Shown one piece after another: positions 1-34,695 of a stretch of DNA of 34,695 nt (position 1 is the stretch's first letter; every line of letters begins with the position of its first letter). Made by a program: the position numbers and the translations under genes. The stretch is taken from positions 1 through 34,695 of the forward strand of contig JAUNHC010000051.1 in NCBI GenBank assembly GCA_030524175.1. Reading direction: 5' to 3'. The stretch comes from Eubacteriales bacterium. Its GTDB lineage: Bacteria; Bacillota; Clostridia; Lachnospirales; Lachnospiraceae. The notes under the pieces were generated by a model. That model did not search any database, was not told the origin of the DNA, and saw only the letters and a program-made list of their open reading frames with translations.

Positions 1-46
1 TTGGGGTTCTCCCCAAAGTGCGTTTGGATATCCAAACGCTATGCTT
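1..46. other. Pair of perfect palindromes, oriT-like
   Basis: Two adjacent inverted repeats are visible. Positions 1-16 form a 6-bp stem (TTGGGG / CCCCAA) with a TTCT loop. Positions 20-39 are a perfect 20-bp palindrome centred on GGATATCC. They sit at the downstream end of the minus-strand genes. Such back-to-back hairpins are common at transfer origins and mobilization-gene leaders of Firmicute elements. The relaxase needed to support this is outside the window, so a transcription terminator is the main alternative. Confidence 0.35.
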
Positions 47-134
47 GCAAAACCAGTCGCAGTCTCTGCTTTGGCCGCTTTTGTAGAACAAGTATCTCTA
101 ATTGCTCCGTATCCTCTGATAGAAGCCTACCCAT
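39..134 (-). CDS. Small ORF, 31 aa, unknown
   Basis: The ATG overlaps the end of the preceding gene (its stop lies at 127-129), so the two could be translationally coupled. The stop codon runs into the 20-bp palindrome at 20-39. The predicted peptide is short and basic in its second half (QKRPKQRLRLVLQA). There is no clear ribosome binding site beyond the coding end of the upstream gene. The reasons to list it are its position between a gene and an oriT-like structure and the tight spacing. It could equally be a chance ORF. Confidence 0.25.
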   Translation of the reverse strand: MGRLLSEDTEQLEILVLQKRPKQRLRLVLQA

Positions 135-459
135 TCCATTCTGTTTCCTTTATCTTAATCAATCCATCTAATGTTGTGCAGATGATGTGAAGCCTGTCCG
201 CCATGCTGATCTCTGCATTCATAGTCCCGGACACCTCTTTTCCACACACCACCACCATCCGGCACCTTTTCAAAATCAGGTGGGACATCTTCGTCTGGTC
301 CTGCTGTTCTTCTGCTACACTGTCATCCAAAAATGGCGCAAACGCATACTGCGGGCAGACCGGGACATACCCCAGTTCATAAATCTTCCGGCAGTATTTC
401 TGCATCTTTGCCCGGTTCTCGTCCGTAGGGCAGCATACATATGCCAATGCCTGTTCCAT
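127..459 (-). CDS. DUF4406/DUF7768-like small protein
   Basis: This 110-residue protein begins MEQALAYVCCPTDEN. Its pattern (short beta-strand YVCCP, then a helix with a conserved Asn-Arg, later PVCPQYAFAPFLDD and VVVCGKEVSGTM) resembles DUF4406/DUF7768 proteins, which are distant relatives of the nucleoside 2-deoxyribosyltransferase fold and common on phages and conjugative elements. A start at 459 is chosen because AAAGGAGG lies six bases upstream; the open frame extends seven codons further to 480 without a better site. It is the last gene of the minus-strand run before the oriT-like palindromes, 82 bases after the methyltransferase gene. Enzymatic activity is not established for this group, and I infer none. 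Confidence 0.6.
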   Translation of the reverse strand: MEQALAYVCCPTDENRAKMQKYCRKIYELGYVPVCPQYAFAPFLDDSVAEEQQDQTKMSHLILKRCRMVVVCGKEVSGTMNAEISMADRLHIICTTLDGLIKIKETEWNG

Positions 460-541
460 CCGGCACCTCCTTTCCTGCATCCACCTGGATGCATCCGTTT
501 CTGATCTCCTGATCGCAAAGCATCCATGAGGATGCCTTGCT

Positions 542-1354
542 TCACACCGTCGGCTCTGGCTGCTCCCTGGCAGCCGCCTCTAAAGCAAACGTTACCCGAT
601 CCGTACCCAACTTATAATACACATCGGTCACCTCGATCCCTACTGCCTCGTACCCTTCCTCCACTGCGGCAAGAATCGTTGTCCCCGCCCCGGCAAACGG
701 ATCCAGGATCCTGCCGCCTGGTTCGCAGATCTGGATCACATCTTTCATCAGCTGGAGGGGCTTTTCTGTCACATGGATCCGGTTCTGGGGATTCCCATAG
801 CGGAACACTCCGGGCAGGCAGGATACCGGTCGGCTCACCGGCATCGGGCCGTTGCTCCCCCATACGATATATTCCGCCTGCTGGCGAAAACGGCCTTTCT
901 GCGGGCGGGAATTCCCTTTATCCCACACAGCCGTCCCACGCCAGATCCATCCTGCCCACTGCAGGGCATCTGTAATCGATGGGTACTGCCTCCAGTCAAT
1001 AAACAGGCAGATCGGCGCACCCTTTTTGCAAGCTTTCCTGGCATCATACAGCCATTCTGCCATCCAATGGGTCCAGGAACGCTGATCCTTGTTGTCTCCG
1101 TCAAAGTCCGGCAGTGCATTCTCCGCTTTCATGCTGCTGTACTTCTGATTTGTGGTCCGGTTGCGTTCATTCTGCTTAGTGCCTCCAGAAGCATACGGCG
1201 GATCTGTGACCAGGGCGTCAAAAATCCCCGGTCGGAATGCCTGCACAAGCTGCAGCGTATCTCCATGCAGGATACGCCAGCGCTCGCCGCCGACCGCTTC
1301 CACCGGGGCTGTTCCCTCCCTCAGTAAGTTTTCCAGTTGCAGGGTGTTCTCCAT
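542..1354 (-). CDS. DNA adenine/cytosine-N4 methyltransferase (beta class)
   Basis: This is a SAM-dependent DNA modification methylase. The catalytic motif IV DPPY is at residues 51-54 (ALVTDPPY), and the SAM-binding motif I FAGAGTT is near residue 218 (ILDPFAGAGTT). That order, with motif IV before motif I, defines the beta group of N6-adenine or N4-cytosine methyltransferases. At 270 residues it is typical for a small solitary methylase. The start at 1354 follows GAAAGGA with eight bases spacing; the frame is open to 1375 and overlaps the preceding gene. No restriction endonuclease is next to it, so it is probably an orphan methylase protecting the element from host restriction or marking its DNA. 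The element also encodes a SAM synthetase three genes upstream. Recognition sequence is unknown. Confidence 0.9.
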   Translation of the reverse strand: MENTLQLENLLREGTAPVEAVGGERWRILHGDTLQLVQAFRPGIFDALVTDPPYASGGTKQNERNRTTNQKYSSMKAENALPDFDGDNKDQRSWTHWMAEWLYDARKACKKGAPICLFIDWRQYPSITDALQWAGWIWRGTAVWDKGNSRPQKGRFRQQAEYIVWGSNGPMPVSRPVSCLPGVFRYGNPQNRIHVTEKPLQLMKDVIQICEPGGRILDPFAGAGTTILAAVEEGYEAVGIEVTDVYYKLGTDRVTFALEAAAREQPEPTV

Positions 1355-1371
1355 AGGCATCATCCTTTCCT

Positions 1372-1977
1372 TCATCGTTCTTTGTCATTCTTCTTGTTGC
1401 CTCTTGCGATATTCCGCTTCGGCGGTTCCAAGTCCCGCTGTTTTACCAAAATCCCCCGTTTTCCACTCTCAATAAGGATCATGTCCTGCGTTGGATTTAC
1501 CAAGGTTTCTCCCGGCAGAATATGGTCATTGATCACAAACCAACCGCAGACAGTTCCATAGATATGGCTGCTTCTCCCTATCACAGGCGCTTCCCCAGTC
1601 TCTGCTTTCTGGACCACTGCCTCTCCAGCCGCACGTGCATTTTCCTTTAATTCCCCACTTAATATGCAGCTATGCCCTTCTGCCTTTGCATACTCAAACA
1701 GCCTGGCGTCACCCCCAACCAATGCAGAATCCCTGGCCACCGTTCTGTCATACATTCTTCCATCTTTTGTGACCACCGCTTCTTCACAGCTGATTGCTTC
1801 ATCGTAGATCCATGAGGTTCCTTCCTGGGACAGATTTTCTTCTGACTGCACATATCCTCCCAGCATCCCCGGTTCTACCTGCTCATTTACCTTGCAAAGC
1901 GCCCGGATCCGATGCAGCCATGGGTATTTCGGATGGGAAATGTCGGTAATCTCATATTTTTTCTGGTTCATCTGCAT
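1372..1977 (-). CDS. Beta-helix (hexapeptide-like) accessory protein, 201 aa
   Basis: I do not recognise a biochemical function. After a short N-terminus (YEITDI) the protein contains LGGYVQSEENLSQEG, then TSWIYDEAI and alternating short hydrophobic turns (AVVTKDGRMYDRTVARDSALVGG). This resembles phage proteins with left-handed parallel beta-helix repeats that share a 'GDLGGFV..NLS..G..WV..DA' signature. The C-terminal half of the 330-residue protein at 15,923-16,915 is clearly its paralogue, sharing the LGGYVQ, NLSQ, GTSWIY and LVNP blocks in the same order. The start at 1977 follows AAAGGA. It overlaps the following methyltransferase frame region and the preceding 91-residue gene, so it is part of a tight operon. 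A structural or decoy role is possible but unproven. Confidence 0.7.
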   Translation of the reverse strand: MQMNQKKYEITDISHPKYPWLHRIRALCKVNEQVEPGMLGGYVQSEENLSQEGTSWIYDEAISCEEAVVTKDGRMYDRTVARDSALVGGDARLFEYAKAEGHSCILSGELKENARAAGEAVVQKAETGEAPVIGRSSHIYGTVCGWFVINDHILPGETLVNPTQDMILIESGKRGILVKQRDLEPPKRNIARGNKKNDKER

Positions 1978-2243
1978 GGGGTTCCTTTCTCTGATTTTCT
2001 TCCCGTTTTCTTTTTCTCCTGTTTTGGCGTACTGAATTCTGTTTCCACATACTCGCTAATGATCCCCAGTGCCTTATAATACTGGTCGGATTTTTCCACC
2101 CGCCTGACCATCTCGTCTGCTTCTTTTTTCTGCCCATGCCTCAAAAGCAGCTTCCTGGCGTCTCCCATAATGGAAAAAATATTTCCATCATGCCCTGCCA
2201 GATTCAGTTTCGGACGAAAGACCGCTTTTTCATCCTGTTCCAT
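1968..2243 (-). CDS. Small element-associated protein, 91 aa
   Basis: No function is assigned. The protein has a short N-terminus, the block AGHDGNIFSIMGDARKLL, then a charged helix (GQKKEADEMVRRVEKSDQYYKAL) followed by ISEYVETE and a lysine-rich tail. Proteins of this shape recur in Firmicute conjugative elements next to primase-like genes. The helix is amphipathic and could pair as a coiled coil. The gene starts 9 bases after the primase-like gene stops and overlaps the next gene by 10 bases, so it is co-transcribed and probably coupled. The start is near an AGAGG motif 12 bases upstream, a weak site consistent with coupling. Confidence 0.65.
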   Translation of the reverse strand: MEQDEKAVFRPKLNLAGHDGNIFSIMGDARKLLLRHGQKKEADEMVRRVEKSDQYYKALGIISEYVETEFSTPKQEKKKTGRKSEKGTPCR

Positions 2244-2252
2244 CCTAATCGC

Positions 2253-3218
2253 CTACCTCTCCGGTGCTTTCTGCACCCTGTTCTTTTCTTCCTTCTTCCG
2301 TTTTGCGAGATCTGCATAGTCGGCCCCTTCTATTTGCGGCAGATTTGCAATCACCCGGTACTTCTTTTCATAGAATTTCTGGATATTGGAACACGCCCAC
2401 CGACCGGCGAAATCGTTATCTGTACAGATTTCGATCTCCTCAATCTCCGGATGGCGGGAAAGAAACGCTTCCAGCGCAGGCGGCTGTTTCATTTCCCGGC
2501 GGGCTTCCCCTTCCTTCGGTGCGCTGATCCCGCCCAGTTCCAGCCGGTACCGGTCCGGCCTTCCGCCCTCCAAAGACATATGAGCCAGGGCGTCAATACA
2601 CGCTTCGTAAACCGTCACCCGCCTGCTGACGGTCTGAGGCGGCACACAAAACGCATAGGCTTTTTCACTTCCCGCCTGTTCGATCTTGAAAGCTCTCCCT
2701 CCATTGTCATAGATCCCACGAAGAAAAGCGTATCGGGCTTTCCCACTTTCATCCCGGCCCACAAACACCGCATTATGGTAAGGGCTACTCTCATAAAGAA
2801 TCCCCTGCCGCAGACAGTACCGGATAACACTTTCACTGATCCCACGCCCGGATAGATACTGCAAGATCCTCCGGTTATTTCCATTGGGCTTCGGCAGCAC
2901 AAACGGTTTCTTTTCCGGCATGGGCAACTCCTGGGTAAAAGAAACAAACGCCCTCTCTTTAAGAAGGTTCACCGCTTCCATAAACCGGTATCCGTCCACC
3001 TCTATCAGGAAACGCAAGGCGCTGACCCCTCCAATATCCCTGGATTTCCAATGCCATTTGCTGTTCCTTTCATTAATCTTGAAGCTGTCATGGTCTGCCA
3101 GTTCCCATTCCCCAGCCGTCCTGGTTTTCTTCAGGCGGTCCGGCTGGCATTCCCTTAAATAATCATAAGCCCGGATCTGTTTGATCTCCCGGATCTGTTC
3201 TTCTGTGACCCAGGGCAT
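2253..3218 (-). CDS. DUF3991/Toprim primase-like protein
   Basis: This 321-residue protein has the layout of element-encoded primase-like proteins. An N-terminal part (VTEEQIREIKQIRAYDYLR) leads to a DUF3991 block near residues 50-125 (WHWKSRDIGGVSALRFL ... FMEAVNLL). A Toprim-like domain follows at about residues 200-290, with the acidic motifs YEACIDALA and EICTDNDFAG that would supply the glutamate and Asp-x-Asp metal ligands. No CHC2 zinc finger is evident, so it may depend on another primase or act in DNA end processing. The ATG at 3218 overlaps the metK stop codon (TGATG), so the two are translationally coupled. The codon at 3221 is TTG and less likely as a start. The expected role is in replication or transfer of the element's DNA. 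Confidence 0.8.
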   Translation of the reverse strand: MPWVTEEQIREIKQIRAYDYLRECQPDRLKKTRTAGEWELADHDSFKINERNSKWHWKSRDIGGVSALRFLIEVDGYRFMEAVNLLKERAFVSFTQELPMPEKKPFVLPKPNGNNRRILQYLSGRGISESVIRYCLRQGILYESSPYHNAVFVGRDESGKARYAFLRGIYDNGGRAFKIEQAGSEKAYAFCVPPQTVSRRVTVYEACIDALAHMSLEGGRPDRYRLELGGISAPKEGEARREMKQPPALEAFLSRHPEIEEIEICTDNDFAGRWACSNIQKFYEKKYRVIANLPQIEGADYADLAKRKKEEKNRVQKAPER

Positions 3219-4378
3219 CAAAGAATGGTATTCCGCAGGGCTTCCACTTGATCAGTCCGCTCCCACGGGAATTCCTTTCTTCCAAAATGCCCGTAAACAG
3301 CGGTCTGCTTAAAGATCGGCCGCTTCAGGCGCAGCGTTTCCATGATCTGGCCCGGCGTTAAGCCAAACACCAGCGGGATCGCTGCCGCAAGGCAGTCATC
3401 CGCACAGGCCGTCCCCGTCCCAAAGGTATCCACCTGTACCATGACAGGCTGCGCCACGCCGATGGCATAAGCAAGGGACACCTGGCAACGGCTGGCAAGA
3501 CCGGCAGCTACCATGTTCTTTGCAATATACCGGGCCATATAAGCGCCGGAACGGTCTACCTTGGAACAGTCCTTTCCAGAAAAAGCGCCTCCCCCATGCG
3601 GTACCATGCTGCCATAGGTATCCACCATCAGCTTGCGTCCGGTCACCCCGGTATCTGCATCCATCCCTCCGCAGACAAACCGCCCTGACGGATTGATATA
3701 GACTGCCGTCTCATCATCTGGAGGAAGCAGGCGCAGCGCTGGCGACAACACCTTATTTTTGATCTCCTGCTCCAGCTTCTTCCTATTTTTGTCTGCCATA
3801 TGCTGGCAGGATACCACCACGCTGTCCAGACGGACAGGGTATCCATCTTCATATTCTACGGTCACCTGTGCTTTCCCGTCCGGCAAGATCCCCTCAATGA
3901 AATGGCTCCGCCTGCTTGCTGTCAGTTCCCGGACAATCCGGTGTGCCAATACGACAGGCATCGGAAGCAGCTGGGGTGTTTCATTGCAGGCATACCCGAT
4001 CATGATCCCTTGGTCTCCAGCCCCTTTTTCCCAGCCTTCCTGATTGGAGGGAAGCCCGCTTCTCTTTTCCCTAGAACAGTCCACTGCCTTTGCGATATCC
4101 GGACTCTGTTTATGGATCAGGGCGTCCATCTGGATGTGTTCCGTAGAATATCCCACATCGGAAAGCACCTTTTCCATAATCGCAAGGACAGACGGCTCAT
4201 AAACACTGGTGATCTCCCCAGCCGCCAGAAGCGTTCCTTTTGTCGCCAGCACCTCGCAGGCCACCCTGGCTTCCGGGTCAAATTTCAGACAAGCGTCCAG
4301 AATGCTGTCTGCGATCAGATCACAGAGCTTATCCGGATGTCCTTCCGTTACAGATTCTGCTGTATAAAATCGTTTCAT
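3218..4378 (-). CDS. metK: S-adenosylmethionine synthetase
   Basis: The enzyme makes S-adenosylmethionine from methionine and ATP. It is full length (386 residues) and starts MKRFYTAESVTEGHPDK, where the TEGHPDK loop is the ATP-binding signature. GAGDQGIMIGYA (near residue 115) and GGGAFSGKDCSKVDRSGAY (near residue 245) are the other family signatures, so the active site looks intact. The ATG at 4378 follows AAAGGCAGG; the frame is open to 4429, but those codons cross the leader hairpin. A terminator-like stem at 4400-4436 lies in the leader. It is unusual for metK to sit inside a mobile element; here it precedes a primase-like gene by coupled translation and shares the run with a DNA methyltransferase. 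A broken copy of its leader and start lies at 18,245-18,345. Confidence 0.95.
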   Translation of the reverse strand: MKRFYTAESVTEGHPDKLCDLIADSILDACLKFDPEARVACEVLATKGTLLAAGEITSVYEPSVLAIMEKVLSDVGYSTEHIQMDALIHKQSPDIAKAVDCSREKRSGLPSNQEGWEKGAGDQGIMIGYACNETPQLLPMPVVLAHRIVRELTASRRSHFIEGILPDGKAQVTVEYEDGYPVRLDSVVVSCQHMADKNRKKLEQEIKNKVLSPALRLLPPDDETAVYINPSGRFVCGGMDADTGVTGRKLMVDTYGSMVPHGGGAFSGKDCSKVDRSGAYMARYIAKNMVAAGLASRCQVSLAYAIGVAQPVMVQVDTFGTGTACADDCLAAAIPLVFGLTPGQIMETLRLKRPIFKQTAVYGHFGRKEFPWERTDQVEALRNTIL

Positions 4379-4399
4379 AAATACCTGCCTTTCTCGAAC

Positions 4400-4436
4400 A
4401 AAAAAGCAGGATACATCCTTTTTGGACATATCCTGC
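4400..4436 (-). terminator. Terminator/attenuator-like hairpin in the metK leader
   Basis: On the minus strand a 13-bp stem runs from GCAGGATATGTCC through an AAAAA loop to GGATGTATCCTGC, with two G-U wobbles and no mismatch. Six U follow immediately. This is an intrinsic terminator by form, placed about 20 bases before the metK ribosome binding site, so it could end transcription from the toxin-antitoxin genes or act as an attenuator of metK. The same stem is kept, with consistent base-pair changes, in the broken copy at 18,313-18,345. No known SAM riboswitch fold was recognised upstream. Confidence 0.7.
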
Positions 4437-4525
4437 CTAAGTTTTCATCTACTCTATTCAATTTTTCAAATCATCCTGTCTGGTAATCCAGAACTATATG
4501 CATCGCCTGGTTTTCATCCTATCGG

Positions 4526-4876
4526 TTATGTTGGATAGGTATAGTTTTTTGTTTTTCCCAGTATTTTCCTCCAGTTCCGCTGTTCCCGCAATACCCGAAG
4601 AACATGGACTTCTCTTTGCTCCTCCAGCATAATGTAAAAAATAACAGAGGGCGGGAATGGCTTTTTATGGATCTCATAATTCCGGTACAGGATTCTGGTT
4701 TTGGGAAATCCTCCGCCTATGTAACCAAGCTGCTCCATTTCCTTTTTGATATCCTCCTGGAAACGGTCAGCCCGGTTTTTTCCAAATTCGGCCTCGATGT
4801 AATCAGAAATATCGGTCACATCATAGATGGCTTCCCATGTTAAGATCACCTTATACTCTTGCATTCCTTCTGGCAT
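4526..4876 (-). CDS. RelE/ParE-family toxin
   Basis: The protein is 116 residues, or 112 if it starts at the internal ATG at 4864 (MQEYKVILTWEA). It shows the RelE/ParE pattern: beta-strand YKVILTWEAIYDV, helical segment DYIEAEFGKNRADRFQEDI, a glycine-rich turn GGGFPKTRILYRNYEI, and C-terminal strands VIFYIMLEEQREVHVLRVL. Such proteins are either mRNA interferases (RelE) or gyrase poisons (ParE), and residues alone do not settle which. The start overlaps the end of the antitoxin gene, the usual order of antitoxin first. The pair probably stabilizes the element in its host. The start at 4876 versus 4864 is uncertain because GGA lies too close to the second ATG. Confidence 0.8.
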   Translation of the reverse strand: MPEGMQEYKVILTWEAIYDVTDISDYIEAEFGKNRADRFQEDIKKEMEQLGYIGGGFPKTRILYRNYEIHKKPFPPSVIFYIMLEEQREVHVLRVLREQRNWRKILGKTKNYTYPT

Positions 4877-5021
4877 CCCGCAATTCTGTGATTTTTTTGA
4901 AGGCTTCCTCTAAGGGTAATTCCCGTCCGGCCTCCATGTCATCGATTCCTCTATCCAGCATATGCAGGAAAGATTCTTTTTTGTGCGTTTTTTCTGCCTG
5001 TCTGCCTTTTGTCAGTTCCAT
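4851..5021 (-). CDS. Antitoxin of the RelE/ParE pair
   Basis: This 56-residue acidic and basic mixed protein begins MELTKGRQAEKTHKKES, continues with FLHMLDRGIDDMEAGRELPLEEAFKKITELRD, and ends in a basic tail. The 'LDRGIDDMEAGRELPLEEA' section resembles toxin-wrapping C-terminal parts of RelB/Phd-type antitoxins. The start at 5021 is supported by GGAGGG seven bases upstream, and the frame is open to 5051. The gene precedes and overlaps the toxin gene by 26 bases. A plausible promoter lies at 5081-5109, so the pair may be autoregulated, as is usual for these modules. Confidence 0.7.
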   Translation of the reverse strand: MELTKGRQAEKTHKKESFLHMLDRGIDDMEAGRELPLEEAFKKITELRDARRNARV

Positions 5022-5080
5022 ATCATCCCTCCATCCATAGGACTTCATCACTGTCTACAAGCTCCGCAATTCTTACTCCT

Positions 5081-5109
5081 AGTCTACCACAGAACCGCAG
5101 TTTCTACAA
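5081..5109 (-). promoter_or_regulatory. Possible promoter of the toxin-antitoxin pair
   Basis: On the minus strand TTGTAG (5104-5109) and TAGACT (5081-5086) are separated by exactly 17 bases. The match to consensus is partial (3 of 6 and 4 of 6), but the place, about 60 bases before the antitoxin start and after the sortase stop, is right. Confidence 0.35.
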
Positions 5110-5141
5110 GAATAGTATTCGCAGCTGATTTTTTTAAGACT

Positions 5142-5945
5142 TCATTCCCGAACAGCGATCACCAGATTTCTTGCCCCACTCCATTCATACGAACAGGTCA
5201 CCAAAGTCAAAACCTGATCCGCCTCATCGATATCGAAAGTTTCCCCATTGTCAAACAGTTCCAATCTTTTTGCCTGCCGCACATACTCTGCCAGGCCATC
5301 TGGCTCCGGAAAGAATGCCTGCTGGAACGGGAACACAGACACATCTGTTTTTAGGACTGCCGTCACCCGGTAAACCGCCACCCCATCTAAGGTCTGGAAA
5401 TAGACCAATGGATGTGCCTGGCAGTATTCTTTCTCTGCATACCGGTCCAGGTTCCCGAACATCACACCGCTGTTCATATTATGACCATAAACGACAAGGT
5501 TCTCTCCTTCCCGAACATCACAGTCCCATTGTAAGAAGAGGCTTCCGTTCACGTCCGGTTCCCCTTGGTAATTCCGATGGATATAATACTCCGGTTCCTC
5601 TGCACTGCTCTGAAGGACAGGGTAATCGATCCCCGTTTCCGGGATCATCAGCCAGCCCTGGATGTCTGGATACTGTTCCTGTAAAGACACAAGATCAACA
5701 AGCGGGGAAAGAGAGCCTTTTTTCCCAGCTGGTTTTTCTTTCCGTGCTAAAGGATCCGGGAGATCCTCTCCCGGAAAATCCTCTTTGATTTTCTCCACCA
5801 TCTTCCGGTTTGCTTCCGGCACAGCTACCAGATGATCATATAGGATTCCTGCACTGATTCCCAAAATCAGCAAAAGACCAAGCACAGACAACCGGTACAT
5901 CCAAGACCCTTTATCGCTCCTTCCCTTCTTTTTTCTTTCCCGCAT
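5142..5945 (-). CDS. srtB: Class B sortase
   Basis: This membrane-anchored transpeptidase cleaves a sorting signal and joins the protein to cell wall or to a neighbouring subunit. A basic N-terminus precedes one membrane segment near residues 19-38 (LSVLGLLLILGISAGIL). The catalytic histidine is in VVYGHNM (near residue 153), the cysteine in LVTCSYEW (near 252) and the arginine in ARNLVIAVRE (near 261). The spacing between His and Cys and the 267-residue length fit class B. The coding start overlaps the cyclotransferase gene by 35 bases; an alternative ATG at 5900 has a better ribosome site (AAAGGG, six bases). Its likely substrate is the giant SpaA protein two genes upstream. Confidence 0.92.
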   Translation of the reverse strand: MRERKKKGRSDKGSWMYRLSVLGLLLILGISAGILYDHLVAVPEANRKMVEKIKEDFPGEDLPDPLARKEKPAGKKGSLSPLVDLVSLQEQYPDIQGWLMIPETGIDYPVLQSSAEEPEYYIHRNYQGEPDVNGSLFLQWDCDVREGENLVVYGHNMNSGVMFGNLDRYAEKEYCQAHPLVYFQTLDGVAVYRVTAVLKTDVSVFPFQQAFFPEPDGLAEYVRQAKRLELFDNGETFDIDEADQVLTLVTCSYEWSGARNLVIAVRE

Positions 5946-6405
5946 TCCTTGCTTTCACTTCCTTTTGCGTCTGATAAACGGCTTCCATGACAGGCGTTAT
6001 AGAAAGGTTATTCTGTTCACAGCCTTCCAAAATCCCATTCAGATAAAATCCGGATGGGATTGCCGGAAAATCCTTATAAGGTTCCTTCATCACATAAACC
6101 ATAACCGCATAACTCTTTCCATCCTTTCCGGTGACATCATGCAGCTCTTTTCCATATAAATGGGGATATCCCTCATACCGGTCCAGGCGTCTCTCACAGT
6201 CCCCAGTGATCAGCCACATCACCCCATCCACATGGCTTCCTTTCTCCGGCAGAATCGTTGCTACCCCGCTGTTGGGATTCCGGCCGCCAAATGCCAGCCG
6301 GTAATTTTCCAACCGGACATTCTGGACAACCTTGGCATCCGGACACCGGAATTCCATTTGTCCTAAGTTCATGTTGCTGCCATAAGCAAAATACAGCATT
6401 TCCAT
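5911..6405 (-). CDS. Gamma-glutamylcyclotransferase-like protein (AIG2/GGCT fold)
   Basis: GGCT-fold enzymes release 5-oxoproline from gamma-glutamyl amines or peptides. The protein has 164 residues. The substrate-loop motif YFAYGSNMN is at residues 5-13, and the expected catalytic glutamate is in DRYEGYP near residue 80. Other family features are CPDAKVVQNVRLENYRLAF and the strand GVMWLITGDC. The C-terminal tail is lysine-rich and extends the usual 110-150-residue fold. GGAGG lies ten bases before the ATG. It sits 71 bases after the giant surface protein and overlaps the sortase gene, and the amidoligase is just upstream of the surface protein. This context points to removal or editing of glutamyl-type bonds made by the amidoligase rather than glutathione turnover. 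That role is inferred. Confidence 0.85.
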   Translation of the reverse strand: MEMLYFAYGSNMNLGQMEFRCPDAKVVQNVRLENYRLAFGGRNPNSGVATILPEKGSHVDGVMWLITGDCERRLDRYEGYPHLYGKELHDVTGKDGKSYAVMVYVMKEPYKDFPAIPSGFYLNGILEGCEQNNLSITPVMEAVYQTQKEVKARNAGKKKEGKER

Positions 6406-6436
6406 CTACCACTCACCTCCTTCCCATGGAAAGGGC

Positions 6437-6460
6437 GGAACCTGCGTTACGGCAGGCTCC
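6437..6460 (-). promoter_or_regulatory. Intercistronic hairpin between surface protein and cyclotransferase
   Basis: The minus strand reads GGAGCCTGC, loop CGTAAC, GCAGGTTCC: a 9-bp stem with one G-U pair. Only GCCCTTTCC follows, so it is a poor terminator. It may act as a partial terminator or an mRNA stability element that lowers expression of the two downstream enzymes relative to the giant structural protein. Confidence 0.5.
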
Positions 6461-6476
6461 CCCTTCCATATGGTTC

Positions 6477-9400
6477 TCAGCTATTTTTATGCTTCTTTCT
6501 TCTCCTATTGACTGTCAAACCAGCCAAGCCAGCTGCGGACAGTAAAAGTAAAGCCGCAGGCAGCCAGAGATTGGTGTCATCCCCGGTTTTAGGCACATCC
6601 GTTGCTTCTACTTCATCCTTCATGACAACTTTCTGGATCTCCGGCGTATCCTTTACTTCAAACGTGAGATCTTCCGCTACCAAATACCCCTCCGGGGCCT
6701 GTTCCTCACGCAGAGTATAGGTTCCTATGGGAAGTTTTTCAATATAGTGCGGTTCTTCTTCGGATACCCAGCTTTCTACCACCTTGCCCTCTTGATCCAA
6801 GATGGTCAGTTTTGCTCCAGGAAGCTCTTTCTTTCCTGTGATATCGGTTTTGCTGATCTCCACCTTCGTTACATCATCCTTCATTTCCACTTTCTGGATC
6901 TCGGCGGTTTTTTCCACCGTAAATACCACGCTTTCTGCAGTCACATATCCATCTGCTGGCGTAGTCTCTACCAGCGTGTACTCTTTTCCGGCTGTCAGCT
7001 CTTTGATCACATGGGGTTCCTTCTCCGATACCCATTCGTCTACCGTATTCCCGGCTTCATCCAGCACCTGGAGTTTTGCCCCCGGCAGTCCCTCCCCGGT
7101 TGTCAGGTCAGATTTTGTAAACTCTACCGTAGTCGGTTCGTTCTCAAAGGTAAATGCATAGCTTGCCTCTGCCTGTTCTTCTCCCTGATAGGTAAAGGTG
7201 AATTCCTGTTCTTCTCCTGTGGCCACAAAACCATCCGGAGCGTAAAGCTCTTTGATATAGTACGTTCCATCCACCGGAAGATCCGCCACGAACGTAATCT
7301 TACCGTCCTGGTCTGTTGTTTTTAATTCGATCAGGGTATCTGCTTCCATCAGGACCTTGCCGGATGCGGACAAAATATCCTCCCTGGTGTAAAGTCCGAA
7401 AACAGCGCCCGCTAGTACCCTATCGCCGTCTTTTTCTTTCTTCAGGACGGACACCGTTGCCTTCTGGCGGTCATTCTGCCAATCCTCATCGTAGACAACC
7501 ACCGGCGTATCCTGGTCACGATAGGTCAGGTCCACATATCTCGGTTCCTCATCCAGCACATGGCCATAGGCGGTACCAACCTCCACCACATAATACTTTC
7601 CAACCGGAAGATTCTCCACTTTTGCGATTCCCGCCTCATCCGTTATCACGGTAGCGACCAGTTCATCTGCCTGATAATAATCGGCGCTGACGCCATCTGC
7701 CGCCTTAATATCCTCCGCTGCATAAATCTCAAACGTAACATCCTTAAGGCTTCCAGTGATATAGTGGAAGATATGCTCCACAACTCCTTTGATCTGGCTA
7801 ACCAGGGTAACACGGTCAAGGAATTCTCCTTTTTTATTGACAATCAGTGTTGCCGTTGGCACCTCATCCTTCATTCTCACTTTTTGCACCTCTGCCGTAT
7901 CCTCTACGGTAAAAGTGACATCCGTCGCTTTCAAGTATCCAAACGGTGCGAAGGATTCCCGCAGAATGTAGGTTTCCCCTGCGGTAAGGTGTTTTATGAT
8001 ATGCGGTTCGTCTTTTACAGACACCCAGCTGTCCACAACCGTTCCGTCCTGGTCCAGCACAGACATCTCTGCACCAGAAAGCTCCACCCCAGTGGTAAGG
8101 TCTGCTTTTGTCACTTCCACGGTAGTCGGTTCATTTTTCTTTACCGCTTCCAGCTTGATTACCGGAACCTCCTGTCCTTGATAGGAAGCGTCAAACGACA
8201 GGATCTCATCCGAAGAAACAAAGCCGTCCGGGGCCTTTTGTTCTTTTACATAGTATTCGCCAAGAGGCAGATCCAAGGTAAAGGCTGCCTGGCCTTTTTC
8301 ATCACTCTCTACGGTTTCCAGCAGAGTATCTGCAGCTACAAGAACCTTTTCACCAATGGCAATATCCTTGGCATTATAAAGCCCAAACACAGCCCCCGCC
8401 ACAACGGCCTCTGTTTCTGCATCCTGCTTTTCTACCACAAGGCTCACTTTCTGACGCTCATTTGTAAACGTCACATCCTCTGTGATCACCGGCGTATCCT
8501 GCCCGTCATAGACAAATTCTACCTCTTTTGAAGATGCGTTTAAGACATACCCTTCCGGCGCAGTCACTTCTTTGATCTGGTACTTGCCAAGAGGCAGGTC
8601 CTCGATTACTGCTTTCCCCTCAGAGTCTGTGGTTACAGTAGCTACCAGTGTACCGGCGACATATTCCAGGTTCCGGTTCCCGGATGCATCTGCCTGATGG
8701 TCTGCCGTATAGATATCTTCTGCGGCGTATACTTCAAACACCGCTCCCTCAAGGTCCGCAGGCTCATAGCGGAAAACGCCGTCAAATCCGGACAGCACTT
8801 CCCCGTCTTTATGGATGACCAGCTCGCCTTTTGCCGGATGGTTCTCATATACCACTTCGATCAGGATGTCTTTACTTACAGGATCGATCTGATATGCGGT
8901 ATTGGAATCCACTTTGATCTCTACGGAAACCGGATTCTTCGTATATCCCTCCGGTGCGGTCACTTCCTCGATCCGGTAATTTCCCGGCCGCAGATTTTCC
9001 GGCAGGATCAGGTATCCCTCTCCATTGGTAAAATAAGAGGAATGCACCGTTGTCGTCGGATACGTGGTCACCTGCTCCACATATTTCTGGTTGTCCAGAT
9101 CAAAGACCTTAAATTCTGTATCTGGAAGAAGCACCGGCTGTTTTGTCTCGTCATCCTTTTTGATAATCTTCAGTTTTGCCTCGAACTCATCATCCAGCAG
9201 CACACGCCATACCTGCGGTTCCGGATCATCTTCCGTCACCGTTACCAGGAAATCATCCACCGGCGCAAAGTTATGGGGCGTCGTTGTCTCCCGGACAATA
9301 TAAACCCCATACGGGATCGCAATCGAGCAGGCATATCCCTTTTCATCAGTGAACATCTCCGTCTTGCCATCCTCTGTCAGCACAATCGGCTCTGCGGAGG

Positions 9401-12400
9401 CGAAGTCATAGGTTCCGTCTGCTTTCTTTTCAAGGCTGCTCACCAGATAGGCAGAAAATCCCACGCCGGATAATAAATCGGCATCCGTCTTTCCATTATC
9501 CGCTGCCTTGATCACCTGGAAAGGCTGCTTTTTCACCTTTTCTTCGGAGGTACAGGTGCGCTCTACCGTTTTTACCGTATCTCCTTCATAGCTGGCTTCT
9601 ATATCGTGTTCTTCCGGGTCCAGAAGATAGCCAGCCGGAGGCGTCAGCTCTTTGATATAATAGTTTCCAAGATAAAGACCGGTAACCTGGGCGTTTCCTT
9701 TTGCATCCACCGTCAGTGTTGCCACCTGAGTGCCAGCGGGATAAAGGACGCCAGTTTTTCCATCCGGATGCACAATATCCTCACGGGCAAACAATCCGTA
9801 AACAGCCCCTTCAAAGACCGCATCCCCCTGTGGGGTGCTTCCCGTCTCCTGGTCTTTCTTTACCAGGGAAATGGTTGCGTCCACACGCTCATTGGTGAAG
9901 GTATGAGTAAAGGCAATGGAAGCTTCCCGGTCATTCGTATAGAGAAAGGAAAACGAGTATACTTCCCCGCTATTGAGATAGTATCCCTCCGGCGCCTGCA
10001 GTTCTTTCACATAGTATTGGTTCCCTACCGGCAGGTCAGACTGGTAAACCGCACGCCCATCCTCTCCGGTAGTCACGGTTTCGATCAAGGTATCTTTCTT
10101 GACGATCACGTTCCCTGCCTGGTTCTTGATGTCGCTGCCTGCATACAGCCCATAGATTCCCCCGTCCAACGGGTTCTTTGTTTCATTGTCCTGCTTCACA
10201 ACCGAAACAGCCGCTTTCTGTCTGGCATTGGTAAAGCTTACCGTTCCTACCGCAGCCGTTACATTGCTTCCGGCATAGCTCAATGTGACATTTTGGGATT
10301 CCCCGGTGCATACCAGGTTTTCCGGTGCTTTCATTTCTGTTACGGTATAAGTCCCAAGATGAAGCTTATCCAAAGTGGCGCTTCCATCTTCTCCAGTAGT
10401 CAGCCCTTCTTTTACCAGGGCTCCTTTCCGATATACCGTTCGTCCATCTGCCGCCACAATATCCGAAGCAGCGTAGACATTATAAACCGCACCTTTCTGC
10501 CTCTGCTCCGTATAGGTAAAGACCACGCCATCATCTGTCACCTCGGCTCCGGTCAAGACCTCTCCGTTTTTATAAACAGTCAGGCTTGCCAGCTGTTCTG
10601 CATCGGTAACGGTTTTAGAAGTGGTCCCTCCCACCACGAGGTTGATGTTATAAGCAGCTGCGTCCAGCACATACCCAGCCGGTACAGAAATCTCTTTTAA
10701 ATATACCGTATCCTGTGTTTTCGTCAGGGTGACGCTGGATTTCCCCTTGGCATCTGTGGCGGGCATTTTCACAATTAACTTCGTGCAGGCGTTGTCACTG
10801 TAAATTCCATAAACCGCTCCAGCAATTGCCGCATTGCTTCCTTTGTCCTTTTTCGTGATCTCAACCGTTGCCATTTTTACCCAGTTTACTTTGAAATCCA
10901 CATATTTCTCATCATCTACGCCTTCCCCGAACACCAGGGCAAGATCCTGTGTGTCCGATCCGGTGGTGATCTTATAGGCGCTAAAGTCTTTGGTAATGCT
11001 TCCCTTCAGCGTCACAGACCATGCCCCCTGCACATCTTCCGCCTGTGTCAGCGGTGCCGAAAGATAAAACTTGGTCCCTCCGCTTACTTCTACCGCAGCT
11101 CCGGCCGCACTGGTCTTTCCGGTTGTCACGTTATGGAAGCGGACACCCTTCGGCAGCTTCATCGTAATGGTCTGCAGTTCGTCTGCCCGAAATGTGATCT
11201 CTTTGGTACGCTGGGAATTCCCATCTACATAAGCGGCCACATCCGGATCCGAAAAAGACATGGATACATCCGGGATATCCGGCTGGCTTACACAGTACTC
11301 ATAAAGCTCCATAGCCAGTGATTGGCCAGTAGAGTTGGTTCCGGAAAACGCATCGCTGCTTCCATTGGCATAAGCAGCTGCCAGATGGGTGATGATGAAC
11401 CGTTTCCCCGCTGAAAAATCCGGGTGCTTGTCTGTAAAGAAGCCGTTTTCCCCGCTGGCCTTCGTGCCATAGTAGCACACTTTCGCCAGATTTTTTCCAT
11501 CGGAAAGCTTCTGGATGGTATATACGCCATCCCCTGGTCCAGGTTTGGACGGCTGTACACAATAGGCAGTCGCCGTCACGCTTCCAAATCTGACGGTATA
11601 AGGATAGGTCACATAGGAGCCCAGCCCATAATCTGCATAATAATAGGCGCTTCCCCTTGTCACATCCACGCTTTGGTTCCCGGCTCTTGTCTCTGCCATA
11701 AACGTCATGGTTTCCCCTGCCTCAAGGGAGAAAAGGCTCTTTTCTTCCTCCGCAGCCTGTTCCATTACCTCCGACAGAGACAGCCCGCTTTCCTCATCCA
11801 TCGTATCCTGATCCTGTGTTTCCTCAAGCGCTGCATCCAGGTCATCCTCGGTCAATTCTTCCGATGGTGCAGGCTCCTCATCAGTCTGGGAAGTCGTCTG
11901 CCCCTCTTTCGCTGGCAGCTGTTCTGTCTCTAACTGCTCATCCTTTAAGCCCTCTGTGCGTTCTGTTTCACGCTCCCCTTCGTCCATAGTTTCTTCCGTC
12001 TGTCCATCCTCCTGGCTTTCCAGATCCGTTTCCACTGTTTGTGTAACCGTCTCCAGAGTTTTTACCACCAGGTTCCTGCTGATTTGATAAGTCGGATGGT
12101 CTGTTGTTTTGGGGTCTACATAATAGACAGCCTGATAAGTATCCTCATGGTCTGTAGTGAATGCTTCCCCTTCTGCATTTTTCGCTTCCTGGAAGGTGAC
12201 CTTGACTTTCTCATTGTTTATAATATCAATGCCTGAAAAATCACAGGTTACATCAAAATCACTGCCCACTTCAATGGTATGGTCATGGGCAATCACCACT
12301 TCATCATCGTCCAGCTGATCCTTGATCGCCTTATAAAGCGGAGGCTTTTGCTCTCCCGGATCTGTCTCCGCCGCTGATACAGTAAGCGGCGATACTACGG

Positions 12401-12467
12401 CAGAAAAAACCGTAACCGCAGCCAGAACCCCGGAGAGGATCTGTTTGATCGTTCGTTTCATTTTCAT
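6477..12467 (-). CDS. Giant SpaA/Cna-B repeat surface protein with sortase signal
   Basis: A 1,996-residue secreted and wall-anchored protein. The N-terminus MKMKRTIKQ plus a hydrophobic stretch ending VSAAE is a signal peptide. A Glu/Thr-rich linker spans about residues 140-250. Near residues 300-365 is a thioester-domain-like region (AYCVQPSKPGPG, KVCYYG, ITHLAAAYA). From about residue 534 I count some 13 SpaA/Cna-B domains, each opening with a 'K-DxxT...L.GA.F.LY' strand and closing with 'YYVKE..AP.GY', the layout of domains with internal Lys-Asn isopeptide bonds. Three of them (about 1444-1535, 1776-1862, 1866-1952) are very alike. The end has VPKTGD, a hydrophobic helix and RRRKKHK, a sortase sorting signal. 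The start at 12467 gives the best spacing from AAAGGA; 12479 and 12554 are alternatives. Probable role: adhesion or cell-cell contact during transfer. Confidence 0.92.
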   Translation of the reverse strand: MKMKRTIKQILSGVLAAVTVFSAVVSPLTVSAAETDPGEQKPPLYKAIKDQLDDDEVVIAHDHTIEVGSDFDVTCDFSGIDIINNEKVKVTFQEAKNAEGEAFTTDHEDTYQAVYYVDPKTTDHPTYQISRNLVVKTLETVTQTVETDLESQEDGQTEETMDEGERETERTEGLKDEQLETEQLPAKEGQTTSQTDEEPAPSEELTEDDLDAALEETQDQDTMDEESGLSLSEVMEQAAEEEKSLFSLEAGETMTFMAETRAGNQSVDVTRGSAYYYADYGLGSYVTYPYTVRFGSVTATAYCVQPSKPGPGDGVYTIQKLSDGKNLAKVCYYGTKASGENGFFTDKHPDFSAGKRFIITHLAAAYANGSSDAFSGTNSTGQSLAMELYEYCVSQPDIPDVSMSFSDPDVAAYVDGNSQRTKEITFRADELQTITMKLPKGVRFHNVTTGKTSAAGAAVEVSGGTKFYLSAPLTQAEDVQGAWSVTLKGSITKDFSAYKITTGSDTQDLALVFGEGVDDEKYVDFKVNWVKMATVEITKKDKGSNAAIAGAVYGIYSDNACTKLIVKMPATDAKGKSSVTLTKTQDTVYLKEISVPAGYVLDAAAYNINLVVGGTTSKTVTDAEQLASLTVYKNGEVLTGAEVTDDGVVFTYTEQRQKGAVYNVYAASDIVAADGRTVYRKGALVKEGLTTGEDGSATLDKLHLGTYTVTEMKAPENLVCTGESQNVTLSYAGSNVTAAVGTVSFTNARQKAAVSVVKQDNETKNPLDGGIYGLYAGSDIKNQAGNVIVKKDTLIETVTTGEDGRAVYQSDLPVGNQYYVKELQAPEGYYLNSGEVYSFSFLYTNDREASIAFTHTFTNERVDATISLVKKDQETGSTPQGDAVFEGAVYGLFAREDIVHPDGKTGVLYPAGTQVATLTVDAKGNAQVTGLYLGNYYIKELTPPAGYLLDPEEHDIEASYEGDTVKTVERTCTSEEKVKKQPFQVIKAADNGKTDADLLSGVGFSAYLVSSLEKKADGTYDFASAEPIVLTEDGKTEMFTDEKGYACSIAIPYGVYIVRETTTPHNFAPVDDFLVTVTEDDPEPQVWRVLLDDEFEAKLKIIKKDDETKQPVLLPDTEFKVFDLDNQKYVEQVTTYPTTTVHSSYFTNGEGYLILPENLRPGNYRIEEVTAPEGYTKNPVSVEIKVDSNTAYQIDPVSKDILIEVVYENHPAKGELVIHKDGEVLSGFDGVFRYEPADLEGAVFEVYAAEDIYTADHQADASGNRNLEYVAGTLVATVTTDSEGKAVIEDLPLGKYQIKEVTAPEGYVLNASSKEVEFVYDGQDTPVITEDVTFTNERQKVSLVVEKQDAETEAVVAGAVFGLYNAKDIAIGEKVLVAADTLLETVESDEKGQAAFTLDLPLGEYYVKEQKAPDGFVSSDEILSFDASYQGQEVPVIKLEAVKKNEPTTVEVTKADLTTGVELSGAEMSVLDQDGTVVDSWVSVKDEPHIIKHLTAGETYILRESFAPFGYLKATDVTFTVEDTAEVQKVRMKDEVPTATLIVNKKGEFLDRVTLVSQIKGVVEHIFHYITGSLKDVTFEIYAAEDIKAADGVSADYYQADELVATVITDEAGIAKVENLPVGKYYVVEVGTAYGHVLDEEPRYVDLTYRDQDTPVVVYDEDWQNDRQKATVSVLKKEKDGDRVLAGAVFGLYTREDILSASGKVLMEADTLIELKTTDQDGKITFVADLPVDGTYYIKELYAPDGFVATGEEQEFTFTYQGEEQAEASYAFTFENEPTTVEFTKSDLTTGEGLPGAKLQVLDEAGNTVDEWVSEKEPHVIKELTAGKEYTLVETTPADGYVTAESVVFTVEKTAEIQKVEMKDDVTKVEISKTDITGKKELPGAKLTILDQEGKVVESWVSEEEPHYIEKLPIGTYTLREEQAPEGYLVAEDLTFEVKDTPEIQKVVMKDEVEATDVPKTGDDTNLWLPAALLLLSAAGLAGLTVNRRRKKHKNS

Positions 12468-12550
12468 GGTTTTCTTCATCCTTTCAAAAATTAAGCCGGA
12501 CAGAGATTTTTCCCGTCCGGCTGACCTGATTTCTTTCCTATTTTGTTTTA

Positions 12551-13510
12551 TCACCGGGAAGTTTCTTCCTGGTTCCGTTGCTGCAGGGATGGATATTGGC
12601 TCCTATCATAACGCCATGCCCGGTCCCCCTCCAGATTTTTCAGAAGATGTTCCCGCACATTTTTATATTCCGGGCCAATTAATCCAAGCCTTAACAAAAA
12701 GGTCCGGAAGGTGAACGCTGGATTTTCAGATATTTCTGTTTTCCGCATCTGCGTACACTTCTGGTTGATCGCCTGTGCGGAAATCGCCAGCGCCAGCGTA
12801 ATGTTCGCCCGTACCTTCCCTGCATGGAGCGTGCTTTCAAAACATCTCCATTCCAAGGTTCCCTTGGAGAACACTGCATGGAGGTTTAAGGCATAGTACC
12901 GGCTCCAATCATAATGCTGATGGCTCCTGTCCCGCCCTTCATACCATGCTAGTTTCAGTTTATCCATAGAGAGCGTGCTATTGGGCATTTTCCGGATCTT
13001 TTCCAACACTGCTGGACGTACTTTTTGACAATAATTGACCTCCCTGGATGTCCGTACCTTCAATGCCTTGAACAGGATATCTTCTTTGGAATACATGATC
13101 GTCATAGCGTTCTTTAGGCTCCGGGCAGTATGGTTCGAGGCATCCACATGGACGTGCTGGCCGCAGGAAGAATTGACAAAGGCTCCATGGCGACGCAGAC
13201 AGCGCACCACTGCCTGCAGCTTTCCCATTTCAGAATACTCCAGCTTTGGGCTGACCATTTCTGTGCGGTATGCGCTATCGCAGATATCCACTTTGATCCC
13301 CCTCACCTTCCTCTGGGTACGGATACTGGAATCGTTGGAAAATTTCCATTCTTTTCCCTGTGGGTCCCTTACACACCAGGAGTCATACGGATCCCTGTGA
13401 TAGTGGCCTGTCTGGAACAGTTCCCCGACCGCCTCCGCTGCACCTCTCCTGGTGATCCCCGTCATCTCAATCTCTGTACCAAAGTATTGATTCCGAAGGT
13501 CAAGTGACAT
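12551..13510 (-). CDS. Amidoligase family protein (COOH-NH2 ligase, glutamine synthetase-like fold)
   Basis: The 319-residue protein matches the Amidoligase_2 pattern. The metal/ATP-binding FGTEIEMTG is at residues 10-18. Next come the acidic-basic strand YRTEMVSPKLEY (near 82), CGQHVHVDAS (near 115) with the paired histidines, and TLEWRCFESTLHAGKV (near 235), the arginine-containing strand of the family. These enzymes are thought to join a carboxylate to an amine using ATP; the substrate here is unknown. The gene lies directly before the giant surface protein, with a cyclotransferase and a sortase after it, so modification of the surface protein or a wall peptide is the favoured idea. Its start overlaps a broken methyltransferase fragment. 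Confidence is high for family, low for substrate. Confidence 0.85.
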   Translation of the reverse strand: MSLDLRNQYFGTEIEMTGITRRGAAEAVGELFQTGHYHRDPYDSWCVRDPQGKEWKFSNDSSIRTQRKVRGIKVDICDSAYRTEMVSPKLEYSEMGKLQAVVRCLRRHGAFVNSSCGQHVHVDASNHTARSLKNAMTIMYSKEDILFKALKVRTSREVNYCQKVRPAVLEKIRKMPNSTLSMDKLKLAWYEGRDRSHQHYDWSRYYALNLHAVFSKGTLEWRCFESTLHAGKVRANITLALAISAQAINQKCTQMRKTEISENPAFTFRTFLLRLGLIGPEYKNVREHLLKNLEGDRAWRYDRSQYPSLQQRNQEETSR

Positions 13511-13685
13511 ATCCCAGATCCTCCTGCTTCAGTTCTGCATCTGCCAAGGCACCGGAACACTCCCCCTTATGCTTATGGATACTGGAATCCTGCCTGGTAT
13601 CCTCAAATCCCCCAGCTCTTAAAAGTCCTTCCCGGACTCCGTCAAGCCCGCTGAATAGATCAAAAAATCGAATCGTTCCGGCTAT
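13500..13685 (-). pseudogene. Remnant of a C5-cytosine DNA methyltransferase N-terminus
   Basis: One minus-strand frame reads AGTIRFFDLFSGLDG followed by VREGLLRAGGFE, which matches the SAM-binding motif I start of Dcm-type methyltransferases (usual form IRFFDLFSGIGGFREGL). There is no ATG: the codons ahead of the motif are ATA-GCC-GGA-ACG behind a good GGGAGG site, and the family Gly-Gly is Asp-Gly. After GGFE the sequence no longer resembles the family and the frame stops at 13,500, eleven bases inside the amidoligase gene. I read this as a deletion remnant joined to the amidoligase leader. Confidence 0.65.
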
Positions 13686-13784
13686 CTACCTCCCTTCCAA
13701 GACAAGAAACGGCACAGCCTGCGCCGTGCCATTCCTGGTTCCTTATCTTTTCTATCTTTCTGTTCCTTCTCTATACCATCTTGA

Positions 13785-14237
13785 TCATTCCATTTCCCCG
13801 CCGGTATCTTCCGGCTGTACTGGCTCTGTGCTTTCCTCAATCTCTTCTCCTGATTCTATTTCTTCTTCCGCTACAGTCTCTTCACCTTCTTCCATTTCTC
13901 CCGCCTGTGGCTCTGCCCTTTCCGTTTCTGCTTCCTGCTGTCTATACCGCTGTTCTTCCTCGACCTTTGCAATGCCGGCCTCGATGATCTCAAGCAGGAA
14001 ATCCTTCTGCTTGCATCCCTTCCATGCCACTGCGGCCTTCAGCCTTCCGAATAATTCCTCTGTTACCTGTACCGCTATCGTTCTTGCTGCCATTTGTTCC
14101 ACTCCTTTTTTCATAAAATGTTCTTCAATCACCTGTTGCAGGAATTCCTGCGTGCTGATCTCCCGCTGCTCAAGCTCTGCTCTGACTTTGGCGTGCAGCT
14201 CTAAAGGGATCTTTCCGCATAAGTTTTTCATTTCCAT
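13785..14237 (-). CDS. Tandem ribbon-helix-helix-like protein with acidic tail
   Basis: This 150-residue protein seems to hold two copies of a strand-helix-helix unit. The first is KNLCGKIPLELHAKVRAEL with EISTQEFLQQVIEEHF (residues 3-41). The second is ARTIAVQVTEELFGRLKAA with GCKQKDFLLEIIEAGI (about 50-92). Each has the short strand followed by 'LHAKV/LFGRL' and 'TQEFLxxVI/KQKDFLxxII' helices expected of MetJ/Arc-type DNA-binding dimers, here fused in one chain. The remaining 55 residues are almost all Glu, Thr, Pro and Ser. The start at 14237 follows AAGGAG with good spacing; the frame is open to 14288. It lies after parM/parR and before the surface cassette, so it may regulate one of them. 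Function is inferred from shape only. Confidence 0.6.
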   Translation of the reverse strand: MEMKNLCGKIPLELHAKVRAELEQREISTQEFLQQVIEEHFMKKGVEQMAARTIAVQVTEELFGRLKAAVAWKGCKQKDFLLEIIEAGIAKVEEEQRYRQQEAETERAEPQAGEMEEGEETVAEEEIESGEEIEESTEPVQPEDTGGEME

Positions 14238-14425
14238 CTGCGTCTGCTCCTTTCTTTTTGCTACCACAACCATACTCCAACGATGCATGGAAAGCTATTC
14301 ACAATACCCAACAAAGATTGGCTTTGAGATCATAGCACAACCAACAATGCATGTATCCATTCAAAACAGCACCACCTCCTTTCCAGCCTCCCCCAAAAGG
14401 CCCATTTTTTTCTTAATGTATGCTT

Positions 14426-14725
14426 CTAAAATCCCCCATCTTTTTCCATCCCGGAAAGGAAATTCAGCATCTGGTCTGGAATAACATCGTCCGCCTCCCC
14501 TTTCTGTTCCTTCGGAAACAAAGACACTTCCTGAAGTTCTTCCCGGATAATCTGCCGAATGGAAGCTTCCAGTTTTTCCCTGTCCTCCAGCTGTAAGATT
14601 GCCTGGACAAGAAAGGCATTCTTCTGCCTTCCCGGAACATTTTTCAGGATCTCCCAAGCCCGCTTATGCGCTGGATCCTCCAGTGTCGGACGGAAAGAAA
14701 AAACGGGCCGGCTCACCTGGCGCAC
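14426..14725 (-). CDS. ParR-like partner of the ParM actin homologue
   Basis: The 99-residue protein is basic at the N-terminus (RQVSRPVFSFRPTLEDPAH), has a helix-rich middle (KRAWEILKNVPGRQKNAFLVQAIL) and an acidic, amphipathic C-terminus ending SGMEKDGGF. Position and size match ParR-type adaptors, which bind a centromere through ribbon-helix-helix dimers and contact ParM filaments with the C-terminal tail. It starts at a GTG that overlaps the end of parM by 13 bases, typical of parMR pairs. The centromere is probably the inverted-repeat cluster upstream of parM. Sequence similarity alone would not identify it; the call rests mainly on context. Confidence 0.65.
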   Translation of the reverse strand: MRQVSRPVFSFRPTLEDPAHKRAWEILKNVPGRQKNAFLVQAILQLEDREKLEASIRQIIREELQEVSLFPKEQKGEADDVIPDQMLNFLSGMEKDGGF

Positions 14726-15621
14726 ATCTGCCCTACAATCCGTTCATACCCGGCAGCGTTGGCCTTTACGTCTGTCAGGTAGAACGCCCGGCAAACCCCG
14801 TCCTGGGGCGCCACATGGCGTTTCATAATGGCAGCTCCCCCTCCGATAAAAATCGTGGGAATAGCCCGCAGGTCAAACCCAGCCTCCATGATGGCAGACA
14901 AAATCCGTTCCGTATAACTGCGTCCATTTCCCTGGATGATTTCCTTCGCTTTCGCATCCAGGCTGCAGTTGTTCCCATTCAGGATCCGCTCAATCTGGAT
15001 GTCCGTTACAGACAGCCCGGTACTCCTGCGCACCTGTTCCATCGTCTCATCAATGCAGCGGATCACGCCAAGCTCTAAGCTTCTGCAGGTAGCCGCATTG
15101 GGAACCGCATTATCTAAACGCATCAGGTCTACCGTCCAGCCTCCAATGTCCACCAGAAGAACGGACGGCTCATCCCGGACATACTCCGGATGGAGAGCCA
15201 GGGCTGAGTATCCCTGCGGGAACAGTTTGACATCCTCAATGGTAAGCTCATACGCTTCCTTCTCATACCGGAAACACAAGGGCTGCTCTTTCCGGAACAG
15301 ATACTGTCGAAAAACTGTTTTTTCCCTGCCGAATCCAGCAAGTGGAAGCCCTGCCGCAAGAATGATTTTTTCTTTTTGCCCGGCTTTGCGGTACTTCAAT
15401 TCCTGTGCCAGAGCCGCCATCGTCAAAAGATAGTAATTATCATTAGCGGTCTTATCCTTCATAAGCGTCTGCCGTCCGGTACCGCAGACATAAAACACCC
15501 CCTCATACTCCAGCACATTCTGCATAGTATAGGGTTCATACTCATATCTGGAGAGTCCCGTTGGGAAACAGATATGTGCGGTTTTCATGGCATAATAACC
15601 ATGGTCGATTCCAATGATCAT
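14713..15621 (-). CDS. parM: ParM/StbA-family actin-like ATPase
   Basis: The 302-residue protein has the actin-fold nucleotide motifs in order: phosphate 1 GIDHGYYAMKT at residues 4-14, phosphate 2 VLLVDIGGWTVDLM near 155-168, and the adenosine motif TIFIGGGAAIMK near 265. The region GNGRSYTERILSAIMEAG lies between them, as expected. ParM proteins form filaments that push sister plasmids apart; on integrative elements they are thought to help keep the excised circle. The ATG at 15621 is preceded by AAGGAGG with eight bases spacing; the upstream codon at 15630 is GTG and too close. The gene is coupled to parR and preceded by a hairpin at 15,652-15,677. Confidence 0.85.
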   Translation of the reverse strand: MIIGIDHGYYAMKTAHICFPTGLSRYEYEPYTMQNVLEYEGVFYVCGTGRQTLMKDKTANDNYYLLTMAALAQELKYRKAGQKEKIILAAGLPLAGFGREKTVFRQYLFRKEQPLCFRYEKEAYELTIEDVKLFPQGYSALALHPEYVRDEPSVLLVDIGGWTVDLMRLDNAVPNAATCRSLELGVIRCIDETMEQVRRSTGLSVTDIQIERILNGNNCSLDAKAKEIIQGNGRSYTERILSAIMEAGFDLRAIPTIFIGGGAAIMKRHVAPQDGVCRAFYLTDVKANAAGYERIVGQMCAR

Positions 15622-15651
15622 AGATTCCACCTCCTTATAAGATTTTTAAAG

Positions 15652-15677
15652 ATGCCCTTCTAAAACAGCAAGGGCAT
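15652..15677 (-). promoter_or_regulatory. Perfect 8-bp stem-loop in the parM leader
   Basis: The minus strand reads ATGCCCTT, a 10-base loop, AAGGGCAT, then CTTTAAAAATC and the parM ribosome site. It may be an attenuator, or part of the centromere or operator region for ParR. Confidence 0.5.
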
Positions 15678-15682
15678 GGCTC

Positions 15683-15774
15683 CTCCTGGCGCCGGGAGAG
15701 TTCGCCCTAGGGCGCAATGTTTTTTCCCAGCTGGTTTCCTGTTCCAAAAAGAACAGGCAGGATCCTGCTGTTCC
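15683..15774. repeat. Cluster of inverted repeats upstream of parMR
   Basis: Several palindromes lie within about 90 bases. Positions 15683-15698 form an 8+8 stem around GGCGCC with one wobble. Positions 15703-15714 are the perfect palindrome CGCCCTAGGGCG. Positions 15739-15758 pair CCTGTTC with GAACAGG across CAAAAA. Positions 15752-15774 are a near-perfect palindrome around CAGGATCCTG. This density fits a centromere (parC) or a replication/transfer origin. Confidence 0.55.
15747..15774 (-). terminator. Intrinsic terminator before parM
   Basis: On the minus strand GAACAG-CAGG-AT-CCTG-CTGTTC (one bulged base) is followed directly by TTTTT. It would end the transcript of the 16,949-15,824 genes and insulate parM. 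Confidence 0.6.
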
Positions 15775-15797
15775 CAGAACCCTGCCTGCCAAAATAG

Positions 15798-15822
15798 AAA
15801 CCATTCCATCTACAAATGGTTT
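15798..15822 (-). terminator. Possible weak terminator hairpin
   Basis: AAACCATT pairs with AATGGTTT across a 9-base loop, directly after the stop codon of the 26-codon ORF, and is followed by CTATTTTGG on the minus strand. It is AT-rich and may work together with the stronger terminator 25 bases on. Confidence 0.35.
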
Positions 15823-15823
15823 T

Positions 15824-15904
15824 TCAGTACATTTCCCCCTTCTTCTTTTCATCCAGATACATTCCCTCTTTCCACAGTTCCCCTAAGTTCAGGATATTTC
15901 CCAT
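15824..15904 (-). CDS. Small ORF, 26 aa, unknown
   Basis: The reading frame runs MGNILNLGELWKEGMY and ends LDEKKKGEMY. An AAGGAGG site precedes the ATG closely. It begins 18 bases after the stop of the 330-residue protein gene and ends exactly where a hairpin begins. The peptide would be a charged amphipathic helix. Strong ribosome site, tight spacing and following terminator argue for translation. The overlapping 68-codon frame at 15,646-15,852 has none of these supports. Confidence 0.45.
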   Translation of the reverse strand: MGNILNLGELWKEGMYLDEKKKGEMY

Positions 15905-15922
15905 AGTCCTCCTTCTTTCTTA

Positions 15923-16915
15923 TCAACGCTCCGGCTGTTTTTTACTTTTTAATTCTGTTTCTATCCTCTTTTTTACTTCCGCTGGATTCACAAGGCGTTG
16001 TCCTCTGGATACCGAAGTATCCTGTACCAAAAAGGCGCCATGAATCTGCCCCCGCACACGGCTTTTTCCTGCAATCACCGGAAATACGGTAACTCTTTCC
16101 AACGATTCCACAACCGCCTCTCCACATATGATGGACCTGTCTTTGATCTGTGCATCTCTTACATAGGCATATCCCCTGATCTGGCTGTAATCCGCCACTT
16201 CTGATTTTCCTGTGACAAATGATTTTCCACTTGCCCTTGCATGATGCCGCAAGCTTGCCTTTTCCTGCACCCTGGCAAAGTCCTCGCAGATCGCATCCTC
16301 GTAAATCCAGCTTGTACCACTTTGGGAAAGATTCCATTTCCGCTGTACATAGCCTCCCAAATCTCCTTCCTTTACGGTTTCATTGACATCCCGTAATGCC
16401 TGGATTCTATGGAGTTTTGGATCGGCAGGATGCACAATATCCGTAATCTTATACTTTTGTAACTCTGGCGGCTTTTCTCTATCCATCCAAAACTCAGATG
16501 TATAAGGATTCCAAAGTTCTAACTGCATCTTCCCTGCCGTAGTTTCTATGCTTTCGGAAAGCAGATATCCACCTTTTGCTTTGTCAAACTGTAAATCCAC
16601 ATATCGGGACAACTGCTCTCTCTCAGAATAAGAAAGCCCCTGGCTGCATTGAAAACGCATCACGCCATATAAGCTGTCCCCTTCTGTCTCTGTTTTCACT
16701 TCCATGCTTGCAATTTTTTCTTGAATTCCCGCATCTCCCTCAAATGCTTTCAAAAACGCTTTTGGATCTTGCATGTAGGAAAATACTTGAGAAGTCGCTA
16801 GAATATGGTTCACCTGTTCCTCATAAGTAGACAATTTTCTTTCATTTAAAACCAAACCATTCGCTTCCAACATCCTCCCTTGAAGTGGCATAAATACTTC
16901 TAGCTTCATCGGCAT
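15923..16915 (-). CDS. Two-part accessory protein with C-terminal beta-helix
   Basis: The function is unknown. This 330-residue protein has an N-terminal part of about 155 residues with no recognisable motif (MPMKLEVFMPLQGRML ... FDKAKGGYLLSES). A C-terminal part (from KYKITDIVHPADPKLHRI) is paralogous to the protein at 1,372-1,977, with LGGYVQ, NLSQSGTSWIYEDAI and LVNPAEV in the same order. Alternating short turns such as SFVTGKSEVADYSQIRG suggest a left-handed parallel beta-helix like that of some phage proteins. It follows the 204-residue gene by 33 bases. Two copies of the same fold in one element, one with an added domain, suggest duplication and divergence. Confidence 0.65.
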   Translation of the reverse strand: MPMKLEVFMPLQGRMLEANGLVLNERKLSTYEEQVNHILATSQVFSYMQDPKAFLKAFEGDAGIQEKIASMEVKTETEGDSLYGVMRFQCSQGLSYSEREQLSRYVDLQFDKAKGGYLLSESIETTAGKMQLELWNPYTSEFWMDREKPPELQKYKITDIVHPADPKLHRIQALRDVNETVKEGDLGGYVQRKWNLSQSGTSWIYEDAICEDFARVQEKASLRHHARASGKSFVTGKSEVADYSQIRGYAYVRDAQIKDRSIICGEAVVESLERVTVFPVIAGKSRVRGQIHGAFLVQDTSVSRGQRLVNPAEVKKRIETELKSKKQPER

Positions 16916-16948
16916 TCCTCCTTTCTCTGCACTCAGGCTGATTTCCTC

Positions 16949-17563
16949 TTATCTCTCAATTAAAAATTCCAGGATATCCCTCAGCGCATACTGGTAAATC
17001 AGTTCCCCATAGCGGCTCCAGTGATCATGGATGCTTCCAGCCACTTTATCTATCTGCGCCATCACTTCTTCCGATACCTTCATGTTCTTCAGGATACGCT
17101 CTTGGCGCAGGGATTCCTGCCGTTTTTTCTGATATTCGGGATCTGTTTTCAAAAAATCCAATTCCGCATCTGACGTCCGATTCTCTGTCAGCAGATCCAC
17201 CAACCGCTGCTTCATTGCTACCTGATCCACCTGATTGATCTCCTTTTGAAGCTGCTTTAGGATATGTCCATAAGAAAATACATGGGATTGCCCGTAATAA
17301 TAGTGATATTCTTTTTCCAGACGATCCAGATCTGCCTGCTCATTCAAAAATACTTTGATTGCTCTGTGTTCCGCCTCATTTAAGGTCACACAACCGTCTC
17401 CTTCTAACAATTCCAGAAGCATCGGATACTGCTCAACCAGTTTCTTTTGGCGTTCCGAAATCTCCTGGTATTCTTTGTGATGGTTCCTCAGATAAGTAAC
17501 AACCTGTCCATCTGCTTTTAGTTCTATTGCATCCATCCATAATTCTTCCAGTTCCCTATGCAT
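16949..17563 (-). CDS. Helical accessory protein, 204 aa, unknown
   Basis: I do not recognise this protein. It begins MHRELEELWMDAIELKADGQ and is mostly charged helix (EYQEISERQKKLVEQY, DLDRLEKEYHYYYG, QLQKEINQVDQVAMKQRLV), with likely coiled-coil sections. Its end (WSRYGELIYQYALRDILEFL) is more hydrophobic. No signal peptide or membrane segment is seen. It is the first gene of the element from the right. The start at 17563 follows GGGAG with nine bases spacing, and an extended -10 promoter lies about 40 bases upstream. The frame is open to 17608 but would begin inside that promoter. Helical, cytoplasmic and first in the operon, it may be a regulatory or structural accessory factor, but I cannot say which. 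Confidence 0.6.
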   Translation of the reverse strand: MHRELEELWMDAIELKADGQVVTYLRNHHKEYQEISERQKKLVEQYPMLLELLEGDGCVTLNEAEHRAIKVFLNEQADLDRLEKEYHYYYGQSHVFSYGHILKQLQKEINQVDQVAMKQRLVDLLTENRTSDAELDFLKTDPEYQKKRQESLRQERILKNMKVSEEVMAQIDKVAGSIHDHWSRYGELIYQYALRDILEFLIER

Positions 17564-17608
17564 TCTAATTCGCTCCCTTCTACAAATGTGTGTACTGTCA
17601 AGTACCAC

Positions 17609-17617
17609 ACTATATCA
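17609..17617 (-). promoter_or_regulatory. Extended -10 promoter of the right-end element operon
   Basis: The minus strand reads TGATATAGT, an extended -10 (TG-N-TATAGT). Transcription would start near 17,602, leaving a leader of about 40 bases before the ATG at 17563. No clear -35 was found, as is common with extended -10 promoters. Confidence 0.45.
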
Positions 17618-17860
17618 CGTTTATTGAAGAAAGCTATTCACACATACTACCAAAATAAACCCTATAAACTTAACTATTATAAACAACAAAAACCTGGTAT
17701 GGGAATCACTTTCCACATATCAGGTATCAATACATTCTTCCTACTACATACACATATTTTCATATTCCTTGTGTATCATGTACCTATATTGCCATGTTAT
17801 CCTACTGAATACACGCTATAGACAGGGAGTACTTGGGGTTCAGTTTACGGCATCCAGGCT
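17618..17860. other. AT-rich gene-free end of the element
   Basis: No credible gene was found on either strand. The stretch is AT-rich and contains AAAGCTATTCACA at about 17,629, which also occurs near 14,291 inside the element. Integrase arm sites or the attachment end may lie here, but I could not define them. Confidence 0.4.
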
Positions 17861-18011
17861 CAAAGGTAACATTGCCAACGCCAACCCCTTGGGTTGTCAG
17901 CATTTTCAAGTAGCTCTGCCCTGTGAAATATTTTGCAAAATCCTCATTCTTTTCTCCGATTTCAAAGACAGCGCCTGCACCTAATTCTTTTTTTATCTGT
18001 TCTATATCCAT
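17850..18011 (-). pseudogene. Truncated cupin-domain protein (5' part)
   Basis: The N-terminus MDIEQIKKELGAGAVFEIG, then FAKYFTGQSYLKML, then GVGNVTFEPGCR is the start of the small cupin proteins that accompany carboxymuconolactone decarboxylase-family genes. In those proteins FEPGCR is normally followed by an Asn-Asn-Trp-His-x-His metal-binding stretch. Here the sequence changes to KLNPKYSLSIACIQ, so the metal site and the rest of the barrel are missing. The ATG at 18011 follows AAAGGAGAG. The break near 17,868 is taken as the border with the mobile element. A shorter copy of the same start lies at 18,770-18,822. Confidence 0.65.
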
Positions 18012-18029
18012 AATAAATCTCTCCTTTTA

Positions 18030-18240
18030 TTTAATAAAATTTTTATTTCTTACTAATCTTAACAAAATCTCTTTCCTATTAGAAGTTCTGTTTTGTTATT
18101 GCAATATAAATGTTTAGTTCATACTATATTTCACTTACCTAATCGAATACAATCAAATACCTAAGAAGTATATCCTAGATATTCATTTAACAAATAACCA
18201 GATAACGTCTCTATGATAAAGAAAGACTGGCCGACATGTT
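18030..18240. other. AT-rich region upstream of the truncated cupin copy
   Basis: No gene is seen. Base composition is clearly more AT-rich than on either side, suggesting a different origin. It lies between the truncated cupin start and the broken metK start and may contain the former cupin promoter. Confidence 0.4.
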
Positions 18241-18244
18241 TCCA

Positions 18245-18345
18245 CATGCCCTTCTGTTACGGTCTCCGCTGTATAAACTCGTTTTAAATACCTTCTCTTA
18301 CCATAAAAAATAGCAGGACATATCCTTTTACGGAATATATCCTGC
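18245..18345 (-). pseudogene. Broken copy of metK leader and first codons
   Basis: The minus strand matches the start of the element's metK: KRVYTAETVTEGH against KRFYTAESVTEGH. The start codon is lost (TTTA--AAACGA against TTTATGAAACGA), and similarity ends after about 14 codons, where an unrelated sequence begins. Upstream, the ribosome-site region and the terminator-like hairpin are also kept (stem 18,313-18,345 with six T at 18,305-18,310). This is not a recent exact duplication, because about a quarter of bases differ. Confidence 0.75.
18305..18345 (-). terminator. Terminator-like hairpin, homologous to the metK leader stem
   Basis: GCAGGATATATTC pairs with GGATATGTCCTGC over 13 bp with two wobbles; TATTTTTT follows. 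It differs from the 4,406-4,436 stem at several positions, and each difference keeps pairing (for example U-G/G-U pairs become U-A/A-U). Confidence 0.65.
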
Positions 18346-18479
18346 ATTCTATGATTTTTCTTTTTATAAACAGTAACTTTCACCGCCCCCTGTTCTGGGG
18401 AGATATTACATTCTACTGGGCATTGTTCAAACAATATTCTGCTTTCCTGTCATCCCCTATGATAAATGGCAGCACATCC

Positions 18480-18650
18480 CTACCGTTTCATTTTATATTT
18501 GCGGTCAAGGGCTTTTTTCACTTCCTCCATAGAAATCTCACCCTTTTTCTCCTTCTCGATCAGTTCCTTCATTTCCGGAGTAGGCTCAAGTCCATCTACC
18601 TTGATCATGCCAAGTCCATAATCCCATTTTTTATCTGCTTTTACTAACAT
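18480..18650 (-). CDS. Small VbhA-antitoxin-like protein, 56 aa
   Basis: This short gene is visible from a strong site (AAAGGAGATG, seven bases before ATG) to a TAG. The peptide runs MLVKADKKWDYGLGMIKVDG, then LEPTPEMKELIEKEKKGEIS, then a helix MEEVKKALDRKY. The block 'G-L-x-P-T-x-E-M ... L-I-E-K-E-x-x-G-E-I-S-x-E-E' resembles the inhibitory helix region of VbhA-family antitoxins that hold Fic enzymes inactive. No fic gene is next to it: what follows downstream is the broken metK leader, so the partner may have been lost. The similarity is modest and an unrelated small protein is possible. Confidence 0.5.
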   Translation of the reverse strand: MLVKADKKWDYGLGMIKVDGLEPTPEMKELIEKEKKGEISMEEVKKALDRKYKMKR

Positions 18651-18753
18651 TGAGGCTCATCTCCTTTGCAATATCTTTTTTTAAGTATACCACAAAGCCC
18701 TGGTCTATCCACTCAAAGTGCACAAAGTTCCGCTTCAAAATTTGGGCATCCAT
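18631..18753 (-). CDS. Small ORF or 3' remnant, 40 aa, overlapping the VbhA-like gene
   Basis: The frame reads MDAQILKRNFVHFEWIDQGF and continues VVYLKKDIAKEM, ending 20 bases inside the next small gene, an overlap typical of coupled pairs. No ribosome site precedes its ATG, and the frame is open somewhat further upstream into the cupin remnant. It may be the C-terminal end of a larger lost gene joined at about 18,770. I do not recognise the family. Confidence 0.3.
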   Translation of the reverse strand: MDAQILKRNFVHFEWIDQGFVVYLKKDIAKEMSLNVSKSR

Positions 18754-18769
18754 CCCGATGTCGAGCAGC

Positions 18770-18822
18770 TACAGTGCTTTTGCCTGCACCTAATTCCTTT
18801 TTATCTGTTCCATATCCATAAA
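18770..18822 (-). pseudogene. Short second copy of the cupin gene start
   Basis: About 50 bases match the start of the cupin copy at 18,011 (MDMEQIKK then GAG after a one-base loss in the A-run, which shifts the frame). Its ATG lies six bases after the decarboxylase-family stop codon, the natural place for the cupin in this kind of operon. Hence this is probably the original locus and the 18,011 copy a later arrival. Confidence 0.6.
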
Positions 18823-18827
18823 ATCAT

Positions 18828-19580
18828 CTACTTCTGAACCGCCTCATCCACACATCTCAAAGCATTCAGACTCCTTGGATATCCAATATAAGGAAGACAC
18901 TGGGAAATAATTTTAATTAAAAATTCCTTAGTGTTTCCAATTCGCATATTTGCCTCAGCATGACTGGTGAGCTGAGGCTCACATCCCCCCTGGGCCATCA
19001 GGAAGCAGAATGTTATCATTTCCCGCTCCCTAAGATCAAGACCTGATCTTGTGTAATAATCCCCAAAGCAGTTATCTGCCAGCCATTTATTAATATGTCT
19101 GCTCTCCTCAGGACCTGACTTCCAGAAATCCCTCATACCTTCTCCGAAGATATCAACCTGAGCCTGTGTCCCCGCTTCTCTGCGGTTCTCTCCATCTGCA
19201 GCCGCCTGTCCCTCAAGGGGCAGGGCAATCCCCTTTTCTTTCAAAACCTCATTCGTAATCCTTAAGAACGGAAACACTTTTCCCATTCCTAAATATGCTG
19301 TAGCCTGGTACACAATTTCCTTGACTTCAACAGGTGTAACTCCCATGTTCATTGCCGCAGGCAGCATTACTTTAAATGTATCTGCCCCCTGGCATCCCAG
19401 CAATGCCGCCAGAATTGCCATAAATCTAACCCTGTCGTCCAGATGAACCTCACGGATCACCTCATCAAAGGCAAAATTATAAAACCGTTCAGCAAATTCC
19501 GGGTCCGTGTTAAATAACTCCGGCTCTTCCCCCGGAAACATCTTGTCATAATATTCCCTGGAAAAATTTGTAATTCCCAT
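18828..19580 (-). CDS. Carboxymuconolactone decarboxylase-family protein
   Basis: The 250-residue protein contains two CMD/AhpD-like halves. The first covers about residues 35-120 (FYNFAFDEVIREVHLDDRVR, ILAALLGCQGADTFKVMLPAAMNMGVTPVEVKEIVYQ). The second covers about 150-245 (GLDLREREMITFCFLMAQGG, ELTSHAEANM-type helix, EFLIKIISQCLPYIGYPRSL). Family members are small helical enzymes or peroxidase-like proteins; no AhpD Cys-x-x-Cys is present, so disulfide peroxidase activity is doubtful. The start at 19580 follows AGAGG by seven bases, with the frame open to 19637. It is the last intact gene of the flavodoxin-reductase cluster, and its usual cupin partner is broken just after it. Its substrate is unknown. 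Confidence 0.85.
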   Translation of the reverse strand: MGITNFSREYYDKMFPGEEPELFNTDPEFAERFYNFAFDEVIREVHLDDRVRFMAILAALLGCQGADTFKVMLPAAMNMGVTPVEVKEIVYQATAYLGMGKVFPFLRITNEVLKEKGIALPLEGQAAADGENRREAGTQAQVDIFGEGMRDFWKSGPEESRHINKWLADNCFGDYYTRSGLDLREREMITFCFLMAQGGCEPQLTSHAEANMRIGNTKEFLIKIISQCLPYIGYPRSLNALRCVDEAVQK

Positions 19581-19663
19581 AATGCGTCCTCTCTTTCTGT
19601 CCTCATGAAATACACCCTGAATACAAGCCGCATCCATTCCATTTATTTATAAAACCGCACTAC

Positions 19664-20548
19664 TTAAGCAATAACTGAAATATCGTATTGCCTGCTGCCA
19701 AGTCCTAACCTGCTTGCTGCTTCAACAGTATGAATACCATTTCTGGAATCCATGCGTTCGATCAATGCAGCTTTTCCCGGGTCTGGTGAATTCACAACCG
19801 CATCATAACAGGCCTGGTCAAGTGCTACAGGATCCAATGACGCAAAAATCCCGATATCTCCCATCTCAGGATCATGAGGGTGTGCATCACAGTCACAGTC
19901 CACCGACAGGTTATTTGCAATATTTATATAAATGATATTGTCTTTTCCCATATAATCAACAACACTCTTGCAGGCATCTGCCATAGATTCTAAAAAATAA
20001 TCCTGGGGCGGAAGTTTTTGAAACAATTCATCCGGCTCACATGTGGCGGATGCTGTATGAATGTTTGCTTTTCCCCGGCTGGAAGCAATCCCTATGCTCA
20101 TATTCTTCAGTGCACCGCCGAAACCGCCCATAGCATGACCTTTAAAGTGGGAAAGAACCAGCATAGAGTTATAGTTTTCAAGATGCTTTCCCACAATATT
20201 CTTCTTTAAATGAAAACCGCCGTCTACAGGGATTTCCATCTCACCAAATTCATCCATAATGTCACAGGGTGCAATCGCCTTAAAGCCATGGTCCTGGATT
20301 GCCTGCCAGTGATCCTTGGGGTTCATACGTTTCCCACTATATGCGGTACAGCATTCCACAATAGTACCCTCCAGTTTCTTTGTCAATCCTGCAATAAGCT
20401 CCGGCTGGAGAAAATTATGTCCGCCCGGTTCACCGGTAGAAATTTTAACCGCAGTATTCCCCTCCGGTTCTTTCCCCAATGCCTCGTAAATTCGAATCAG
20501 ACTTTCGGATGTGATTTCCGTTGTAAAATATACTATTGATTTAACCAT
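19664..20548 (-). CDS. DUF362 domain protein
   Basis: This protein of 294 residues begins MVKSIVYFTTEITSES and has the DUF362 hallmarks: an N-terminal strand-helix, GEPGGHNFLQPELI, VLSHFKGHAMGGFGGALKNMSIGIASSRGK, and INIANNLSVDCDCDAHP with PEMGDIGIFASLDPVALDQACYD. The last region, rich in Cys, His and Asp, could bind metal or an iron-sulfur cluster, but the separate ferredoxin domain that many DUF362 proteins carry is absent. The start at 20548 follows GGAGG. It lies 38 bases after the aldo/keto reductase, which carries its own ferredoxin domain, so the two may work together in electron transfer. Biochemical function is not known. Confidence 0.85.
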   Translation of the reverse strand: MVKSIVYFTTEITSESLIRIYEALGKEPEGNTAVKISTGEPGGHNFLQPELIAGLTKKLEGTIVECCTAYSGKRMNPKDHWQAIQDHGFKAIAPCDIMDEFGEMEIPVDGGFHLKKNIVGKHLENYNSMLVLSHFKGHAMGGFGGALKNMSIGIASSRGKANIHTASATCEPDELFQKLPPQDYFLESMADACKSVVDYMGKDNIIYINIANNLSVDCDCDAHPHDPEMGDIGIFASLDPVALDQACYDAVVNSPDPGKAALIERMDSRNGIHTVEAASRLGLGSRQYDISVIA

Positions 20549-20586
20549 TTTGATATCCTCCATATTACCGTCTGCTATCGGGCATA

Positions 20587-21714
20587 TTAGTATGCCGCTG
20601 CAACTTCCAACTTTGTAAAATAATTACTGATTTCCTTCATCCGTTTACTTTGATTGACACTGAAAGGACATCGTTTGTCACAGTGCCCGCAGGATATGCA
20701 GGCATCCGCTTTCACAGAGAGCTTATCATAGTGATTTGCTGCCATCTCGTCCCCTGCCAAAGCCAGATCATAGTATTTATTTACCAGTCCCACGTCAATC
20801 CCGGCCGGACATGGCTGGCAGTGATTACAGTAAACACAATGTCCCACCGCATCTGCAGGTGTGAACTCTCCGATCAAAGAATAGTCTCTTTCCTGCGGTG
20901 ACGCATCCAAATATGGAAGGAGACTTTCCAAATCTGCCTTATTCCTCACACCCGGCAATACGGTAAGTACCCCAGGCCGGTCCGCTGCATACTGAAGGCA
21001 TTGGACCTTTGTGAGCGCTATAGAAAATGGGGATGTTTTGGCATCCAGAAGCTGTCCCCCGTGGAACGCTTTCATGACAGATATGCCGATTCCCTCTGCC
21101 TCACAGCGCTTGAACAAATCCATGCGCTCCACAGCGCTGCCGATTCCATAAGCATCTCCTTTTTCCAGGTCATAGGCAGGATTAATACTAAACATCATCA
21201 TATCTGCCAGTCCTGTATCCAGTATTCTGTTCGCCACAGAAGGGGTATGTGAAGAAAAACCAATATGCCGTACACTGCCCTTTTCTTTGCACTCCTTGAT
21301 ATAATCAAACACCCCGTTATTAACTAAATCTTCATAGTCCTTATCCTCATCCACACAATGCAGGAATCCCATATCTGTATAGTCTGTCCCCAGAGCTTTA
21401 AGCTCCCAGGCAAAGGTTTCTTTGATTTCCTTCAGATTTCTGGACCAGGCATACGCCCCCTCCTGGTTATACACTGCCCCAAAGTGCATTTGGAGGAACA
21501 CTTGGTCTCTCCGGCCTTTTATCGCCCGGCCGAAAGGTTCATATACATTCTTAGCTCCTGCGCACAAATCAAAAAAATTAATGCCATACCGGATTGCCAT
21601 TTGTATTGTTTCCTCTATCTCCGTATCACAACTGTTCTGAATCCCTCCCATGCCCAGTCCAAGAACACTGAAGCTTTCTCTCTCAGTTCCATGGGGAAGC
21701 TTTCTATATTCCAT
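20587..21714 (-). CDS. Aldo/keto reductase with C-terminal 2x[4Fe-4S] ferredoxin domain
   Basis: The 375-residue protein has an aldo/keto reductase barrel (SVLGLGMGGIQNS; GINFFDLCAGAKNVYEPFGRA; GFLHCVDEDKDYEDL; RHIGFSSHTPSVA; GISVMKAFHGGQLL; VLTVLPGVRN). A C-terminal ferredoxin domain has clusters CVYCNHCQPCP (near residue 291) and CISCGHCDKRCP (near 341). The usual catalytic Tyr is replaced in the local motif by the 'DLCAGAKNVYEPFG' arrangement, as in other ferredoxin-fused members. It probably accepts electrons from flavodoxin or ferredoxin for reduction of a carbonyl or quinone-like compound. AGGAGG is seven bases before the ATG. The flavodoxin gene lies 83 bases upstream. Confidence 0.9.
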   Translation of the reverse strand: MEYRKLPHGTERESFSVLGLGMGGIQNSCDTEIEETIQMAIRYGINFFDLCAGAKNVYEPFGRAIKGRRDQVFLQMHFGAVYNQEGAYAWSRNLKEIKETFAWELKALGTDYTDMGFLHCVDEDKDYEDLVNNGVFDYIKECKEKGSVRHIGFSSHTPSVANRILDTGLADMMMFSINPAYDLEKGDAYGIGSAVERMDLFKRCEAEGIGISVMKAFHGGQLLDAKTSPFSIALTKVQCLQYAADRPGVLTVLPGVRNKADLESLLPYLDASPQERDYSLIGEFTPADAVGHCVYCNHCQPCPAGIDVGLVNKYYDLALAGDEMAANHYDKLSVKADACISCGHCDKRCPFSVNQSKRMKEISNYFTKLEVAAAY

Positions 21715-21738
21715 TTGTAATCCTCCTGATATAAGAAT

Positions 21739-21769
21739 CCCTCACAGAAAACACTATCTTCCGTGAGGG
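21739..21769 (-). promoter_or_regulatory. Intercistronic stem-loop between flavodoxin and reductase genes
   Basis: CCCTCAC pairs with GTGAGGG across a 17-base loop that has extra pairing (GAA/TTT). There is no strong U run after it on the minus strand (ATTCTTATAT), so it is more likely a processing or partial termination site than a full terminator. Confidence 0.4.
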
Positions 21770-21797
21770 TATTTTAAAGCTGCATCTATAAACCTGT

Positions 21798-22298
21798 CTA
21801 AATCCATTCCTTTATCTCTCTTTCTGACCTCTGGACTCTTCCCCCATATATAGGAAGGCCAGTTTCCACCAGGGCATCCGGGCATAGCCCCTTAATATCC
21901 TCCACACTCCGTCCCATCCCGCTGCCCTCGTGAGTACAGAATGGTCTGATTGTCTTTCCTGCAAAATCAAAATGCTCTAAGAACGTAAAAACTGCCATAG
22001 GCATCGTTCCCCAGTAATTAGGATATCCCAGATAAATTGTGTCATAGCCTGCGATACTCACAGGATACTTCTTAAGCTCCGGTCTTGCATTCCTTCTCTG
22101 GTCTGCCTGGGCCTCAGCAATACATTCATTATAACCCTTGGAATATTCCTGTATGGGCTCAATTTTAAACATATCAGCTCCTGTCAGCTTCTGGAGTATT
22201 CCTGCTGCCACCTCTGTATTTCCGATCTTGAGACTGCGGATCGTTCCATTCACATAGTTTTCATCTCCCCTGGAGAAAAATACGATCAATTCTGCCAT
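21798..22298 (-). CDS. Flavodoxin family protein
   Basis: This is a 166-residue single-domain flavoprotein. The N-terminal strand AELIVFFSRGDENYVNG would bind the FMN phosphate, although the usual T/S-rich loop is SRGDENY. The middle GYDTIYLGYPNYWGTMPMAVFTFLEHF is the aromatic FMN-stacking loop of the Flavodoxin_4 group, followed by KTIRPFCTHEGSGMG. It is the first gene of the minus-strand redox cluster and begins 184 bases from the divergent LysR gene. A likely role is carrying electrons to the ferredoxin-fused reductase. The start at 22298 follows GTGAGG. Confidence 0.88.
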   Translation of the reverse strand: MAELIVFFSRGDENYVNGTIRSLKIGNTEVAAGILQKLTGADMFKIEPIQEYSKGYNECIAEAQADQRRNARPELKKYPVSIAGYDTIYLGYPNYWGTMPMAVFTFLEHFDFAGKTIRPFCTHEGSGMGRSVEDIKGLCPDALVETGLPIYGGRVQRSEREIKEWI

Positions 22299-22402
22299 CT
22301 TCTTACCTCACCTTCTACTCTGTTTCCAAATGATATGTGCTCCTTAATCTGTCACTCTGCGCCCAGTAACACTTTTGTACTCTTATCATACACAAATATT
22401 CC

Positions 22403-22431
22403 TTGACCTGGAATCTCCCTTTTGTTATAGT
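22403..22431 (+). promoter_or_regulatory. Promoter of the LysR gene
   Basis: TTGACC (22403-22408) and TATAGT (22426-22431) are separated by 17 bases, close to the sigma-70 consensus. The -10 element overlaps the first of two inverted repeats, which points to autoregulation. Confidence 0.6.
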
Positions 22432-22456
22432 TGTATTAACTAATAGTTTATACTAT
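22428..22456. promoter_or_regulatory. Two adjacent inverted repeats, probable LysR-type operator
   Basis: TAGTT-N5-AACTA (22428-22442) is directly followed by ATAGT-N4-ACTAT (22443-22456). Both are perfect. LysR-type regulators bind T-N11-A-like dyads in divergent promoters, and these lie between the divergent flavodoxin and LysR genes. Confidence 0.55.
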
Positions 22457-22481
22457 TTCAAAATCTATAAGGAGGCTGTTC

Positions 22482-23372
22482 ATGTACAATCCTTTACTGA
22501 ATACATTCATAGCTGTTGCTGACTACGGCAGCTTCACCAAAGCTGCAGACCATCTGTACATTTCCCCTACTGCTGTCATGAAACAGATCAATACACTGGA
22601 AAATCATCTTGAAGTGAAACTGGTAGAACGCACTCCCTCCGGCATCAAGCTGACAACGGCAGGCACTATTATTTACCAGGATGCTAAATTTATGATCAAT
22701 TATTCTGCAAAATCCCTGGCAGAAGCCAAAGCAGCCATGAAACAGGCTGAAGAAACATTCTGCGTAGGCACCTCTCTTTTAAATCCGGCCAAGCCCTTCA
22801 TGGATTTATGGTACCAGGTAAACAGTATCTTTCCCAATTATAAGCTGCATCTTGTCCCCTTTGAAGACAACCATGAAGGAATTATTTCAGAGATCTCACA
22901 GTTGGGTATAAAATTCGACTTTCTAATAGGTGTATGTGATTCCAAAATGTGGCTGGACCACTGTAATATGCTTCCCCTGGGCAGATACAGAAAAATGGCT
23001 GCCGTGTCCAGGGAACACCCCCTTGCGGGAAAAAAACTGCTGGAAATAGAAGATTTGTTTGGACAAACCTTGATGATGGTAGAAAAAGGAGATTCCGAAA
23101 CCAATGATCTGATCAGAAATGATATAGAAAAAAACTACCCTCCCATTCACATTGAGGATACTCCACACTTTTATGATATTTCTGTGTTTAACCGCTGTGC
23201 GGAAACCTCTAATGTACTGCTGACGCTGGAATGCTGGAAAGACGTTCATCCAGGGCTTGTGACAATCCCGGTGAAGTGGGATTACAGTATTCCTTATGGA
23301 TTGATGTACAGTCTTGATCCTATTGAGGATGTAATAAAATTTGTGAATGCAGTGAAAAAACTTATAGAATAA
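22482..23372 (+). CDS. LysR-family transcriptional regulator
   Basis: The 296-residue regulator has the N-terminal winged helix-turn-helix at residues 1-65 (NTFIAVADYGSFTKAADHLY, ISPTAVMKQINTLENHLEVK, LVERTPSGIKLTTAG). An effector-binding domain from about 88 follows (FCVGTSLLNPAKPFMDLWYQ, later GRYRKMAAVSREHPLAGKK). AAGGAGG precedes the ATG. It is the only plus-strand gene in this section besides the small one that follows, and is divergent from the flavodoxin gene, the classic arrangement in which the regulator controls its neighbour in response to a small ligand. The ligand is not predictable from sequence. Confidence 0.92.
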   Translation: MYNPLLNTFIAVADYGSFTKAADHLYISPTAVMKQINTLENHLEVKLVERTPSGIKLTTAGTIIYQDAKFMINYSAKSLAEAKAAMKQAEETFCVGTSLLNPAKPFMDLWYQVNSIFPNYKLHLVPFEDNHEGIISEISQLGIKFDFLIGVCDSKMWLDHCNMLPLGRYRKMAAVSREHPLAGKKLLEIEDLFGQTLMMVEKGDSETNDLIRNDIEKNYPPIHIEDTPHFYDISVFNRCAETSNVLLTLECWKDVHPGLVTIPVKWDYSIPYGLMYSLDPIEDVIKFVNAVKKLIE

Positions 23373-23579
23373 CTTTCTCTAAACAGACTGATGAGGTTAA
23401 TTACTGGATTTATCCTATGATAAAAGCCGGCAGAATTTTCTCCATAAGCTAAAGGATTAAAGATATTATCCAAAGTCAATAAAACTGACTATATACAGTC
23501 CTGGCTAAATTGTATTTTTTCCACTATGATGTATTTAAACCAAAGAGAGCAAGTTCAACTAAATATGGAGGAAATCAAA

Positions 23580-23759
23580 ATGAATGCTTATAGAAAATAT
23601 AACAATAATGATCAGAGTTACGAAGAACGTGTAAATTACGAAGATATCTATTCAATAATGGGCAGCATGATGACACAAGCTTTTTCCGTAAATCGCCAAA
23701 AAGACAAGACTAAGAAGCCGGCGGCAAAAAGGAAAGCTGTAACTTACACATCCCAATAG
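23580..23759 (+). CDS. Small protein, 59 aa, unknown
   Basis: The peptide begins MNAYRKYNNNDQSYEERVNY and continues EDIYSIMGSMMTQAFSVNR before a basic tail (KDKTKKPAAKRK). TATGGAGGAAATCAAA before the ATG is a strong ribosome site; the frame is open from 23526. A perfect 13-bp terminator follows 27 bases after the stop. There is no membrane segment. The Asn-rich start, central amphipathic helix and Lys-rich end do not match a family I know. The gene has its own terminator, so it is likely a real, separately expressed gene. Confidence 0.6.
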   Translation: MNAYRKYNNNDQSYEERVNYEDIYSIMGSMMTQAFSVNRQKDKTKKPAAKRKAVTYTSQ

Positions 23760-23786
23760 CATACATCCAATCTATACCGGATAGGA

Positions 23787-23819
23787 ACACGCCCCTTTAC
23801 CAATCATAAAGGGGCGTGT
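23787..23819 (+). terminator. Strong 13-bp terminator hairpin
   Basis: ACACGCCCCTTTA pairs perfectly with TAAAGGGGCGTGT across CCAATCA; the plus-strand tail is CGGTTACTTTT. It stands between two converging genes and may serve both, though no T-run follows on the minus side. Confidence 0.75.
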
Positions 23820-23828
23820 CGGTTACTT

Positions 23829-25343
23829 TTATGAATCCCGCCATCTATCATACTGCCTCTGATTCTCTCCGATCACTCTGTCAATCCCCGCCTCTTTCAG
23901 TTCATCAAGAAACATAGGCAGTTCTATATCCGGATCCACCACTCCCGTCTCAATGATGCCAATATACTTTTTTATCACCTCATTGACCTGTGATATTTCC
24001 AGTGCAGTAGGTTCCTGGTCAAATACATACCCCCAGGCGGGGGAGGTCCGGGATATACTGCGGCTGAATTCCTTGATCATCTTGTTTCTGTCAATCCTTC
24101 CAGGCTCCCATGTATATGCATCAAGCCTGTTTCCGTAAATTCCCAGAGATGCATAATATGGCAGTGTTTCAATTGTACTTCCTTCGGGCAGAGCTATAAG
24201 TTTCCCATCCTCATTCTCTTCCTTCACAACATAGGAAACACCTTCAATCCCTCTCTGTAAAAGATTACACACTCTTTTGTCCGTATACAAAAGCTCAAGA
24301 AACTCCATGACCTTTTCCGGATTCTCACAGGTGATGGGGATGCTCCAGAGAACTGTCTGGTAGGTATCCGTTGTTCTCGTTGCTTCCATTGTGGGGATAA
24401 AGGTAACATCCCAGCCGCTGTCTGAGGCGTTTTCCTTTTCCTCCCCCGGTACATTATGGAAAAACCATCCAAGGGTCTTTCCCTGTCTCATCAAAAGATT
24501 GGGACTGTCCTCTGATATGGCCGTGTCAGGCAGAAAAAAGCCGCTGTTCTGCCATCTGTACATCCTCCGGGCAAATTCCTCAAACTCCTCTGTCTCATAA
24601 AAATTCACTATTTTCCCCTCATTGTCATCCGCGTCAAGCATAAGGACACCTGTATCCACACCAGCTCCCATCACATCAAATGAGTAAGCAGACCTTTCCA
24701 GCAGATTAGATTTACAAATAAGATTTCCCCCCAGGATATAGAAATCTTCTCCTTCACCTTCTTTTACTCTTCTAAAAAAATCTTCCAGTTCATCAAAGGA
24801 GTAATATTTCCCTTCCTCCGGTTCAAAACCGTACTTCTCCATGATATCAGTCCTGCCGATAAAACCATAACGCCACCCCTCAGAGTAAACAGCAGGAATC
24901 CCATAAATATGGCCCTGATAATATCCGCCCTCCAGCTGCACACCGCAGACATCCTTTAATTTTCTGCCTTTTGTCTCCATAAGGCTATCCATCTGCATGA
25001 GATAGCCATTATTTATCAGCTGCGGCATACTGCCAAACAGAGACACACACAGGTCAAGCTTGTCTCCCGCCGCGATCATGAGATTTGCCTCAAAAACAGG
25101 GGACTCACACGCCTTCAGGCGAACTTTGACACCGATTTCTTCCTCTGTGACAGCATTTATGGCCTGCTCCACATCTGCCAGTCCCTCAGGGACTTTACCG
25201 GAGGACGGCCATTGCATGACCAGCTCATATACCGATTCTTCCCCGCTCTCTTTCTCCGCGGACCATGTATTCCTTGTTTTCCAGAAAACAGCGGTGAACA
25301 TGATCACACACAGCATTAGGATATTCCATTTTTTCCTGTTCAT
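23829..25343 (-). CDS. Extracellular solute-binding protein (LplA-like)
   Basis: This 504-residue protein has a single N-terminal hydrophobic segment (ILMLCVIMFTAVFWKT) without a clear lipobox cysteine, so it may remain membrane-anchored or be secreted. The rest is a carbohydrate-type solute-binding fold (YELVMQWPSSGKVPEGLADV, GDKLDLCVSLFGSMPQLINNG, YLMQMDSL). The end (EVIKKYIGIIETGVVDPDIE, FLDELKEAGIDRVIGE, RQYDRWRDS) matches the DUF3502-type C-terminus of LplA/YtcQ proteins. Its ATG overlaps the response-regulator stop. No ABC permease genes are nearby, so it may pass its ligand signal to the YesM-like kinase or serve a distant permease. Confidence 0.85.
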   Translation of the reverse strand: MNRKKWNILMLCVIMFTAVFWKTRNTWSAEKESGEESVYELVMQWPSSGKVPEGLADVEQAINAVTEEEIGVKVRLKACESPVFEANLMIAAGDKLDLCVSLFGSMPQLINNGYLMQMDSLMETKGRKLKDVCGVQLEGGYYQGHIYGIPAVYSEGWRYGFIGRTDIMEKYGFEPEEGKYYSFDELEDFFRRVKEGEGEDFYILGGNLICKSNLLERSAYSFDVMGAGVDTGVLMLDADDNEGKIVNFYETEEFEEFARRMYRWQNSGFFLPDTAISEDSPNLLMRQGKTLGWFFHNVPGEEKENASDSGWDVTFIPTMEATRTTDTYQTVLWSIPITCENPEKVMEFLELLYTDKRVCNLLQRGIEGVSYVVKEENEDGKLIALPEGSTIETLPYYASLGIYGNRLDAYTWEPGRIDRNKMIKEFSRSISRTSPAWGYVFDQEPTALEISQVNEVIKKYIGIIETGVVDPDIELPMFLDELKEAGIDRVIGENQRQYDRWRDS

Positions 25344-26134
25344 TTTCTGTTATCCCGCCTTTCTGCATAGTGCTGAGGGGAGCAGCCGTAAAATTTCTTA
25401 AAGGCAGTAGAAAAATAGGAGTAATTCATGTATCCCGTCTTTTCCGCCACAGTCTGGGCAGATATAGAAGCATCGCTGAGGAGCTTTGCGGCCAAAGTCA
25501 TCCTTTCACGTATAATGTACTGTCCTATACTGATACTTTTTTCCTTTCGGAATATACGGTTAAGATAAATGGGGTTCAAATGGCAGTAATCAGCCACCTG
25601 ATTCACAGACAGCTTATTGCTCTTTAAATTCTGGTGTATATATTGCTCACAGTCCCGGATAATGTCCTCGTTGCTCTTTCTCCCCTGGACTTCATAAGCC
25701 TCCTCTTTCTGGCTTTCCACCCATCTGGCTCCATACTGCTCAAGCTGCCGGTTGTCTCTTTTCTTTTGGATACCCTGCACCACTTTACACAGGACCTCCT
25801 GAATTTCCTCGGTTCTGGCCGGCATAAGGATATAGTCAAGACAATTGAGTTTTACCGCCTCCTGGGCATAAATAAAGTTTGCATGACAGGTGAGGAAAAT
25901 ACACTCTGCATCATACTCTTTTTCCCTCACCCAGCGGAGCAGCTCTATCCCATTCTCCCCGGGCATCTCAATATCACAGAGCAGAATATCGACCTGCCCT
26001 TCCATAAGCTGCTTCCTTGCCCCGTCAGCATCATAAGCTGTTTTAACCTGATCGATCCCGCAGCCCTCCCAGTCAACCTCCTCCTTCATCATATCTGCTG
26101 TCCATACTTCATCATTTACAATAAGAACTGTCAC
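25340..26134 (-). CDS. YesN-type response regulator (REC plus AraC helix-turn-helix)
   Basis: This 264-residue protein has a receiver domain (residues 1-120, phospho-acceptor Asp54 in DILLCDIEMPG; the acidic pair near residue 8 is Asn-Asp-Glu) and a C-terminal AraC-type DNA-binding domain (about 160-258: KLSVNQVADYCHLNPIYLNR, then ISAQTVAEKTGYMNYSYFS and FKKFYGCSPQHY). It overlaps the kinase gene by 4 bases (ATGA) and the binding-protein gene by 4, so the three are one operon. The likely targets are carbohydrate genes such as the neighbouring rhamnosidase. Confidence 0.93.
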   Translation of the reverse strand: MTVLIVNDEVWTADMMKEEVDWEGCGIDQVKTAYDADGARKQLMEGQVDILLCDIEMPGENGIELLRWVREKEYDAECIFLTCHANFIYAQEAVKLNCLDYILMPARTEEIQEVLCKVVQGIQKKRDNRQLEQYGARWVESQKEEAYEVQGRKSNEDIIRDCEQYIHQNLKSNKLSVNQVADYCHLNPIYLNRIFRKEKSISIGQYIIRERMTLAAKLLSDASISAQTVAEKTGYMNYSYFSTAFKKFYGCSPQHYAERRDNRK

Positions 26135-27774
26135 TCTTCCTCCACCTCCAGTTCATAAGGAAACGCAATAGTAAACGTGGTTCCTTCTCCCGGCTCCGAG
26201 CTTACCCTTACCTTGGCAGCCGGGCCGTACAGGTATTCAATCCTGCGGATGGCATTACGTATGCCCATATGCTCCGTCTCCTTTTCCTCCCATAAGTGTT
26301 CATTGATCTTTTTCACCTGCTCCCCGGACATTCCGTTTCCGTCATCGCTTATTTCAAATTGTACCAGGCCATTTTCATAGTGAGCGGCAAGCAGGATGTG
26401 AACACATTTCCCCACTGATAAGGCATGTTTCACAACGTTTTCCACAAAGTTGTGGATTAAAAGAGGGGGAACACGTATCAGCCTTACCTCCGGGTCGATT
26501 TCATAGGCGATCTCCAGGCCGTTTGGATAGCGTATTTTTGCCACCTCCACATAGCCTTCGATCAGCGTAAGTTCCTTGTCAAACAGCTCTGTATCCCGGT
26601 CGCTGCGGAAAAGATAACGGAAATAATCTGATAAGTACAGAATCAGTTTTCTCACCTCCCCGGTACCTCCGGGCGAACGCAACAGATAGTACATAAGGTT
26701 AAAGGTGTTTAACAAAAAATGGGGACGTATCTGAAGCTTCAGGTTGTCCAGCTCCAATTTCTTTTTTTCTAACTCTTTCTCAATATTGTCAAGACGCAGG
26801 CTCTCCATGCTCCCTACCATCCGGTTAAAGGAATCATAGGCATCCTGGAACTCCAGGGTATCTGCAGTATCTGTCACTGTATAATGGCGGTTCCCTGCCT
26901 CAATCTGGCAGAACCCCTCATTCAGACGGTTCAGCGGACGTACAATAAGTTTTTTCATGTACAGATATATGACAGGCACAGCAAGCACAAAAATAAAAGT
27001 AACTGCAATGAGAAGGCGGTTCCAGAAGGAAATGCCCTTGTAGCATTCACTGCGGCTCACATCCAGACTCAGCACAAGATTCATTCTTCTGGACTTTGAA
27101 TATGCCCGGATACGTCCTTTTTCCGCCTGGGGCATGCCTTCTGAAAAGCACACATTCTGGCTGGAATAGTTTCCAAGCTCTTCAATCCCTTTCTGCTGAT
27201 CACTGAGATTGATCAGGGCTCCATAGTAAAAGTTTTTTTCAGATGCAGTCCGCATCAATGTGGATCGATCCCCCATCTGCACCACATGCCACCTGTTATC
27301 GCATTTTTCTATGTTTGTTATGTATTCCCTGATTTCCGGAACATTTACAAGAGACCCATCCAGTGTCATAATACAGTCGCCTGTTCTCTTTGGTATGAGA
27401 AAATATCCCGAGATCACTTCCTCCTGCTCCATCTGCCCAGCCAGAATATTATAGCATTGATATTTGGCATTTTCATATTCATAGCTCTGACTGTCCTGCC
27501 GCTCCAGTATTGTACACTCCTGACTGTTATTGAGCATTTCATACAAATATAGATCCGCTCTCTCCGTGTGATAATCCAGAGTATTCATGTATACATCTGT
27601 AATATTTTTCAATCCGGTTTCAACCTGGGATGCATAATATTTGAAAAACTCCAGGGAAGAGAGGATTGATATGATATTCAGCGGCACTACAAGAAGCAGC
27701 ATAAGCATCAGGATTTTTACCGTAATATGGGGCTTGGATATGAAAGCTTTTAATGATCTATAAGGACTGGTCAT
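26131..27774 (-). CDS. YesM-type sensor histidine kinase
   Basis: A 547-residue membrane kinase. Two membrane segments (about residues 17-40 and 268-292, LLIAVTFIFVLAVPVIYLY) enclose a Cache-like extracellular sensor of about 225 residues. HAMP (about 295-345), the His_kinase motif IRPHFLLNTFNLMYYLL (phospho-His near 350) and a HATPase domain (N-box HNFVENVVKHAL near 440; DDGNGMSG; GEGTTFTIAFPYE) follow. This is the LytS/YesM class, which signals through AraC-type regulators. It is the first gene of the operon with the response regulator and binding protein. It probably senses a plant or mucin carbohydrate. Confidence 0.93.
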   Translation of the reverse strand: MTSPYRSLKAFISKPHITVKILMLMLLLVVPLNIISILSSLEFFKYYASQVETGLKNITDVYMNTLDYHTERADLYLYEMLNNSQECTILERQDSQSYEYENAKYQCYNILAGQMEQEEVISGYFLIPKRTGDCIMTLDGSLVNVPEIREYITNIEKCDNRWHVVQMGDRSTLMRTASEKNFYYGALINLSDQQKGIEELGNYSSQNVCFSEGMPQAEKGRIRAYSKSRRMNLVLSLDVSRSECYKGISFWNRLLIAVTFIFVLAVPVIYLYMKKLIVRPLNRLNEGFCQIEAGNRHYTVTDTADTLEFQDAYDSFNRMVGSMESLRLDNIEKELEKKKLELDNLKLQIRPHFLLNTFNLMYYLLRSPGGTGEVRKLILYLSDYFRYLFRSDRDTELFDKELTLIEGYVEVAKIRYPNGLEIAYEIDPEVRLIRVPPLLIHNFVENVVKHALSVGKCVHILLAAHYENGLVQFEISDDGNGMSGEQVKKINEHLWEEKETEHMGIRNAIRRIEYLYGPAAKVRVSSEPGEGTTFTIAFPYELEVEEE

Positions 27775-28043
27775 GCTGAATATGCACTCCTTCCATGCAG
27801 TCTAAGAATCTGAGATGGATTGATAAATTCTTGGGGCAGTTTAAGGCCGGTATTTGGGGAATATCTGCTGAAGTTGTTCAGTTGCTGACGATGTTGATTT
27901 GATTCAGCGCTGTTAATAAGAAAATTTTAGCATTAAACCCACATTCTTACAACACAAAGACTGCCCTGGCTGGCAAAATGGTATGTAACATTGTCTGTGT
28001 ACATCGCGAAGTGCGTTACGGGGTAATCCAGCATTTGCAAAAG
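27775..28043. other. Gene-free interval between kinase and rhamnosidase terminator
   Basis: I see no convincing gene. A plus-strand frame from 27,795 (35 codons) continues past a single stop to about 28,060, but it lacks a ribosome site. The promoter of the kinase operon must lie in the first 100 bases or so. Confidence 0.5.
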
Positions 28044-28087
28044 GGGCTGGCGCACCTATGATTAAAAAATCATAAGTGCGCCAGCCC
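28044..28087 (-). terminator. Strong terminator of the rhamnosidase gene
   Basis: On the minus strand GGGCTGGCGCAC pairs perfectly with GTGCGCCAGCCC, and the stem continues over TTATGAT/ATCATAG to about 19 bp with one wobble; the tail is CCTTTTGC. It lies 21 bases after the rhamnosidase stop codon. Confidence 0.8.
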
Positions 28088-28108
28088 GGTATATACAGAT
28101 ACTCCTGA

Positions 28109-31100
28109 TCAACCGGCAATTGCGAAGCTGTAGGAACCGGAAACCAGTTCATACTGTGCGCATGTCTGGCCGTTATGCTCAGTCATTCCCACAAAGGATG
28201 CTCCCTCGGGAACCGCAAGGCCCTCTGCCTGCTCCTCACTGATGGGAAGATATAAGGTCGCTTCCGTATTGGCGGGTACAGAAGCCTCATAAGAGGTGAT
28301 TGCTCCCTCTTCCTCTTCCGCCTCCCATCCGCTGTAGATGGTGCCGTATGCCGACTCAAAGCTGCCGTTTGCATAAGTAAAGGTTCCGCCTGCTGTGGGC
28401 TGGAGGATAAAATGTTTATATCCCGGATTCTCTTCCTCATACTTAATACCCAGCTGGGTATCCATCATCCAGGAGGTGACTGCGCCGAGAGAATAATGGT
28501 TAAAGGAGTTCATGCCATTGTTTCCGCCGAAGCCATCCTCCACGGTATAAGAATTCCATCTTTCCCAGATGCTTGTGGCGCCCTGCACTACAGGATACAG
28601 CCAGGAAGCGTAGTCTGTGCATTCAAGCATTTTATAGGCTACATCAGCCCTTCCGTTATCGCTTAAAGCGTTCAGCAGATTAGGTGTTGCATTGAAGCCT
28701 GTAGTAAGAGTATAGGGAGTCAGGTCAGAACCGTCATCTGCTTTTGGATTTTCTACAGTGTCAATATAATTTTCAACAAAACGCTCTTTGTTTTCATCTG
28801 AAACAACGCCATAATTCAAAGGTGAGGCATAGGAAGCCTGTGTATGGATGATCGTACCGTCTGCCATACGGGATTTTCCTGTTTCCCCGTCAATATAAAT
28901 GGAGTTCCATGCTGTTTTCGCAGCCTCATACATAGCGCTGTACTTCTCAGCCTTCTCCGTCTGTCCTAAAGCTTTCGCCATGCGGGAAACCACATCAAGG
29001 CAGTAGGTGTACATTGCATTTCCCAGCATTGCGCCGTCCGTGGACACTACGGAAAGATGGTCGCAGAGGAAGCCTGTCTGTGAGGTAAGCGCCGGCTCGG
29101 TGATCTGTCCGTCTTCAGGCCCGTAAGTCAGAGGATTGGCCTCAAGATTTTCCATGTATTTGTAAATGGCGTCCATATTTTCGTCAATGATAGTGGTGTC
29201 GCCATACTGTTGATACAGGAAATACGGAATAAACACGATGGCACTGTTCCATGTAATTCCGAAAGACATTCCTCCTACATTCACAACACCTGTTTCTCCA
29301 TCGTAAGACGGATAATTCGGAGAAGTATGGCTGGTCATTCCGTCCTCGCCCTGGCTCGCGCGCACACAATCCATCCACTGGCGGAGGAATTGATAGGTAT
29401 CGGCATTATAGCTTCCCGCAAGGGCATATACATTGGCATCCCCCATCCAGCCCATACGCTCATTTCTTTGTGGACAGTCTGTAGGCAGAGTGATGTAGTT
29501 GCTTGCTTCAGAGTTCTGCCCGTTCAGGAACAGTCTGTTCACCAATTCATTTGAGCTGTCGTAGGCTGCGGTATTGTCGATGGAAGAAAGCACCAGAGAC
29601 TTCAGGTTTTCCGCAGGAATCGCCTGGTCCAGCCCAGTGATTTCAATATATCGGTAACCATGGAAGGTCAAATCCGGGACAAAGGTCTGCTCTCCTGCCT
29701 TCATCGTATAGAAATCCGTTGTCAAAGCCGCACGGTAATTTTCCTGAAGAAGATTTCCGGAAAGCTCTCCGTATTCTTCCAGATCCGGATAGAGTATCTC
29801 TGCCACACGGACAGTAAGTGTCTCTCCCTCCTTGGCATATTCCGCCGGGATCGTGATCTGGGGAACTGCTGCCACGTTTTCACCGAAATCATAGATAAAG
29901 CTTCCGCTTCCCTCCTTCGTCTCACCTACCAGCTCTGCATCCAGCTCGCGGATAACATGAACCTCTTCATCCTCACGCACTGTCAGCTTCTGATCTGCAA
30001 AAGCAGCCCTTGTCTCAACAGCCTGGGCCTTTCTCCAGCCTGCTGCTTCCTCGTCATATTCTGCTGTTGAAAACCCTTCCACTGCAGCTTCCTTTGTGGC
30101 ATCATAACGCTCGCCCTCAAAAATAGATGCAAGTCTTACAGGGCCATCTCCGTAATACTGCCATGTATCCTCATGGGAGACGATCACATCTGTGGAACCA
30201 TCTGCATAGGTAACGACAAGGTTAGCAAGAAGTGCCTCTTTATCTCCGTAATAATTGTAGATCGTATCATCGAAGGTCTGTGCATGTCCGGTCCACCAGC
30301 CTTCTCCCATAACAGCACCCATTGCATTGTCACCTGATTCAACATAGTCTGTGACATCATATACGTTATAGCCGATCTCCTCACGGAATTCCATGGAACC
30401 TTGCTTGAACCACTCATCCGGTGCAATCTCATCTCCATTAATATAGAAATCACCGATTCCCTGGAATGCCAGGTACAGCCTTGCAGACTGGATATCATCC
30501 TTCAGCGAAAATTCTGTCCGTACATAAGGTTCTGCACCATAAGAAGGGTCTGCATATGCAAGAACACCGTTGTCACCGCCGTTTACAGTAATCTTGTTTC
30601 CCTCAACGGTAATACCCTCTTTTCCATCCCAAATACCATAGGCGGCACCTGTGTTTTCACCAAATAAAGTCCCTGTCCCATAACCCGGATTCTGAAGTTC
30701 AAAATCCGTAAATACTGCACTCTCACCGGCATCTGCCCCAAAACCAATACTGTTCAGATTGGGTACAGACATTACATCTGAAGCACCCCAGTCAGCCAGG
30801 CCTATATCCGTTGTAGGCGCTGACTCTCCGGTAAAATCATTTGTGGTTTCCCCGGTGATCACAGCTGTTCCGTCAATGGTAACTGTCAGAGTACAGGTCT
30901 GCATACTAAGCTCCAGTTCGTGCTCTGCATTTTTATTTTCCCCGGTTATCAGCTCGTTAAGGTTAGTATTGGGGTTATTTGCCAGATTGATCGTCATATA
31001 CGGCGCATCCGGTGTATCATTCTCAAAAAATCCTACCCGGTAAACATTAATGGCCGCCCCTTCCTCTGTGCCTGCGTTTGTCACATCAAGCTCCACACGG

Positions 31101-31744
31101 AAGTAGTTCTCCCCTTCCTTCTGGTACAGGTTGAACAGCTCATTATTATAACGGAAATCATCTGCCCCGAACACAACAGATGCCTTGTTGCTTCCTTCCG
31201 GGATCTGAACCTTTGTGGTGATATCAAACAAGGTGGACGCCGCTGCATCCAGTGATAGTTCATCTGCCCCAATCCATTGTGCACCTTCCCATGCATCCAA
31301 TCCCGTACTGAGCTTGGAAGTTTCGAACGAAGATGTGCCTGTGAGAATATTTCCTGAATTATCTTCAACGGTCACAGTCCACTGATAAGCTGTACACGCT
31401 TCCAATGCCTCTCCTTCATAGGTGATATCCACAGATTTCCCTGATTCTGTTTTACTTGAATCCCAGACCACGGTACCATCGGATACCTTTTCCACCACGA
31501 TCTGGTAATTCACCTGGGATGCTCCTGTTACATCAGAAACCATCTGCCAGGCAAATACCGGTGCAGCAGTGTCCACACCCATAGGTTCGGATTTTCCCTC
31601 CACCTTCAGATTGACTAACGCTGTTCCCTGGGTCTCAGACACATCAGCAGCCAGCACCGGCAGCACAGAACCAGCTGACATGGAAACTGTCATAGCCGCG
31701 GCTACCGCACAGGCAATTCTTCTTTTTACTGTCTCTCGTTTCAT
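28109..31744 (-). CDS. Secreted GH78 alpha-L-rhamnosidase
   Basis: The 1,211-residue protein begins with a signal peptide ending VLPVLAADV. An Fn3-like domain (residues ~40-145) and an inserted beta-sandwich (~160-350, LamG-like in feel) precede the Bac_rhamnosid_N region (~420-560, FYINGDEIAPDEWFKQG ... GEGWWTGHAQTFDD). The six-hairpin catalytic domain contains TDCPQRNERMGWMGDANVY near 755 (general acid region) and GATSIWERWNSYT near 1,061 (catalytic base region), both GH78 signatures. A C-terminal beta domain follows. It releases terminal L-rhamnose from pectin-type glycans or flavonoid glycosides. There is no cell-wall sorting signal, so it is probably released. GGAGGATACA precedes the ATG. 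Confidence 0.93.
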   Translation of the reverse strand: MKRETVKRRIACAVAAAMTVSMSAGSVLPVLAADVSETQGTALVNLKVEGKSEPMGVDTAAPVFAWQMVSDVTGASQVNYQIVVEKVSDGTVVWDSSKTESGKSVDITYEGEALEACTAYQWTVTVEDNSGNILTGTSSFETSKLSTGLDAWEGAQWIGADELSLDAAASTLFDITTKVQIPEGSNKASVVFGADDFRYNNELFNLYQKEGENYFRVELDVTNAGTEEGAAINVYRVGFFENDTPDAPYMTINLANNPNTNLNELITGENKNAEHELELSMQTCTLTVTIDGTAVITGETTNDFTGESAPTTDIGLADWGASDVMSVPNLNSIGFGADAGESAVFTDFELQNPGYGTGTLFGENTGAAYGIWDGKEGITVEGNKITVNGGDNGVLAYADPSYGAEPYVRTEFSLKDDIQSARLYLAFQGIGDFYINGDEIAPDEWFKQGSMEFREEIGYNVYDVTDYVESGDNAMGAVMGEGWWTGHAQTFDDTIYNYYGDKEALLANLVVTYADGSTDVIVSHEDTWQYYGDGPVRLASIFEGERYDATKEAAVEGFSTAEYDEEAAGWRKAQAVETRAAFADQKLTVREDEEVHVIRELDAELVGETKEGSGSFIYDFGENVAAVPQITIPAEYAKEGETLTVRVAEILYPDLEEYGELSGNLLQENYRAALTTDFYTMKAGEQTFVPDLTFHGYRYIEITGLDQAIPAENLKSLVLSSIDNTAAYDSSNELVNRLFLNGQNSEASNYITLPTDCPQRNERMGWMGDANVYALAGSYNADTYQFLRQWMDCVRASQGEDGMTSHTSPNYPSYDGETGVVNVGGMSFGITWNSAIVFIPYFLYQQYGDTTIIDENMDAIYKYMENLEANPLTYGPEDGQITEPALTSQTGFLCDHLSVVSTDGAMLGNAMYTYCLDVVSRMAKALGQTEKAEKYSAMYEAAKTAWNSIYIDGETGKSRMADGTIIHTQASYASPLNYGVVSDENKERFVENYIDTVENPKADDGSDLTPYTLTTGFNATPNLLNALSDNGRADVAYKMLECTDYASWLYPVVQGATSIWERWNSYTVEDGFGGNNGMNSFNHYSLGAVTSWMMDTQLGIKYEEENPGYKHFILQPTAGGTFTYANGSFESAYGTIYSGWEAEEEEGAITSYEASVPANTEATLYLPISEEQAEGLAVPEGASFVGMTEHNGQTCAQYELVSGSYSFAIAG

Positions 31745-31782
31745 TGTATCCTCCTCTTTGTTTCAACTGTTATGATATTTTT

Positions 31783-31917
31783 GTAACTGTTCAAAACCAT
31801 GAACAGTTACGCCGCAAGCCCATGAAAATCGCCTTTGGCGATGGGGCTTGCTTTTGGCTGTTCAACGTTTTCGCACGGACTGTGCAGTAAATGCACAGTC
31901 CTGTACTAAACAGTTAC
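31783..31917. mobile_element. MITE-like hairpin element with 9-bp target duplication
   Basis: The 135-bp element starts GTAACTGTT and ends AACAGTTAC (inverted), and is flanked on both sides by GATATTTTT (31774-31782 and 31918-31926). Inside are a 10-bp hairpin (31783-31810), a larger stem (GCAAGCCCAT with ATGGGGCTTGC, enclosing ATCGCC/GGCGAT) and a perfect 10-bp hairpin GGACTGTGCA/TGCACAGTCC (31877-31901). It contains no gene and lies 39 bases upstream of the rhamnosidase start. Confidence 0.6.
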
Positions 31918-31990
31918 GATATTTTTAACATATCCGATAGCTTTTCACCATTAACAAAACAAACTGGAGGTTTGGGTTTTGAAACTTTAA

Positions 31991-33082
31991 TTATGATTCT
32001 AATGAAATTTCTATACCTTCCCTAAGATATTCCCTTTCTCCTGCATGAAGGACCTCTTCCACAGAGCTTAATTCCGGCTGCTCTTTCAGTATTAACTCAA
32101 GATACAGCATCACCGACTTTTCATCGGCAGAAGAAAGTTTTTCCCAGAATTCCCATTGGTTATCCTTATTTTCGTCTACATCCCCGTCATAGTAGCTGAA
32201 AGGCATACTGTGCAGAAATGTACCATCTTTTTCTTTAAAAACAGGAGATAAAATCCTGTATTCCTCCTTTTCATATGCTTCCTGCTGTTCTCTTGTCCTC
32301 TCGACCACAACCTTTCCCCAAAACGAAGTAACTGATTTTTTTAAGTCTGTCACCTTCACTGTATAGTCATCAAAAATAAATTCCTGTTCAGGCAAAGCTG
32401 TCACTTCAGCCTCTGTCTCCACAGTAAAAGTAAAGTCCTGATTCTCTGATCTTTTTTCACCATTAATAAATACCGACAGCGGCAAAGTCACCTCAAAAGG
32501 ACATTCAAGCCCCAGATTATGGATATCTGCCGTAAACACATAATTGTCCCCGCTGCCTTCGTCATCCCAGGTATCAATGGGCTGGCTCAAAGTCTGTCCA
32601 TTAATAATTAAACGGTGAGTATATAATTGATACCTTTTACCTGCTTTAGTAGGGACTCCGTAAATACACAGCTGCCCTCCATCATACATCACTTCTCTGA
32701 TATCCAGCAAAGGCGAATCATCCTCTCTCTTTTCCCAGGTCTTCACCCACTCTTTATCAATAAATTCCGGCAATGTGGGTTCCTTCTCAACTATGGCATT
32801 TATGTCAGACTGGAAAATTTCCGGGATATTCTGGCTATCATCCAGACTTAAGTATTCTGCAAAATTAAATTCTTTTTTGGCGGTAGCGGTAAAGCTTCCC
32901 AGCAATAACACCACCGCAATCCCCAGGAGATACCATCTCTTTCTATATGGTTTCCTGCGTGTTCTTTCTGTACCCTGAGTGTATAAATCTTTTTCTATAT
33001 TCTGTTTTACTGTCTCTTCCAACGCCAGGTGAAAGGCTTCCGGCATTTTGGGATACTCCTGGTTCCATTTTTTTCTATCCAT
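31991..33082 (-). CDS. DUF4179-type membrane anti-sigma-like protein
   Basis: This 363-residue protein has a cytoplasmic basic N-terminus (about residues 1-47), a single membrane segment (about 48-66, WYLLGIAVVLLLGSFTATA), then an extracellular part with DUF4179-like strands (EYLSLDDSQNIPEIFQS, GGQLCIYGVPTKAGK, GEKRSENQDFTFTVE). Such proteins follow ECF sigma genes and are taken as their membrane-bound partners or anti-sigma factors. The ATG overlaps the sigma stop codon (TAATG), so the two are coupled. The signal it senses is unknown; wall or envelope stress is the common case. Confidence 0.85.
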   Translation of the reverse strand: MDRKKWNQEYPKMPEAFHLALEETVKQNIEKDLYTQGTERTRRKPYRKRWYLLGIAVVLLLGSFTATAKKEFNFAEYLSLDDSQNIPEIFQSDINAIVEKEPTLPEFIDKEWVKTWEKREDDSPLLDIREVMYDGGQLCIYGVPTKAGKRYQLYTHRLIINGQTLSQPIDTWDDEGSGDNYVFTADIHNLGLECPFEVTLPLSVFINGEKRSENQDFTFTVETEAEVTALPEQEFIFDDYTVKVTDLKKSVTSFWGKVVVERTREQQEAYEKEEYRILSPVFKEKDGTFLHSMPFSYYDGDVDENKDNQWEFWEKLSSADEKSVMLYLELILKEQPELSSVEEVLHAGEREYLREGIEISLES

Positions 33083-33552
33083 TATGCATCCTCCTCTGAT
33101 AACAACGTGCGCATTTTATCCCTGCCCCTGTAAAGACGGCTTTTCACTGTTCCTTCAGGAATTTCCAGCATTCTGGAAATCTCCTGGATTTGATATCCTT
33201 CAAGGTAATGAAGCACAAGCACGATCCTGAATTCCGGTTCCAGATCGGATAATGCCTTATAAAGGCTGCTGTAATCCTGTTTCTCTGATGTCTCATCACG
33301 CCACCCGAATTCTATGGGAATTAACCTTTTCCTCTCCTTGGCAAGGGTGCAGCATTCATGAATCAGAATACGTATGAGCCATGTCTTTGCAAATGCATCA
33401 TTCCTTAAAGTATCAAGCCTCTCAAAAGCCTTGGTTACCGCCTCTTGGGCCGCATCCATACAGTCCTCATCCTTTCTCAGGATTGCTTTTGCAATCCTGT
33501 ACAACTGTACTTCGTTTTCCATGACTAAATTTCCAAAAGCTGTCTTATCCAT
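33082..33552 (-). CDS. ECF RNA polymerase sigma factor
   Basis: A sigma-70 protein of 156 residues with only regions 2 and 4. Region 2 spans about residues 10-75 (NEVQLYRIAKAILRKDEDCM, DAAQEAVTKAFERLDTL, FAKTWLIRILIHECC). Region 4 spans about 100-150 (YSSLYKALSDLEPEFRIVLV, GYQIQEISRMLEIPEGTVK, RLYRGRDKMR). The missing region 3 defines the ECF class. It is coupled to the DUF4179 protein, its presumed regulator. Upstream, two direct copies of AACAGTT 11 bases apart may form part of its own promoter region. Confidence 0.92.
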   Translation of the reverse strand: MDKTAFGNLVMENEVQLYRIAKAILRKDEDCMDAAQEAVTKAFERLDTLRNDAFAKTWLIRILIHECCTLAKERKRLIPIEFGWRDETSEKQDYSSLYKALSDLEPEFRIVLVLHYLEGYQIQEISRMLEIPEGTVKSRLYRGRDKMRTLLSEEDA

Positions 33553-33828
33553 ACGTTTTCCCCTTGTTGACCGCCAACAGTTCCGGCAGGTCTGAACTGT
33601 TACATTAACTGTTCCTTCGTGGTCTTTTACTTATTAGACATTGTAGCCTGCCGGAAAGTTCCCTGTGTATGGTTTATTTTTTAATTTTACTCGGCACAAT
33701 TGTGTGTTTACCAAAGGTTTTCTCGGCACCGACAAATCAGAATGAACAACTAATATATTAAAAAGAATTATCGTTGGCTGTTTCCTTTATTTCGGTCTCA
33801 AATTACTTATAACATTATATCGGGTTAT
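33553..33828. other. Upstream region of the sigma gene
   Basis: I see no gene. Minus-strand repeats GGAACAGTTAATGTAACAGTTC near 33,590-33,612 contain two AACAGTT copies, similar to the ends of the MITE-like element at 31,783-31,917. Autoregulation by the ECF factor is usual, but no clear GGAAC..GTC promoter with correct spacing was found. Confidence 0.4.
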
Positions 33829-34470
33829 CACTTTTATAGGTACCTAAAGGCGATTATCTTGATTATATCCCGGGAGGAGTTTGAAAGTACCTATAAAATT
33901 TTCCATTCTGCCACTTTTATAGGTATTTGAAGGCAATTTCCCGGATTATTTACTGGGAGTTAGCTTGAAAGTACCTATAAAATTTGCCACATTGTCACTT
34001 TTATAGGTACTTGGAGACGATTTCCCGGATTATTTCCTGAGGGGTAGCTTGAAAGTACCTATAAAATTTTCCATTCTGCCACTTTTATAGGTATTTAGAG
34101 GCGATTTCCTGGATTATTTCCTGGGGGTTAGCCTGAAAGTACCTATAAAATTTTCCATTCTGCCACTTTTATAGGTATTTAGAGGCGATTTCCTGGATTA
34201 TTTCCTGGGGGTTAGCCTGAAAGTACCTATAAAACTTCCCACATTGCCACTTTTATAGGTATTTGGAGACGATTTCCTGAATTTATTCCTGGATTTTAGC
34301 TTAAAAGTACCTATAAAATTTGCCACATTGCCACTTTTATAGGTATTTGGAGGCCATTTCCTCGGTGTCTTACTTCGTTTCAGCCTGAAATCACCTATAA
34401 GATTCACCGGATTGCCAATTTTATAGGTATTTGGAGGTGATTTCCTTAGCAACTTCCTCCATAGCGCTTT
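33829..34470. repeat. Eight tandem repeats of 84 bp, each a long hairpin
   Basis: The motif cacTTTTATAGGTA begins at 33829, 33912, 33996, 34080, 34164, 34248, 34332 and 34416 (CAATTTT in the last), giving periods of 83 then 84. Each unit also has TACCTATAAAA about 57 bases on, the inverse of the first arm. The arms extend to about 20 bp (TTTTATAGGTAnTTnnAGGC) with a loop of about 28 bases; a 16-base linker separates units. The last unit has decayed. The array is between the sigma gene and a gene entering from the right. Confidence 0.85.
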
Positions 34471-34572
34471 CTGAACTATAGGTATGTTAATTAAAACACA
34501 TTAATAAAAGAAATTAATAGAAAGTTTCCCGCATATCTGCATTTACAATTTTTTTCACTGAATTCGGCATAT

Positions 34573-34621
34573 AAAAAGAGCAGCCCGGGTCATAACACCT
34601 GCCCGGGCCACTCCTATTTTT
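34573..34621. terminator. Bidirectional terminator
   Basis: GCCCGGG (34583-34589) pairs with CCCGGGC (34602-34608), with GAG/CTC extending the stem. T-runs follow on the plus strand (TATTTTT) and on the minus strand (TTTTT, 34573-34577). It ends the minus-strand gene at 34,630. Confidence 0.7.
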
Positions 34622-34629
34622 GTGAATAC

Positions 34630-34695
34630 CTATTCATTACTGTAAGGCTGACCATCGCCGCAACTCTGACCATCACCGTATCTCTGATCATCACC
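34630..34695 (-). CDS. 3' end of a gene entering from the right
   Basis: Twenty-one codons and a TAG are in the window: the peptide end is GDDQRYGDGQSCGDGQPYSN followed by E and stop. It is a hydrophilic hexapeptide repeat (G-D-x-Q-x-x), a common kind of low-complexity C-terminal tail on membrane or regulatory proteins. The rest of the gene lies beyond the window, so no function can be given. The terminator at 34,573-34,621 follows. Confidence 0.6.
   Translation of the reverse strand, partial: GDDQRYGDGQSCGDGQPYSNE

Follow-up and report, generated by a model that had tools for sequence, protein, structure and literature searches.

A contig of an Eubacteriales bacterium (Lachnospiraceae; GCA_030524175.1, JAUNHC010000051.1) carries four adjoining genes, for an amidoligase (AL), a giant surface adhesin, a protein of the gamma-glutamyl-cyclotransferase fold (GGCT) and a sortase. 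Such a neighborhood raises the question of what the ligase and the cyclotransferase act on, and whether the adhesin encoded between them, or the wall peptide to which it is joined, is their substrate, as the sequence-only reading had proposed. The window analysed here, 34,695 nucleotides long, is the entire contig, which ends inside the element.

The four genes and their element

The four ORFs are closely spaced on the minus strand, and both the packing and the families first named for them were confirmed by ORF positions and Pfam profiles. AL (12551..13510, minus strand, 319 aa) contains the PF12224 Amidoligase_2 domain, with 205 bits against a cut-off of 22. Its predicted model (pLDDT 94) is closest to YbdK and plant GCL/glutamate-cysteine ligases, and then to glutamine synthetases and Dop. 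By this model AL belongs to the GCS/glutamine-synthetase ligase fold, although it shares only 11-12% identity with YbdK and the glutamate-cysteine ligases, and it is most likely an ATP-dependent carboxylate-amine ligase, as predicted from its fold and conserved residues. A PDB sequence search with AL returned no relative, except for one chance-level match to a lectin. The deep AL alignment comprises 46 of 55 non-redundant ALs, and no second domain was found in the N-terminal extensions that some ALs have.

GGCT (5911..6405, minus strand, 164 aa) matches PF06094 GGACT with 53.7 bits (cut-off 22.8). Its Glu78 is kept in all 162 rows of the alignment and the GSN of the YGSN motif in 161. Human GGCT structures were matched by phmmer, Glu78 being aligned with the catalytic glutamate of the human enzyme. 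The protein would most likely release 5-oxoproline from a gamma-glutamyl substrate. Since Glu78 is kept and the AL fold lies near glutamate-cysteine ligases, a pair that makes and breaks gamma-glutamyl bonds is plausible.

The sortase (5142..5945, minus strand, 267 aa) has the PF04203 domain (54.8 bits, cut-off 26.6) and an N-terminal membrane anchor. Its catalytic triad is well conserved, with His155 in 36 of 36 rows, Cys251 in 35 and Arg259 in 34. It had been called class B and does resemble TIGR03064 (118 bits), but we call it only class-B-like because this score is under the equivalog cut-off of 153.75; the sortases of L045 and L025 are also below it and that of L186 is above. AL, GGCT and the sortase are all without a match in PADLOC. 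Export-type hydrophobic segments are present in the adhesin (best 19-residue hydropathy mean 2.11) and close to the N terminus of the sortase (2.04), and none was found in AL or GGCT, with best means of 0.99 and 0.74.

The adhesin (6477..12554, minus strand, 2025 aa counted from GTG) contains PF17802 SpaA in 13 stretches, the PF20610 thioester domain (TED_2) and an LPXTG-type anchor. The description of a SpaA surface protein with a sortase signal was therefore borne out, while its thioester domain had been missed. The ORF starts with GTG at 12554, but the ATG at residue 26 (12479) has GAAAGG ahead of it and a signal-peptide-like stretch, hydrophobic at residue 39, after it, and looks like the likelier start. 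At the other end, the sorting motif VPKTG (6582..6596, minus strand) is followed by a hydrophobic stretch and a basic tail, so that the protein has both a signal peptide and a sorting signal. It also has the thioester-domain fold of TIE adhesins. The bond would form between Cys332 (codon 11559..11561, minus strand), kept in 56 of 60 sequences, and the candidate partner Gln536 (codon 10947..10949, minus strand) of a TQDLALV motif, of a kind found in 35 of 60. We rejected the idea of a thioester domain with invariant Cys and His and no Gln partner, which came from an alignment of the Pfam stretch, because this stretch stops too early and the Q motif lies 204 residues beyond the Cys. The thioester alignment comprised 39 of 42 sequences. 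Six TED_2 thioester-adhesin matches (C93, C4, C12, C102, C92 and C19) are present in the genome of the window, one of them with AL, and this genome has a single AL.

A similar adhesin, Sec-exported and combining a thioester with CnaB domains, is encoded by the conjugative plasmid pLS20 and is required for efficient conjugation, with 188 residues between its Cys and the distant Gln (204 in the window adhesin). According to PMC8092201, the pLS20 protein lacks both a sorting signal and a sortase, whereas the window adhesin has the two.

Neither a relaxase nor a transfer channel was detected in the window contig. The conjugative nature of its element is deduced from the relative G027, since the 87,933-base contig of the latter carries a relaxase, VirD4, a VirB4-like ATPase, a wall hydrolase and integrases. 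The backbone genes of the window, all on the minus strand, encode an N6/N4 DNA methyltransferase (542..1375, PF01555), a DUF3991/toprim protein (2253..3221, profile match), the neighboring methionine adenosyltransferase MetK (3218..4429; TIGR01034, 466 bits, and Pfam) and a ParM/Alp-like actin (14713..15630, PF17989). A ParE-like toxin gene lies between MetK and the sortase (4526-4876, minus strand). Comparison with L107 and others revealed the remnant of a C5-cytosine DNA methyltransferase at 13503..13685 (minus strand); in most members of this element family the gene is full length and immediately precedes AL (PF00145 in L107). Two records of "Bacteriophage sp." (MT836328.1 and MT837293.1) have ALs 71-72% identical to that of the window, as ALs of the conjugative family are, and judging from this they are possibly fragments of conjugative elements filed as phage. 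In the plasmid collection, one AL record was found.

Conserved and exchangeable parts of the block

Relatives of AL were gathered from at least 80 loci on genome contigs, at least 80 on viral contigs and 100 same-family genomes, and profiles made from these loci were used to search their flanks. AL was found in 10 of the 100 family genomes, two of which (G000, that of the window, and G027) were also among the TED_2-positive genomes. The genome set has 82 rows (the window, L025 and L107-L186, L025 being on the same contig as L117), and the counts that follow refer to the matches listed. An unbroken run of all four genes is present in 22 of 82 loci, or in 21 of 81 if L025/L117 is counted once, and a set that recurs in this way is not due to chance. 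They appear in two orders, AL being followed by SpaA-GGCT-sortase in 11 loci and by GGCT-SpaA-sortase in 11. The conserved linkage on which the first proposal depended is thus present, since one family of conjugative elements keeps the four gene families together as a block, with the adhesin on either side of GGCT. Another 11 of 82 have GGCT-SpaA with no detected sortase, two have SpaA without GGCT (one on a truncated contig) and three have nothing recognised after AL. The commonest state, with 44 of 82, is AL-GGCT with no adjoining adhesin, followed by MetK, toprim or the contig end. No sortase was recognisable in the gaps inspected after SpaA; the one ORF scanned there, in L132 (16743-17132), is a DUF3846 protein placed between SpaA and MetK instead of the sortase, and ORFs similar to it by eye are present in L128 (10348-10752), L139 (17968-18348) and L143 (17354-17698).

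The 177 ALs among the matches listed form 39 clusters at 70% identity, with truncated contigs included unless stated. GGCT is found up to 1 kb from AL in 36 of 39 clusters and a DNA methyltransferase up to 3 kb in 28. Within 9 kb, MetK is present in 10 clusters, SpaA in 7 and sortase in 4, and in the 15 clusters with 9 kb on both sides these counts are 6, 4 and 2. An unbiased clustering of neighbors, again for the matches listed, also ranked GGCT first (30 clusters), followed by the N6/N4 methyltransferase (20), the C5 methyltransferase (19) and terminase (18). In a terminase-anchored control, a filter on flanks and orientation left 61 of 158 phage loci, 47 with AL and 14 without; GGCT is found in 25 of the former and in none of the latter (p 0.0003). 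AL and GGCT are thus the conserved unit, while the adhesin is exchangeable.

The exchange is visible in the window itself. Its thioester domain shares 78-86% identity with the domains of six loci without AL or GGCT (L048, L052, L053, L057, L068 and L076), and 29-35% with those of the sister elements L042, L045, L110, L112 and L124, whose AL (71-76%), MetK (72-78%) and ParM (71-76%) are close to those of the window. The window sortase shares 48-58% identity with those of the four sister elements where a sortase was found, and 23% with the L053 and L057 sortases, which adjoin adhesins related to that of the window. These identities indicate that the adhesin is swapped wholesale, whereas AL, GGCT, the sortase and backbone genes stay with the element. 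Fifty-five thioester-adhesin loci were inspected, the strongest matches besides those of the window and G027, several of them cut by contig ends; both AL and GGCT are absent from 45, and the remaining 10 are members of the element family of the window. The adhesin is also the outlier in pairwise-distance correlations over 12 non-redundant loci, whose pairs are not independent and are too few to decide: rho is 0.83 for AL-sortase (36 pairs), 0.55 for AL-Dcm, 0.50 for AL-ParM, 0.34 for AL-GGCT and 0.14 for AL-thioester domain. Under a strict partnership AL-GGCT would be expected to correlate best, and it does not, bearing in mind the non-independence of the pairs.

With moderate confidence, we suggest that two independent modules lie side by side on a conjugative element, an adhesin with its sortase and a cytosolic AL with GGCT, whose target would not be the adhesin. 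In the first, the adhesin would be exported by Sec, stiffened by isopeptides, tipped by an N-terminal thioester and anchored to the wall by the sortase, and it could hold mating cells together, by analogy with the pLS20 adhesin. The sortase would travel with the element and serve any adhesin present. In the second, AL, of the glutamate-cysteine-ligase fold, would use ATP in the cytosol to join glutamyl or a comparable carboxylate to an amine, and GGCT, of the cyclotransferase fold, would split the gamma-glutamyl amide again as 5-oxoproline, as their folds and conserved residues suggest. Their target would most likely be either a small amine or an intracellular peptide of a wall precursor, rather than the adhesin. 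Where a new surface-modifying step of conjugative elements had been proposed, the comparison with relatives suggests two separate adjacent kits. Several observations speak against such a division: the linkage is old within the element family, with AL, GGCT and SpaA together in both orders; 22 of the 82 AL loci (among the matches listed) keep all four genes; rho is higher for AL-sortase than for AL-GGCT; and L142, L475 and 22 of the 47 AL-positive terminase loci (a count that includes the short AL paralogue) have AL but no GGCT. In addition, SpaA and sortase genes lie several kb from AL-GGCT in some MobL elements.

AL and GGCT in phages and transfer operons

Amidoligase_2 proteins were reportedly paired with AIG2/GGCT proteins in Firmicutes by Iyer et al. 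in 2009. The pair known from mobile DNA of Firmicutes has the same families, adjacent or nearly so; the window differs in the adhesin gene between AL and GGCT and the sortase after them, and the relatives described here are also found in transfer operons beside VirB4 and NlpC/P60. That 2009 work is cited for the pair in PMC11318856, which places AL beside AIG2/GGCT in C. clostridioforme prophages, and of PMC11253131, where the Terrisporobacter prophage TPDSL_ph1 has two amidoligases and then GGCT. The likeness of this AL-AL-GGCT block to the window is AL with GGCT, but it belongs to a phage with a second, short AL, and the region is shown there without adhesin or sortase. In module B of Tn6164, the printed table (PMC3485107) already gives the neighborhood of MetK, methylase, AL and GGCT seen here, with prophage orf18-24 encoding a terminase small subunit, MetK, an N4/N6 methylase, a hypothetical protein, an amidoligase, AIG2/GGCT and a terminase. 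It is a phage region and the table lists no adhesin or sortase alongside, whereas the window has both. A literature search at the level of titles and abstracts, with subscription journals outside it, returned no report of AL-GGCT inside transfer operons or of AL with sortase/SpaA. The AL-GGCT link is thus already published, and its placement inside transfer operons was not found in the literature searched.

In the 80 viral contigs listed, GGCT lies up to 1 kb from AL in 74, SpaA up to 9 kb in one, and sortase in none; six annotated phage regions all have AL and GGCT, and none has SpaA or sortase. Many phages have another, shorter amidoligase paralogue ahead of AL, up to 1.5 kb away in 45 of the 80 viral contigs listed. 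It is found in L187 (5110-5874), L189 (5899-6627), L029, L030 and L033-L036, and the L187 copy matched PHROG 2443 with no Pfam score.

In a second conjugative family, AL-GGCT belongs to a transfer operon that also encodes VirB4 and an NlpC/P60 wall hydrolase; this holds for 24 of 177 AL loci and 6 of 39 clusters among the matches listed. Within these 24 loci the pair lies between VirB4 and NlpC/P60 in 17 and just after the hydrolase in 7, and a search for a MobL relaxase was positive in 22. One example is L175 (8116-12738), which also has a reverse-transcriptase gene (89-2119), perhaps of a group II intron, about 8 kb upstream of AL. The loci L026-L028 were taken as phage candidates and rejected, being a conjugative operon instead. 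From 15 new VirB4-anchored loci, 14 were usable: AL and GGCT stand between VirB4 and NlpC in 7, AL occurs without GGCT in 2, and neither is present in 5, which indicates that the slot is accessory and can be empty.

Candidate targets

It is possible, although we consider it rather unlikely, that AL attaches an amino acid or amide to a cytosolic peptidoglycan precursor, that GGCT is able to undo this step, and that the wall so changed aids mating, guards against the element's own wall hydrolase or excludes rival elements and phages. The position of the pair on either side of the hydrolase in the transfer operons is consistent with it, and so are the gamma-glutamyl bonds present in peptidoglycan stems. 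An earlier proposal that the amidoligase of phage phiEco32 modifies the wall against superinfection, repeated in passages of PMC11318856 and PMC11253131, points the same way. However, VirB4 and NlpC/P60 are adjacent without AL in 5 of the 14 usable loci, and therefore this neighborhood comes with the slot; a special link of AL-GGCT with NlpC/P60 was rejected for this reason. Moreover, the wall hydrolase lies outside the cassette in the element family of the window.

It is improbable that AL-GGCT works with the surrounding DNA methyltransferases and MetK in DNA modification or anti-restriction. The methyltransferases close to AL in 28 of 39 clusters (among the matches listed), and the C5 enzyme directly upstream of AL in the element family of the window and in phages, would fit such a role. 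However, most of these genes are present without AL too in the terminase-anchored loci, which led us to reject the link: the C5 methyltransferase is found in 23 of 47 loci with AL and 9 of 14 without (p 0.37), and MetK in 22 of 47 and 9 of 14 (p 0.36). The N6/N4 methyltransferase, in 47 of 47 and 11 of 14 (p 0.01), shows a weak dependence, in loci that are not independent. Most MobL operons have no adjacent methyltransferase.

That AL adds amino acids to the SpaA adhesin or crosslinks it, with GGCT editing the product, is very improbable and this partnership is not supported: the gene spacing is close enough for co-expression, the adhesin gene comes immediately after AL in 11 of 82 loci and the four genes form an unbroken block in 22 (among the matches listed), but the adhesin is exchanged independently of AL while GGCT, the sortase and backbone stay, AL-GGCT lacks a nearby adhesin or sortase in phages and part of the second conjugative family and an adjoining adhesin in 44 of 82 genome loci (among the matches listed), 45 of the 55 best-matching thioester-adhesin loci have neither enzyme, and ATP-dependent enzymes without export signal would face an exported substrate.

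We therefore return to two neighboring modules, in which the conservation of AL with GGCT and the exchange of the adhesin remove the surface protein as leading candidate substrate. The wall precursor is the most interesting candidate. In a broader and more doubtful proposal, AL-GGCT could be a reversible gamma-glutamyl tagging system of mobile DNA, shared by two conjugative families and phages, that modifies a host cell-wall precursor during DNA transfer. If so, this tagging would govern mating, shield from the element's own wall hydrolase or exclude competitors, and the window cassette would be one site where it is coupled with a thioester adhesin and a sortase. The orphan AL-GGCT pair gains recurring contexts in transfer operons, between the VirB4 ATPase and a wall hydrolase, and harmless gut commensals are a place to seek its substrate there.
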